Assembly (NCBI GenBank): GCA_011390465.1
Contig: JAABSH010000023.1
Coordinates: 1 to 53,412, forward strand
Reading direction: 5' to 3'
Source: Desulfobacteraceae bacterium
Lineage (GTDB): Bacteria > Desulfobacterota > Desulfobacteria > Desulfobacterales > Desulfosalsimonadaceae
DNA length: 53,412 bases
Part shown: positions 1-53,412 of the stretch, piece after piece
Numbering within the stretch: position 1 is the stretch's first letter
Layout of the letters: each line of letters opens with the position of its first letter
Notes under the pieces: model-generated
The model's input: the letters and a program-made list of their open reading frames with translations, nothing else
Told to the model about the DNA's origin: nothing
The model's database searches: none
Position numbers and translations under genes: made by a program

Positions 1-1
1 C

Positions 2-268
2 TTTACCGGCGTACTGGCAAAAAATGGCATTCGGATCAGCATGGACGGCAAGGGTCGCGCAATGGATAATATTTTTATCGAACGCTTATGGCGATCCGTA
101 AAATATGAAGAGATATACCTGAATGAGTATCAGAATGTCAAAGAGCTGACAAAAGCATTAAAAACGTATTTTGATTTTTATAACAATGAGCGGTTCCATC
201 AATCCCTGAATGACAGCACACCGGCCGAGATTTACCGGGAAAAGCCTGTCACCCGGATGGCGGCCTGA
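2..268 (+). CDS. IS3-family transposase (OrfB), C-terminal part
   Basis: The reading frame is open from the left edge and ends at 268, so only the last 88 residues of the transposase are in the window. It would catalyse DDE-type transposition. The motif DNIFIERLWRSVKYEE carries the final catalytic Glu of the rve/IS3 integrase core, and the following NNERFHQSLNDSTPAEIY is the typical IS3 C-terminus. An internal ATG at 41 is not the real start because conserved residues precede it in frame. The element sits next to a truncated glycosyltransferase gene, which suggests that the insertion broke that gene. Family assignment is firm; subgroup is not assigned. Confidence 0.9.
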   Translation, partial: FTGVLAKNGIRISMDGKGRAMDNIFIERLWRSVKYEEIYLNEYQNVKELTKALKTYFDFYNNERFHQSLNDSTPAEIYREKPVTRMAA

Positions 269-281
269 CGTCAACATGGCC

Positions 282-349
282 GCAGAAAAAAATTGCAGCG
301 CTCCGACGAGCTAATGGGGGCCCATTCTCGCGCTGCAATTTTTTTCTGC
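282..349. terminator. Perfect 19-bp inverted repeat, probable terminator at the IS end
   Basis: Bases 282-300 and 331-349 are exact reverse complements (GC core gcagcg plus an A/T tract of seven), separated by a 30-base loop. The A-run and T-run on the outside of the stem make it plausible as a bidirectional terminator shielding the IS from its surroundings. It could instead be a structural element of the IS end. Confidence 0.6.
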
Positions 350-399
350 TGGTCCGTCGCCACCATTTCAGAACTGAGGATTACCAAACTGAGTACACC

Positions 400-675
400 T
401 TAAATATTAAATTTTTTGTCCTTGACTATGGGTCCACAATAAACTGCCAATATGGCAGAAAATAACGGGGGCCAGGTGACAAACGGCTCACCAAAGACAT
501 TAGTAATGCCGTTCCCAACAGCAATGCTTCTTGCACATTGAATGTAATTAACTGAATCAGGAGAAATCCCAGCGCCATGACGTGAAGTGGCAATAATTAT
601 CAAAAAAAAACCACAGAGACCGGCCGCCAATAATACAAACTCAGTAAGAAAAAGCGGAGCCTGCGTTTTTTTCAT
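400..675 (-). pseudogene. Truncated membrane glycosyltransferase (GT39/ArnT-like), N-terminal fragment
   Basis: This 91-aa fragment begins with a good ribosome site (aggag, 7 bases before ATG). It has an N-terminal membrane segment (about residues 12-30) followed by a loop with ISPDSVNYIQCARSIAVGNG. That loop resembles the first periplasmic loop of GT39-type lipid-linked sugar transferases, where the Asp is near the catalytic site. Such enzymes have 8-13 membrane spans and about 450-600 residues, so most of the protein is missing. The frame stops at the presumed IS3 boundary, so insertion is the likely cause. It lies upstream of nothing but the IS and downstream of the glycan genes at 734-4610, whose product it may once have used. 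Confidence 0.65.
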
Positions 676-733
676 TAGATCTCCTAAAATTTAGTGAAAT
701 ATACCGCCGGAGTTAAAGCTGGGATCAGGCATT

Positions 734-1504
734 CTATTTTATTTTGGATTGTTTTTGATTCAGGTAAGAGTATATTTTTATCAATTCAAATATTGCAGTT
801 AAATAATCTCCAAATTTTATTTTTGAGCCGGGTACATCCGTCCAGCTATCAAGCGGATATTCAAAAATAGACTCTTCACTTGATTTGTCATTCGATTTTT
901 CAAAATATTTAATGAAACGTGCAAGTATTTCAACATCAAAAATCCATTTTACGGTAAACGGATCTTGAAAAATCTTTAAAAGAAAAGGTTCATTCTTAAA
1001 AATTTTTGCACCACATTGGGTATCATAAACAGATAATTTAAGCGTAAAACTAGCAAAAGTTGCAAAGAGCCTTCCCAAGTAATGACGTGAAGGTTGCCTG
1101 TCAATCTTTCTTCCTAACAATTTTACACGTGACGCCATTACAAGCTTTATATCCTCAGATTTTAAAATATTACATAACACAATAATTGAGGAAAGTGGGG
1201 TTGCCAGATCTGCGTCCCAGAAACCGATATTTTTATACTGAAAGCTAATCGCTTTCAGACAACCAGATCTGACGGCTTCGGCTTTTCCTGAATTTTTCTC
1301 TAATTTAATGTATTGAATTTGATCTGTATTCGATTCAAGAATTTTCTGTAAAATTTCATGCGTATTATCTGTGCTTCCATCATTAACAAAAATAAAATTC
1401 ACAGTTTTATTTTGCTGAGCAAATTCTAAAAATTTAATTGGATTCAGTCGAAGTGCCTCATTATAACAAGGCACTATAATTGCTGTTTCTTGCATATTAC
1501 CCAT
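734..1504 (-). CDS. Glycosyltransferase family 2, dolichyl-phosphate glucosyltransferase-like
   Basis: This 256-aa GT-A enzyme probably transfers a hexose from a nucleotide sugar to a polyprenyl phosphate at the cytoplasmic face. Near the N-terminus IIVPCYNEALRL and FIFVNDGSTDNT are the nucleotide-sugar binding motifs. FWDADLATP is the metal-binding DxD region, and the block SRHYLGRLFATF with YDTQCGAKIFK is characteristic of the ALG5/DPM1-like branch. No C-terminal membrane spans are present. It overlaps the 3' end of the upstream methyltransferase by 31 bases, so the two are translationally coupled. A lipid-linked sugar made here could feed the neighbouring GT39-like enzyme, now broken by the IS. 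Confidence 0.85.
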   Translation of the reverse strand: MGNMQETAIIVPCYNEALRLNPIKFLEFAQQNKTVNFIFVNDGSTDNTHEILQKILESNTDQIQYIKLEKNSGKAEAVRSGCLKAISFQYKNIGFWDADLATPLSSIIVLCNILKSEDIKLVMASRVKLLGRKIDRQPSRHYLGRLFATFASFTLKLSVYDTQCGAKIFKNEPFLLKIFQDPFTVKWIFDVEILARFIKYFEKSNDKSSEESIFEYPLDSWTDVPGSKIKFGDYLTAIFELIKIYSYLNQKQSKIK

Positions 1505-2244
1505 ACGGTCAGTCCTGGCAGTTTAATCCCAAGTTTATTAAATTTAATGAGAAGCGAATTTTCTATATTAAAAATAATTTCCATAATTTTTGTTATTATG
1601 GCTCCATTTCCCCAATGGCCAATACCTTTAGTATTTATCTTTTTGGAGTATTTTGTTTTTTGGATACACCAGGATATAAAACGAAAGAAAGTCAGAGAAA
1701 AGAATAAATATCCAGAAGACTTGCATTTAATATTACATTTATCTAATAATTTCAGTAATTCTTTTCTACTATACCTTCGATAATGTCCCAAAAATTTATC
1801 ATGAGCACTGAATAAAAAAGAAAAAGCAGGCACAGTAATCAACAAAAGTCCTGTCGCATTTAAATAGTGGTTTACTACAGATAAAATAAAACTTTTATCA
1901 TCTTCAACATGTTCTATGACATCAAGCATCAGTATCAAATCATAATTAGACGTTTTCAAATCAGAGAATTTATTATGAAAACGAATTTTTTTTTGATTAT
2001 TTAAATCATCAATATCCTTCTCAGTCAAATTAATATCAATTGCATCTACGTATTTAATCATCTTTTTCGGAATAATATTTGAGACTATGTAACCATCTCC
2101 ACACCCAACATCAAGTAAGCTTAATTTATTTTTAAAACTTATTTCAGTTTTGAGAATTTGACGGAGAGAATTTAATCGTGAAATTTCCCAAGGATGTCTT
2201 GCTACATTTTCTGTCTTCTCAATTAAATCCATATAAAAATCCAT
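1474..2244 (-). CDS. Class I SAM-dependent methyltransferase
   Basis: This 256-aa protein has a Rossmann-fold methyltransferase domain. LLDVGCGDGYIV (about residue 43) is the SAM-binding motif I, DAIDIN follows as motif II, and LILMLDVIEHVEDD is the motif IV region typical of Methyltransf_11/UbiG-like enzymes. A hydrophobic stretch around GLLLITVPAFSFLFSAHD and the HYRRYSRKEL motif recall methyltransferases in polysaccharide and lipid-glycan clusters. The substrate cannot be read from sequence. It is the upstream partner of the GT2 gene, overlapping it. Base composition of this pair is markedly A/T-richer than the genes from 6.7 kb onward, which suggests transfer of the glycan cluster. Confidence 0.8.
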   Translation of the reverse strand: MDFYMDLIEKTENVARHPWEISRLNSLRQILKTEISFKNKLSLLDVGCGDGYIVSNIIPKKMIKYVDAIDINLTEKDIDDLNNQKKIRFHNKFSDLKTSNYDLILMLDVIEHVEDDKSFILSVVNHYLNATGLLLITVPAFSFLFSAHDKFLGHYRRYSRKELLKLLDKCNIKCKSSGYLFFSLTFFRFISWCIQKTKYSKKINTKGIGHWGNGAIITKIMEIIFNIENSLLIKFNKLGIKLPGLTVWVICKKQQL

Positions 2245-2306
2245 GAATCTTCAATTTTAATTGCGTTTAAATTTGTACCTTTAATTACCGGTTTAATAAA
2301 AATCAA

Positions 2307-3434
2307 TCAACCAACTATTTTATAAAGCACCCTTGCAAGGGAGGGTCCATGCATCAGAATATTGGAATACATCTGGTTGGCCATGGGACAAAAACAGTTT
2401 TTGTCATGGATATATTTGCGAACCTGTTTTGCCTGGGGGCTGTTCCATAATTTCGGGAAATCATAGTCATATTTTCGCAGGTTTCCCATGGATTTTTCAT
2501 ATCCCAGGGTGCAGCAGGGCCAGATGTCACCATAGGGGGTCATATGCGCGTTTGAAATGCCGGCATAGCAGGGGATCACCTGCTGGTTCCGGCGAAGAAT
2601 TTTAATGGCCAGGGCATAATATTCCAGGCGGAAGGCATTGGTAATCCGGTGGAAAAAAATCCGATTTTTCATATTCGCCCGGATCTGGGAGACAAAAAAA
2701 TCAATGGCTTGTTCGTATTCCTCGGCATTGGGTGTGATGGAATTTTTTGTGTTCAGCATTTCAGAGCGCTGTTCCGCAATTTCATTGCGGTAACTTTCCG
2801 GGTCCAGTTTTGTAATGAAAGCGGCAATCTCTTCGATGTCATTCACATTCCAGCGGGAAATCACCGTGCCGAGCTCCACATGAAGCCCTTCAAATTCCGG
2901 TTTCATTTCTTTTAATGCTTCGAATAAGCGCATGACTTTTAAAAAATTGCCAGGCACCCCCCGGATTTCATCATGCCGCTGGTCTATATGGTCCAGGCTG
3001 GGTTTGATGGTCAGATGGGTGTTCGGGGCATTGTTTTTCAAAAAAGACAGAATTTTTTTTGTTTTGGACAGGATTTGTTTTTCCGCAATGGCATTGGTGG
3101 GAATATGGATAATGCCGGGTTTCAAATACCGGACTGCCAGTTCGATGACCTCCACAAAATCCGGCCTTAGAAACGGTTCCCCGCCACTGACATTAAAAAC
3201 ATAAACATGCCCCATGGATTTGAAAATTTTTTCGATTTCATCTATGGTCAGCTCCTCGGATCGCTTGTCCGGATCATTTTTATAAATTTCCCAGATATTG
3301 CAGGTTTTGCATCGCGACTGGCAGACATTGGTGACGGAAAACGTCAGGTTAATCGGTTTGCCGGGCTGAGAAAAACCGGTTTTCGCAAGCCGGTACTGAG
3401 CCATTTTAGGAAGAAGTTCTTTCAGATAACCCAT
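2307..3434 (-). CDS. Radical SAM protein with SPASM-like C-terminus
   Basis: This 375-aa enzyme has the 4Fe-4S/SAM motif CQSRCKTC near residue 38 and the downstream SAM-contact motif NVSGGEPFLRPD. The C-terminal part is rich in Cys (CYAG, WPCCTLGYE, NCFCPMAN), which fits a SPASM or twitch domain holding auxiliary Fe-S clusters. Proteins of this kind occur in surface-glycan and lipid-modification clusters as well as in peptide maturases. No precursor peptide gene is seen nearby, so a glycan or lipid role is the better inference. It is 18 bases downstream of the GT4 gene on the same strand, so they are probably co-transcribed. Confidence 0.8.
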   Translation of the reverse strand: MGYLKELLPKMAQYRLAKTGFSQPGKPINLTFSVTNVCQSRCKTCNIWEIYKNDPDKRSEELTIDEIEKIFKSMGHVYVFNVSGGEPFLRPDFVEVIELAVRYLKPGIIHIPTNAIAEKQILSKTKKILSFLKNNAPNTHLTIKPSLDHIDQRHDEIRGVPGNFLKVMRLFEALKEMKPEFEGLHVELGTVISRWNVNDIEEIAAFITKLDPESYRNEIAEQRSEMLNTKNSITPNAEEYEQAIDFFVSQIRANMKNRIFFHRITNAFRLEYYALAIKILRRNQQVIPCYAGISNAHMTPYGDIWPCCTLGYEKSMGNLRKYDYDFPKLWNSPQAKQVRKYIHDKNCFCPMANQMYSNILMHGPSLARVLYKIVG

Positions 3435-3452
3435 TTGGATCCTTATGTCGAA

Positions 3453-4610
3453 TTACTGTTTCAGCAGTTGTTTGTAAATTTTTTCTGTTTTTTCGGCGAT
3501 TTGTGACCAGGAAAATTGATGAGAAATGATTTCAGCATCTGATTCCATGCGTTTTAGCAAATCGGGATTTTGCAGACACTGGATTATGGCGTCCGCAAGG
3601 GCTGACGGATTTTTTGGCGGGACCACCCATTTACGATCTTTTACAAAATCCGGGAGCCCGCCGACATTTGACACGATCATGGGTTTTCTAAACGACAGGG
3701 CCGCGGATCCGGCACCGCTCTGACTGTCAAAATGATGATAGGGGAAAACGCATAAATCCGAAGCTTCAAAAAATTTATGAACATCGCCTGACGGTATATA
3801 TTCAAGATTCGTGATGATGTATTTCTTTATTTCAAGCTGGTTAATCAGCCTCTCATAGGGTTCCCATTCTTCCCATAACCGACCGGCAATCAGAAGACGG
3901 GCCTCCGGAACCATTTTAATGACATCCGCGAACGCTTTTATAGCGGCGTCTATGCCTTTGTAAGGACGGATGGCGCCAAAAAGCAGTATCACTTTATTTT
4001 CCGGCGTGATGCCCATTTCTCCGCGTATTTTTTTCCTGTCAATTCCCTTTTTAATGTGAAAATCCAAACTGCCATGGGGAATTATGGAAATTTTATCTTG
4101 CGGAATGTGATAGAAATCAGCCATCTGCTGTTTATTGATAATTGAATGAACAATAAAATAATCCCCAAGTTTGAAAAGCAATTGTGACATTTTAAAATAC
4201 AAAATTGAATTTTCATGGGACAGAACATTGTGCACGGAAAAAATTACCGGTTTGTTTTTCAATTTGAAGCAGGCACAAATGGTTAGGTAAATCGGGAAGA
4301 GTGGTGCGCTCCACCACTGTGCGTGAAGCAGGTCGCCTTTTGCCGTCAACCCTTCAATGAGCCATGACAGGGGATTATACCATGAAAGGCGTCTTCGCAC
4401 CTTTATTCGGGAGGTGGAAACGGCCGGATATGTATCATCATCATCCGGTGCGCCGCCCGGATACAGAAAAGCCGGATAAATATTCTTAAATGAGATGAAT
4501 TCCACACGGCATTTTTCAGATATCGCATTGGCAAGTTCAAAGCAGTAGCTGCTGAGCGCGCGAATGGGGGGAAGCGTGCCGAGAAGCGATACCGTAATCA
4601 GGCGTTTCAT
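3453..4610 (-). CDS. Glycosyltransferase family 4
   Basis: This 385-aa GT-B enzyme has an N-terminal acceptor domain (LLGTLPPIRALSSYCFELAN) and a C-terminal Glycos_transf_1 domain. The latter shows ILLFGAIRPYKGIDAAIKAF, then FFEASDLCVFPYHHFDSQSG and SNVGGLPDFV, with the E-x7-E-type donor-binding region represented by the SQSGAGSAALSF stretch. It would add a sugar from an NDP-sugar to a surface glycan precursor in the cytoplasm. It is the first gene of a minus-strand run of four. Upstream is a 570-base noncoding region that could hold its promoter. Confidence 0.85.
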   Translation of the reverse strand: MKRLITVSLLGTLPPIRALSSYCFELANAISEKCRVEFISFKNIYPAFLYPGGAPDDDDTYPAVSTSRIKVRRRLSWYNPLSWLIEGLTAKGDLLHAQWWSAPLFPIYLTICACFKLKNKPVIFSVHNVLSHENSILYFKMSQLLFKLGDYFIVHSIINKQQMADFYHIPQDKISIIPHGSLDFHIKKGIDRKKIRGEMGITPENKVILLFGAIRPYKGIDAAIKAFADVIKMVPEARLLIAGRLWEEWEPYERLINQLEIKKYIITNLEYIPSGDVHKFFEASDLCVFPYHHFDSQSGAGSAALSFRKPMIVSNVGGLPDFVKDRKWVVPPKNPSALADAIIQCLQNPDLLKRMESDAEIISHQFSWSQIAEKTEKIYKQLLKQ

Positions 4611-4729
4611 TATAAGCGATTATCCCAGGTTGAAATGACGGACGACGGTCAGCAGAAATTCGTCGATGGCGCTTAAATATTTTTGTGTGATGTTGTGCAC
4701 GATTTTCAAACTGATTTCTTCATATCTCG

Positions 4730-4873
4730 ACAGTCCAAAGTTCTGTCATTCCTGCGAAGGCAGGAATCTATAACTTGTCGATTATTCTGGATTCCTGCTT
4801 TCGCGGGAATGACACCGAGAAATTATGCGGTTTCTCTATAAAATTAATAAATTAAGTAGAACTTTGGGCTGTC
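4730..4873. repeat. MITE-like palindromic element in the 4611-5182 intergenic region
   Basis: The 570-base gap between the GT4 gene and tumA has no convincing gene. It holds a nested palindrome. The outer arms are acagtccaaagttct (4730-4744) and agaactttgggctgt (4858-4872), with one mismatch. The inner arms begin gtcattcctgcg (4745) and end cgcgggaatgac (to 4812), each containing its own small hairpin (cctgcgaaggcagg). The cattcctgcg/cgcgggaatg arms are a common genomic palindrome type in this group. A/T-rich sequence at about 5030-5170 probably contains the tumA promoter. Confidence 0.7.
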
Positions 4874-5182
4874 AAGTTCATATTCATGGACCAGAATATC
4901 TTATGGCAATGATTTTCAGATTGTCATTGATATGGGAAAATGTCAATAAACGATAGGCACAAAGCGCAGGTGCAGACGATTATAAAAAAGAATATACAAG
5001 GTTAATCCTGTATATTCTGCAATTTTTAAGCTCAGTTTTTTGTATAGTCTTGAGTTTTTCAAAGAATGATGTACTATAAAATTATTATCAGATTTGAAAA
5101 TCAGAAAAAAGCAAAGTGACTGACGAAGTCTGATTTTTTAGTTTGAGATCCGCCTCACAAAATAAAGAAAGGATGGTGATAT

Positions 5183-5491
5183 ATGTTGAATTTAAAACTG
5201 AATATTCATCCGCAGACTGAAAAAAAATTGAAAAAAATTCTGACATACGCTCAGGATGAAGAAATATTTGTTCAGAATATTATTGAATATCAGATTAAGG
5301 AATTACAAAAAGGTATAATGAATCTCCGATTGGATATGAAAGAGTTCGAAGAGAAATACAGAATGTCATCCGACGAATTTTATCAGAAATTTGAGCAAGG
5401 CATATCTGGAGATGATGAAGATTTTATTGTGTGGTCGGGAATCTATGAAATGTTCTGTGAAAATGAGAAAAAACTCAGTGAGCTGCTATGA
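5183..5491 (+). CDS. tumA: TumA-type antitoxin
   Basis: This 102-aa, highly charged and mostly helical protein is encoded just before and overlapping (ATGA) a clear TumE-family toxin. Size, order and overlap fit the antitoxin TumA. The N-terminal LNLKLNIHPQTEKKLKKIL resembles the start of small DNA-binding or toxin-binding antitoxins. The acidic C-terminus (GISGDDEDF) probably contacts the basic toxin. A ribosome site aaagga lies about 10 bases upstream of ATG. Autoregulation by the pair is expected from family behaviour but no operator is evident. The pair sits inside a perfect 21-bp inverted repeat (4730-4750 and 6102-6122). Confidence 0.7.
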   Translation: MLNLKLNIHPQTEKKLKKILTYAQDEEIFVQNIIEYQIKELQKGIMNLRLDMKEFEEKYRMSSDEFYQKFEQGISGDDEDFIVWSGIYEMFCENEKKLSELL

Positions 5492-5853
5492 TCGAAAGAT
5501 ATTTTTTGCAACTTGAGCATATTATTCAAGAATTTTCGAATATTCGATCTCTTACTCTGAAGAAAAAAATTTATAATGCCAGGCAGGGGTATATTACAGG
5601 ATCAATCATCTTTGAAAACGGTTATAGACTGGATTTTACAGAAGTCAAAAATACCGATTTAAAATCCAAAGTGAAATACCGTTATCAATATATGAACGAA
5701 TTAATGGAACAAATTTTTCGCTATGATAATGCTCCTCATCATTCCGATATTAAAACTTTTCCTCATCATAAACATGAAAAAAAAGAGGTTAAAGAGAGCG
5801 GTGAACCTTCACTTTTTGACGTACTTACTGAGATTGCCAGAATTCAACGATAA
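5488..5853 (+). CDS. tumE: TumE-family toxin (DUF6516)
   Basis: This 121-aa protein matches the DUF6516/TumE pattern. It has a central FENGYRLDFTEVKNTDLKSK stretch followed by KYRYQYMNE, then FRYDNAPHH and FPHHKH, which are the conserved residues of the family. The overlap with the upstream antitoxin gene is four bases, giving coupled translation. The family is reported as a toxin-antitoxin toxin; the molecular target cannot be deduced here. No frameshift or truncation is seen, so the module looks intact. Confidence 0.82.
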   Translation: MIERYFLQLEHIIQEFSNIRSLTLKKKIYNARQGYITGSIIFENGYRLDFTEVKNTDLKSKVKYRYQYMNELMEQIFRYDNAPHHSDIKTFPHHKHEKKEVKESGEPSLFDVLTEIARIQR

Positions 5854-5917
5854 TAGCAAATTGCAGCAGGCTCACCTACAGGAGAACACGGAAATCAATC
5901 GATGCCCCGTACCGTAG

Positions 5918-5951
5918 GTCAGGGTGTCCCGTCTGTTTGGGACTCCCTGAC
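5918..5951. repeat. Hairpin in the 5854-6170 noncoding stretch
   Basis: gtcagggtgtccc (5918-5930) pairs with gggactccctgac (5939-5951) with one mismatch. It lies about 65 bases after tumE and may be a terminator without a strong T-run, or a dispersed palindrome. The rest of 5854-6170 shows no gene I can support; a minus-strand frame there has no recognisable protein. Confidence 0.5.
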
Positions 5952-6101
5952 ATTTCCTTTGCGGTTCGCGGAATTTGGTTGGGTTCGCCTGATTTAATCG
6001 AAATTCAATATTGAAGTGGACCCCAAATAATATCCATCGTTCCCAAGGTCCTCCCCAGGAATGCACAATTGGAAATTTTTCATATTGCCCGGCAAACAGG
6101 A

Positions 6102-6122
6102 AATGACAGAACTTTGGACTGT
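6102..6122. repeat. Second arm of the 21-bp inverted repeat flanking tumAE
   Basis: The 21 bases here are the exact reverse complement of 4730-4750 (core cagaactttggactg). Together they bracket a 1393-base segment carrying tumA and tumE. A third, imperfect copy lies at 4858-4872. Confidence 0.8.
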
Positions 6123-6170
6123 TGAGTGGGTAAATCAAAAAGCGTATTTTGAAAAAAACCCTTAAAATCC

Positions 6171-6198
6171 TTGACATTCGAACAGTAAACAAGATAAA
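6171..6198 (+). promoter_or_regulatory. Putative sigma-70 promoter of the ComEA-like gene
   Basis: TTGACA at 6171-6176 is followed after 16 bases by GATAAA at 6193-6198. The surrounding words tccttgacattc also occur at the promoter candidate before the riboswitch (7478). Confidence 0.45.
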
Positions 6199-6300
6199 AA
6201 AAACTAATTTCCTGACAAAATTTTAAAATTATATTAATCGTTTTCAGGAAAAGAAGAATTTTTTATTCACCGGAACATCAAAAGTAAAGGAGAAAAAGGT

Positions 6301-6582
6301 ATGCGCAATTTTAAAAAAGCAATTGTTTTTCTTACTGTTCTTGGTTTTGTTCTTGGTTTTGCGATGAGTGTTTCAGCAGAAGACGGAAGTGGCAAGATAA
6401 ATATTAACACCGCTACGGTAGAAGAGTTAATGCAGCTAAAAGGGGTTGGGGAGGCCATTGCGCAACGGATTGTTGATTACAGAGAAGCCAATGGCCTATT
6501 TAAAACTATCGATGATCTTCAAAATATTAAAGGCATTGGCCCCAAAATTCTGGCAGATAATCTGGATCGTCTGACCATTTAA
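6301..6582 (+). CDS. Secreted ComEA-like helix-hairpin-helix protein
   Basis: This 93-aa protein has a Sec signal peptide ([20 protein letters not shown], cleavage likely after VSA near residue 27). It is followed by a double helix-hairpin-helix: [23 protein letters not shown] and [15 protein letters not shown]. Such domains bind DNA backbone without sequence specificity. In competence systems ComEA receives DNA at the cell surface, but stand-alone periplasmic HHH proteins are common in this group and their role is often unknown. A ribosome site (aaaggag) precedes the ATG. A strong terminator follows, so it is monocistronic. Confidence 0.85.
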
Positions 6583-6623
6583 AATTACGATAACCAAAGG
6601 TCTCTTAAATCAAGAGGTCTGTG

Positions 6624-6651
6624 AACCCGCGCCTTGTGCGCGGGTTTTTTG
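6624..6651 (+). terminator. Rho-independent terminator after the ComEA-like gene
   Basis: aacccgcgc (6624-6632) pairs with gcgcgggtt (6638-6646) over a five-base loop and is followed by a T-run. It lies 40 bases after the stop codon. Confidence 0.9.
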
Positions 6652-6692
6652 TTTGCCCTTTTGGATTTTTTGAAACCGTAAAAAGGAACTGA

Positions 6693-7400
6693 TTGTTGCA
6701 AATCAATACGTCACAATGGCGGCATCTTGTGCGCCATCAGGCCGCTCTGGCCGGAATCGATATCTCCTCCCGGGCACTTGAGCAAATTGCCCTTTTTGCA
6801 TCAGAACTGCTTGTCTGGAATGAAAAAATTAATTTAACCACCCTTACGGCGCCTGAGGCGCTCTCAGAAAAACACATGATTGATTCACTGATTCCGGCAA
6901 GGTTTATTCCTGAAAATGCCTCTGTGCTGGATCTTGGAAGCGGTGGCGGATTTCCCGGGATTCCGCTCAAAATATTCAAGCCATCTCTGGATGTGGTCAT
7001 GGTTGACAGCATTCGAAAAAAAATCAATTTTTTGAAATATGTCATCAGTCAATTAAAATTCGATAACATTGCGGCCCGTCAGTTACGGGTGGAACAACTG
7101 GCAGAGATTCCTGAGTTTGCCGGACGGTTTGATGTGGTGATCAGCCGGGCATTTACGTCTTTTGAAAAATTTTTTCAATGGTCTGTGCCGCTCATTCAAC
7201 CAAAAGGAATCATTATTGCCATGAAGGGCAGGGGAGTGGACGGAGAAATTCAGGCTCTGAAAGCACGCCAATTGGGATCAGGGTGCTATAAAATAGATAA
7301 TAACCTGTTTAAATTGCAGGTGGAAAAATATCAGCTGCCGGTTTCCGGGGATGAGCGGGCGTTGGTGATCTGCCGTCCGCATGTTGACAATGAATTCTGA
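6693..7400 (+). CDS. rsmG: 16S rRNA (guanine527-N7)-methyltransferase RsmG
   Basis: This 235-aa SAM-dependent methyltransferase modifies G527 of 16S rRNA. LWNEKINLT, SVLDLGSGGGFPGIPLKI (motif I) and VVISRAFTSFEKFF are diagnostic of RsmG/GidB. The start is TTG at 6693 or the adjacent TTG at 6696; aagga at about 6683-6687 fits both and no ATG is suitably placed. Length matches the family. It is not beside mnmG here. The next transcript, with its own promoter and riboswitch, begins about 80 bases downstream. Confidence 0.95.
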   Translation: MLQINTSQWRHLVRHQAALAGIDISSRALEQIALFASELLVWNEKINLTTLTAPEALSEKHMIDSLIPARFIPENASVLDLGSGGGFPGIPLKIFKPSLDVVMVDSIRKKINFLKYVISQLKFDNIAARQLRVEQLAEIPEFAGRFDVVISRAFTSFEKFFQWSVPLIQPKGIIIAMKGRGVDGEIQALKARQLGSGCYKIDNNLFKLQVEKYQLPVSGDERALVICRPHVDNEF

Positions 7401-7477
7401 TTATTTAAAAAAGAATCAGAAAAATATAATTCAATCCCTTCCTGCCAAGTCATGATAACCAAAGCGAGAAAAAGTCC

Positions 7478-7506
7478 TTGACATTCCAGGCTCACTGAAT
7501 TTAATT
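7478..7506 (+). promoter_or_regulatory. Putative sigma-70 promoter of the corrinoid operon
   Basis: TTGACA at 7478-7483 and TTAATT at 7501-7506 are separated by 17 bases. The first pairing stem of the riboswitch starts 15 bases later, which is the right place for a transcription start. Confidence 0.55.
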
Positions 7507-7520
7507 AAAAACTCTTAAAC

Positions 7521-7679
7521 TGCTTAAGTGCTCCACGGAGCATAATAGGGAACCCTGTGAAATTCAGGGACGGGCCCGCCGCTGTAATTGGGGATGAACG
7601 CCGCACCCTGCCACTGCAAGAAATTGCGGGAAGGCGCGGCAAGTAAAGTGATCCAAAAGTCAGAAGACCTGCTTAAGCA
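7521..7679 (+). promoter_or_regulatory. Cobalamin riboswitch
   Basis: The closing stem is tgcttaag (7521-7528) with cttaagca (7672-7679). Inside are the conserved core words gggaaccctgtgaaattcag, gggcccgccgctgta and ccctgccactg, and the B12 box agtcagaagacctgc at 7658-7672. These are hallmarks of AdoCbl-sensing aptamers. It precedes a terminator hairpin (7726-7774), so control is probably by premature termination when cobalamin is abundant, shutting off the uptake operon that follows. Confidence 0.95.
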
Positions 7680-7682
7680 TTT

Positions 7683-7710
7683 TGATGTTTTTCGTGGTAA
7701 AAAAACATCA
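7683..7710 (+). other. A/T-rich hairpin between riboswitch and terminator
   Basis: tgatgttttt (7683-7692) pairs with aaaaacatca (7701-7710). It lies in the expression platform, between aptamer and terminator, and could be part of the antitermination switch; this is an inference from position only. Confidence 0.45.
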
Positions 7711-7725
7711 GTGATCTCAGGGTTT

Positions 7726-7774
7726 AAAAAGGGAATTCCCGGATCGGTTGTCTGATCCGGGAATTCCCTTTTTT
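7726..7774 (+). terminator. Riboswitch-controlled terminator
   Basis: A 20-bp perfect stem, aaaaagggaattcccggatc (7726-7745) with its reverse complement (7754-7773), closes an 8-base loop and ends in a T-run. Placed between the cobalamin aptamer and the first gene, it is the expected expression platform. Confidence 0.9.
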
Positions 7775-7816
7775 ATTGGAATTCGATAATTTTAAGAATG
7801 ACAAAGGAGTTTGGTT

Positions 7817-8590
7817 ATGAAACGGTTTTTATCTTTTATCTGTGTGATGGTTTTTTTTGGGTTTACCTGTTCCGCATCTGCACAACCCGCTGATTTCGAA
7901 GATCTTTCGCTGGATCCGGAAAGCTTCTGGAACGGGTCGGATGAATCCGGCGGTTTTTTCAGCAACACTGTTTTTTTCAGCAACAACTATAACGCAGAAT
8001 GGTTTTCCTGGGACGGATTTGCCTATTCCAATTTAACCGACACCACTGCCCAGGGTTTTGAAGCCCAATACAATGCCATTACCGGCAAGGGCAAAAACAA
8101 CAGCGACATCTATGCTATCTGCTATGTCAGCTCTTTTGCGGCAACACCGGCCACCATTACCCTTCCCGCGGAAGAAACCATTAGCGGCATGTATGTCACC
8201 AATACCAATTATGCTTATTATTCCATGAAAAACGGGGATGATTTTTCCCGAAAATTTACAGAGGATGACTGGTTTTTACTGACCATTACCGGCATTGATG
8301 CTGAAGGGGAAACTGCCGGCGCGGTAAATTTCAAGCTGGCGGACGGCACGGACATTGTGGATACATGGACCTGGGTGGATTTAAGTCCTCTGGGCAAGGT
8401 AAAAGAGTTGACTTTTTCTTTGAGTTCTACGGACAACGGGGACTATGGCATGAACACGCCTGCGTATTTTGCCATGGATAATTTTGACGACAACCTGGAT
8501 GATGATTTTGACGACAACTTGGACCAAAAAGATTCCGGCGGCAGCAGCGACAATACCTGCTTTATTCAATCACTGACCCATGAAAAATAA
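7817..8590 (+). CDS. Secreted DUF4465 protein of the corrinoid uptake operon
   Basis: I choose ATG 7817 (257 aa) because aaaggag at 7803-7809 is well spaced; an upstream in-frame TTG at 7811 is too close. A signal peptide (MKRFLSFICVMVFFGFTCSASA) precedes a beta-rich domain of the DUF4465 type: YNAEWFSWDGFAYSNLTD, IYAICYVSS, MYVTNTNYAYYSM, FTEDDWFLLTI and FAMDNFD are its landmarks. From memory, DUF4465 proteins are often found beside BtuB under cobalamin riboswitches, so corrinoid capture at the surface is a reasonable inference. The C-terminus carries an acidic repeat (DNLDDDFDDNLD) and ends SGGSSDNTCFIQSL, a Gly/Ser-Cys-Phe-Ile tail also seen in the third gene. The gene overlaps btuB by 11 bases. 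Confidence 0.85.
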   Translation: MKRFLSFICVMVFFGFTCSASAQPADFEDLSLDPESFWNGSDESGGFFSNTVFFSNNYNAEWFSWDGFAYSNLTDTTAQGFEAQYNAITGKGKNNSDIYAICYVSSFAATPATITLPAEETISGMYVTNTNYAYYSMKNGDDFSRKFTEDDWFLLTITGIDAEGETAGAVNFKLADGTDIVDTWTWVDLSPLGKVKELTFSLSSTDNGDYGMNTPAYFAMDNFDDNLDDDFDDNLDQKDSGGSSDNTCFIQSLTHEK

Positions 8591-10670
8591 GTTGCTCAAC
8601 AACATAATCCGGTGGACGGCCTTTTTTTTCGTGCTGTTTTTTTATACGCCGGCTTTTGCGGACAATGAAAACCCGCCGGCGCCTGAATCAGTGATTTCTG
8701 AAACCGAGGCTTCAGACGTTATTCAACCCGACACCACTCAGCCGGACACCACTCAGACGGACGCCATTCAACCAAACACCATTCAGCTGGATGCCATTGT
8801 AGTGACCGCTGGGAAACGCAAAGAACCAGTCTCCGACATTCCTGCCCACGTCACCATCATTGACAGCCAGGATATCCAGGCGGCTGCCGGCACCAGCATC
8901 ACGGATGTGCTGGCCCGGGAAGCCGGTATCACCATTCGAAGCACATTCGGCAACGACAAACAGGCTGTTGTGGATTTGCGCGGCATGGGCGATACCGCGG
9001 CCAGCAATGTGGTGGTGATGGTAGACGGGCTGGTGCTGAATTCCCCGGACCAGTCCGGCCCCTCGCTTTCTTCCATCCCTCTGGAGCAGATTTCGCGCAT
9101 CGAAATTGTGCGCGGGGCAGGTTCTGTGGTTTACGGCAGCGGTGCGGTGGGCGGTGTGATCAATATCATCACCAAAAAGGCCGGAGACGCGCCGGCTGCC
9201 GAGGTTTATTCCTCCTATGGTTCCCATAAAACCTATGAAAACCGGTTGTCTCTGGACCGCCGGATCAAAAATGCCGCGGTTAATCTGAATGCGGGGTGGC
9301 AGGATTCGGACGGTTACCGGGATAACGGGTTTTTCCGGAAAAAAGACGTCACGGCAAAGGCCGGGTATGATTTTACCGATCGTTTTTCCGTCAATCTCTA
9401 TGGGGCTTACTATGAAGACGAATATGGGCTTCCCGGACCAGTGTCCCGTGAGGATATTGATTCCACTTCCCGGCGGAAAAAAACGAATTATCCGGAGGAT
9501 GACGGTGAAACACAGGAAGCCAAAGCCCGCCTGGAACTGGACATTGATCTGGATAAGTGGGGGGCCCTCAGTGTGAAACGGGGGTATTTGTCCCGGGAAA
9601 ATCGCTACATCATGGGATTTTCTCCGCAGATTCCCCGCTCTGATCAGGAAGATAAAATTGATGAAGATACCCGGCAGCTGGACCTGAGCTATGTGAAATA
9701 TTATTCCATGGGCGGTATGCCTCAGATGATTCAGATGGGCCTGGATCATTATGAAACCGAATATTACCGGGAATCGCGGCCGGACGGCCCCCGGGAAAAC
9801 AGTGAAACCGAAAGTACGGGTGTTTTTATCAACAACCAGTGGGCCGTGTTTCAAGACGTTAAGCTGAATGCCGGGGCCCGGTATAATCATTACAAAGGCC
9901 GGTTCCGGACAGATGAGCGAAAATTGTTTGATGATAAAAAATACTGGGTCAACGGGGCCGCGGATTCATCTGACTGGGACAACCCGGCATATGCCCTGGG
10001 CATGACCTGGGCCCTGACGCCGGCCACAAGCATTTTCACCAGCTTTGCCACGAGTTTCCGTATTCCCAATGTGGATGAATTTGCCGAGTGCGAAGACGGG
10101 CTTGAACCCCAGGAAGGCCGGCATATGGAAATCGGGGCCAGACACTGGATGGGGCCTTTTCTTTCTTTTACGGTGTCTGTTTTTGACATCCGGATTGATG
10201 ATGAAATTTATTACAGTGACATTAACCGGAATTATGATGACACCACCATCCGGCAGGGCGTTGAATGGGATATCACGGTTTATCCCCATGATGATCTCCG
10301 GTTGTGGGGAAACTACACCTACACGGACGCGGAATTTGACCGGCAGAACACCACAGTGCCGCTGGTGCCGGCGCACAGCGCATCAGCCGGGCTGCACTGG
10401 CGGATTGTTCCGGCGCTGTCGCTTGCCCTGTCCGGCACTTATACCGGCAGTCGATATGACGGCAATGACACGGATAACAACCGGTATGCAAAACTGGAAG
10501 ACTATTTTGTGTGCAGCGGCAAATTATCTTATGAATACAAACATTTCACTGTTTTTGCCGGTGTGCATAATCTATTTAACGAGCTGTATGAAACCAGCGG
10601 ATACAGTGAACAGTATTATCCCATGCCGGAACAAACGATTTATGGAGGTATCCGGTGGACATATTTTTAG
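8580..10670 (+). CDS. btuB: TonB-dependent corrinoid receptor, BtuB-like
   Basis: This 696-aa outer-membrane receptor is predicted to import cobalamin or related corrinoids using TonB energy. It has a signal peptide (to about residue 27, ending AFA), a linker with short imperfect repeats ([20 protein letters not shown]), a TonB box-like [11 protein letters not shown] and a plug domain with [21 protein letters not shown] 22-strand barrel follows, ending in a terminal aromatic (GGIRWTYF). Substrate assignment comes mainly from the cobalamin riboswitch upstream. Start ATG 8580 lies inside the previous gene and has no clear ribosome site, so translation is probably coupled. No inner-membrane BtuFCD genes are in the window. 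Confidence 0.88.
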
Positions 10671-11563
10671 ATAAAAATCAAAGGCGTTCAGTACAGATAA
10701 ATCCTGATCAAAGCCTGTGGACATGGGCTAAAGCCGCGGGCCGGGCAGGCGTTCTGTTTTTGATGGTAACGGCCATGGCACTGATGGTTGCGGACAAATC
10801 CGGCGCAATTACCTATTCCCCGGCCGCGGGCCTGGGCGGATCCGCGGCCATTTCCATGGATGACCCCGCGTTTGTGGCCTGGGCCGCAGCATATGAAAAC
10901 TACATGCCTGGATCAGAAGTGGATGCGGTGTGGCAGACCCCGGAATACAGTCTTGGCCCGGCGGCGGGCACCTCCTATGATGTGGTATCTTTGGGAAGGG
11001 GCGGCAGCATCACCCTTTGTTTTGACACTCCCCTTCAAAACGGGGAAGGGTGGGACTTTGCGGTATTTGAAAATTCATTTAACAATTATAATCTGGAACT
11101 GGCATTTGTGGAGGTATCCAGCAATGGCGTTGAGTTTGTCCGGTTTGACGCCATCTCGCGCACCCCTTCGCCGGTGAGCACTTATGGCAGTGTGGACGCC
11201 ACCCGGATCACCGGATTTGCCGGCAAATACAAACAGGGATATGGGGTGCCTTTTGACCTGTCTGATTTGGCGGAAAAATCTCTGGTGCAGTCCGGGCAGG
11301 TGGATTTGTCCGCTGTCTCCCACATCCGCATTGTTGACGTTATCGGTGACGGCAGCACCATGGATGCAGACGGCAACCCGGTTTATGATCCTTATCCCAC
11401 TTTTGGCAGTGCAGGGTTTGATTTGGATGCGGTGGGAGTGTCCAATGGCGCGCCCTATCCGGAAGACAGCATAATGGAAGCTCCGGATGCCGAAGCACCG
11501 GAAAAAGACGGCAGCGCCGGATTTGGCGGGGATGGGGGGTGTTTTATCGATAATTTATTTTGA
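10655..11563 (+). CDS. Secreted cell-surface protein of the corrinoid operon
   Basis: This 302-aa protein starts at GTG 10655, overlapping btuB by 16 bases, with ggagg (10644-10648) six bases upstream. A membrane-targeting segment ([20 protein letters not shown], residues about 30-48) follows a charged N-terminus. The mature part has a beta-rich domain with [47 protein letters not shown] and [14 protein letters not shown] know this pattern from proteins encoded next to BtuB-type receptors but cannot name a characterised homologue. The C-terminus, [17 protein letters not shown], is a Gly-rich Cys-Phe-Ile tail like the first gene's and may be a sorting or anchoring signal. A role in corrinoid capture is inferred from the operon. 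Confidence 0.75.
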
Positions 11564-11650
11564 TTGACTTCCGGGGTTGCTTCTTGTAGTAATTTCTGAA
11601 AGATCTGTTTTTGCTTATTTTTTCGTAACCCCCTTTCCCTGAGAGGCCTC

Positions 11651-12079
11651 ATGATCAAATCCCCCACCCCGACGCAATCCATTTCCGCTGTTACTGCCAG
11701 GCTCATCGAAATTATTTTAAAAATGCCGTTTGAACAGCGTATCCGGCTGTTGTCCGAATTATCCTCCGACTTATCCGGAGAGCAGCCGGGAATCGACAGA
11801 AAACATCCCCGGAAAAATTTTTTTATGGATGTGGTGTTTCTGGCAAATGATCATATTCACAGCGGTTTTATTCAAAACATCAGCACCGGCGGCATTTTTG
11901 TGGAATGCCGAAAAGATGTTTTAAAGCGGTTGGAACCGGATCAGCCCATCATTTTGACATTCGATCATCCGGACAAAAAAATCCACGTAAAAATTACCGG
12001 CAAAATCACAAGGATTGACGAATCCGGATTTGGCGTGAATTTTGATGATTTGCTGCAAGGTCTGTCCGGCGCACTATAG
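11651..12079 (+). CDS. PilZ-domain protein
   Basis: This 142-aa protein has an N-terminal helical region (VTARLIEIILKMPFEQRIRLL, residues about 17-40) and a C-terminal PilZ domain. RKHPRKNF near residue 51 supplies the RxxxR c-di-GMP contacts and NISTGGIFVE supplies the D/NxSxxG motif. It is expected to be a cytoplasmic c-di-GMP effector; the partner is unknown and no motility or exopolysaccharide genes adjoin it. The stop codon lies inside a perfect 11-bp tandem repeat (12068-12100), so the C-terminus may have been altered by repeat expansion. Confidence 0.85.
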   Translation: MIKSPTPTQSISAVTARLIEIILKMPFEQRIRLLSELSSDLSGEQPGIDRKHPRKNFFMDVVFLANDHIHSGFIQNISTGGIFVECRKDVLKRLEPDQPIILTFDHPDKKIHVKITGKITRIDESGFGVNFDDLLQGLSGAL

Positions 12080-12100
12080 GCGCACTATAGGCGCACTATA
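12068..12100. repeat. Three tandem copies of an 11-bp unit at the PilZ gene end
   Basis: The unit ggcgcactata occurs at 12068, 12079 and 12090 without mismatch, and the next bases begin a fourth copy (ggc). The first copy encodes the last residues and stop of the PilZ gene. Since 11 is not a multiple of three, copy-number change would leave the stop unaffected only because it lies in the first copy. Confidence 0.9.
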
Positions 12101-12148
12101 GGCACCCCGCAACCGCCTGCCAGATAACGGGTTTTCCAAAACCCCTTC

Positions 12149-13063
12149 TCACCCTCTGGGATGATACTGTTCATGCAGTTTTTTCAAATGATCCCGTGCC
12201 ACATGGGTATAAATCTGAGTGGTTGAAATATCCACATGGCCCAGCATCATCTGCACGGCCCGCAAATCCGCCCCTCCTTCCAGAAGATGGCTGGCAAAAG
12301 AATGCCGGAAAGAGTGGGGGGTTATGTTTTTGCGGATGCCGGCCTGGATGGTGTATTTTTTTAAAAGTTTCCAAAAACCCTGACGGGTCATGGGATTGCC
12401 GGCCCTTGCCACGAAAAGATAGGAACTGACATGATTTTTCAGCAGCCTGGGCCGCGCGTTTTTTACGTAATCCTCTATTTTTTCCCTGGCCTTGCTGCCG
12501 ATGGGCACAATCCGTTCTTTTGACCCTTTGCCAAGGGTCCGTACAAACCCCATGTCCATGTTCACATCCTGAAGTTTGACGTGGATCAGCTCGCTGACCC
12601 TGAGCCCGGCCGCATAAAGAAGCTCCAGCATGGCCCCGTCCCTGGCGCCCCGGGGCGTTGCCCCATCCGGAGCTTTCAGAATCAATAGAATTTCATCCAG
12701 CGACAGCACATCCGGCAGCTTGATGCCGGTTTTGGGCAGATCAATAATGCGGGTGGGATCTTTTTTGATTATTTTTTCCTGAACCAGAAATTTGAAAAAT
12801 TCCCGCAGTGTGACCAGGTGCCGGGCCCTGGACCGGGCGGAAAGCCCGGCTTTTCTGAGATCAATGAGATATTTCAATACCGCGGCGGCATCTGTTTCCG
12901 CCAACGGGTCGATGCGGGAAGATTTTAAGAAATCGGCAAAATTTTTCAGATCACTGCCATAAGATTCAATGGTGGCATCTGCCAGTCCTTTTTCCACTAC
13001 CAGGTAGTTGATATATTGATCCATAAGATCAGAAATAAAATCAAAAACAGGAGGCGTCATCAA
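12149..13063 (-). CDS. xerD: Tyrosine recombinase XerD-type
   Basis: This 304-aa site-specific recombinase probably resolves chromosome dimers at dif with a XerC partner. It has an N-terminal SAM-like core-binding domain (YINYLVVEKGLADATIESY) and a catalytic domain with Arg in YAAGLRVSELI, Lys in TLGKGSKERIV, HSFRHSFASHLL, LGHVDISTTQIYTH and the Tyr nucleophile in that last motif. All catalytic residues are present. XerC and XerD are hard to separate by eye; general pattern favours XerD. It overlaps the end of the upstream M24 peptidase gene by 23 bases. Confidence 0.88.
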   Translation of the reverse strand: MMTPPVFDFISDLMDQYINYLVVEKGLADATIESYGSDLKNFADFLKSSRIDPLAETDAAAVLKYLIDLRKAGLSARSRARHLVTLREFFKFLVQEKIIKKDPTRIIDLPKTGIKLPDVLSLDEILLILKAPDGATPRGARDGAMLELLYAAGLRVSELIHVKLQDVNMDMGFVRTLGKGSKERIVPIGSKAREKIEDYVKNARPRLLKNHVSSYLFVARAGNPMTRQGFWKLLKKYTIQAGIRKNITPHSFRHSFASHLLEGGADLRAVQMMLGHVDISTTQIYTHVARDHLKKLHEQYHPRG

Positions 13064-14168
13064 GTCTCACCGGCAAATGGTTCAGCACTTCAACACCGTC
13101 GCGGGTCACCCGGACCATGTTTTCCAGGCGCACTCCGCCCCAGTCCGGAAGATAAATTCCCGGTTCCACGGTAAATACCATGTTTTCACAAAGCGGGATG
13201 TCTTTTTCCGCCACCGGGCTGATGGACGGAGATTCATGCACGGCGAGTCCAACCCCATGGCCCAGGCTGTGGCCGAAAAACGCCTTAAATCCTTTGTCCG
13301 CAATATGATCGCGGCTGATGGCATCAATTTGGCGGGAACCGGCACCGGGCCGGATGGCACTGATGGCCTTTTGCTGGGCATCATAGACAATGGAAAAAAT
13401 TTTTTTGAATTGGGCGTCCGGCGCACCAAAGGTTACGGTGCGGGTCATATCGCTGCAATAGCCGTCGAGCTTTGCCCCCCAGTCAAACAGCAGGGGGGCT
13501 TGGGGTGCCAGTTTCCGGTTGCCGGGAATGGCATGGGGCAGGGCGCTGTTGTTGCCGAACGCGGATATGACCGGAAAGGAGAGGGCGTCTGCGCCGGCAG
13601 TGCGCATTAATTTTTCAAGTTCCCAGGCCGCTTCTTTTTCGGTGATGCCCGGCTTTAACCTGCTCAGAAATTTTTCAAAATTCTGCTCTGCCACAGCTAC
13701 TGCTTTTTTAATGGCCGCTATTTCCGTGTCCTCTTTTATCATGCGCAGGGTTTCCACCAGACGCGGCGTATCAGTGATTTCAATTTTTAACTGGTGTGCT
13801 TCCAGTTCCTGGCAGATTTTTTGGTAAAGATCATAGGACAGTCGCGGTCCTTCTATACCCAGCCGCCGGGTGTGAAGCTGGGCAAGCAGGGACGGGAGTT
13901 CTTTTGCCAGTCCTTTTTCATAAATCACCACTTCATAGAGCGGTGCTTCCGCCGCGGCCTGGAGTTCAAACCGGGAATCCGTGGTCAGAATCAGCGCGTC
14001 CTGCGTAATAATCAACGCGCCCGCGGATTCGTCAAACTGGGTGTCTTCGCCGGTGTATCCGCTCAGGTAGCGGCGGTTTTCTTCGATAAGCACAAGAAAC
14101 GTATCGATTTTCTGCGTGTGCATTTTTCTGCGAATCTGCTCGATTCTTTCGGCAACTTTAGTGTTCAT
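13041..14168 (-). CDS. M24B-family Xaa-Pro aminopeptidase
   Basis: I choose ATG 14168 (375 aa, beginning MNTKVAERIEQIRRKM) because ggagg lies five bases upstream. A longer frame to 14267 lacks a ribosome site and adds residues foreign to the family. The creatinase-like N-domain (NRRYLSGYTGED) precedes the pita-bread domain with metal ligands in LFDWGAKLDGYCSDMTRT, GHSLGHGVGLAVHESP, FTVEPGIY and VRLENMV. It removes N-terminal residues before proline from peptides in the cytoplasm. It overlaps xerD, a pairing probably reflecting co-transcription only. Confidence 0.9.
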   Translation of the reverse strand: MNTKVAERIEQIRRKMHTQKIDTFLVLIEENRRYLSGYTGEDTQFDESAGALIITQDALILTTDSRFELQAAAEAPLYEVVIYEKGLAKELPSLLAQLHTRRLGIEGPRLSYDLYQKICQELEAHQLKIEITDTPRLVETLRMIKEDTEIAAIKKAVAVAEQNFEKFLSRLKPGITEKEAAWELEKLMRTAGADALSFPVISAFGNNSALPHAIPGNRKLAPQAPLLFDWGAKLDGYCSDMTRTVTFGAPDAQFKKIFSIVYDAQQKAISAIRPGAGSRQIDAISRDHIADKGFKAFFGHSLGHGVGLAVHESPSISPVAEKDIPLCENMVFTVEPGIYLPDWGGVRLENMVRVTRDGVEVLNHLPVRLDDASCF

Positions 14169-14253
14169 GGGGGCCTCCGGTTTCAAATAAGAGATGTTCA
14201 TTTGCTTATCAACGCTATTAAATTGCCGCAAATCCGTCAAACGAAAAACAATA

Positions 14254-14637
14254 TTACTCAAGCACATGCCGGTTCAGCACAAAACAGGAAAATTCCCCTG
14301 TAAAAACAGGTTCTTTGTCACGGTACACCGTCACCTGAACCTGCTGCTGTTTTTTACCGGCATCTTTTGTGGTTGCTTCCGCGCTCAGGACTTCTCCGGC
14401 TTTGACGGGTTTTAAAAATTTTACACTGGCGCCTGCCAGCACCACATGGGGATCATTTACCGCCAGCATGGCGGCATGGTCCGCCAGCCCGAAGACAAAC
14501 CCGCCATGCACCAAACCATATGTATCCACTTTCATGTCATCGTTGGTTTTGAGTTCAACCCGGCTGAACCCGGATTCAATCTGCCGGGCCGTGCCGCATA
14601 CAGAGGTGTCGATCTGGTTGTGGGTGTTGATGTGCAT
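14254..14637 (-). CDS. PaaI-like hotdog-fold thioesterase
   Basis: This 127-aa protein has the 4HBT/PaaI core: YGLVHGGFVFGLADHAAML holds the HGG active-site motif, and AGASVKFLKPVKAGEVLSAE is the conserved strand region. It would hydrolyse acyl- or aryl-CoA thioesters; the substrate is not evident. The start at 14637 has a strong aaggag ribosome site. It is followed 85 bases later on the same strand by the M24B gene, and is divergent from gmd. Confidence 0.85.
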   Translation of the reverse strand: MHINTHNQIDTSVCGTARQIESGFSRVELKTNDDMKVDTYGLVHGGFVFGLADHAAMLAVNDPHVVLAGASVKFLKPVKAGEVLSAEATTKDAGKKQQQVQVTVYRDKEPVFTGEFSCFVLNRHVLE

Positions 14638-14793
14638 GGGCTTCTCCTTTTTCTAAAATAACCTTGAACAACGCGCAATATCCTGATATTGGGGAGCTTT
14701 GTTGTTACTGTCATCATTGATTCAGCAATGCCCTGTTTTTACAGGAATCTGAAAAATCAATCAAATCTTATTTCTGAAAAAAGGAAATCTGTT

Positions 14794-15954
14794 TTGGCAA
14801 AAAAAGCATTAATCACCGGTGTGACCGGACAGGACGGGGCGTATCTGGCCGAGCTGCTCCTTGAAAAAGGCTATTCTGAAGTGCACGGCATCAAACGCCG
14901 GTCCTCGCTTTTTAATACCCATCGCGTGGATCATTTGTATCAGGATCCCCATGAAAAAGACCGCCGGTTTGTGCTGCATTACGGCGACCTGACCGACGCC
15001 ACCAACCTGGTGCGCATTGTGCAGGAAATTCAGCCGGATGAAATTTATAATCTTGCGGCCCAGAGCCATGTGCAGGTGTCTTTTGAATCACCGGAATACA
15101 CGGCCAACGCGGATGCTCTGGGCACCCTGCGGCTGCTGGAAGCCATCCGGATTCTCGGCATGAACGATAAAGTGCGGTTTTATCAGGCATCCACATCTGA
15201 GCTCTACGGCAAAGTCCAGGAAGTGCCCCAGAGCGAAAAGACACCTTTTTATCCCAGGTCCCCCTATGCCTGCGCCAAGCTGTATTCTTTCTGGATCACG
15301 GTCAACTACCGGGAAGCTTACGGCATCTATGCGTGCAATGGAATTTTGTTTAACCATGAATCCCCCATTCGCGGGGAGACCTTTGTCACCCGGAAAATCA
15401 CCCGGGCCGTGGCCCGGATTGCGCTGGGGCTGGAAAATCAGGTGTATCTGGGAAATTTAAATGCCCTGCGGGACTGGGGCCATGCAAAAGATTATGTCCG
15501 GGCCCAGTGGCTGATTTTGCAGCAGGAAGCAGCGGATGATTATGTCATTGCCACCGGTGTTCAGCACTCGGTGCGGGAATTCTGCGACAAGGCCTTTGCC
15601 TGCATCGGTCTTAAACTGCGATGGGAAGGGCAGGGGATTGATGAAAAAGGCGTGATTGACGACATCACCATACCTGATACCCTGGCCGCTCTGCCGGTAA
15701 AAATTGTCTTAAATCAATTAAAAAAGGGCCAAACCGTGGTGTCTGTGGATCCCCGGTATTTCCGGCCCACGGAAGTGGAAACCCTGCTCGGGGATCCCAC
15801 CAAATCCAAACAGAATCTGGGCTGGGAACCGGAAATTTCATTTGAAACCATGGTCGCGGAAATGGTGGCCCAGGATATTACCGAAGCGGCCCGGGAAGCC
15901 ATTTGCACCCGAAACGGTTTTCCCATCCCGTCCAGCTGTGAGGCGTTGATGTAG
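14794..15954 (+). CDS. gmd: GDP-mannose 4,6-dehydratase
   Basis: It converts GDP-D-mannose to GDP-4-keto-6-deoxymannose, the first step to GDP-L-fucose. I choose TTG 14794 (386 aa; [20 protein letters not shown]) because aagga at 14781 is well spaced and the NAD(P)-binding GxxGxxG then starts at the usual position. The longer frame from 14689 adds unrelated residues. SDR motifs are VTGQDGAYL, the active-site STSELYG with [12 protein letters not shown] (YxxxK), and the GDP-sugar region [20 protein letters not shown]. fcl follows after a repeat-containing gap and supplies the next enzyme. Confidence 0.95.
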
Positions 15955-15956
15955 GG

Positions 15957-16036
15957 GGGGGTAGGTAGAAGGTAGAAGGTTTAAGGTAGAAGGTTTAAGG
16001 TTGTTAACGGTAGGTCGGGATTCTAATCCCGACATC
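15957..16036. repeat. Tandem heptamer-like tract and REP-type palindrome between gmd and fcl
   Basis: From 15961 to 16000 the words gtagaaggt and ttaagg recur (gtagaaggtttaagg twice). At 16010-16036 lies the palindrome gtaggtcgggattctaatcc followed by cgacatca, a member of the dispersed family also found at 17150, 17177, 17802, 28180, 28319 and 28370. Confidence 0.75.
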
Positions 16037-16100
16037 AATGATGATCAAGGGCGCAGGGGCGAATGCCATTCGCCCCTATGCTGATAACAAAGAGAAAAAA

Positions 16101-17066
16101 ATGGTAAAAACATCAAAAATTTATATTGCCGGCCATAACGGGCTGGTGGGATCTGCTCTGATCCGAAAATTTACCGCCAGCGGATATACCAATCTTCTCA
16201 CCCGGGACTCAGGTGATCTGGATCTCCGGCGCCAGGCGGATGTGGAAGCATTTTTTAAGGCGGAAAAACCGGAATATGTGGTGCTGGCCGCTGCCAGGGT
16301 GGGCGGGATTATGGCAAACAACACCTATCCAGCGGATTTTATTTATGACAATCTGGCCATTGAAATCAATATTATTCATGCGGCCTGGACCGCCGGGGTC
16401 AAGCGGTTGATTTTTCTGGGATCATCGTGCATTTATCCCCGGGAGTGCCCCCAGCCCATGAAAGAACCCCACCTCCTCACCGGCCCCCTGGAACCTACCA
16501 ACGAGCCCTATGCCATCGCCAAAATAGCGGGGATAAAAATGTGCCAGTCCTACAACCGGCAGCACGGCACCCGGTATTTTGCCCTGATGCCCACCAACCT
16601 TTACGGCCCCAATGACAATTTTGACCTGGAAACCAGCCATGTGCTGCCGGCCCTGATGCGAAAATTCCATGAAGCAAAAATAAACAGCGCGAAAACCGTG
16701 ACGGTCTGGGGCACGGGAACGCCTCGCCGGGAATTTTTGCATGTGGATGATCTGGCGGATGCCTGCCTGCACATCATCCGCCTGGATGACCCGGTGTTTC
16801 AAAAACTGGTTTCAGAAAACATCACGCCTCTGGTGAATGTGGGCTGCGGCAAGGACCAGACCATCGCGGAAATGGCCCGGATGATCAAGGAAATTACCGG
16901 ATTTGACGGAGAGATTGTTTTTGATACCACCAAACCCGACGGCACCCCGCAAAAACTGCTCGACGTTTCTTTTTTAAACAGCCTGGGCTGGCACCAGACC
17001 ATCCCGCTTGAAAAAGGCCTTGCCATGACCTACCAGTGGTGCCAGGATAGTCATGTGTTTGAATAG
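16101..17066 (+). CDS. fcl: GDP-L-fucose synthase
   Basis: This 321-aa epimerase-reductase turns GDP-4-keto-6-deoxymannose into GDP-L-fucose, completing the pathway begun by gmd. ATG 16101 gives KIYIAGHNGLVGSALIRKF with the NADP-binding GxxGxxG at the N-terminus; the frame extends upstream to 16038 but through repeat DNA. Active-site motifs are LGSSCIYPRECPQPMKE, EPYAIAKIAGIK (YxxxK) and PTNLYGPNDNFDLETSHVLP. Length matches WcaG/Fcl. Fucosylated surface glycan is implied; the glycan genes at 734-4610 are a candidate user. Confidence 0.94.
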   Translation: MVKTSKIYIAGHNGLVGSALIRKFTASGYTNLLTRDSGDLDLRRQADVEAFFKAEKPEYVVLAAARVGGIMANNTYPADFIYDNLAIEINIIHAAWTAGVKRLIFLGSSCIYPRECPQPMKEPHLLTGPLEPTNEPYAIAKIAGIKMCQSYNRQHGTRYFALMPTNLYGPNDNFDLETSHVLPALMRKFHEAKINSAKTVTVWGTGTPRREFLHVDDLADACLHIIRLDDPVFQKLVSENITPLVNVGCGKDQTIAEMARMIKEITGFDGEIVFDTTKPDGTPQKLLDVSFLNSLGWHQTIPLEKGLAMTYQWCQDSHVFE

Positions 17067-17109
17067 CCCACACCCGAGAAAAACTGGCCAAGATAAAAAG
17101 GAGGCGGTT

Positions 17110-17157
17110 ATGAACACGCAATTTATCACTGATAGTCAAGGCGACCACAGTAGGTAG
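17110..17157 (+). pseudogene. Truncated antitoxin-like gene start, interrupted by a palindromic repeat
   Basis: A very strong ribosome site (aaggagg, 17098-17104) precedes ATG 17110, which opens MNTQFITDSQGDHSR and then stops. The first dozen residues look like the N-terminus of small Phd/RelB-like antitoxins (MxTQxxTDxxG). The stop lies inside the REP palindrome starting at 17150, which has evidently replaced the rest of the gene. Identification rests on few residues and is tentative. Confidence 0.45.
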
Positions 17158-17203
17158 GGATTCATATCCCGACATCAGGTATCGGGTTATGAATCCTGAC
17201 CCA
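17150..17203. repeat. Two head-to-head REP-type palindromes
   Basis: gtaggtagggattcatatcc at 17150 continues cgacatca to 17176. A degenerate copy in the opposite orientation runs 17177-17203 (atcgggttatgaatcctgac). The pair ends one base before the stop codon of the nucleotidyltransferase gene and cuts the antitoxin-like frame on the other side. Confidence 0.75.
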
Positions 17204-17524
17204 CTAAGCGGCAAAAAGGACTTCTCCGTTTCGAGCGGATTGAATTATAATGGAATCATTCTGTTCCCATTCTTTTTCTGTTACGGCAATCGCCTCAATG
17301 GGTTTAAATATATCATAAATAACATCAGTTAAAATATCGATTCGCTCCCAATAACTTTTATCGACAAAGTCATTTGAAACAACAACAATATCAATATCGC
17401 TCTCTTTCCCATAAGAATCAGTTGCATAAGACCCGTGCAGAATAATCTTAACGGGTTTTATGCCCCTGGCTTCAATCTTTTGTTGAAATTGTTTTATAAT
17501 CTCTAAAGCTTCTGTTTTATCCAT
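17204..17524 (-). CDS. MNT-type nucleotidyltransferase domain protein (orphan antitoxin)
   Basis: This 106-aa protein has the minimal nucleotidyltransferase signature: LHGSYATDSYG followed by DIDIVVVS (GSx10DxD), with the metal-binding Asp pair intact. MNT proteins normally pair with a HEPN toxin, which they inactivate by adenylylation or binding. Here the upstream HEPN frame is reduced to 29 codons (17524-17613) and overlaps this start by one base (TAATG). The antitoxin is therefore an orphan. Its stop abuts a REP palindrome, but the length is near normal for MNT proteins. Confidence 0.8.
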   Translation of the reverse strand: MDKTEALEIIKQFQQKIEARGIKPVKIILHGSYATDSYGKESDIDIVVVSNDFVDKSYWERIDILTDVIYDIFKPIEAIAVTEKEWEQNDSIIIQSARNGEVLFAA

Positions 17525-17613
17525 TATATATACCGGCCGCCACTATACATGTAATCAGCCGTATCCATATCGTAGTCGGATTGTCTCAGCCACTCTTTTG
17601 TCTGTCTTTTCAT
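17524..17613 (-). pseudogene. HEPN-domain toxin remnant
   Basis: A 29-codon frame from ATG 17613 reads MKRQTKEWLRQSDYDMDTAD then YMYSGGRYI and a stop. This is the first helix and turn of HEPN proteins (W-x-x-x-A/S-x-x-D-x-x-x-A-x-x-M-x-x-x-G-R-Y). The catalytic R-x4-6-H helix and all that follows are missing. The stop overlaps the nucleotidyltransferase start by one base. The most likely reading is an internal deletion of a former HEPN/MNT toxin-antitoxin pair. Confidence 0.6.
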
Positions 17614-18002
17614 TATTATATATTATCAAATGAATCCAGGAAAACGCAATGCTAAACATATAGCTGACCAGGTCAAATTCCGGGTTATCCGTTTCACTTG
17701 AGGTATTCTGTGGTTCGTAGTGACGCCGTAAGGCGTTAAATTCATATACCCTCACAGGCACACGACAAACGGGTTATACACAAACCCGCGACCAATTCGC
17801 CGTAGGCCGGGATTCATATCCCGGCGGTTCTTGACGATTGAATAGTAGAAGCGGCTTCCAGCCGCTTTTTTCAGCGACAGAATGCCGCTTCCACTTTAAG
17901 CCAGGCCAAAACGAAAACGATGACAGACGCAAAGCGTCCTTTGACGTTCCCACGCAGAGCGTGGGAACGAGTTTGACGCCGTTTATCGCAATCGCGCTTT
18001 GA
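17614..18002. repeat. Gene-free stretch with several palindromes
   Basis: No gene is supported here; a 68-codon minus frame (17555-17761) runs through repeat DNA and has no recognisable fold. Seen are: a REP palindrome at 17802-17826 (gtaggccgggattcatatcc, ending ccggc); a hairpin with T-run at 17849-17871 (aagcggc/gccgctt), which may terminate plus-strand transcription; and an 11-bp palindrome cgttcccacgc/gcgtgggaacg at 17945-17969. A similar gcgtgggtacgag word occurs at 28151 on the other side of the giant genes. Confidence 0.65.
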
Positions 18003-21000
18003 TCACCGGGTACCTGCAATACTTTGCAAAATAAAAATCAGCTCCGGCATACCGATTTTTCCGTCATTATTGATGTCTAGTTCGGAGCCTGCCGGAATGG
18101 CCGGATTCACGCCTGCCATAAGCTGCAACACCAGAATCACATCTTTCAAATCCACTGTTCCGTCACCGTCAATATCAAAATTAGCAGACAAGAAAAAATC
18201 AACTCCCACAACATCCTGGTTGTTTATGAAGATTGTCTGAAAATTTGGTAAAAAGAGGGTTCCGCCAAAAAACGGCGTAATGGTGTAGGCACCATTGTCC
18301 AGGTTTTCAAAAACATAATCACCAGACCCATCCGTGGTGGTTTGCGCATGTTTATCACCGGACAAGGTAACGGTTACATCCGGCATATCTCCCACATTGC
18401 CTGTGATGACATAACAGCCCGTGCAGCAGATGACTTCGAGCTGATATTGACGTACCGTGGTTTCCGGCACGGGCGAGGCATCGGTGAGCTGGACGGCAAA
18501 ATCAAAAATGCCGCACAGGGCCGGTGTGCCGGAAATAACACCCGTGGCCGGATCAACGGCAAGGCCGTCCGGCAGGGTGCCCGAGGCAATGGCCCATTGA
18601 TACGGTGAGATACCGCCCGCGCCGGTAATGGCCGCCTGATACGGCGCTTTCTGCATGGCCGCCTGGATCTGGGGGGTCGCAATGGCAAGGTCATCAATTA
18701 CATACATGACCAGTTGTTTTTCTTTAGTGCTGTATGGATTGCCGGAATCGGTCACCCGCACGGTAAAGGTCACGCTTTCCGAGCCCACCATGCGGGTGGT
18801 GCCGGAGAGATGGCCGGTAGTGGAATTGAGTTTCAATCCCGGGGGCAAATTCCCGCTGATCAGGCTCCAGGTGTAGGGCGGTTCGCCGCCGGAAACCAGA
18901 ATATCCTCGGAATACGTCTCGCCCCGCACCGCACTTCGGATTTTTACAGTATCAATGGTCATTTCGCTATAAATGTTGACAATATAGGATTGCATGGCGG
19001 TTTTGACCGGAGTGCCCGAATCCGTGACTGCCAGGGTAAATTCATATGTCCCTGCCCCGGTGGGCATGCCCTCAATGGTGGCGGTGTTCGGACTGCCGTT
19101 TAATTCCAGGCCCGGCGGCAGGGTGCCGCTTTCCACACGCCAGGAATAGGGCGACGTGCCCAAAGCCGCCTGCACGGTATCCGTATACGCCTCATCCAGG
19201 CGGCCGTTTTTAAGGGATATGGTATAAACATAAAGTTCATCCAGCACCTCAATGGTATAGGTGCGAAGGTCGGTCTGGGCCGGGCTGTCCGCGTCACTCA
19301 CCTCCACGGTGAATTCATAAGACTGCCGGTTTTGCGGAGTTCCGGAAATGGTGCCGCTGCTTGAAAAATCCAACCCATCCGGCAATGTGCCGCTGGTCTT
19401 GCGCCAGGTATAAGGCTTGATGCCGCCTGCCGCTTCTAAAGTAACATTGTAAAATTCCCCTTTGGCCGCATCCGGGATAGCGCCCGTGAAGATGGATAGA
19501 ATATCCGACACATGCCAGAAAAAGTCTTTTTGCGCGGATACGCCGTTGGCATCGGTGGCCTGAATGGTGACCACAAAATCGCCTTTATCCGTGGGGGTGC
19601 CGGACAGCTCGCCGGTAGAAGGATTTAAACTGATGCCGGACGGCAGGTACCCGCTGATCACGGCCCATGCATAGGGAGAAGGTCCGCCGCCGGCTGACAA
19701 CACCACCGGGCTGATGGGGTCCCCTTTTCTGGCATTGGGCATGACCGCGGAAGTGGTGATGGTGAGCATGCTGGTGGTGCGAATCCCCAATGTGTTGTCA
19801 TCGGACTGATGATCATGCCAGGTGCTGTCTGTGACTGTAAAACTGACATTGGTATACCCGCCGATGGTGGGGATGCCGGATATGATGCCGGTGCTGGCAT
19901 TCAATGTCAGTCCGACCGGTAGCTGGCCGGTAAAAGAATAGGCATACGGACCAATCCCCCCGGAAATCCGGACCGCCTCGGAATATTCGCCATCCACCAG
20001 CCCGTTGGGCAGGTTGTTGGTTTCAATGGTCAGGGGATCGGCAATCTGAAGGGTCAGATCCTGATAATCAATCCGGTTTTCATCATCTGCCACGGAAAAT
20101 ACCAACGGCGCCAGGGTGGCTTTTTCCGGGGTGCCGGAAATTTTGCCGGTGGCGGTATCCAGGGATAAACCTTCCGGCAGCACCCCGGCATGAACTTTCC
20201 AGTGATGGTCTCCATACCCGCCGGAAGATTGCAGGGTATGACTGTATGCCGTGCCTGTAATCCCGTCGTTCAGGCGATTGGTGGTGATCCGGACCGGATC
20301 AACAATTTCAAGATCAAAGGTTTTTTCCGCTGCCCGGCCTGCATCGTCCGCCACCCGGACGGTAAATGAATAACTGCCGGTTGAAGACGGGGTGCCGGAA
20401 AGATTGCCGTTTGACAACAGTCTCACGCCGGGGGGTAGGGTGCCGGTGGATTTGGAAAATACATACGGCTGCTGGCCGCCGACAGCCGCCAGGCTTTTAA
20501 AATATTGAACGCCCCGGGTGCCCCGAACCAACGGGGAATCCGTGATGATGCCCAGTTTTTCCGTCACATCAATGGTAAATTCCCGTTCCGCATACGTGCC
20601 TTCACTGTCTTCCACGCTCACGGAAAACGTATAAGCGCCGGGAGATGTAGGCGTGCCGGAGATTTCACCGGTTGCCGGGTCTAACACCAAGCCCTCGGGC
20701 AGAACGGTATCCATGAACAGCGAAAACGTATACGGCAGCTCACCGCCTGTGGTATTGACCCGATCTTCATAGACAATATGCTTTACCCCCGGCATCAGGT
20801 TTTCCGAAAGAATATTCAGCGGGCCCGCAGGTGCCATGATCACGTTTATTCCCTCTGTTTCACCCGCTGACACCGATACACCGCTTCTCTCATGGCTGCT
20901 GTAATCGGTTTTACTGAATACAATATTATGGGGACCCGGTTCCATATGATTCAGACAAAAAAAGCCGGCGCTGTCTGTTTGCGCCGTCATGCCATTATCC

Positions 21001-22388
21001 GCTCTTACCCAAACGCCTTCCAGAGGTTCGTTTACGGAAAAATCAATGACCGTACCGGAGACCCGGCCCCAGTTATCGATGGTAAAAAGCCCCTGAACAG
21101 CTGCATTAGGCGGCAAGGTTGCAGATTCGATCCGAATGACACAATTATGAGATGGCGGTATCGACCGGTCCACCAACCAATCAAACTCTCCGTCGTTTTC
21201 GGTATTTTCGACAATCGGCTTAAAGGTGCCGTCTTTGCCGCCGTCCCCTGAAAAAAAGATGCTGACAGTGGGGGCAAAGGCATCGAGCGTCCATTTAATG
21301 GGCATTGTTTCCCTCCCCTTCCACACCGAGGCCTGCCCCGGGTTGTCAATCAGAAGATTCGCACCCTTCCGGTTCTGGCCGCCGCGAACAGCAAGAACAT
21401 GCATCTTACTTATGTCTTTAGAGCCCCACTGGCTGACATCCCCGGCCGAGGAATGAACATACCAGGCGTTTTCCGGCGAACCGGCAACCGTTGTGGAACT
21501 CCATAGTGCATCCTGCCACAACACGTCCTCAAAAAGCGGGTCAACCGCCGGCTTGTTTCGTTTGACATCGATGATGCTGGCCAGTTCAATGATACTGGGA
21601 AGTCGCCAGTCTTCATAATCCGCAGGCGAAAGGTCCTCGCAAAAACCAATGGCTGCCTCCCATAGGAGCATTTCTTCCTGAATTTCCTGATACCACATCA
21701 ACCCTGTGGCAACATCGGTTATGGTGCCATCCCCATTGTCAATAAAACGTATTCTGTTGTCGGAGACTTCTCCCCTTACAGCACGCGCCTTATACGTAAA
21801 GGTTTTTAAATTCATCCAATCATTTTCACCCGTCGTAAAATCCACGGCCCAGGCTCGTCCAGCGTAGTATTTATAGCTGTCTGACGACCAATACATATCA
21901 CTCAGAACTCTATCGAAATAAATAGTATTTACTGCCGGATCAGTTTCTCCGTAATCTGCAATCATCAACAACTCCAATGCCTTTGGCATCCGCCAGCTAC
22001 AGAAACTGCCAAAACATGACTCATTCAATTGCTGAATATATTTGTGGGTGTTCCAACTGCTCTCATCGGCACCCGGGTTTCCGCTATTCGTCTCTGGGTT
22101 AGGATCGTACCAGGCACAAGAATAATTATATGTTGTTTCCCAGGTCAAACCCGTCACATTATCACGGACCATGAACCATGATGTCGCGTCATCCGGAAGT
22201 AAATTGCCAAATTCGTCAATTTTCGTGTATGATTTTGGATTGATCAGATAATCCGAATCCTCACCAAATATATTTGTATAAGACTGTGTCTGCCCAGTAT
22301 CCGGCAAAGGTTGACCAGCCAAGGAGATCGCGGCGGTTAAAAAAATAATGAGAAAGAGGCCAATCAATGTTTTGCGTTTCATATCCAT
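18003..22388 (-). CDS. Giant secreted protein: two DUF1566 domains, putative-Ig repeats, dockerin
   Basis: This 1461-aa protein has a signal peptide (MKRKTLIGLFLIIFLTAAIS), a first DUF1566 domain (about 30-205, with WEAA-type and YWSSDSYKYYAGRAW motifs) and a second (about 210-345). A carboxypeptidase-regulatory-like domain follows (about 438-520), then roughly eight to nine He_PIG-like putative-Ig repeats (LPPGV...GNLSGTPSSTGSYSF). Next come CCTGCYVI near 1319, a CnaB-like domain and a C-terminal pair of dockerin-type calcium loops (DIDGDGTVDLKD, DINNDGKIGMPE). It is likely a surface adhesin or scaffold-associated protein. Its N-terminus and ribosome site (aaaggaattcatgg) are shared with the DGR target at 27481-28077. 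Its DUF1566 domains do not show the adenine-variant pattern. It begins 9 bases after the preceding gene. Confidence 0.85.
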   Translation of the reverse strand: MDMKRKTLIGLFLIIFLTAAISLAGQPLPDTGQTQSYTNIFGEDSDYLINPKSYTKIDEFGNLLPDDATSWFMVRDNVTGLTWETTYNYSCAWYDPNPETNSGNPGADESSWNTHKYIQQLNESCFGSFCSWRMPKALELLMIADYGETDPAVNTIYFDRVLSDMYWSSDSYKYYAGRAWAVDFTTGENDWMNLKTFTYKARAVRGEVSDNRIRFIDNGDGTITDVATGLMWYQEIQEEMLLWEAAIGFCEDLSPADYEDWRLPSIIELASIIDVKRNKPAVDPLFEDVLWQDALWSSTTVAGSPENAWYVHSSAGDVSQWGSKDISKMHVLAVRGGQNRKGANLLIDNPGQASVWKGRETMPIKWTLDAFAPTVSIFFSGDGGKDGTFKPIVENTENDGEFDWLVDRSIPPSHNCVIRIESATLPPNAAVQGLFTIDNWGRVSGTVIDFSVNEPLEGVWVRADNGMTAQTDSAGFFCLNHMEPGPHNIVFSKTDYSSHERSGVSVSAGETEGINVIMAPAGPLNILSENLMPGVKHIVYEDRVNTTGGELPYTFSLFMDTVLPEGLVLDPATGEISGTPTSPGAYTFSVSVEDSEGTYAEREFTIDVTEKLGIITDSPLVRGTRGVQYFKSLAAVGGQQPYVFSKSTGTLPPGVRLLSNGNLSGTPSSTGSYSFTVRVADDAGRAAEKTFDLEIVDPVRITTNRLNDGITGTAYSHTLQSSGGYGDHHWKVHAGVLPEGLSLDTATGKISGTPEKATLAPLVFSVADDENRIDYQDLTLQIADPLTIETNNLPNGLVDGEYSEAVRISGGIGPYAYSFTGQLPVGLTLNASTGIISGIPTIGGYTNVSFTVTDSTWHDHQSDDNTLGIRTTSMLTITTSAVMPNARKGDPISPVVLSAGGGPSPYAWAVISGYLPSGISLNPSTGELSGTPTDKGDFVVTIQATDANGVSAQKDFFWHVSDILSIFTGAIPDAAKGEFYNVTLEAAGGIKPYTWRKTSGTLPDGLDFSSSGTISGTPQNRQSYEFTVEVSDADSPAQTDLRTYTIEVLDELYVYTISLKNGRLDEAYTDTVQAALGTSPYSWRVESGTLPPGLELNGSPNTATIEGMPTGAGTYEFTLAVTDSGTPVKTAMQSYIVNIYSEMTIDTVKIRSAVRGETYSEDILVSGGEPPYTWSLISGNLPPGLKLNSTTGHLSGTTRMVGSESVTFTVRVTDSGNPYSTKEKQLVMYVIDDLAIATPQIQAAMQKAPYQAAITGAGGISPYQWAIASGTLPDGLAVDPATGVISGTPALCGIFDFAVQLTDASPVPETTVRQYQLEVICCTGCYVITGNVGDMPDVTVTLSGDKHAQTTTDGSGDYVFENLDNGAYTITPFFGGTLFLPNFQTIFINNQDVVGVDFFLSANFDIDGDGTVDLKDVILVLQLMAGVNPAIPAGSELDINNDGKIGMPELIFILQSIAGTR
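18355..20680. repeat. Copy A of a 2.3-kb coding direct repeat
   Basis: Most of the putative-Ig array of the gene at 18003-22388 is nearly identical, base for base, to about 23845-26165 in the next gene, offset about 5.49 kb. Long runs are exact, including third positions. This points to recent duplication or ongoing gene conversion. Boundaries are estimated by eye. Confidence 0.85.
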
Positions 22389-22397
22389 GAATTCCTT

Positions 22398-25300
22398 TTA
22401 TTGTTTTTCCGAGACCGTTTTTCCAATAAATAAAGCCTCTGCCATCCCGATTTTGCCATCGCCATCAATATCATATCCAGCCAAGTCCGGGGGTAAAATA
22501 CCGGACAAAATTTGCAGGGCCATAATCATATCCGTTAATTCCACCACGCTGTTTCGATCCAGGTCGCCGGGCAGGGCCGTGGTAAATTGCCAGGTCTGGC
22601 TTTGGGTTTCAGCGTTAAACATATCCCTTGCAGCAATGCGCCAGTAATAGGTCTGACCAAGGGTTAATGCACCCGGATCATATTCCAGGTCAATTACTCC
22701 CTCCGCTATCGTTGGCGGTGAAGATGCCGTGCCGAAAGACACATCATAGACCACTTCATCTTTGGGGTCCGGATCAGTGCAATCCCACGACAGCACGGTA
22801 TTTAAAGACACATTGGGTTGGCCATCTTCCGGAACGGGATTTTCCGGAGCGTCAGGGGGCTGATTTTCCTGCACAGTAAAATCAATATCGCCCGTATCCT
22901 GGTTTTCGATAACAACATCCAGGGTTTCCGGATCAATCCAATAGGCTTCTTTTTGGGGTTGTACGCGATACACGCCATTGGACAAGCCGGTAAACCGGTA
23001 TTTGCCGACGGCATTGGTGGTGGTTGTATGAACCGCATCCCCGCTGAGATTTACCGTGGCCCCGGAAAGGTCGCCAACAGTACCGGATATTTCGTAGCAC
23101 TGGGTACAGCAATTCACGGTTATGGTAAATTGTTTTTCCACGGTTTCCGAAACAGCGGCTGAATCATTAATCGCTATTGTAAAATTAAAAACACCGCATT
23201 TTGACGGCGCACCGGAAAGGGTTCCGGCACTTGAATCCAGGGTAAGACCCAACGGCAGGCTGCCTGCGGCAATGGCCCATTGATACGGCAAGACCCCGCC
23301 GGCCCCTGACAAATCAATGCTGTATTCCTGTTTTTGGTCGGCATCCGGCAATGTATCTGTTTCCATGCGCAAGGGATCGACAGTGGAAAACTGCCACAAC
23401 GGGCCTTGTGTTCGCTCTTCATGCGTATCAATACTGTCTACTTTCCAGAAGTAGGTTATGCCTTTGTTCAACGGTTCCGGTGTGTAGGCGTTTGCTTTAA
23501 GGCCTTCCGCTACTTTGGCGGGGTCCGGGGTGATGCCGAAATAAACATCATAGGTGATGCTGTCACGGGCATTGGGATCACCGCCGGTCCAGGATAAGGT
23601 CGGGGTCAATCCGACATCAGTGGCACCGGATGCGGGAACGGGATTTGACGATTTGGCCGGCGGCTGATTGGCCTCAACAGTGAATCCGTCAACCATTATA
23701 TCCTGGTTTTCAATGATCACCGCAAGATTTTCCGGCGACATCCAGAATCCGGTTATCTCCGGCTGAACCATATAACTGCCGTTTGAAAGTCCGCTAAAGG
23801 TGAATATGCCGTTTTCATCTGTGCTTGTGGAGGCGGCGGCATCACCGGACAAGGTAACGGTTACCCCGGCCATATCCCCCACATTGCCTGAGATGATATA
23901 ACAGCCCGTGCAGCAGATGACTTCGAGCTGATATTGTTGCACCGTGGTTTCCGGCACGGGCGAGGCATCGGTGAGCTGGACGGCAAAATCAAAAATGCCG
24001 CACAGGGCCGGTGTGCCGGAAATGACGCCCGTGGCCGGATCAATGGCAAGGCCGTCCGGCAGGGTGCCCGAGGCAATGGCCCATTGATACGGTGAAATAC
24101 CGCCTGCGCCGGTTATGGCCGCCTGATACGGCGCTTTCTGCATGGCCGCCTGGATCTGGGAGGTTTCAATGGCAAGGTCATCAATGACATACATGACCAG
24201 TTGTTTTTCTTTGGCGCTGTATGGATTGCCGGAATCGGTCACCCGCACGGTAAAGGTCACGCTTTCTGAGCCCACCATGCGGGTGGTGCCGGAGAGATGA
24301 CCGGTGGTGGAATTGAGTTTCAATCCCGGGGGCAAATTTCCGCTGACCAGACTCCAGGTGTAGGGCGGTTCACCGCCGGACACCAGAATATCCTCGGAAT
24401 AGGTCGCACCCCGCACCGCGCTTCGGATTTTTACGGTATCAATGGTCATTTCGCTGTAAATGTTGACAATATAAGATTGCATGGCGGTTTTCACCGGAGT
24501 GCCCGAATCCGTGACTGCCAGGGTAAATTCATATGTCCCTGCTCCGGTGGGCATGCCCTCGATGGTGGCGGTGTTCGGACTGCCGATTAACGTCAGGCCC
24601 GGCGGCAGGGTGCCGCTTTCCACACGCCAGGAATAGGGCGGGGTGCCCAGGGCCGCCTGCACGGTATCGGTATACGCCTCATCCAGGCGGCCGTTTTTCA
24701 GTGAAATGGTGTAAACATAAAGCTCATCCAGCACCTCAATGGTATAGGTGCGCTGATCGGTCTGGGCCGGGCTGTCCGCGTCACTCACTTCCACGGTGAA
24801 CTCGTAAGACTGACGGTTTTGCGGGGTTCCGGAAATGGTGCCGGCGTTGGAAAATTGCAGACCGTCGGGCAGGGTACCGCTGATCTTGCGCCAGGTATAG
24901 GGCCTGATGCCGCCTGCTGCTTCTAAAGTAACATTGTAAAATTCGCCTTTGGCCGCATCCGGGATAGCGCCAGTGGCGATGGTAAGAATATCCGACACAT
25001 GCCAGAAAAAGTCTTTTTGCGCGGATACGCCGTTGGCATCAGTGGCCTGAACGGTGACCACAAAATCGCCCTTGTCTGTTGGCGTTCCGGACAGTTCGCC
25101 GGTGGCGGGATGTAAAATGATGCCGGACGGCAAGTACCCGCTGATCACGGCCCATTTATAGGGCGAGGGGCCGCCGCCGGCGGACAACACCACCGGACTG
25201 ATGGGATCCCCTTTTCTGGCATTGGGCATGACCGCGGAAGTGGTAATTGTGAGCATGCTGGTGGTGCGAATGCCCAATGTGTTGTTATCAGACTGATGAT

Positions 25301-27278
25301 CCGGCCACGTGCTGTCCGTAACCGTAAAGCTGACATTGGTATACCCGCCAATGGTGGGGATGCCGGAAATGATGCCGGTATTGGCATTCAACGTCAGTCC
25401 GGCCGGAAGCTGGCCGGTGAATGAATAGGCATACGGGCCAATCCCTCCGGAAATCCGGACCGCTTCGGAATACTCGCCATCCACCAGCCCGTTGGGCAGG
25501 TTGTTGGTTTCAATGGTCAGAGGGTCAGCAACCTGAAGGGTCAGATCCTGATAATCAATCCGGTTTTCATCATCTGCCACGGAAAATACTAAGGGCGCCA
25601 GGGTGGCGTTGGTGGGAGTGCCGGTGATTTCGCCGGTCACAGTGTCAAGGGTCAGGCCGTCCGGCAGCACCCCGGCATGGACTTTCCAGTGATGGTCTCC
25701 AAACCCGCCGGACGATTGCAGGGTATGACTGTAGGCCGTGCCAGTAATCCCGTCTTTCAGGCGGCTGGTGCTGATTTGGACGGGATCAACGATTTCCAGG
25801 TCAAAGGTTTTTTCCGCTGTCCGGCCGGCATCATCCGCTACCCGGACGGTAAATGAATAACTGCCGGTTGAAGAGGGAGTGCCGGAAATATTGCCGTTTG
25901 CCCCCAGGTTCACGCCGGGAGGCAAAGTACCGCCGGATTTGGAAAATGCATACGGCTGCTGGCCGCCCACTGCGGCCAGGCTTTTAAAATATGGAACGCC
26001 CCGGGTGCCCCGAACCAAAGGAGAATCCGTTATGATGCCCAGTTTTTCCGTCACATCAATGGTAAATTCCCGTTCCGCATACGTGCCTTCACTGTCTTCC
26101 ACGCTCACGGAAAACGTATATGCTCCGGGAGAGGTGGGGATGCCGGAGATTTCTCCTGTGGACGGGTCGATGGACAGGCCGGGCGGGAGTGCGCCAAACG
26201 GGATGGCGAAGGTATAAGGATAAAAACCACCGGTGATTCGGATGAAGGTGGAAAATTCAACCGTGGTTTCTGCGGAGGGCAGGGAGGTCGTTGTAAAATT
26301 GAGTGGGCCGGGTGGAGTCATAAATACATTGAGTTCAGTGGTGTCTCCGGATTTGACTTCGACATTGGAAATAAAGATTTCCTGATATCCGGTTTTAGAA
26401 AAGGTAATATTGTATGTTCCGGGTGTTAAGCTCCCGAGTTGATACTTGCCCTGACTATCTGTTTGCGTATTTTCCCCACTGCCTGTTGTGACAGTGACAT
26501 TCGCTATAGGATTGCCAGTCTGATCCGTTACTTTACCGGTCACCCGGCCGGGAGGGATTCGAATTGTAAACAAACTCTGGACCGTGGATTTGTCCGGTTC
26601 ACTGAGCGGTTCAATTTTTAACGCACAGTTGATGGAATTGTAATCGGGTATGGTCCAATCATAGCTTCCTTCATTGGCCGTGTTGTTTGCAATCACTTCA
26701 AACGTGCCGGCTTTTCCTCCCTGGATGGACAGGGATATGCGCACATTGCCTGGAATACCCCGGGAATTCCAGGTAATTGTCTTCGATGTGCCGGGGGCCA
26801 ATTCTGCCCCCTGTTCAGGCCCCAAAATAATCAAATGATCCAATAATCGATTCTGTCCCCCGCGCACCGCACGCACGTAATAATCACTAGACTTATGGTT
26901 GCTGCCGCCGTAGCCGTGGGTGAAATACACGAGCCACGCATGGTCCGTATTGCTGGCATTGGTCGAGGACGACCAATAAGGGGACGATTTTGTATCAGGG
27001 AACATATTTGTGTCAATCGCCGGACTATATTTTCCATAGTCCACTATGGATCTTAGCTCCCGGATGTTTGGCAGGCGCCAGTCATCATAGCCGGCAAGGG
27101 ATAAACTTTCACAATGGGATATGGCATTTTCCCATGTCATTGAGCCGTCAGAGGCTTTCTGCCACATCAGGCCGGTGGTGATATCTGTTACCGTGCCGTC
27201 GCCATTGTCGACCAATTCAGCCCCGGCGACAGTGGGCAATAAAATAAAAATGATAATTAACGTCAGAATGTTACGCAT
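22398..27278 (-). CDS. Giant secreted DGR target: N-terminal variable DUF1566, putative-Ig repeats, dockerin
   Basis: This 1626-aa protein has a signal peptide (MRNILTLIIIFILLPTVAGA), then a DUF1566/C-type-lectin-like domain (about 22-143) whose last 42 residues are the variable region VR2 (26853-26979). Following parts are a beta-rich spacer (144-245) and a carboxypeptidase-regulatory-like domain (246-330). About nine He_PIG-like repeats come next, then CCTGCYII near 1121 with a CnaB-like domain, an Fn3-like domain (NQPPAKSSNPVPASG), another Ig repeat and CCTQCYEI near 1389. A second CnaB- and Fn3-like pair and dockerin-type loops (DLDRNSVVELTD, DIDGDGKIGMAE) close the protein. The variable domain would sit at the tip of a long stalk. 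The ribosome site (aaagga) lies in the avd remnant upstream. DGR variable regions are usually C-terminal, so this order is unusual. Confidence 0.87.
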   Translation of the reverse strand: MRNILTLIIIFILLPTVAGAELVDNGDGTVTDITTGLMWQKASDGSMTWENAISHCESLSLAGYDDWRLPNIRELRSIVDYGKYSPAIDTNMFPDTKSSPYWSSSTNASNTDHAWLVYFTHGYGGSNHKSSDYYVRAVRGGQNRLLDHLIILGPEQGAELAPGTSKTITWNSRGIPGNVRISLSIQGGKAGTFEVIANNTANEGSYDWTIPDYNSINCALKIEPLSEPDKSTVQSLFTIRIPPGRVTGKVTDQTGNPIANVTVTTGSGENTQTDSQGKYQLGSLTPGTYNITFSKTGYQEIFISNVEVKSGDTTELNVFMTPPGPLNFTTTSLPSAETTVEFSTFIRITGGFYPYTFAIPFGALPPGLSIDPSTGEISGIPTSPGAYTFSVSVEDSEGTYAEREFTIDVTEKLGIITDSPLVRGTRGVPYFKSLAAVGGQQPYAFSKSGGTLPPGVNLGANGNISGTPSSTGSYSFTVRVADDAGRTAEKTFDLEIVDPVQISTSRLKDGITGTAYSHTLQSSGGFGDHHWKVHAGVLPDGLTLDTVTGEITGTPTNATLAPLVFSVADDENRIDYQDLTLQVADPLTIETNNLPNGLVDGEYSEAVRISGGIGPYAYSFTGQLPAGLTLNANTGIISGIPTIGGYTNVSFTVTDSTWPDHQSDNNTLGIRTTSMLTITTSAVMPNARKGDPISPVVLSAGGGPSPYKWAVISGYLPSGIILHPATGELSGTPTDKGDFVVTVQATDANGVSAQKDFFWHVSDILTIATGAIPDAAKGEFYNVTLEAAGGIRPYTWRKISGTLPDGLQFSNAGTISGTPQNRQSYEFTVEVSDADSPAQTDQRTYTIEVLDELYVYTISLKNGRLDEAYTDTVQAALGTPPYSWRVESGTLPPGLTLIGSPNTATIEGMPTGAGTYEFTLAVTDSGTPVKTAMQSYIVNIYSEMTIDTVKIRSAVRGATYSEDILVSGGEPPYTWSLVSGNLPPGLKLNSTTGHLSGTTRMVGSESVTFTVRVTDSGNPYSAKEKQLVMYVIDDLAIETSQIQAAMQKAPYQAAITGAGGISPYQWAIASGTLPDGLAIDPATGVISGTPALCGIFDFAVQLTDASPVPETTVQQYQLEVICCTGCYIISGNVGDMAGVTVTLSGDAAASTSTDENGIFTFSGLSNGSYMVQPEITGFWMSPENLAVIIENQDIMVDGFTVEANQPPAKSSNPVPASGATDVGLTPTLSWTGGDPNARDSITYDVYFGITPDPAKVAEGLKANAYTPEPLNKGITYFWKVDSIDTHEERTQGPLWQFSTVDPLRMETDTLPDADQKQEYSIDLSGAGGVLPYQWAIAAGSLPLGLTLDSSAGTLSGAPSKCGVFNFTIAINDSAAVSETVEKQFTITVNCCTQCYEISGTVGDLSGATVNLSGDAVHTTTTNAVGKYRFTGLSNGVYRVQPQKEAYWIDPETLDVVIENQDTGDIDFTVQENQPPDAPENPVPEDGQPNVSLNTVLSWDCTDPDPKDEVVYDVSFGTASSPPTIAEGVIDLEYDPGALTLGQTYYWRIAARDMFNAETQSQTWQFTTALPGDLDRNSVVELTDMIMALQILSGILPPDLAGYDIDGDGKIGMAEALFIGKTVSEKQ
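23845..26165. repeat. Copy B of the 2.3-kb coding direct repeat
   Basis: Partner of 18355-20680. The two copies differ by scattered substitutions (for example DHDHQSDD-type versus PDHQSDN in the same repeat) and share the order of all Ig units. Confidence 0.85.
26853..26979 (-). other. DGR variable region VR2
   Basis: This 127-bp block aligns without gaps to 27484-27610. The coding-strand 5' end (from TTATTGGTCG, 19 bases) and 3' end (34 bases, ending in the GC-rich GTGCGTGCGGTGCGC) are identical. Between them are 17 substitutions in 14 codons, 16 at codon positions 1 or 2. Twelve have A in one copy; the other five fit independent changes from a shared template A. It encodes residues about 100-142: YWSSSTNASNTDHAWLVYF, then THGYGGSNHKSSDYY. 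Just upstream, homology between the two genes drops and third positions differ freely. Confidence 0.88.
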
Positions 27279-27281
27279 CTT

Positions 27282-27434
27282 TTAATCCTTTCGATAAATA
27301 TCCCGGGAAAGTTCCCGAAGATCCGAGCCAATACTGTATTTATCATACCGGCTGAACTGCCTGACCTGATTTTGAAGATACACCGCCAGGGCCATGGCGG
27401 TTTTATATATGGGCAAATGGTCGTATCGGGCCAT
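27282..27434 (-). pseudogene. avd: Avd (DGR accessory variability protein), N-terminal remnant
   Basis: A 50-aa frame from ATG 27434, with an agga ribosome site about 8 bases upstream, starts MARYDHLPIYKTAMALAVYL and continues with VRQFSRYDKYSIGSDLRELS. This is the highly typical beginning of Avd-like four-helix-bundle proteins (RYxxLPIYKxAxxLAxYL, FSRYxKYxxGxxLRxLSR). Full Avd proteins have about 110-125 residues, so only helix 1 and the start of helix 2 remain; similarity ends at about 27290 and a stop follows. Avd binds the retroelement reverse transcriptase and is needed for mutagenic homing. It lies directly downstream of the VR1 target, the standard DGR order, but where template repeat and reverse transcriptase are expected the 1626-aa gene begins instead. 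Confidence 0.78.
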
Positions 27435-27480
27435 TTTAAAATTCCTAAATAATCAAATCACCAAATGATCAAATCATACA

Positions 27481-28077
27481 TCACTGTCCCCCGCGCACCG
27501 CACGCACGTAATAATCATTCGACTTAAGGTAGGTGCCGCCGTCGCCGCTGCTGAAATACACGTGCCACGCAGAGCCCGTATAGTAGGCATAGGTCGAGGA
27601 CGACCAATAATGGGACAATTTTGTATATGGAAAATAGTCAATATTAATTGCCGGATTATAACGGCCATAATCCACAATGCCGGCCAGTTCCTTGAGGGTC
27701 GGCATCCGCCAGTCGGAAAAGCCGCCAAAGCGTTGTGCATTCAATTGAGCGATAAACACATCCTTTGCATCATACCAGTTATACTGATTATCCCTGTCAT
27801 GAATTGAGCCATCATCGGTTTTCACCTCCCAGATCAGGCCCGTAACATTGTCTCTGACCATAACCCATTTCGCGGCATCATTCGGCAGGTCATTGCCCTG
27901 GGCGTCGAGCTTGGTGTAGGACGGCGGATTGATGGTGTAATCCGCGTCTTCACCATGGGTATTGGTATAGGACCTGGTCTGCCCGGTGTCCGGCAAAGGT
28001 TGACCGGCCATGGTGGTCGCAACGGTTAAAAAAATAAAAAGTAAGATGCCAATCAATGTTTTGCGTTTCATACCCAT
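27481..28077 (-). CDS. DGR target protein with C-terminal variable DUF1566 domain
   Basis: This 198-aa protein has a signal peptide (MKRKTLIGILLFIFLTVATTMA, cleavage near AGQ) and one DUF1566 domain with VRDNVTGLIWEVKTDDGSIH, GFSDWRMPTLKELAGIVDYG and a C-terminal variable region ending YYVRAVRGGQ at the stop. Length, position of the variable region at the C-terminus and the avd frame 46 bases downstream match a classical DGR target gene. The first 80 residues and the ribosome site are closely related to those of the 1461-aa gene. It probably displays a diversified ligand-binding surface outside the cell or in the periplasm; the ligand is unknown. Confidence 0.85.
   Translation of the reverse strand: MGMKRKTLIGILLFIFLTVATTMAGQPLPDTGQTRSYTNTHGEDADYTINPPSYTKLDAQGNDLPNDAAKWVMVRDNVTGLIWEVKTDDGSIHDRDNQYNWYDAKDVFIAQLNAQRFGGFSDWRMPTLKELAGIVDYGRYNPAINIDYFPYTKLSHYWSSSTYAYYTGSAWHVYFSSGDGGTYLKSNDYYVRAVRGGQ
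27484..27610 (-). other. DGR variable region VR1
   Basis: Partner of VR2 (26853-26979), same length, no gaps. It encodes the last 42 residues: YWSSSTYAYYTGSAWHVYF, then SSGDGGTYLKSNDYY. Thirteen residues differ from VR2, at sites whose codons are consistent with AAC or AAT in a common template. Codon third positions are identical except one Ser codon (TCG versus TCT), itself explicable by a template TCA. The stop codon follows immediately after the block. Confidence 0.88.
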
Positions 28078-28432
28078 GAATTCCTTTGGTTAATTCGGGT
28101 TTTTATTTTTTTCGTTTGTCCAAAGACTGCTTTTTACTTACTCACTCGGAGCGTGGGTACGAGTGAAGCGCATAAATCAATGTCGGGATATGAATCCCGA
28201 CCTACGGCCATCTCCAATAATTTAAGCTTTGCAGGCGTGGATTTCTCCAGACCTATGGCCATCGCTGATAAATCAAGTTTCCATGCCGGTATTTCTTCCC
28301 AGATTAAAGGCATCTATCAATGTCGGGAAAGAATCCCGACCTATGGCCATCTACCATGAGTTTGATCGGGTAGGCCGGGATTCCTTTCCCGGCGGTTATT
28401 TTTGATTGCGCAAAACCATGATTCGCTAAAAA
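28078..28432. repeat. Gene-free stretch with three REP-type palindromes
   Basis: Palindromes of the family tgtcgggatatgaatcccga lie at 28180-28206, 28319-28345 and 28370-28396. The phrase gacctatggccatc follows several of them (28199, 28251, 28338), including one place where the palindrome itself has decayed. gcgtgggtacgag at 28151 resembles the palindrome at 17945. Together with the set at 17150-17969 these repeats bracket the DUF1566/DGR gene group. The ribosome site of the 198-aa gene is at 28079-28087. I see no gene. Confidence 0.75.
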
Positions 28433-31400
28433 TTACCGAACATCTGCAATGGTCTGTAAAATAACAATCAATTCCTGCATCCCGGTTTTGCCGTCATTAT
28501 TCATATCGGCATTAGCAATATCCGCGGTGGCATCCATTGGGCCGGCCGGATCAATCCCTGCCATCACCTGCAACACCACAATCGCGTCCTGAAGATCCAC
28601 TGCGCCATTGCCGTCCACGTCCACCACATGGGAAAGGGCGGCAAAATCAATTCCGCTGGTGTCCTGATTCTGAATTATGACGGTTTGAAACGCCGGAATA
28701 AAAGCGTCATCCGGTGTTGAGGCAACCACGGTATACTGACCGTTTGCCAGGCCGGAGAATGCATAATCGCCGTTTGCATCGGTTTGGGCGGTATCCGCGG
28801 CATCGCCTTCCAAAGAAACGTCAACACCGGGCATCCCGCCGGCATTGCCGGAAATGACATAACAGGCGTCACAGCAGATTACTTCAAGGGCCAGGGTGCG
28901 GACTGCCGTATCCGGCACTGGCGCCGATCCCGTGGCCCAGACGGTAAAATCAAATGTGCCGCACCGGACAAGGGTGCCGGAAATCACACCGGTATTTGGA
29001 TTCAATGAGAGTCCTTCTGGCAACACGCCGTCCGTGATCGTCCAAAAATAGGGAGAAATGCCGCCGTTTGCTTCCAGGGTGGCTGCGTATGGTGATTTTT
29101 GAAGCCCTTTTTGCAGTTTTTCCGTAACAAGGGTCAAAGGATCGGCCACGCAAATGGCAAATTCCTGTTCCAGGGAGATTGCCGGGTTTCCGGAATCCGT
29201 GATTTGCACGGTAAATGCCGTACTCTGGCCAGTGCTTAAATGGGTGATGCCGGAAATATGACCGGTGGTGGAATTCAGCGTCAGTCCGGCAGGGAGGCTG
29301 CCTGCCACAATCTGCCAGACATAGGGCGGATCACCGTCGGTCACGTCGATGGTTTCCGAATAAGGAATGCCCCGCTCGGCTGATGCCAGTGCCTGTGTCT
29401 CAAGATGCAGATCTCCGGCAATATCCACCCGGAATTCCTTAAAGGCCGAAGATTTTGGGGTGCCGCTATCCGTGACAGCCAGGGTGAATATCCAGGTCCC
29501 TTCCTGCAGGGGTTCGCCGGAAAGCACGGCCTGATCCATTCGGCTTTCCAGATCAAGGCCCGGCGGCAGACTGCCGCTTTCCAGACGCCAGTCATAGGGC
29601 GGGGTTCCGGCAACCGCAGAAATCGTTGCCGTGTAGGCGGCGTTCAGGCGGCCTTTTGGCAGAAACGGCGTAAAAATTACCAGATCATCCATGGTCTGAA
29701 CGGTAAAGGTTTTTTCCGTGGTCTGCATGGGCGAGGCGCTGTCGTTGGCTTCCACGGTAATGGAAAAGGTCTGGACGGCTGCGGGCACTCCGGAAATGGT
29801 GCCGGTGTGGCGGTTTAAAGAAAGTCCGTCCGGCAGGGTGCCGCTTTTAATCCGCCATTCATAAGGTTTTTCCCCGCCGCTTGCCGTAAGGGTAAAATTA
29901 TACGCAGCCCCCACGGCCCCGTCCGGCAGCGCCCTGGTTTCAATGACCAGATCATCGGCAATATGCCAGTAAAAGGTTTTGACTGCGGTATCTCCGGTCC
30001 CATCGGTGACCTGAACGGTTGCCACAAAATCCCCTCTATCCCTGGGCGTGCCGGAGATTTCGCCGGTATCAGGATTTAAAGAAATTCCCTGGGGCAGAGC
30101 CCCGTCAATGAGGGTCCAGACATAGGGGGACGGTCCGCCGCCGGCGTTCAAGACCACCGGGGATACGGGACTGCCCAGACGCTCCCGTGGCAGTACCGCC
30201 GGGGTGGTGATGGTAAGATCGCCGGTGATATTAATGCCCAGGCTGCGAATAATGGATTGGGTGGCCGGCCGGGAACTGTCCGTGGCTACTATAATAACAT
30301 TGAAATACCCCACATGGGTGGGGGTTCCGGATATGATGCCCGTGTCCTGGTCCAGGCTGAGGCCGTCCGGAAGCATGCCGTAATAACTGAAAGCACAGGG
30401 AAGAATTCCGCCGTTGACCTGAATGGCCTCAGAATAAAACGTGCCTGCCAGCCCATCCGGCAGTGACGGGGTGGCCATGCTCAGAGGGTCGGCCACATGA
30501 AGAATCACATCCTTATAAACCGTGGTGCCGTTTTCATCGGTCACGAACAGGACCACGGTGCCGAAGGCGGTTTCCGCGGGTGTGCCATAGAGCGCGCCGG
30601 AACCCGGATCAAGGGCCATGCCATCCGGCAATGTGCCGGCATAAACCGCCCATGTGTAATTGCCGGTTCCGCCGGCAGCAATGATTTGCTGATTGTAAAC
30701 CGCCCCCGCAATACCGTTATTGAGCTGATCCGTGGTAATGTCGAGTTTGGGCAGCACCCGGAGCTGAAACTGGGCCGACGTGCTGCGGCCGCCGGTATCC
30801 GTGACCGTGACCGTGAAATCGTGATTACCTTCCGGGTTGACCGGGAAGGTAATATTGTCCAGGGTGACGAACTGGTTTGAACGCTCGCTGTCAAATCGCC
30901 ATTTAAACGTATGCCATCCGGCGGAGACGCTGGTGGTATACCGGCCGGTATGGCTGCCGCCCCAGTCGGTTATTTTGGCCTGGTCTATGTAAAATTCAAA
31001 TGTGCCGGTGGTGTGATACCCGACCACAAAATCGGTGACATAGTCAAAGGAGATGGTGCCGGGTTCCGGGCAAAAAAGCTGAATTTGAGCAGTGGTGGTG
31101 CTGTGTGCGCCGTTAAAATAGAGTTTTTTAGCGGAAATCCCCACGCCGGAAGATACATTCCATAGCTGATGCAGCACATTGGAATTAAAATCCACGGTGT
31201 CTGTTACTTTGTACCGGATGTTGCCGGTATTGGTAAAATAGAGATCCAGGGGCAGGTCCCCGGTATAGGAAAACTGATACGGTTTGGTGCCGCCGGATGC
31301 GGCAATTCCGGTCTGATACAGCTGGTCTTTGGTGGCATTCGGCAGGCGGGACCCGGTTTCAATGACCAGGGGGTGGGTGACATCGATGCTGTACTGGCGT

Positions 31401-34400
31401 TCGGCAAAAGCGCCCAGGGTGTCTGTTACCCGGACGGTAAACGTATAACTGCCCGGCATGTCTGGTGTGCCGGTGATGTTGCCGTAAACCGCATCCAGTG
31501 TGCAGCCGGGCGGGATTTTCCCGGCGCTCAGGGTAAAAGAATAGGGCGGGGTGCCGCCGCTGATGCGCACCGACGGATTATACGGATTTTCGGTTTCAGC
31601 CGCTGGCAGCTCCGGGGTGATGATATTGAGCGGGCCGGGCAGGGTCATGCGCATATCCCGGATCACCGGGGTGGTGCCCGAGACATAGACATTTTTAATG
31701 GTGGCGGTCTGGTATCCGGTTTTGGCAAAGGTGATGTCGTAGACGCCGGGACTGAACTCACCAAATCCGTATCTTCCTTGGGGGTCGGTCTGGGTGCTGG
31801 TGAGGTTGATGGTGGAAACAATGACATTGGAGATGGGCTGACCCGTGGCATAATCCGTGACCGTGCCGGCCAGGGCCAGGGGCAGTTCCACATTCAATTC
31901 ACGAGACTGGCCGGCAATAATTTCCACATCCGGTATGGTGAGTGGCAGATGGTCGCATTTTTCAAAGGTGATATCGTAAATTCCCGGCACCAGGCTTCCC
32001 AGGGTGTAGACGCCCTGGGTATTGGTTTTCGCGGTTTGGGGGCCTGCGGAAACATCCACATTCATGACGGGTTCGGCGGTCATCTGGTCCGTGACAATGC
32101 CGTAAAGGGAAACCGGCAGTTCAATATCCAGCGATAGCATGGTGTTTTCCGGCACCTGGATATGTGTGCGGGTGATTGTCTGATATCCGGTTTTGGATAC
32201 TGTGACTTCATAATCGCCCGGACCGAGATCCAGCAGATACTGGCCGTTGTCACTGGATTGAACGGACGTTCCGCCGGCAGATACCTGCGCGTCCTGGATG
32301 GTCTCGTTGGTTCGCTGGTCCAGGATTCGGCCCTGAATGCCTTCGGGATAGTTGATGTCTGGGGCTTGGTATTCAACTTCGAGTACCGGCCGGTAATCCG
32401 TATTGGATTGTGAAGACCAGAAATTGACAAACTCGTGTTCGTGGGGTTCTGTTTGATTGATGTCCCGGTTGCTGCGGAGACCCAGGCAGGTAATGCCGCT
32501 GGTATTGATCCAGGAAATGCCTTCGGTGGTTAACCGGATGGGATTCACCCCATTGTGGCCCTGCCATGTGGCCGTATTCAGACTGCCGCCGGGAGTTTCC
32601 TCCAATTCGGAATAATCGGCTGGTATCAAGGCCGCGTGGGATGCTGGTTGTGCCCGGACCACCTGAAGATCAAAATCCGTATCGGAATAATCTGCATCAT
32701 ATCCGTAAAGATACAGCGTGGCGCCGGTAATCACGGCATTTTCCGGCAGCGATGACGTGTCAAAAGGAATCACGGCCCGGTAGACATAATATTCACCGGA
32801 ATCCGCCCGGTCCTGACCGGCTGTGAGGATGGTGTTAAATTCCGGAGGCCCCACTTGACTGCCGGTTTCAGATGCTTGAATGGTTGGGTAATCCGCAAAA
32901 CCATGGTTGAATACCACACCGTCACTGATGCCCTCGGTTCCGGAATCAAACATGGCAGCGGTAAGGGTGGCGGTGGTATGGGCCGTGTAATGTTGCGCTT
33001 TTGGGGAAATGACATTGTCATAATCGGTTTCAGCGGGGGTGACTGTATAAAGGGGTTTTGACGGAAAAACTGTTCCGGACCAGCCTTCGGGAACGCTTTG
33101 TTCATAATAGCCGGCGTTGTTGGTCAATACCGTGCCGGCACCGTTGGTAAAGGCCATGTTCACGCCCGGTATCCCCTCACCCGTTTCGTTTGTAACATAC
33201 CCGGATATCAGATGCATCAGCGGTTCCGGTCGTTCGATAAATGTCACCCGGTCGATATACACCCGGTCATCTTCTGTGTCCGAGCCAATGACAACGTCGA
33301 TGCGTACCTGTTCGATGGCCCCTGAATAAGGGATGATGCCCTGATAGAGGCATTGGGAATTTTTGGTTTTTATGCCGGACACATAACTTAAAACAAAGGG
33401 TGGCTGCCAGGTGCCGTCAATTTTGAGATGGGCCTCAAGGCTGTCGATATAGGCGTTTTTAACCCCGGCCCGGACTTCGATTTGTCCGTATAGACCGGTG
33501 TGCAGGGATCTCAAATCCGGAGCACTGATAATGCCGCTCTTGCTGGCCGGATCATAGAAAGGATCGATAATCCAGTAATCCTGGTTATAAATGCCCTCGC
33601 TTTCGGCATTGCGGGCGGTCCAGCCTTCGGTGCCAGTGGTGTCGAAATCCCAGTAATGATAGAACAGCCAGGCCGGAGGCGGTTGGGTGGTGAAATACCA
33701 TGTGTCGCCGATGGTGGTGCCGTGGGCGTTGATGGCATCCACCCGCCAGTAATAGGTGGTATCATATGCCAGGGGACCCGGGTCAAAGGGTGCGCTGGAA
33801 ACAGCAGTTTTCGGATTGTCTCCGGGTTCCGGGCGGGTGCCGAAATAGATTTCATAGCTATCTGCCCGGCCCCCGTCGGCCCAGTTCAGCGTCTGGTAAA
33901 TGGCTTGATTGGTGTCTCCCCTTGACGGATGGGGGTTCACAGGCACCAGGGGCGGGGTCTGGGGCTGAGTGACCGTGATGGCCTTTGAATAATGGGAATC
34001 AGCGGAGCCGTCATTTACACGCAATGTGACGGTATAGGTTCCCGGTGCGGTATACTGGTGCGTGGCCGTGATGCCGGAAGCGAAAAAACCGGCGCCTTCG
34101 CCCCAGTTCCATTGATAACCAAGGCTGTCCCCATCCGGATCATTGGAATCGGATGCGTCAAACGAGAAGATCGTGGATGGATCGCCCATGGTCGTGGAAA
34201 CGGAAAATGCGGCCGATGGTAAATGATTGGCAGTGCTGCCGCCGGTGGTAAAGCGTGAAAAATCACCCACATCCAAATTCCAGTTGCCGTATTGATTTTT
34301 CGGGAATACGGCCCAGTCGTATGGGGTGTTCGGCTTGAGGGTAACGGGCAGTTTAAATGAGGTGCCCTGGATCAGATGGCCGAGGTCTTCATCCGCCTTA

Positions 34401-35302
34401 AAGATGGTGCGGCGGTTTTGATGGATTTCCAGATTGTATTGGACGGTACCGCATTTTTTGCATGATGACGCGCTCCATGAAAAGACAATGCCGGAAGGAT
34501 TGACACCGTTTTGAATCTGATAACGCTCTGGCGCGGAAGGCGTATTTTCGATGTAATTTGTGTAACGGTCATGGAATTCATTCATATAGCGCAAGATGAG
34601 CCAGACGTCATTATTTAATTGATCCTTATCCACATTCATTTGATCGCTGACAAATTGAACAATCGCCGGCCATCCGGATCCGGGAATATCGTAATATGCA
34701 ATAATCACATCGATATCCTGGCCCAAAGCATAGAAACTATACATCAGGTCATTGATGGCGGTTGACTGATTGATTTTGCCCCGTAATTGCCAAAACTGAA
34801 ACGCACCGTAAAAGTTGACTCCGGATTGAACCAGATGGGTTGCGCAGTAGGCGGCAAAAGCAGAGGGATCCCCCAGAGAGGTTTCAACGGCTGCCATTGC
34901 CGTATCAGTCACAATGCCGCTGATTTCGGTGCCGCCGATGGTATTTAAAAAATCAAGTTCCGTGCCAAGGGTTAAGGTGAGCAGCTCCATGTCCGTCAGA
35001 TTTGGATTAAGCGCAGATTTTAGAGAAAGTGATTGATTGAAAAGCGTTATACCCAGGTTGGTAATGGCTTTTTCCCATGCAAACTTTAACTTGACGCGTT
35101 CTTCGAGTATTCGCATTTGGGCGTAAAGGGTGGGGCTGACAAAGTTTGCATACAACTGATACTGAATATACTCTTTTTCCGTCATTTCATCCAAGTCGGG
35201 CGATGGACGTCCAAGCGGGTTGCCACCCGATGCCACACCGGACGTGAATACGACACTGATTGTTAACAAGCATATGATAAAAATTTGATGGATTTGTTTC
35301 AT
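28433..35302 (-). CDS. Giant secreted multidomain protein with PKD, Ig-like repeats and dockerin
   Basis: I choose ATG 35302 (2289 aa, MKQIHQIFIICLLTISVVFT signal peptide); the frame extends 10 codons further without a good ribosome site. Order: an alpha-helical N-domain of unknown type (about 35-270), an Fn3-like part (to 350), a PKD domain (360-440, DPDGDSLGYQWNWGEG), an Fn3-like domain, a lectin/CBM-like stretch (about 545-690) and a DNRLRE-like domain (780-980). Three carboxypeptidase-regulatory-like domains follow (985-1240), then about nine He_PIG-like repeats (1240-2110), CCDACYVI near 2141, a CnaB-like domain and dockerin-type loops (DVDGNGAVDLQD, DMNNDGKTGMQE). One Ig repeat is split by an inserted domain (about 1370-1490). 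It lacks DUF1566. It is probably a cell-surface adhesin or polymer-binding protein. Confidence 0.85.
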   Translation of the reverse strand: MKQIHQIFIICLLTISVVFTSGVASGGNPLGRPSPDLDEMTEKEYIQYQLYANFVSPTLYAQMRILEERVKLKFAWEKAITNLGITLFNQSLSLKSALNPNLTDMELLTLTLGTELDFLNTIGGTEISGIVTDTAMAAVETSLGDPSAFAAYCATHLVQSGVNFYGAFQFWQLRGKINQSTAINDLMYSFYALGQDIDVIIAYYDIPGSGWPAIVQFVSDQMNVDKDQLNNDVWLILRYMNEFHDRYTNYIENTPSAPERYQIQNGVNPSGIVFSWSASSCKKCGTVQYNLEIHQNRRTIFKADEDLGHLIQGTSFKLPVTLKPNTPYDWAVFPKNQYGNWNLDVGDFSRFTTGGSTANHLPSAAFSVSTTMGDPSTIFSFDASDSNDPDGDSLGYQWNWGEGAGFFASGITATHQYTAPGTYTVTLRVNDGSADSHYSKAITVTQPQTPPLVPVNPHPSRGDTNQAIYQTLNWADGGRADSYEIYFGTRPEPGDNPKTAVSSAPFDPGPLAYDTTYYWRVDAINAHGTTIGDTWYFTTQPPPAWLFYHYWDFDTTGTEGWTARNAESEGIYNQDYWIIDPFYDPASKSGIISAPDLRSLHTGLYGQIEVRAGVKNAYIDSLEAHLKIDGTWQPPFVLSYVSGIKTKNSQCLYQGIIPYSGAIEQVRIDVVIGSDTEDDRVYIDRVTFIERPEPLMHLISGYVTNETGEGIPGVNMAFTNGAGTVLTNNAGYYEQSVPEGWSGTVFPSKPLYTVTPAETDYDNVISPKAQHYTAHTTATLTAAMFDSGTEGISDGVVFNHGFADYPTIQASETGSQVGPPEFNTILTAGQDRADSGEYYVYRAVIPFDTSSLPENAVITGATLYLYGYDADYSDTDFDLQVVRAQPASHAALIPADYSELEETPGGSLNTATWQGHNGVNPIRLTTEGISWINTSGITCLGLRSNRDINQTEPHEHEFVNFWSSQSNTDYRPVLEVEYQAPDINYPEGIQGRILDQRTNETIQDAQVSAGGTSVQSSDNGQYLLDLGPGDYEVTVSKTGYQTITRTHIQVPENTMLSLDIELPVSLYGIVTDQMTAEPVMNVDVSAGPQTAKTNTQGVYTLGSLVPGIYDITFEKCDHLPLTIPDVEIIAGQSRELNVELPLALAGTVTDYATGQPISNVIVSTINLTSTQTDPQGRYGFGEFSPGVYDITFAKTGYQTATIKNVYVSGTTPVIRDMRMTLPGPLNIITPELPAAETENPYNPSVRISGGTPPYSFTLSAGKIPPGCTLDAVYGNITGTPDMPGSYTFTVRVTDTLGAFAERQYSIDVTHPLVIETGSRLPNATKDQLYQTGIAASGGTKPYQFSYTGDLPLDLYFTNTGNIRYKVTDTVDFNSNVLHQLWNVSSGVGISAKKLYFNGAHSTTTAQIQLFCPEPGTISFDYVTDFVVGYHTTGTFEFYIDQAKITDWGGSHTGRYTTSVSAGWHTFKWRFDSERSNQFVTLDNITFPVNPEGNHDFTVTVTDTGGRSTSAQFQLRVLPKLDITTDQLNNGIAGAVYNQQIIAAGGTGNYTWAVYAGTLPDGMALDPGSGALYGTPAETAFGTVVLFVTDENGTTVYKDVILHVADPLSMATPSLPDGLAGTFYSEAIQVNGGILPCAFSYYGMLPDGLSLDQDTGIISGTPTHVGYFNVIIVATDSSRPATQSIIRSLGINITGDLTITTPAVLPRERLGSPVSPVVLNAGGGPSPYVWTLIDGALPQGISLNPDTGEISGTPRDRGDFVATVQVTDGTGDTAVKTFYWHIADDLVIETRALPDGAVGAAYNFTLTASGGEKPYEWRIKSGTLPDGLSLNRHTGTISGVPAAVQTFSITVEANDSASPMQTTEKTFTVQTMDDLVIFTPFLPKGRLNAAYTATISAVAGTPPYDWRLESGSLPPGLDLESRMDQAVLSGEPLQEGTWIFTLAVTDSGTPKSSAFKEFRVDIAGDLHLETQALASAERGIPYSETIDVTDGDPPYVWQIVAGSLPAGLTLNSTTGHISGITHLSTGQSTAFTVQITDSGNPAISLEQEFAICVADPLTLVTEKLQKGLQKSPYAATLEANGGISPYFWTITDGVLPEGLSLNPNTGVISGTLVRCGTFDFTVWATGSAPVPDTAVRTLALEVICCDACYVISGNAGGMPGVDVSLEGDAADTAQTDANGDYAFSGLANGQYTVVASTPDDAFIPAFQTVIIQNQDTSGIDFAALSHVVDVDGNGAVDLQDAIVVLQVMAGIDPAGPMDATADIANADMNNDGKTGMQELIVILQTIADVR

Positions 35303-35587
35303 TGCGCATCCCCCGGGTTTGCGTCGAGTCAATTTTTTGAACGAATAGAAGAAACGGCTTCGGCTGTATTTGAAAATATTGATTTCAATCAGTCAGTTAT
35401 GGCGGGAAAGAAGAACAATATTTTGTTGTTAAAGTGGTGTTTTGTGTCTGAACAGCCATATCATATCAGAAAAGTCGAATGCAAGGATTTCCGGGTTGAA
35501 CCGTAGGATGGTCACGTTTTGCAGAGAAAATGGTGTCGGAAAACAAAAAAACAGGGCTTTGACAATTTTTTGATGTTTTAAACGAAA

Positions 35588-35626
35588 AAAAGCCGGTGCT
35601 GTTAAAAAACAGCGCCGGCTTTTTTA
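35588..35626 (-). terminator. Terminator downstream of the EF-G-like gene
   Basis: aaagccggtgctgtt pairs with aacagcgccggcttt (one G-T pair) across a short A-run loop, with T-runs on both outer sides. It lies 34 bases after the end of the EF-G-like gene. The remaining gene-free part of 35303-35659 shows nothing I can support beyond the upstream region of the 2289-aa gene. Confidence 0.85.
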
Positions 35627-35659
35627 TTAAAATTAAAATTAAGCGAAACGAAACGAAAT

Positions 35660-37720
35660 TTATTCTTTATCGCTTGCCGCCTCGTCAATGATTTTCTGGG
35701 CCAGCTGGGCCGGCACTTCATCGTACTGCACAAACTTCAGGGTAAAATTGCCCCGGCCCCCGGTCATGGAGCGCATATCCGGTGCATAGGTGAGAATCTC
35801 CGCCATGGGCACCAGGGCGCGGACAATCTGATTTTTGCCTTTGCTGTCCATGCCGAGCACCCGGCCGCGGCGGCTGTTCAGGTCGCCCATAATGTCCCCC
35901 ATAAAATCTTCCGGGGTAATGACTTCAAGTTCCATAATGGGTTCCAGCAGTTTCATGCCGGCTTCTTCAGCCCCTTTTTTAAAGGCGATGGAACCCGCCA
36001 CTTTAAAAGCCATTTCCGAAGAGTCCACGGAATGATAGGAACCGAAATCCAGAGTGGCCCGGAAATCAATGCAGGGAAACCCGCCGAGCACGCCCCGCTG
36101 GGTGGCTTCAATAATACCTTTTTCCACCGCCGGGATATAGGTTTTCGGAATCACCCCGCCCACGATTTTGTCCACAAACTCAAACCCTTCGCCCCGGGGC
36201 AGAGGTTCAAATTCCACCCAGCAGTCCCCGAACTGACCATGGCCGCCGGTCTGTTTCTTGTGGCGTCCCTGAACCCGGACTTTCTTTTTAAACGTGCATT
36301 TGTAAGGCACTTTGGGGATGGTCAGATTGACTTCCACCCCATATTTGCGTTTGAGTTTTTCAATGGTGGTTTCAATGTGCACCTGACCCATGCCGGTAAG
36401 CAGGGTTTCATGGGTTTCTTCGCTTCTTTCAAGCTTAAGGGCCAGATCTTCCTCCATCAGTTTGGCAAGAGACGAAAATATTTTTTCTTCATCACCCTGG
36501 GCCTTGGGAACAATGGCATACGTAATGATGCCGTCAATGGGGGCCGCTGTTTTTGCCTGGAGTTTTGTACCGGGATCGCAAAGGGTATCCCCGGTGGTGG
36601 TGTCTTTCAGTTTGGCAACCGCCACAATATCTCCGGGGCCGGCACCTTTGGCCGGTTTCTGCTCTTTGCCCGTAATTTTCAAGAGCTGGGTGAAGCGTTC
36701 TTTGACGCTTTTATTGGGATTGTAAAAATTGCCGTCGCTGCCCAGTTTCCCGGTCAGCACTTTGATCAGGGTCAGGCGGCCGGCAAAGGGATCGGCAATG
36801 GTTTTGAAAACAATTCCCAGAAACGGATCATCCGGATTGGGGCGGATTTCCACTTCCTTGTCCGTGCCTTCTTCCACCGCTGTTTTAGGAGCCGCCTGAA
36901 GCGGGGAGGGCATGGCATCGGCTATAAAATCGCACAACAGGTCAATGCCGATATTTTTGGTGGCGGAACCGCACAGCACCGGCACAAACGTCCGGTTTGC
37001 GACCCCCTTGAGCAGGGCTTTTTTCAGATCTTCATCTGAGAGGTCTTCGCCTTCAAGGTATTTTTCCACCAGTTCATCATCTGCTTCCGCAATATTTTCC
37101 ACCAGGGATTCATGCTCAGCTTCCACGATTTCCTGCATGTCCGCCGGGATATCGCAGGGAGTTGCCTTACCGTTTTCATAGGTGTAGGCTTTCTTGCTGA
37201 GAAGGTCCACCACGCCGCTGAAATCTTCTTCTTTTCCAATGGGAAGCTGAAGAATAATGGATTTGGGCTCGAACACATCGGCTGCATCCTGAAACGCCCG
37301 CTGAAAATCCGCTCTTTCCCGGTCAACTTTGTTTATAAAAATGGCGGCCGGCAGGCCATATTGTTCCGCATATTCCCATGCCTGCTCGGACTGGAATTTA
37401 ACCCCGTCAATGGCATCGATCACCAGAACCACGCAGTCAGCTGCCTGAAGGCAGAGTTTGGTATCGGAAAAAAAGTTCTGGTCTCCCGGGGTATCAATGA
37501 AGCTGATGGTTCTTTTCTGCCAGTCAAACTGATGAAAAGACGTACTGATGGTGGATTTGCGTTTCAGTTCCTCGGGTTCAAAATCCAGTACGGAGTTTCC
37601 CGCATCCACACTGCCCAGTCGGGTGGTGACACCGGCATTAAACAGCATGGCTTCCGCAAGGGATGTTTTTCCTGCCCCGCCTTGTCCAACAAATGCGACA
37701 TTTCTTGTTTTTTCTGTCAT
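35660..37720 (-). CDS. Elongation factor G-like GTPase
   Basis: This 686-aa translation-factor GTPase has G1 FVGQGGAGKTSLAE, G3 FIDTPGDQNFF and G4 FINKVDRERADF in the N-terminal G domain. EF-G domains II to V follow (KRKYGVEVNLTIPKVPYKCT in domain III-IV; GGVIPKTYIPAVEKGI in IV; GDLNSRRGRVLGMDSKG in V). The switch I region reads KRKSTISTSFHQFDW instead of the canonical RGITI, which places it with EF-G-like (FusA2-type) paralogues rather than the main EF-G. It is not in a ribosomal-protein operon, which supports that. Function could be ribosome recycling or an accessory translocase; not decidable here. Confidence 0.88.
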   Translation of the reverse strand: MTEKTRNVAFVGQGGAGKTSLAEAMLFNAGVTTRLGSVDAGNSVLDFEPEELKRKSTISTSFHQFDWQKRTISFIDTPGDQNFFSDTKLCLQAADCVVLVIDAIDGVKFQSEQAWEYAEQYGLPAAIFINKVDRERADFQRAFQDAADVFEPKSIILQLPIGKEEDFSGVVDLLSKKAYTYENGKATPCDIPADMQEIVEAEHESLVENIAEADDELVEKYLEGEDLSDEDLKKALLKGVANRTFVPVLCGSATKNIGIDLLCDFIADAMPSPLQAAPKTAVEEGTDKEVEIRPNPDDPFLGIVFKTIADPFAGRLTLIKVLTGKLGSDGNFYNPNKSVKERFTQLLKITGKEQKPAKGAGPGDIVAVAKLKDTTTGDTLCDPGTKLQAKTAAPIDGIITYAIVPKAQGDEEKIFSSLAKLMEEDLALKLERSEETHETLLTGMGQVHIETTIEKLKRKYGVEVNLTIPKVPYKCTFKKKVRVQGRHKKQTGGHGQFGDCWVEFEPLPRGEGFEFVDKIVGGVIPKTYIPAVEKGIIEATQRGVLGGFPCIDFRATLDFGSYHSVDSSEMAFKVAGSIAFKKGAEEAGMKLLEPIMELEVITPEDFMGDIMGDLNSRRGRVLGMDSKGKNQIVRALVPMAEILTYAPDMRSMTGGRGNFTLKFVQYDEVPAQLAQKIIDEAASDKE

Positions 37721-37879
37721 TTCAGTGTTTTAACTCCTCTCTGCAAGATTTATTGATCTGGTCTTAAGATACAATTTAATTTATTTATAAACTAACTTAT
37801 CAAAAATCAAGTCCAAACCAACATCAAACCAATATAGATGCAAGCGTAAAAAGTCAGATTCCAATCTTTCATGTAAATT

Positions 37880-38626
37880 TCAGGAGGTTTGTTTCAGGCG
37901 GATGATAAATTCCTGGTTTCCTTTGGGGCCCAATACAGGCGAAGGAATTACCGGGCCCACAACAAAGCCCTGAGATGTAAAAACATCAGACAGATCCCGG
38001 ATAACAGCAGTGTGCATCGCCGGATCCCGGACCACTCCGCCTTTTCCCACCTGGTTTTTGCCCGCTTCAAACTGGGGCTTGATCAGGGCCAGTATAAGGC
38101 CGTTTTTTTTAAGAAACCGGGCTGCCGGCGGCACCACGATTTTAAGCGATATAAAAGAAACATCAATGGTGACAAGATCCACGGCAACGGGCAGGAGATC
38201 GCTTTTGGCATACCGGATATTGGTGCGCTCAATTACCGTGACACGCGGATCCTGCCGCAGTTTCCAGTCTATCTGGCCATATCCCACATCCACGGCAAAC
38301 ACCCGGGCCGCGCCGCGCTGAAGCAGGCAGTCTGTGAACCCGCCAGTGGAAGCGCCCACGTCAAGGCAGGTCATTTCGGAGACATCCAGCCCGAGGATCT
38401 CAAGGGCATGGTCAATTTTATACCCGCCCCGGCTGACAAAAGGAAGGTCCCCGCCCTTGTTGACGATTTCCGCATCCGACGGCACCAGGGTCCCGGGTTT
38501 GTCCACCGGCGTATTGTTGACCAGAACGTTGCCGGTCATAATGAGCGCGCTGGCTTTCTGGCGGCTGGGGGCCAGCTTTCGTTCAAAAACCAGAACATCA
38601 AGGCGTTTTTTGGAAGGAGATGCCAT
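37880..38626 (-). CDS. tlyA: TlyA-family rRNA 2'-O-methyltransferase
   Basis: This 248-aa protein has an N-terminal S4 RNA-binding domain (RLDVLVFERKLAPSRQKASA, about residues 8-65) and an FtsJ-like methyltransferase domain with CLDVGASTGGFTDCLL (SAM motif) and VFAVDVGYGQIDWKLR. TlyA enzymes methylate cytidine 2'-OH in 16S and 23S rRNA; the hemolysin name is historical. It is 49 bases downstream of dxs and ends the isoprenoid operon, an arrangement common in many bacteria. Confidence 0.92.
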   Translation of the reverse strand: MASPSKKRLDVLVFERKLAPSRQKASALIMTGNVLVNNTPVDKPGTLVPSDAEIVNKGGDLPFVSRGGYKIDHALEILGLDVSEMTCLDVGASTGGFTDCLLQRGAARVFAVDVGYGQIDWKLRQDPRVTVIERTNIRYAKSDLLPVAVDLVTIDVSFISLKIVVPPAARFLKKNGLILALIKPQFEAGKNQVGKGGVVRDPAMHTAVIRDLSDVFTSQGFVVGPVIPSPVLGPKGNQEFIIRLKQTS

Positions 38627-38675
38627 ACCTTGTCAATAGGATTACATAGGGTTACAAAGGGTTACAAAATAAAAA

Positions 38676-40553
38676 TCAGATCAGGGCAGGGGGAAAAGAC
38701 AGGGCTGCCGTCACAATGGCGGCCGCATCAATTCCGTATTTTGTCGTCAAAATCGGCCGGGGCCCGTGTTCTACAAAAACATCCTGAATGCCGATGCGTT
38801 TTACAATACAGTTTGAAATACCGCTGTCCGCCAGAAGTTCCAGCACAGCGCTGCCAAACCCGCCCTGGCGAACATTTTCCTCGATGGTGATAATATGGGG
38901 AATTTTTTCGGCCAGATCGCGGATCAGAACCTGATCCAGGGGTTTCACAAACCGGCAGTTCACCACTGTGGCGCGAATGTTTTTCTCCAGAAGCAGATCC
39001 CGGGCTTTCATGGCCTCCCACACTGTGGTGCCAATGGCCAGAACCAGCAGATCGTCACCCCGGGCCATGACCTCTGCCCGGCCCATCGGCAGAGCTTGAA
39101 TTTCCGGATCAAGGGACACGTTTTCACCGGCGCCCCGGGGATAGCGCAGGGCAGCCGGGCCGTTGTGGTTGATGGCGGTCATCAGCATGCGGCGGAGCTC
39201 ATTTTCATCTTTTGGCGCCATTACGATCATGTTGGGCAGGGACCGGAGGTAAGACAGATCAAACAACCCGTGATGCGTGGGGCCGTCTTCCCCCACAATG
39301 CCGCCCCGGTCAATGGCAAAGGTCACGGGCAGAGATTCCAGACAAACGTCGTGCACCAGCTGATCATAGGCCCGCTGCAGAAATGTGGAATAAATGGCCA
39401 CGACCGGTTTCATTCCTTCCGTGGCAAGGCCGGCGGCAAAGGTGACCCCGTGCTGCTCTGCAATGCCCACATCATAAAACCGATCCGGAAATTCCCGGGC
39501 AAACCGGGCCAGTCCTGTCCCTTCAGGCATGGCTGCGGTGACCGCAATAAGTTTTTCATTGGTTTTTGCCAGTTCCACCATGGTATCCCCAAACACCGAT
39601 GTATAGGAGGGCGCGCTGCTGCACGACACCCGGTCCCCGGTTTTCACCTGAAAACATCCCACTCCATGAAAATAGACGGGATTTTTTTCCGCCGGCGCGT
39701 ATCCTCTGCCTTTTTGAGTGCTTACATGCAGCAGCACCGGATCTTCAATTTCTTTGATATTGGTCAGGATATCAATGAGATGATTCAGGCGGTGCCCCTT
39801 GATAGGACCGAAATAATCAAAATCAAAGGCTTCAAACAGCATGCCCGGCGTGACAAAGGCTTTAAAGGATTCTTCGGCCCGTTTGGCATAATGGTAGGCT
39901 TCCGGGCCGATTTTGGGAAGGGATCTCAGAAATTCGCCCATCTCCTTTTTTAAATCCTGAAGGTATTTGGCAGAAAAGGTCCGGCTGAGCAGAGAGGAGA
40001 GGGCGCCCACGTTGGGACCGATGGAAAGTTCATTATCATTTAAAATGACAATCATATCCTTGCGAAGTCCCCCGGCCTGGTTCAATCCTTCATAGGCCAA
40101 TCCGGCGGTCATGGACCCGTCGCCGATCACGGCAATGACTTTTGAAGGGTCGTTTTTTATGCGTTTGGCGCAGGTAATGCCCAAAGCCGCGGAGATGGAG
40201 GTGCTGCTGTGGCCGGTGGAAAAGGCATCATAGGGGCTTTCCGATATTCTGGGGAACCCGGAAAGACCGCCATGCTGGCGCAGGGTCTGAAACCGGTTTT
40301 TCCGGCCGGTAAGCAGCTTGTGGGTATAAGCCTGGTGGCCCACATCCCAGACGATCTTATCATTGGGAACGTCAAACACATAATGAAGCGCAATGGTCAA
40401 CTCCACCACGCCCAGATTTGAGGCAAGATGGCCCCCGGTTTTGGACACCACATCCACGATCAGCTGCCGGATTTCCTGGGCAAGCGCCGGCAAATCCTTG
40501 CGCGGAATTTTTTTTAAGTCATCAGGGAAATTGATCTGATCCAACAGGCTCAA
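38676..40553 (-). CDS. dxs: 1-deoxy-D-xylulose-5-phosphate synthase
   Basis: This 625-aa thiamin-diphosphate enzyme condenses pyruvate and glyceraldehyde 3-phosphate, the first step of the MEP isoprenoid pathway. It shows [16 protein letters not shown], the ThDP motif [15 protein letters not shown] with NDN in [10 protein letters not shown], a transketolase pyrimidine domain with [16 protein letters not shown], and a C-domain ending near [10 protein letters not shown]. Length is standard. It lies between ispA and tlyA on the same strand, so one transcript probably supplies precursors for quinones and undecaprenol. Confidence 0.96.
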
Positions 40554-40612
40554 CAGTTAAATTCTCCTTGATCTGTATATGGGTCCGAATAGGGATCCGA
40601 ATATGAAAGCGC

Positions 40613-41560
40613 TCAGCGGTTTCGGGTAATCACATATCTGGCAATGGCTGCCAGGGAATCCGCTTTGTTACCAAAAATCTCCAAAGCATGCAAGGCATTG
40701 TTCACCAGATCAGATGCAAAGGCTTTGGATTTTTCCAGCCCCAGCAGTCCGGGATACGTTGCTTTGTGGCGGGAGGCGTCGGTTCCCGTGGCTTTTCCCA
40801 TGAGTTCGGCATCGCCTTCGACATTTAAAATGTCATCTGTCACCTGAAACGCCAGCCCGATGTGGTTTGCATAAATCCGGAGCTGTTCAATGGATTTACC
40901 GTCTCCGCCGGCAAGCAGTGCGCCCGAGACCACGGCCGCTTCAATCAAAGCCCCGGTTTTCAGGTAATGGAGATGTTTTAACGCGTCCAGGGGAAGGGGA
41001 GTATTTTCCGCTTCAATGTCCCGCATCTGGCCTTCAATCATGCCTTTGTGCCCGGCAGCAGCGGCGATTAAATGCATAATTTTCAGCTTCATTTCCGCGG
41101 GGGCTGCGGTCGCGGAAGCATTACGGGATAAAATTTCAAAAGCCAGGGTGAGCAGGGCGTCTCCGGCCAGAATCGCGGTGGCTTCATCAAACTGAATATG
41201 GCAGGTGGGATTGCCCCTGCGCAGGTCGTCATCATCCATGGCCGGCAAATCGTCATGAATCAGGGAATAGGTATGAATCATTTCAATGGCGCAGGCGGTT
41301 TGGATCACATCATTTGTAATATTATTTGTAGTGTTATTGTTTATATTTCCAACGGTTTCTGCCGCTGCCAGGCACAGCACGGGCCGCAGCCGTTTTCCAG
41401 AGGCCATGAGAGAATATTTCATGGCTGCATTCAGCCGGGAATCGGAAAAATGCCGGCGGATGAAATCATTTAATGCCTGATCAAGGACGGCCCGCTGCGC
41501 TTTCAGGTAAGTGCTCAGGTCGAAACGGTCAGGGCGGGAGGAATCGGGTAAGTCCGGCAC
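40613..41560 (-). CDS. ispA: Short-chain polyprenyl diphosphate synthase (farnesyl/geranylgeranyl)
   Basis: This 315-aa prenyltransferase has the first Asp-rich motif in YSLIHDDLPAMDDDDLRRG and the second as DDILNVEGD, with KTGALIEAAV between. The two-residue insertion in the first motif (DDLPAMDDD) is typical of bacterial farnesyl-diphosphate synthases. It extends isoprenyl units for downstream quinone and undecaprenyl carriers. Internally NNNTTNNITND forms a low-complexity insertion near residue 75. It sits between xseB and dxs, the usual order in this operon type. Confidence 0.93.
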   Translation of the reverse strand: MPDLPDSSRPDRFDLSTYLKAQRAVLDQALNDFIRRHFSDSRLNAAMKYSLMASGKRLRPVLCLAAAETVGNINNNTTNNITNDVIQTACAIEMIHTYSLIHDDLPAMDDDDLRRGNPTCHIQFDEATAILAGDALLTLAFEILSRNASATAAPAEMKLKIMHLIAAAAGHKGMIEGQMRDIEAENTPLPLDALKHLHYLKTGALIEAAVVSGALLAGGDGKSIEQLRIYANHIGLAFQVTDDILNVEGDAELMGKATGTDASRHKATYPGLLGLEKSKAFASDLVNNALHALEIFGNKADSLAAIARYVITRNR

Positions 41561-41585
41561 AATATAAATTCCTTAACAGGGGATT

Positions 41586-41828
41586 TCAGGGCAGATGGGG
41601 GTCATTGTCGGTAAAGGGTTTTTCAACCAAAGCCCCATCCTGATCCTTTATCAAAACAGAGACTTTTTTTTCGGTTTCCGCGAGTTTATCAAAACAGAAT
41701 CTGGAGAGTTTTACGCCTTCTTCAAACTTTTTAAGCGCGCTGTCCAGGGGCAGGTCGCCGTCTTCCAAATCCTGGACGATTTTTTCAAGCTGGAACAGGG
41801 AATCTTCAAATGTCTTTTTTTTTGCCAT
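41586..41828 (-). CDS. xseB: Exodeoxyribonuclease VII small subunit
   Basis: I choose ATG 41828 (80 aa, MAKKKTFEDSLFQLEKIV) because aaaggac lies 8 bases upstream; a TTG at 41858, overlapping the xseA stop, lacks a ribosome site. The two-helix hairpin with LEKIVQDLEDGDLPLDSALK and FEEGVKL is diagnostic. It assembles with XseA to degrade single-stranded DNA in repair. Confidence 0.94.
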   Translation of the reverse strand: MAKKKTFEDSLFQLEKIVQDLEDGDLPLDSALKKFEEGVKLSRFCFDKLAETEKKVSVLIKDQDGALVEKPFTDNDPHLP

Positions 41829-41854
41829 TGGCAGTGTCCTTTTTATCAACTTTT

Positions 41855-43213
41855 TCAATCCGGTTTTTCAACTTTTTCAACCCGGCAGATGATGTTGCCT
41901 TTTGCCAGCAGAACTTCCACATTCCGGCCCGGGGAAACCTGATCTGTATCCGTTATGACGGTTCTGTCGGGCAGGGACCGGGTGATGCTGTATCCCCGGT
42001 GAAGCACGGCAAGGGGACTGAGGGCGTTCAGCCGGCCGGTCAGTTCTGTTAATCGCATTTTTTTTGTATTTACCAGAGATGCGGATAAATACAAGAGGGA
42101 TTCATGAAGCCGGGCCACGCTGGCATGAAGGCGGCGGAGGTCGGTTGCGGGTGATGCGCTTATCAGCTGGCGGGTGCGCCAGGCAAGGTGTTGGTTTTGT
42201 TCGCGCAGATACCGGTGAAACGCCCGGAGCAATTTGACATAAGCCTCATCTGTACGTATAGCTAAATATTCCAGGCGTTTCTGCGGATGAACAAGGCGGC
42301 GGGCCAAGGTTTTTACCTGATTTTCAAGATTTGCCAGATACCGGCGGAAATGACCATAAATCTGCTGAACCAGCATTTTCTGGTATTCCAAAAGGTCATT
42401 TTTAACCGGCACCACCAGTTCCGCGGCGGCAGACGGTGTAGGCGCCCGCAAATCCGCAACAAAATCGCAAATGGTAAAATCGGTTTCATGGCCCACCGCG
42501 GAGACAATGGGAACATCAGAGGCCGCCACGGCCCGGGCCAGGGCTTCTGAGTTAAAGGCGCTTAAATCCTCAAGTGAGCCGCCGCCCCGGGCAATGATGG
42601 CGACTTCCGCATCCGGCAGGGAATTGACCCGGGCCACTGCGGCGACAAGGGCTTCAACAGCCGTATCTCCCTGAACGTTTACCGGCAGAATCACAAGGTC
42701 CAGATCCGGATATCGCCGGCCCATGACCTGAATCATGTCGTGCACCACGGACCCGGTGACCGATGTTATCAAATGTACTTTGGCAGGCAGCAAGGGCATC
42801 GGTTTTTTGCGATCCGCATCAAAGAGGCCGTCGTCACTGAGTTGCTTTTTAAGCTGCTCAAAAGCCGCCTGAAGCGCGCCGGCGCCGGCAGGTTCAAGAT
42901 ATTCAAGTATAATCTGGTAAGCGCCCCGGGGTTCATACAGGCTGATTCTGCCGAACCCGGTGATTTTCATGCCGTCATGGGGCAGAAATTTCAGGTTCCG
43001 GTTCTGGCCGCGAAACATGACCGCGCTGATCTGGGCGGATTCATCTTTTAACGTAAAATAAAAATGGCCGGACACCGGTACTTTAAAATTTGATATTTCT
43101 CCGGAAATCCAGATAAATGGAAAATTTTCTTCAAGTAATGATTTAATTTTTTCAGTGAGCCGGGAAACCGTATAAATGGTTCGCTGGGCAGGTGATGCTG
43201 ATGATTGGGTCAA
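41855..43213 (-). CDS. xseA: Exodeoxyribonuclease VII large subunit
   Basis: This 452-aa subunit has an N-terminal OB fold (LLEENFPFIWISGEISNFKV, SGHFYFTLKDESAQISAVMF) and the catalytic domain (LITSVTGSVVHDMIQV, IIARGGGSLEDLSAFNSEAL, SAVGHETDFTICDFVADLRA). Coiled-coil helices that bind XseB follow, then a C-terminal strand region. It digests single-stranded DNA from either end. It heads the run xseA-xseB-ispA-dxs-tlyA. Confidence 0.96.
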   Translation of the reverse strand: MTQSSASPAQRTIYTVSRLTEKIKSLLEENFPFIWISGEISNFKVPVSGHFYFTLKDESAQISAVMFRGQNRNLKFLPHDGMKITGFGRISLYEPRGAYQIILEYLEPAGAGALQAAFEQLKKQLSDDGLFDADRKKPMPLLPAKVHLITSVTGSVVHDMIQVMGRRYPDLDLVILPVNVQGDTAVEALVAAVARVNSLPDAEVAIIARGGGSLEDLSAFNSEALARAVAASDVPIVSAVGHETDFTICDFVADLRAPTPSAAAELVVPVKNDLLEYQKMLVQQIYGHFRRYLANLENQVKTLARRLVHPQKRLEYLAIRTDEAYVKLLRAFHRYLREQNQHLAWRTRQLISASPATDLRRLHASVARLHESLLYLSASLVNTKKMRLTELTGRLNALSPLAVLHRGYSITRSLPDRTVITDTDQVSPGRNVEVLLAKGNIICRVEKVEKPD

Positions 43214-43433
43214 TTTACCGTGTCCTGTGTTGAAATTTCATTGCCTGGTTGTCCTGTAGCGGATTTTCCTGCGCTTTGCAAGCAGGGCCTGAAATCCGGA
43301 ATTTCCATATATTTTTATAACGTCTGATAATGAATATTATGTAAACTTTTAATAAAACGTCGTCAAATAGAGGGCCGCGTAAGGAATTAGCCATCAAATA
43401 TGGTCCATATAATGGCATAGACTTGACTTCCAC

Positions 43434-43483
43434 ATTCTGGCTCCTGCATTCTGTCTTCTGACTTCTGACTTCTGTCTTCTGGA
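43434..43483. repeat. Degenerate tandem octamer tract
   Basis: Words of the form ttctg(a/t)cttctg recur from 43434 to 43481 just after the stop of the small gene at 43485. It is simple-sequence DNA with no evident function; the neighbouring 43215-43433 holds only a frame without recognisable protein. Confidence 0.6.
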
Positions 43484-43484
43484 T

Positions 43485-43754
43485 TTATTTCCCCCCCTGC
43501 TTTTCCAGATATTTTCTCACCGCCGGCATCACATACACATCATCCAAGGGCAATGTCTTCAAACATTCCGCCAAAACTTCATTTTTTTCACGCAGATTCA
43601 GGTGTTTATCCATAATAAAAAGTTTCTGCTCTTTGACAATACACAACCCGCTTCTGGCATTCACGCCAGTGACTCTCAGGTTCTGTTCCGCCACCTTAAT
43701 GTCAAATCTTTCAGCCAGCTCTTTTAAATGTTGGTACAACTGTGTGGGTGTCAT
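43485..43754 (-). CDS. Conserved hypothetical protein
   Basis: This 89-aa soluble protein reads MTPTQLYQHLKELAERFDI at its start, then ARSGLCIVKEQKLFIMDKHL, and ends in a helical LPLDDVYVMPAVRKYLEKQG. I believe it belongs to a small family of short proteins found in Desulfobacterota, but I cannot name a domain. Helix-strand-helix pattern and codon use look like a real gene. It is monocistronic by spacing, divergent from the BI-1 family gene, and downstream of nothing related. Confidence 0.65.
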   Translation of the reverse strand: MTPTQLYQHLKELAERFDIKVAEQNLRVTGVNARSGLCIVKEQKLFIMDKHLNLREKNEVLAECLKTLPLDDVYVMPAVRKYLEKQGGK

Positions 43755-43895
43755 TGGGTGCAGTTGTTTTCAATAATTGGACCGGTAACTGTTGCAAATT
43801 GCCGGCTATGTGTTATTTTATGCTTACTTTGGCGGAAAATTTACTTTTTAATTTGTTTTGTTAAACCTAATTTTCAGAATTACAGGAGGTTATGA

Positions 43896-44609
43896 ATGGT
43901 TGAGAACCTTTCAGCCCGTCGCGTCGATACTCAGGCGCAAATCCGGGTCAACAGTTTTATACAGAGCACCTATAACTGGATGGCCATTGGGCTGGCCCTC
44001 ACCGGGGTTATTGCCTATTTTGTAGCCCACACGCCGGCCATCAGAAATCTGGTGTTTGGCAATTCCATGATTTTTTTCGGTCTGATCATCGCGGAACTCG
44101 GGATGGTATTTTACCTGAGCGCCCGGGTTCAAAAAATGGAAGCTTCCACGGCAACCGCTTTGTTTGTGGGCTATGCCGTCTTAAACGGAGTCACCCTTTC
44201 GTTTATTTTTCTGGCCTATACCGGCACCTCCATTGCGTCCACCTTTTTTGTGTGCGCCGCTACCTTTGTGGCATGCAGCGTCTACGGCATGACCACCAAG
44301 CGGGACCTCACTTCTGTGGGCAGCTTTATGATGATGGGCCTGATCGGCATCATCATCGCATCGGTGATCAATCTTTTTATCCGCTCCAGCGCCATGGCAA
44401 TGATTATCAGTTATATCGGGGTGTTTGTTTTCGTCGGCCTGACCGCTTATGATACCCAGAAACTGAAACACATGGCCCTTACCCAGCCCGACGGCCTGGA
44501 TGCCGGCGTCATCCGCAAGGGTGCCATTATCGGCGCGCTGTCTTTATATCTTGATTTTATCAACCTTTTCCTGATGCTGCTGCATATTCTGGGCGGTGCC
44601 AGGGAATAG
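43896..44609 (+). CDS. Bax inhibitor-1 family membrane protein
   Basis: This 237-aa protein has seven predicted membrane segments. The family landmarks are the N-terminal YNWMAIGLALTGVIAYF, the central GVTLSFIFLAYTGTSIASTF, and FVGLTAYDTQKLKHMA with the conserved Asp pair region near the C-terminus (SLYLDFINLFLMLLHILGG). Homologues (YccA/YbhL/TmBIM) are linked to calcium leak and FtsH regulation, but the bacterial role is poorly defined. aggagg precedes the ATG by 5 bases, giving a strong start. Confidence 0.92.
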   Translation: MVENLSARRVDTQAQIRVNSFIQSTYNWMAIGLALTGVIAYFVAHTPAIRNLVFGNSMIFFGLIIAELGMVFYLSARVQKMEASTATALFVGYAVLNGVTLSFIFLAYTGTSIASTFFVCAATFVACSVYGMTTKRDLTSVGSFMMMGLIGIIIASVINLFIRSSAMAMIISYIGVFVFVGLTAYDTQKLKHMALTQPDGLDAGVIRKGAIIGALSLYLDFINLFLMLLHILGGARE

Positions 44610-44684
44610 ATGAAAATTTCAGATGCCGGATTAAGCCCTGCGTGACGGAATTCTCGATGAATTTGTTTTGTTTTTTTTAAAGCA

Positions 44685-44749
44685 GGCACGGTGGCCTGCC
44701 CTACGAACCGGTCAAAGCCGCCGTGCCTCGCAGGGACGGCCACCGTGCC
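44685..44749. terminator. Inverted repeat between convergent BI-1 and glmM genes
   Basis: ggcacggtggcc (44685-44696) and ggccaccgtgcc (44738-44749) are a perfect 12-bp inverted pair with a 41-base loop. The location between convergent genes suggests a terminator or a dispersed palindrome; there is a T-run at 44667-44678 on the plus strand side. Confidence 0.45.
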
Positions 44750-44807
44750 GTCCTTTCATGCGCGACGACTTTCTCAGTGTTCTCTGTGGTTAAAAAACAG
44801 TTTCTTC

Positions 44808-46181
44808 TTATTTGGTGATACCGATTTTTTCCGCAATCACATCCACGATTTCCCTGCAGAACTGCTCAGTTTCCGTCTGATCCGGGCCTTCCACCATGAC
44901 CCGGCACAGAGGCTGGGTCCCGGAATACCGCACCAGCACCCTGCCCTGGTCTTTGAGCCGGTTTTCCACATCAGAAATTTTCCGGCTGATTTCCGGCACC
45001 GATAAAATGTCGATTTTTTCCGCCACCGGCACGTTCAAAAGAATCTGAGGATAAATTTTCATGATTTTTACCAGCTCGGCAAGGGGCTGGCCGGTTTCCC
45101 GGATGACTTCAAGCAGCCGCAGCGCCGTATAAATACCGTCCCCGGAAGTGTGATGATCCAGAAATATCATGTGCCCGGAATCTTCTCCCCCGATCACCGC
45201 CTGCCGGTTTTTCATGGTTTCCAGCACGTACCGGTCTCCCACATCTGCCATGGCATGGGCAATGCCCAGTTTTTTCAGGACCTGCAACAGCCCCACATTG
45301 CTCATGACGGTGCTGACCACTGTGTTTTTTGCAAGTGTTCCTTTTTCTTTCATAAACCTGGCGCACACCGCCAGAATCTGATCCCCGGTCACCCGGTTTC
45401 CGGCACCATCAATGGCAATGACCCGGTCCCCATCCCCGTCAAAGGCAAACCCCAGATCCGCATGGGTTTTCACAACAGTTTTAGATATAAAATCAGTATG
45501 TTCAGATCCACATCCCGCATTGATGTTGACCCCGTCCGGCGCCACAAAAAGGGTTTGCGTATTTGCCCCCAGCGCTGAAAACACCTGAGGCGCCACTGCA
45601 TGGGTGGCGCCATTGGCACAATCGAGAACGATTTTCATGTCTTTCAGGGAAAAGCCGGACGGCAGGTTTTTTTCTAAAAATTCAATGTATCGCTCCCTGG
45701 TATGGTCGAATTTTTTAATAACCCCTATTTTATTTGATACCAGATTGTTATTATTTGAACCCTCATCCAGAACGTTAGCTTCTGTGGCGGCTTCAAGATC
45801 ATCTGAAAGTTTAAATCCCTGATGATTGAACAGCTTGATGCCATTGTCTTCATAGGGGTTGTGGGATGCGGAGATCACAATGCCTGCGTCAAATTCCGAG
45901 GAAGCTGTTAAACAGGAAACAGCAGGCGTGGGAATCACCCCGGCCAGAAAAACATTTCCGCCGGCAGAACAAATGCCGGAACTGATGGCGCTTTCAATCA
46001 TATCCCCAGATATCCGGGTATCTTTGCCGATAAGGATTCTTTTTTTATTGCGGCCTTCCGGCAAAGACCGGACAACGGCCCGGCCAAGCCGGATCATCAC
46101 TTCGGGTATAATGGGATACTGGTTTGCCACACCGCGAATGCCGTCCGTGCCGAATAATTTTTTTTTCACAGGTATTTTCAT
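44808..46181 (-). CDS. glmM: Phosphoglucosamine mutase
   Basis: This 457-aa enzyme converts glucosamine-6-phosphate to glucosamine-1-phosphate for UDP-GlcNAc synthesis. It shows KLFGTDGIRGVANQYP at the N-terminus, the phosphoserine loop ISASHNPYEDNGIKLF, the metal loop AFDGDGDRVIAID and the sugar-binding GGEDSGHMIFLDHHTSGDG, ending in a phosphate-binding domain with VRYSGTQPLCRVMVEG. All catalytic motifs are intact. The gene upstream on the same strand encodes a left-handed beta-helix protein resembling the acetyltransferase half of GlmU. Confidence 0.95.
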   Translation of the reverse strand: MKIPVKKKLFGTDGIRGVANQYPIIPEVMIRLGRAVVRSLPEGRNKKRILIGKDTRISGDMIESAISSGICSAGGNVFLAGVIPTPAVSCLTASSEFDAGIVISASHNPYEDNGIKLFNHQGFKLSDDLEAATEANVLDEGSNNNNLVSNKIGVIKKFDHTRERYIEFLEKNLPSGFSLKDMKIVLDCANGATHAVAPQVFSALGANTQTLFVAPDGVNINAGCGSEHTDFISKTVVKTHADLGFAFDGDGDRVIAIDGAGNRVTGDQILAVCARFMKEKGTLAKNTVVSTVMSNVGLLQVLKKLGIAHAMADVGDRYVLETMKNRQAVIGGEDSGHMIFLDHHTSGDGIYTALRLLEVIRETGQPLAELVKIMKIYPQILLNVPVAEKIDILSVPEISRKISDVENRLKDQGRVLVRYSGTQPLCRVMVEGPDQTETEQFCREIVDVIAEKIGITK

Positions 46182-46205
46182 GGGTGTTTTGTATGTCCTT
46201 GTATA

Positions 46206-47432
46206 TTAAAAAACCTTTGCCGTGGTTTTGGCAACCACATGATCGACAATCTGCTGAAGCCAGGCAGTGCCGTTTTTTTTGTCTTCAGGGGCCAGGTGCT
46301 GAATCACGGTTACATAATCAGATGGTTGTCTGTTTTTAAAATTATTTACCGCGCTGATCCATTGGTTACGCCGGGCAGTTTCTCCTTCATAATCCTGGAG
46401 CGCTGCCAGCAGCTGTTTTATTTCCGGCCATTTTTCAGCCATAACATGGTGAAGCGCATTTATTTTGTTTGAACCGGTATGCTGAAAACCAGAGAGTTTT
46501 TCCACAAACCCTTCCATTCGCTTAATGCGTTCCTGAATCCCAAGCGCCAGTTTTTCGCACACACTGTTGTACAGGGCAGCGGGAAATTCACCGGACGGAC
46601 CGGTAATAAACAGGGACCGGATGTGACGGTACCACTGGGCCAATGCCATAAGATTGGCAATATAATACATATTATTGGTAAAAATCCGGCGCGCATTATT
46701 GTATGCGCCGGGAGTGTAGGCGATGTTGCCGCTTTTGGCCGCGCCCCCGAAAATCAGCCGGTTTTTCCGGAGTTCATCTTTCCGATAAATGGTGCCCGCG
46801 GCAATGGTGATGCCGTAAGCCAGGCGGCAGGGACCCACCAGACCGCCCTGCCCGCCCAGAAAAATCGGGGCCTGATCCAGCATCACGCCGGACGGCACAT
46901 CCCCGAGAAGCGAAGGGGTGGCCTTGTCCTGCTGAGGGGTAAAATTAAAATGAATATAGGAACTGCCCACTTCACTGTGATTTTTCTTTCCTGTGCCCCC
47001 GGCCATGAAACAGTCGCAGAAATTGATCAGACTGCCCAGGGTGACCCAGGGGAATAAAATGGTCTGCTTGACCCCCACACTGTGGGCCGCAGTGGCATAT
47101 TCCTCAAAAACCGTACCTTCCCGCACATGGGCCCCGGACCCGACAGAGGCGCCTTTTAAAAATACGGCATTTTTGAAATATCCGCCGGCCAGCGTTACAT
47201 CCGGCCCAATCTGACAATTGTCAATGCAGGCCGGTGCTTCCCTGCCGATCACGGTATTTTTTAAAATCAGGGTGTTTTCTCCGAAAATTTTACATCCGCC
47301 GTGAATCACCACGTTGTCTCCGGAGATGTTGTCCGGGTTGACATCGCTGCTGATTTCAATGCTTTCCGGGGCTGAAAGAAAAACCCCTTTTTTTATTAAC
47401 GCGCTGATGATGCTGTGTGTCAAAGCCGTCAC
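46206..47432 (-). CDS. Left-handed beta-helix (hexapeptide) protein, GlmU C-terminus-like
   Basis: This 408-aa protein has an N-terminal two-thirds of irregular hexapeptide repeats (GDNVVIHGGCKIFGENTLIL, TVIGREAPACIDNCQIGPDV) forming a left-handed beta-helix. A helical C-terminal domain of about 150 residues follows. There is no N-terminal nucleotidyltransferase, so it is not a complete GlmU. Similar proteins are sometimes labelled UDP-N-acetylglucosamine pyrophosphorylase in related genomes. GTGKKNHSEVGSSYIHFNFT resembles the acceptor/His region of acyltransferases. It lies 24 bases upstream of glmM, so an amino-sugar role is a fair inference. Confidence 0.75.
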   Translation of the reverse strand: MTALTHSIISALIKKGVFLSAPESIEISSDVNPDNISGDNVVIHGGCKIFGENTLILKNTVIGREAPACIDNCQIGPDVTLAGGYFKNAVFLKGASVGSGAHVREGTVFEEYATAAHSVGVKQTILFPWVTLGSLINFCDCFMAGGTGKKNHSEVGSSYIHFNFTPQQDKATPSLLGDVPSGVMLDQAPIFLGGQGGLVGPCRLAYGITIAAGTIYRKDELRKNRLIFGGAAKSGNIAYTPGAYNNARRIFTNNMYYIANLMALAQWYRHIRSLFITGPSGEFPAALYNSVCEKLALGIQERIKRMEGFVEKLSGFQHTGSNKINALHHVMAEKWPEIKQLLAALQDYEGETARRNQWISAVNNFKNRQPSDYVTVIQHLAPEDKKNGTAWLQQIVDHVVAKTTAKVF

Positions 47433-47619
47433 CTCGCCAGTGTAAAATCAAATGAGTTAATTCAATGGGTGAAATTTTCCGCTGATTGTGATAATCCTGC
47501 CATCTGCTGTTTTCTGCGGCAAAACAATTTTGAAATATTTGCGATAACCTGCTATAAATTTATTGTATTATAGCGAATCTATCGCATTAACCGCAAACTA
47601 TTATCAGGGAATAAACAAT

Positions 47620-48555
47620 ATGGCAAATATAAATAGATACCGGCTGCTCACCCGCGGGGATCTGGACGGGCTGGTGTGCGCTGTTTTAATGAAACATCTG
47701 GATATGGTGGATGAAATCAAACTGGTGGATCACCCCAGCGATATGCAGCTGGGCAAGGTGGCCGTGTCTGATGCGGACATTTCAACAAATCTCCCCTATG
47801 TGGAAGGCATTCACCTGGCCATTGATCATCATTTTTCCGAAACCATGCGGCATGAAAAAAACGACCGCCACATCATTGATCCGGACGCCCCTTCCGCGGC
47901 CCGGGTGGTGTATAATTATTACGGCGGCAAAAAGCAGTTTCCGCCGCTGTTTGACGATATGATGAAATGGGTGGACATTGCGGATTCCGGCCAGTTTTCC
48001 CGGGAGGATATTCTGCACCCCAGGGGCTGGGCCCTTTTGAATTTTTTACTTGATCAGCGCACAAACATTGAAAAATGGGGCGATTTCCGTATTTCCGAAC
48101 AAGAGTTTAAATTTGATTTAATCGATTATTGCGGTAAAATGACCATTGATGAAATCATGGCCCTGCCGGATGTGCAGGAACGTTTGGAAATTTATTTTAA
48201 ATATGAAGATCAATACAAGCAGCAGGTCAAATCCCGGGCCAGGGTGCATCATAATGTGGTGGTGCTGGATATGAGAGAAGAAGACACCCGTTACCCCGGC
48301 AACCGGTTTCTTGTCTACGCCATGTATCCCCAGTGCAATATATCCCTGCTGATGCGCCTGGACAAGGAAACCGGCAGCACTATTTTTTCTGTGGGAAAAT
48401 CCATTATCAACCGCAGTTCCGATGTCAATGTCGGCGAAATCATGCTGGCCCACGGGGGCGGCGGTCACCGGGCGGCCGGTGCCTGTCATCAGGATGACCC
48501 TGAAGCGGCAGACCAGGCGGTTACGGAAATACTGGCGGCATTAACCGAACGGTAA
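47620..48555 (+). CDS. DHH-family phosphoesterase
   Basis: I choose ATG 47620 (311 aa, MANINRYRLLTRGDLDGLVC) with agggа-like ribosome site upstream at about 47606; the frame extends to 47563 without one. Motifs are DLDGLVCAVLMKH (metal-binding Asp), the DHH motif in LAIDHHFSETMRH, and a DHHA1 end with MLAHGGGGHRAAGAC. Such enzymes cleave pyrophosphate, cyclic dinucleotide products or nanoRNA; which one is not clear. It lies 55 bases before pgi on the same strand. Confidence 0.88.
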   Translation: MANINRYRLLTRGDLDGLVCAVLMKHLDMVDEIKLVDHPSDMQLGKVAVSDADISTNLPYVEGIHLAIDHHFSETMRHEKNDRHIIDPDAPSAARVVYNYYGGKKQFPPLFDDMMKWVDIADSGQFSREDILHPRGWALLNFLLDQRTNIEKWGDFRISEQEFKFDLIDYCGKMTIDEIMALPDVQERLEIYFKYEDQYKQQVKSRARVHHNVVVLDMREEDTRYPGNRFLVYAMYPQCNISLLMRLDKETGSTIFSVGKSIINRSSDVNVGEIMLAHGGGGHRAAGACHQDDPEAADQAVTEILAALTER

Positions 48556-48610
48556 TGCCTGCTGTCGGAAATCGGCTTCAACATAAATGTCTGAAACGGA
48601 GGTGGCTGAA

Positions 48611-50260
48611 ATGACCAAAAATGCGGTAACCTTACTGCCGGAATGGACCAATGCGGGGATGGATGCCGGACGCATGGGCCTTGGGGAAAATCATTTAAAA
48701 CACCTGATCCGGCTCCCGGATCGGCTGAAAAAATTTTCCCGTCGCGGGGCCGGTATATTTTATGATTTTTCCCGCCAGCGGCTGGATGATGAGTGTTTCC
48801 GCAGCCTGATCAATCTGGCCCAAGCCCGGGGCATCCGCCAGCGGTTCAGGGACATGATGGCCGGTGAAATCGTCAATACCACAGAAAACCGGGCCGCCCT
48901 GCACACGGCCACCCGCAGCTTTTCAGATGATCCGGTCATGACTGCCGGCCCCGGCAATACCGGCGGCACTGCCAGAACAGACATTATGCCGGAAATCCGG
49001 CGCATCCGGGCGGAAATCCGCAATTTTTCCGCGGACGTTCACAACGGCAACATCCGAACGGCCGCTGGAAAACAGTTTACCGACGCGGTGGTTATCGGCA
49101 TCGGCGGCTCCTATCTGGGAACGGAATTTGCGGCAACCGCCCTGGCCTGCTGGGCGGATAAAGGCATCCGGCTGCATTTTTTGTCCAATGTGGATATTGA
49201 TAATTTCGGTGCAATTGTCAGGACGGTTCCCGCAGACACCACTCTCTGGATTGTCATTTCCAAAAGCTACACCACCGCCGAAACCCTGGCCAACCTGAAC
49301 CAGGTGCGCGGATTTCTGGCGGAAAACGGGCTGGAAGAAAAAAATCATGTGGTTACGGTCACCAGCAAAGGCAGCCCCGGAGACGACCCGGCCAATCCCG
49401 TGCTGCGATCCTTTCACATGTTTGATTTTATCGGGGGCAGATACAGCGTTACCTCTGCTGTGGGCGGGGTGCCCCTGGCCCTGTATCTGGGCTATGACCA
49501 GTTTGAAAGATTTTTAAAAGGGGCCGAAGAAATGGACAATCACGCCGCCACAGCACCGGATGCGGAAAATCTGCCCCTGATTGCGGCCCTGGTAAGTATC
49601 TGGAACAACAACTTTCTGGGATATCCGGCCCAGGGCCTGATCCCCTATGCGTCCGCCCTGTCCAAGCTCCCGGCCCATATTCAGCAGTTGTCCATGGAAA
49701 GCAACGGCAAATCCGTCACCCTGGACGGCAGCGCACTGGCGGTTTCCAGCGGCAGCATCATTTTCGGGGAGCCCGGCACCAATGCCCAGCATTCCTTTTT
49801 CCAGCTTGCCCACCAGGGACGGCCCTTTCCCATAGAATTTATCGGCGTGGCCACCCCCTGTTATGACACCTATACCAGAACCTCAAAAGGCGTGACCAAC
49901 CACCAGGAGTTGTGGGCCAATCTCATGGCCCAGGCCCAGGCCCTTGCCGAAGGAAAAACAGACGACAACCCCGCCAAATGTTTTACCGGCAACCGGCCTT
50001 CATCCACCCTGATTCTTCAGGACCTGTCTCCGGAAAATATCGGCCGGCTGCTGGCTTTTTATGAGGCAAAAACTGTTTTTGAGGCGTTTATCTGGGGCAT
50101 CAATCCTTTTGATCAGTATGGCGTGGAACTGGGAAAAACCATGGCCGGCGACATCCGGAACGAAATTGCCGAAAAAAATAAAAATCCCGGCTATCAGTTT
50201 GACAACCGGGATCCTATTCGAAAATGCTATCTGGATATATTATTTGATAAAAAACCTTAA
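48611..50260 (+). CDS. pgi: Glucose-6-phosphate isomerase
   Basis: I choose ATG 48611 (549 aa, MTKNAVTLLPEWTN) because ggagg at 48598-48602 is ideally spaced; ATG 48587 lies before that site. It interconverts glucose-6- and fructose-6-phosphate. Motifs: VVIGIGGSYLGTEFAA, the first PGI signature in FDFIGGRYSVTSAVGGVP, QLSMESNGKSVTLDG, HSFFQLAHQGRPFPIEF and the C-terminal INPFDQYGVELGK. It ends five bases from the end of the convergent fabH, with no room for a separate terminator. Confidence 0.95.
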   Translation: MTKNAVTLLPEWTNAGMDAGRMGLGENHLKHLIRLPDRLKKFSRRGAGIFYDFSRQRLDDECFRSLINLAQARGIRQRFRDMMAGEIVNTTENRAALHTATRSFSDDPVMTAGPGNTGGTARTDIMPEIRRIRAEIRNFSADVHNGNIRTAAGKQFTDAVVIGIGGSYLGTEFAATALACWADKGIRLHFLSNVDIDNFGAIVRTVPADTTLWIVISKSYTTAETLANLNQVRGFLAENGLEEKNHVVTVTSKGSPGDDPANPVLRSFHMFDFIGGRYSVTSAVGGVPLALYLGYDQFERFLKGAEEMDNHAATAPDAENLPLIAALVSIWNNNFLGYPAQGLIPYASALSKLPAHIQQLSMESNGKSVTLDGSALAVSSGSIIFGEPGTNAQHSFFQLAHQGRPFPIEFIGVATPCYDTYTRTSKGVTNHQELWANLMAQAQALAEGKTDDNPAKCFTGNRPSSTLILQDLSPENIGRLLAFYEAKTVFEAFIWGINPFDQYGVELGKTMAGDIRNEIAEKNKNPGYQFDNRDPIRKCYLDILFDKKP

Positions 50261-50265
50261 GATTA

Positions 50266-51276
50266 TTAAAAAAACCGGTAAATCATGGCTCCCCATGTAA
50301 CGCCCGCGCCCAGGCCGGCAAAAAGCAAGGTGGCATTTTTTTCCGGAATCCGTTTTTGTTCAATGACTTCATCTAAGGCAATGGGAATGGTGCCGGCGGT
50401 GGTGTTGCCGTATTTCTGAATATTATTGTACATTTTCTCATCCGGCAGGTTCAGGGATTTCTGAAACGACTGATTGATACGGAGATTTGCCTGGTGCGGG
50501 ATCACCATGTCAAGATCCTCCACCTTCAGCCCGGCCCGCTCCAGCACCACATGGGAAACCTGCGGCAGTCTGGTGATGGCAAGTTTGAACACATTGCGGC
50601 CGTCCATTTTGGGCCAGATTCTGGCGTCGTCAAACATGTCTTTGGTCAGCCGGGGATTCAGGCGGGATGCCGGGGCTTCCAGAATCAGGGCGTCCGCATG
50701 ATCTCCCTGGGCGTGCAGACTGGAGGCAAGCAAACCAACATTGTCATCTGTTTCCACCCCTTCCAGACAGACCGCGCCGGCGCCGTCTCCGAAAATTACG
50801 GACACGTCCCGCCCCCGGGTGGTGAGATCCAGGCCGGTGCTGTGCACCTCGCTGCCCACCAGCAAAATCCGGCCGGCATACCCGCTTTTGATATACGCAT
50901 CAGCGATTTCCATGCCGTACAGAAAGCCCGTGCACTGCTGACGAATGTCCAGGGCCGGGGTGGATTTCAACCCCAGCTTGCTTTGCAAAAGACACCCGGA
51001 ACCGGGAAAATTGATGTCCGGGCTGAGCGTGGCGAAAATGATCAGGTCAAGGTCTTCAGGGGTCCAGCCGGCCCGGTTCAGGGCAATTTTGGCGGCTTCC
51101 AGTCCCAGATCTGAAGCGCCCACATTGCCCTCTTCCGGCACCCACCGGCGCTCTTCAATACCGGTGCGCTGGCGAATCCACTCATCTGATGTGTCCATCA
51201 GTCCGGCCAGGTAATCATTGGTCACCACCCTGTCAGGCAGGTATCGGCCGGTTCCGGTGATTTTCATTTTTTTCAT
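50266..51276 (-). CDS. fabH: 3-oxoacyl-ACP synthase III
   Basis: This 336-aa condensing enzyme starts fatty acid synthesis by joining acetyl-CoA and malonyl-ACP. Catalytic Cys115 lies in DIRQQCTGFLYGMEIAD, the His in VIPHQANLRINQ and the Asn in KYGNTTAGTIPIAL; GTGRYLPDRVVTNDYL marks the N-terminus. The ribosome site aaggag is 10 bases upstream. No other fab genes adjoin it. The upstream neighbour on the same strand is a PpiC-type foldase, 39 bases away. Confidence 0.94.
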   Translation of the reverse strand: MKKMKITGTGRYLPDRVVTNDYLAGLMDTSDEWIRQRTGIEERRWVPEEGNVGASDLGLEAAKIALNRAGWTPEDLDLIIFATLSPDINFPGSGCLLQSKLGLKSTPALDIRQQCTGFLYGMEIADAYIKSGYAGRILLVGSEVHSTGLDLTTRGRDVSVIFGDGAGAVCLEGVETDDNVGLLASSLHAQGDHADALILEAPASRLNPRLTKDMFDDARIWPKMDGRNVFKLAITRLPQVSHVVLERAGLKVEDLDMVIPHQANLRINQSFQKSLNLPDEKMYNNIQKYGNTTAGTIPIALDEVIEQKRIPEKNATLLFAGLGAGVTWGAMIYRFF

Positions 51277-51315
51277 GGTCTGTGGTCTCCTTTTTTGTTC
51301 AGAAATCAGCAGAGG

Positions 51316-52395
51316 TTAGGCATCTTTTTCAGTTGCAGTGGCAGCTTCACCTTCAGATTCCGTCCCGGTTTGCGGCCCGGGAATATCAATGGTGTATTTT
51401 TCCTTGAGGGATTCAATATAATCCGGAAAGATTTCCTTGAATTTTTCCTGTTGCAGCTTTTCCACCAGCCGGTCCTTGATATCGTCATATGCCAGTTTGG
51501 TGGCGGCTTCTTTTTCCTGGACCTGGATGAGGTGATACCCAAACCGGGTTTCCACCACATCGCTGATCGTGCCGGGCTCCTGGCTGAACGCTGTATCTTC
51601 AAAAGGTTTTACCATCTGGCCCCGGGCAAAAAATCCCAGATCCCCGCCCTTTTCCTTGCTGGGACAGTCAGAGCGGTCTTTTGCCAGTTTGGCAAAATCT
51701 TCGCCTTCATCCAGCCGGGTTTTAATTTTTTCAATTTCCTTGCGGGTTTCCGCTTTGGACGCGTCTGATGCATTGGGCTCCACTTTCAAAAGGATATGGC
51801 TGGCATGCACCCGCTCCGGCATTTCAAATTCTTCCGGATGTTCATCAAAATAGGTTTTCACATCCGCGTCCGTCACCGTGATGGTGGGCATGACGGTGTC
51901 TTCAATGTATTTTTCAATAATTTTGCTCTCCCGGATCTGGGATAAAATTACGTCTTCAGTGTAATTCATACTTTCGATTTGTTTTTCAAAATCCGCTTCG
52001 GTTTCAAACTGTTTTTTAAAATCATCCAGGGCCTGTTTCACCGCTTCCGGATCAATGACAATGCCCTGGGCCTTTGCTTCCTGAAACAGCACTTCCTGGT
52101 CAATCAGCGAGCTTAAAATATTTTCCCGGAACTCCGCTATTTTGGACTCGTCCAGGGGCACTCCCATGCTGGCGTAGCGCTCGCGGATCAGGTCAAATTT
52201 CCGGTCCATATCTGCCTGGGAAATTTTTACGTCATTTACTTTGGCAACATAATCTGTTTTGGCGGCATTGGTTTTGGCATCCTCCTCCTGCTGTGCTGCC
52301 GCGGGTCCGGCAAAAGAAAACACCATGGTGAAAATAATGGTAAAAATAGCAAAAATAACGGTGACTGAAAAAATACTGTTTTTAAAAATACGCAT
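51316..52395 (-). CDS. SurA/PpiC-type periplasmic peptidyl-prolyl isomerase
   Basis: This 359-aa protein has an N-terminal signal or anchor (SVTVIFAIFTIIFTMVFSFAG) followed by a SurA-N-like helical chaperone domain (about 45-190). A parvulin domain comes next with VHASHILLKVEPN, KDRSDCPSKEKGGDLGFFAR and TRFGYHLIQVQEKEA (about 195-290). It would help outer-membrane and secreted proteins fold in the periplasm. The C-terminal region is helical and ends with a polar tail. It is plausible that large secreted proteins such as those at 18-35 kb use such foldases, but there is no direct link. Confidence 0.9.
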   Translation of the reverse strand: MRIFKNSIFSVTVIFAIFTIIFTMVFSFAGPAAAQQEEDAKTNAAKTDYVAKVNDVKISQADMDRKFDLIRERYASMGVPLDESKIAEFRENILSSLIDQEVLFQEAKAQGIVIDPEAVKQALDDFKKQFETEADFEKQIESMNYTEDVILSQIRESKIIEKYIEDTVMPTITVTDADVKTYFDEHPEEFEMPERVHASHILLKVEPNASDASKAETRKEIEKIKTRLDEGEDFAKLAKDRSDCPSKEKGGDLGFFARGQMVKPFEDTAFSQEPGTISDVVETRFGYHLIQVQEKEAATKLAYDDIKDRLVEKLQQEKFKEIFPDYIESLKEKYTIDIPGPQTGTESEGEAATATEKDA

Positions 52396-52499
52396 TCGGT
52401 TAATTCCTTTTCAATGGGTGTTGAAAGAGGTTTTGTCGATTTAGGTTATGTCTGCATTGATAAAAGAAGGATTATTAAAAAAACTGATTAGCATTAATA

Positions 52500-52530
52500 A
52501 AAAAACCGGTCAACTGCTGACCGGTTTATT
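52500..52530 (-). terminator. Terminator after tRNA-Pro
   Basis: aaaccggtca (52503-52512) pairs perfectly with tgaccggttt (52518-52527) around a five-base loop, flanked by A- and T-rich tracts. It lies about 52 bases downstream of the tRNA on the minus strand. Confidence 0.85.
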
Positions 52531-52581
52531 TTATCGTCTGTTTTATGATTCTGGCAATGATGAAGTTGATTTTGAATCTGG

Positions 52582-52655
52582 TCGGGACGGCAGGATTTGA
52601 ACCTGCGACCCCAGCGTCCCGAACGCTGTGCTCTACCAGACTGAGCCACGTCCCG
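52582..52655 (-). tRNA. tRNA-Pro (CGG)
   Basis: Read on the minus strand, the acceptor CGGGACG (from 52655) pairs with CGTCCCG at the 3' end, with discriminator A. The D-arm is GGCTCAGTCTGGTAGAGC. The anticodon arm is CAGCG-TTCGGGA-CGCTG, giving anticodon CGG. The T-arm contains GGTTCAAATCC. The C1-G72 pair is as expected for tRNA-Pro. CCA is not encoded. Confidence 0.95.
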
Positions 52656-52694
52656 ACTGATGGTTGCTTTATTTATTTTACAATTATCTGAATG

Positions 52695-53412
52695 TCAATC
52701 AAAAATATTATTTAAAATAATGGTTTCTTCCCGGCCCGGTCCCACAGAAACAATATCGATTTTGGTTTCCGTGAGCGCTTCAATCCGGCTGAGATAATTA
52801 ATGGTATTTTGCGGCAGATCCTCATACGCCCGGATTTTGGAAATATTTTGCTTCCACCCCGGCAGGGTTTCAAACACCGGCTTGCACTGGGCCAGAACAT
52901 CCAGATCTGCGGGAAAATCCGCCAGGATGCCGCCGTTAAATTCATAGGCAGTGCAGATCTTAATTTCATCGAGATCGTCGAGCACATCCAGCTTGGTGAT
53001 GACCAGCCCGGTCAGGCTGTTCAGGCGCACCGCGTTGTTCAGTATCACCGTATCCAGCCAGCCGCACCGGCGGCGTCTGCCGGTGGTGGCGCCGAATTCC
53101 GCGCCGGTCTGCTGAATTTTATTCCCAATGTCATCAAAGAGTTCCGTGGGAAACGGGCCTTTGCCCACCCGGGTGGTATAGGCTTTTACAATGCCGACAA
53201 CTCCGGAAATCTGTTTCGGCCCTACCCCGGACCCGGAACAGGCGTTTCCGGAAACCGTATTGGATGAGGTTACAAAAGGATAAGTGCCATGGTCAATATC
53301 CAGGTGCGTGCCCTGGGCCCCTTCAAAAAGCAGCTGTTTTCCTTTTTTGATGCCGTTGTCCAGAAAAATGGAAATATTGGTTACATAGGGGGCCAGCCGT
53401 TTCTGAAATTTT
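52695..53412 (-). CDS. purA: Adenylosuccinate synthetase, C-terminal part
   Basis: The frame is open to the right edge, so the N-terminus is missing; about 239 residues are visible. PurA joins IMP and aspartate using GTP in AMP synthesis. Visible motifs are LFEGAQGTHLDIDHGTYPFV, TSSNTVSGNACSGSGVGP, AYTTRVGKGPFPTEL, GATTGRRRRCGWLD and VSVGPGREETI at the end. An internal ATG at 53168 is not the start because family motifs precede it in frame. Confidence 0.95.
   Translation of the reverse strand, partial: KFQKRLAPYVTNISIFLDNGIKKGKQLLFEGAQGTHLDIDHGTYPFVTSSNTVSGNACSGSGVGPKQISGVVGIVKAYTTRVGKGPFPTELFDDIGNKIQQTGAEFGATTGRRRRCGWLDTVILNNAVRLNSLTGLVITKLDVLDDLDEIKICTAYEFNGGILADFPADLDVLAQCKPVFETLPGWKQNISKIRAYEDLPQNTINYLSRIEALTETKIDIVSVGPGREETIILNNIFD

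Follow-up and report, generated by a model that had tools for sequence, protein, structure and literature searches.

In an intact diversity-generating retroelement (DGR), a template repeat (TR) is copied with errors at adenines and the product replaces a variable region (VR). This account of the mechanism is in line with the opening of the PMC3240598 abstract. Inactivated DGRs have already been published: PMC3521204 describes systems with a broken reverse transcriptase (RT) and VR/TR pairs that differ through adenine-only changes, together with distal targets that lie beside a strongly mutated RT.

The locus described here lies in the window, by which we mean the whole stretch of 53,412 nucleotides that was analysed. 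It comes from a genome of 3.93 Mb (G000) that is assembled in 119 contigs and listed as 100% complete; genomes, contigs and loci are denoted below by G, C and L numbers. With four bAvd DGRs that have Lcl_C/DUF1566 targets (L117, L119, L121, L151) the window shares Lcl_C targets, avd, the gene order around avd and adenine-specific VR differences. However, those four systems carry both a TR and an RT, whereas the window has neither and retains just 48 codons of avd. We conclude that the window locus is probably a relic of a two-target chromosomal DGR, its core having been recently deleted and both targets frozen.

Two variable regions and their target genes

The following features, listed by position in the window, underpin the analysis:

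22398..27278, minus strand: gene A, the large target, encoding 1626 aa with an Lcl_C domain and then putative Ig (He_PIG) repeats (Pfam); it occupies the same place as the large Lcl_C gene of the relative G005
26853..26979, minus strand: variable region A (VR A), a 127-bp block inside gene A, whose differences from VR B fall on relatives' template adenines
27279..27297, no strand: putative deletion junction, where the end of avd homology meets the gene A leader (avd DNA alignment with L098, L048 and L096)
27282..27434, minus strand: avd stub, an ORF of 50 codons plus stop, with codons 1–48 homologous to the Avd of G005
27481..28077, minus strand: gene B, the small target, encoding an Lcl_C protein of 198 aa (Pfam), in the same place as the small Lcl_C gene of G005
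27484..27610, minus strand: variable region B (VR B), at the 3′ end of gene B, assigned on the same basis as VR A

The original prediction held that VR A and VR B form a pair of DGR targets, and its description of the pair was borne out. The two blocks align without gaps over 127 bp on the minus strand, matching perfectly over the outermost 19 bases at one end and 34 at the other, and the identity extends to the last codon before the gene B stop. They are separated by 17 substitutions, 16 of which fall at codon positions 1 or 2, in codons that share a final C or T; the single third-position difference is at codon 130 (TCT/TCG). An A is present in one copy at 12 of the 17 differences and in neither copy at the remaining five. 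Third positions are close to frozen inside the block, where 1 of 41 codons differs, compared with 36 of the 74 codons that could be aligned upstream of it (Fisher p = 5e-8). When only identical residues are considered, silent differences affect 1 of 28 codons inside the block and 16 of 34 upstream. A 19-mer search of the window, allowing up to three mismatches, recovered only the VR A and VR B sites.

Pfam placed both blocks within Lcl_C domains (PF07603), at residues 28–139 of gene A (E 9e-39) and residues 73–195 of gene B (E 7e-35); we take this family to be DUF1566. Although the blocks thus lie in the predicted domain, a position at the C-terminal end of the protein was found only for gene B, which ends with the block; in gene A, the block sits near the N-terminus of the 1626-aa product. 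DUF1566 is the commonest Pfam domain among DGR targets according to PMC6642488, from which the putative C-type-lectin-like fold of the Lcl_C targets is also taken. An AlphaFold model of the gene B product, built on a 26-sequence alignment, had a mean pLDDT of 56, and a Foldseek comparison of this model with the PDB yielded nothing at E ≤ 0.001; a sequence search of the PDB for gene B was likewise empty at 0.01. For both Lcl_C proteins a binding surface and a binding role are predicted, and, judged by eye, both look as though they may be secreted.

Homologues of EF-G, DXP synthase and polyprenyl synthetase are encoded nearby, which favours a chromosomal setting over a prophage. Our scan for the VR pattern picked up nothing among the other Lcl_C domains of the genome (on C50, C75, C46 and C29, and at 21384–22172 of the window), which were read by eye as protein.

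Syntenic systems and template adenines in relatives

A search of relatives with the gene B block matched 15 of 98 genomes (G000 included), while a search of the genus with an RT encoded on contig C28 of G000 matched 5 of 11 genomes; both searches led to G005:C256. This contig carries, in order, a small Lcl_C gene with a VR, avd, an AAC-rich TR, an RT and a large Lcl_C gene with a VR, and 80–82% of its TR/VR differences fall at TR adenines. The Avd of G005 was assigned by Pfam to bAvd (50 bits, with the cut-off at 40). The RT of G005 is damaged: its ORF stops short of the YxDD motif, beyond which just the tail is found again. G014, from the same family, has a syntenic DGR with an open RT ORF that includes SQ and YVDD motifs.

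Use of the strict pattern on loci of relatives provided 11 distinct TR-like sequences, nine of which match the length of the window block; the other two (39 and 40 codons) needed gaps and were excluded from the template test. Across the nine same-length TRs, the template has A at 14–17 of the 17 differences between VR A and VR B, with scores of 17 for the TR of L098 (G118), 16 for six TRs, 15 for L091 and 14 for L124. Nominal Fisher p values for the nine range from 8e-6 to 5e-10, uncorrected for choice of the best TR. As codon 130 is TCA in two of the nine TRs (L098 and L189), the TCT/TCG difference at this codon is also explained by a template adenine.

Control pairs were scored against the first four TRs. 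Pairs from intact DGRs had template A at 11–14 of 14 differences (L094), 21–25 of 26 (L151), 16–21 of 21 (L134) and 15–20 of 23 (L091); with their own TRs, the same pairs reached 14/14, 26/26, 21/21 and 20/23, respectively. The non-DGR tandem pair L096 scored 2–4 of 15, and the core-less pair from G245 (L079) scored 17–21 of 34. In L050, where two Lcl_C genes stand in tandem and no avd was seen, 19–21 of 26 differences coincide with template-A positions. This is perhaps an old VR pair, but its score in the absence of a visible avd means that positional enrichment by itself is no proof of a DGR. For the window, A at 14–17 of 17 positions in the TRs of relatives, together with a syntenic locus that is a DGR, strongly supports the proposal that adenine-mutagenic retrohoming from a shared template wrote both VRs. 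We regard VR A and VR B as true DGR variable regions.

Freshness was compared only for equal-length VR pairs passing the strict pattern, leaving out L121 and L127 (which repeat L094 and L096) and L126 (a VR set against a probable TR). Third-position differences between paired VRs amounted to 0/14, 1/21, 1/26 and 2/23 in intact systems and 1/17 in the window, compared with 6/26 in L050, 12/34 in the core-less G245 pair and 11/15 in the non-DGR pair L096, although about 40 codons exclude, by our estimate, only silent change above a few percent. The window pair therefore resembles that of a live system, so either loss of the core was probably recent or activity persists in trans.

Probable loss of the core and its recurrence

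The stop of gene B and the start of gene A are separated by 202 bp, within which sits the avd stub. In a tblastn search of the window, the stub was 65% identical to the Avd of G005 over 48 codons (E 1.7e-17), and it is the sole avd match in the genome; compared alone with Pfam, it matched no family at E ≤ 0.1. Homology to avd DNA breaks off around 27297, close to the start of gene A (27278); at this point relatives have the remainder of avd, the TR and the RT.

A third copy of the repeat, expected to be the template, did not materialise. A 19-mer search of the genome with up to two mismatches and a DNA search of the genome with one block each found only the VR pair, and a search of the genome with a relative's TR returned the VR pair followed by a 28-base match at E 0.065. 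There were no matches to the 19-mer in viral contigs. The results for G000, with no third repeat copy found and just the avd stub left of the avd-TR-RT core, do not support a present, working template. A search without a template repeat was among the outcomes that the original prediction had named as refuting it. We think that the missing TR speaks against current local activity and not against a DGR origin of the pattern; its absence rests on an assembly of 119 contigs, and a TR could sit in an assembly gap.

No RT was found in the window region. A DGR-type RT had been anticipated in the genome and is indeed present, but on C28, beside another TR with FGE-sulfatase targets: matches to RVT_1 at E ≤ 0.001 in G000 comprise only two identical copies, both on this contig, and no RT of the Lcl_C/bAvd DGR family was found in the genome. 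The DGR on C28 resembles the window system in its adenine-specific VR/TR differences (19 of 20 and 20 of 22 at TR adenines for two VRs) and has an RT with an intact ORF and SQ and YMDD motifs. It is unlike the window locus in its FGE-sulfatase targets (Pfam), in the HRDC-domain protein encoded before the RT and in its template, which lies just after the RT and was unmatched in the DNA search with the window block. The C28 RT is 35–41% identical, in pieces, to the RT of G014. A fourth copy of the C28 repeat has 23 of 53 differences at TR adenines, so that the bias is absent there, and the contig holds a perfectly repeated block of 9,821 bp, which may be an assembly artefact.

In sum, the window locus has the template-adenine differences of a DGR and was found to have no TR, no associated RT and no complete avd; its synteny with an intact DGR and its remnant of a core gene place it among remnants of Lcl_C/bAvd DGRs.

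Similar loci recur in other genomes. A search for avd in 291 relatives matched 22 genomes (G000 included), some with truncated genes. A partial avd between two Lcl_C genes, with no RT, was seen in G049, G121, G245 and L163 (the last with avd to codon 82). L144 has kept avd and a TR, but the stretch up to the next Lcl_C gene holds no RT. In L194, an Lcl_C gene is followed by 78 avd codons, and neither an RT nor a second Lcl_C match was seen. A search for RTs of the Lcl_C/bAvd family (E ≤ 1e-10) in 11 genomes, some of them small or of unknown completeness, found none in seven: G049, G121, G245, G016 and the genomes of L144, L163 and L194. G016 also had no avd match; the other six combine RT-less avd loci with no family RT found. 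G165 has an intact copy together with RT-less copies, and G182 has pieces of an RT; G294 looks like the same genome as G182, with identical matches.

We also surveyed contigs from the best 80 of 164 avd relatives, 67 of which had at least 2.5 kb after avd. Within this set, 15 of the 67 avd loci showed no RT within 4 kb, in a test that used four RT queries and that distant RTs can escape, and 8 of these 15 had an Lcl_C match nearby. The 15 include L171, which has an RT on the opposite strand, and L120 and L122, which come from one MAG. Remnants of avd end at different points, which suggests that losses of the core were independent.

Competing explanations and relation to described systems

In the intact system, of the kind that relatives carry, a DGR RT, aided by Avd and error-prone at adenines, would have reverse-transcribed an AAC/AAT-rich template, and the product would have replaced the matching part of both flanking Lcl_C genes, creating many variants of the predicted binding surface. 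Both window VRs would have been written from one template before the core was lost. We infer that a deletion then took the TR, the RT and the 3′ portion of avd and brought avd codon ~47 up against the gene A leader, so that both target genes would survive with their last-written variants.

We consider it unlikely that diversification of the targets continues in trans, through a TR that remained unassembled or lies on another replicon and is served by its own RT or by that of C28. The fresh look of the VR pair is equally expected from continued activity in trans, the C28 RT has an intact ORF, RT-less copies accompany an intact copy in G165, and PMC3521204 describes a decayed RT with distal targets next to it. 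However, no TR and no other avd were found in a genome listed as 100% complete, while the C28 TR was unmatched by the block search and serves FGE-sulfatase genes. It is very unlikely that the core exists in the organism and was dropped from the contig through an assembly error: even though this is a draft genome, with a large and possibly artefactual repeat on C28, the join falls within unique sequence, clear of the TR/VR repeats, and collapse of repeats would therefore be no explanation for the break; furthermore, the core was found on no other contig, and a partial avd followed by an Lcl_C gene also occurs in other genomes.

Scarcely any probability attaches to the view that no DGR was involved, the two genes being ordinary paralogues in which selection drove the loops apart and gene conversion kept the ends alike. 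The silent sites (1 of 28 codons changed inside the block, 16 of 34 upstream of it), the best TR, with A at 17 of 17 differing positions, the avd stub and the syntenic DGRs all oppose this view, even though Lcl_C loops are variable in general and L050, perhaps an old VR pair, reaches 19–21 of 26 with no avd seen. The non-DGR pair L096 looks quite different: third positions account for 11 of its 15 changes, and 2–4 of the 15 coincide with a template A. On the evidence of silent sites and template adenines, we rejected an explanation that invokes only selection and gene conversion.

Deletion of the core thus remains our preferred reading of the window locus, which suggests that a VR–VR comparison plus a relative's template suffice to recognise a dead DGR and roughly rank its age. 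To our knowledge, DGR surveys start from the reverse transcriptase, so targets without an RT go unseen. It is possible, if doubtful, that core deletion with both receptors kept represents a recurrent, selected end state that locks in useful binding variants through loss of avd-TR-RT from between the two Lcl_C genes, leaving Lcl_C–avd stub–Lcl_C scars that form a datable series of fossil DGRs missed by RT-based searches. The question of whether DGRs are passing episodes, removed after good variants have arisen, or are lost at random is thereby made testable, with the RT-less relatives as a starting set.

In the open-licence literature, we found no description of a DGR pared down to a pair of VRs plus an avd stub and no paper on a Desulfonema with a retroelement. 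The parts of this picture are known; what is added is the joint loss of TR and RT, its recurrence and the gradient of ageing. As in the inactivated DGRs of PMC3521204, the mutator of the window locus is broken and the variable repeats keep adenine-only changes. However, the cases described there retain VR/TR repeats alongside an RT broken by nonsense mutation, frameshift or insertion, or have a strongly mutated RT near distal targets, whereas the window has lost TR as well as RT, and its diagnosis comes from comparing VR with VR and from the templates of relatives.

FGE-sulfatase DGR on a second contig

The same genome (G000) also holds, on contig C28, a complete FGE-sulfatase diversity-generating retroelement (DGR) lying within a repeated block (loci L007 and L008):

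G000:C28:12773-22593, complete FGE-sulfatase DGR in repeated block; second copy at +16590

Sequence comparison within C28 showed that the second copy of this 9,821-bp block, 16,590 bp away, is perfect, its variable region (VR) included; either the block was duplicated very recently or the assembly has doubled it in error.

Paralogue adjoining the large target gene

18003-22388 of the window, minus strand, 1461-aa paralogue of gene A (the large Lcl_C target), containing two Lcl_C domains plus He_PIG repeats; adjoins gene A

By eye, the Lcl_C ends of this paralogue are unlike the VR pair.

Lcl_C and DGR loci in other genomes

L144 2970-4388, Lcl_C, avd (accessory gene) and adenine-matched template repeat (TR) retained, RT absent ahead of the following Lcl_C gene
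L048 (G005:C256) 7857-8639, DGR reverse transcriptase (RT), stopping ahead of the YxDD motif
L052 (G016:C170) 2860-2939 and 3268-3347, stretch common to tandem Lcl_C domains, 83% identity

At L144, no RT was present ahead of the following Lcl_C gene, and a search of its genome found none of the Lcl_C/avd family. The DGR of the same-genus relative G005 may also be dying, because its RT ends before the YxDD motif.

A search of the same-family genome G016 found neither avd nor an RT of the Lcl_C/avd family; the 83% identical stretch common to its tandem Lcl_C domains looks similar to a VR pair.
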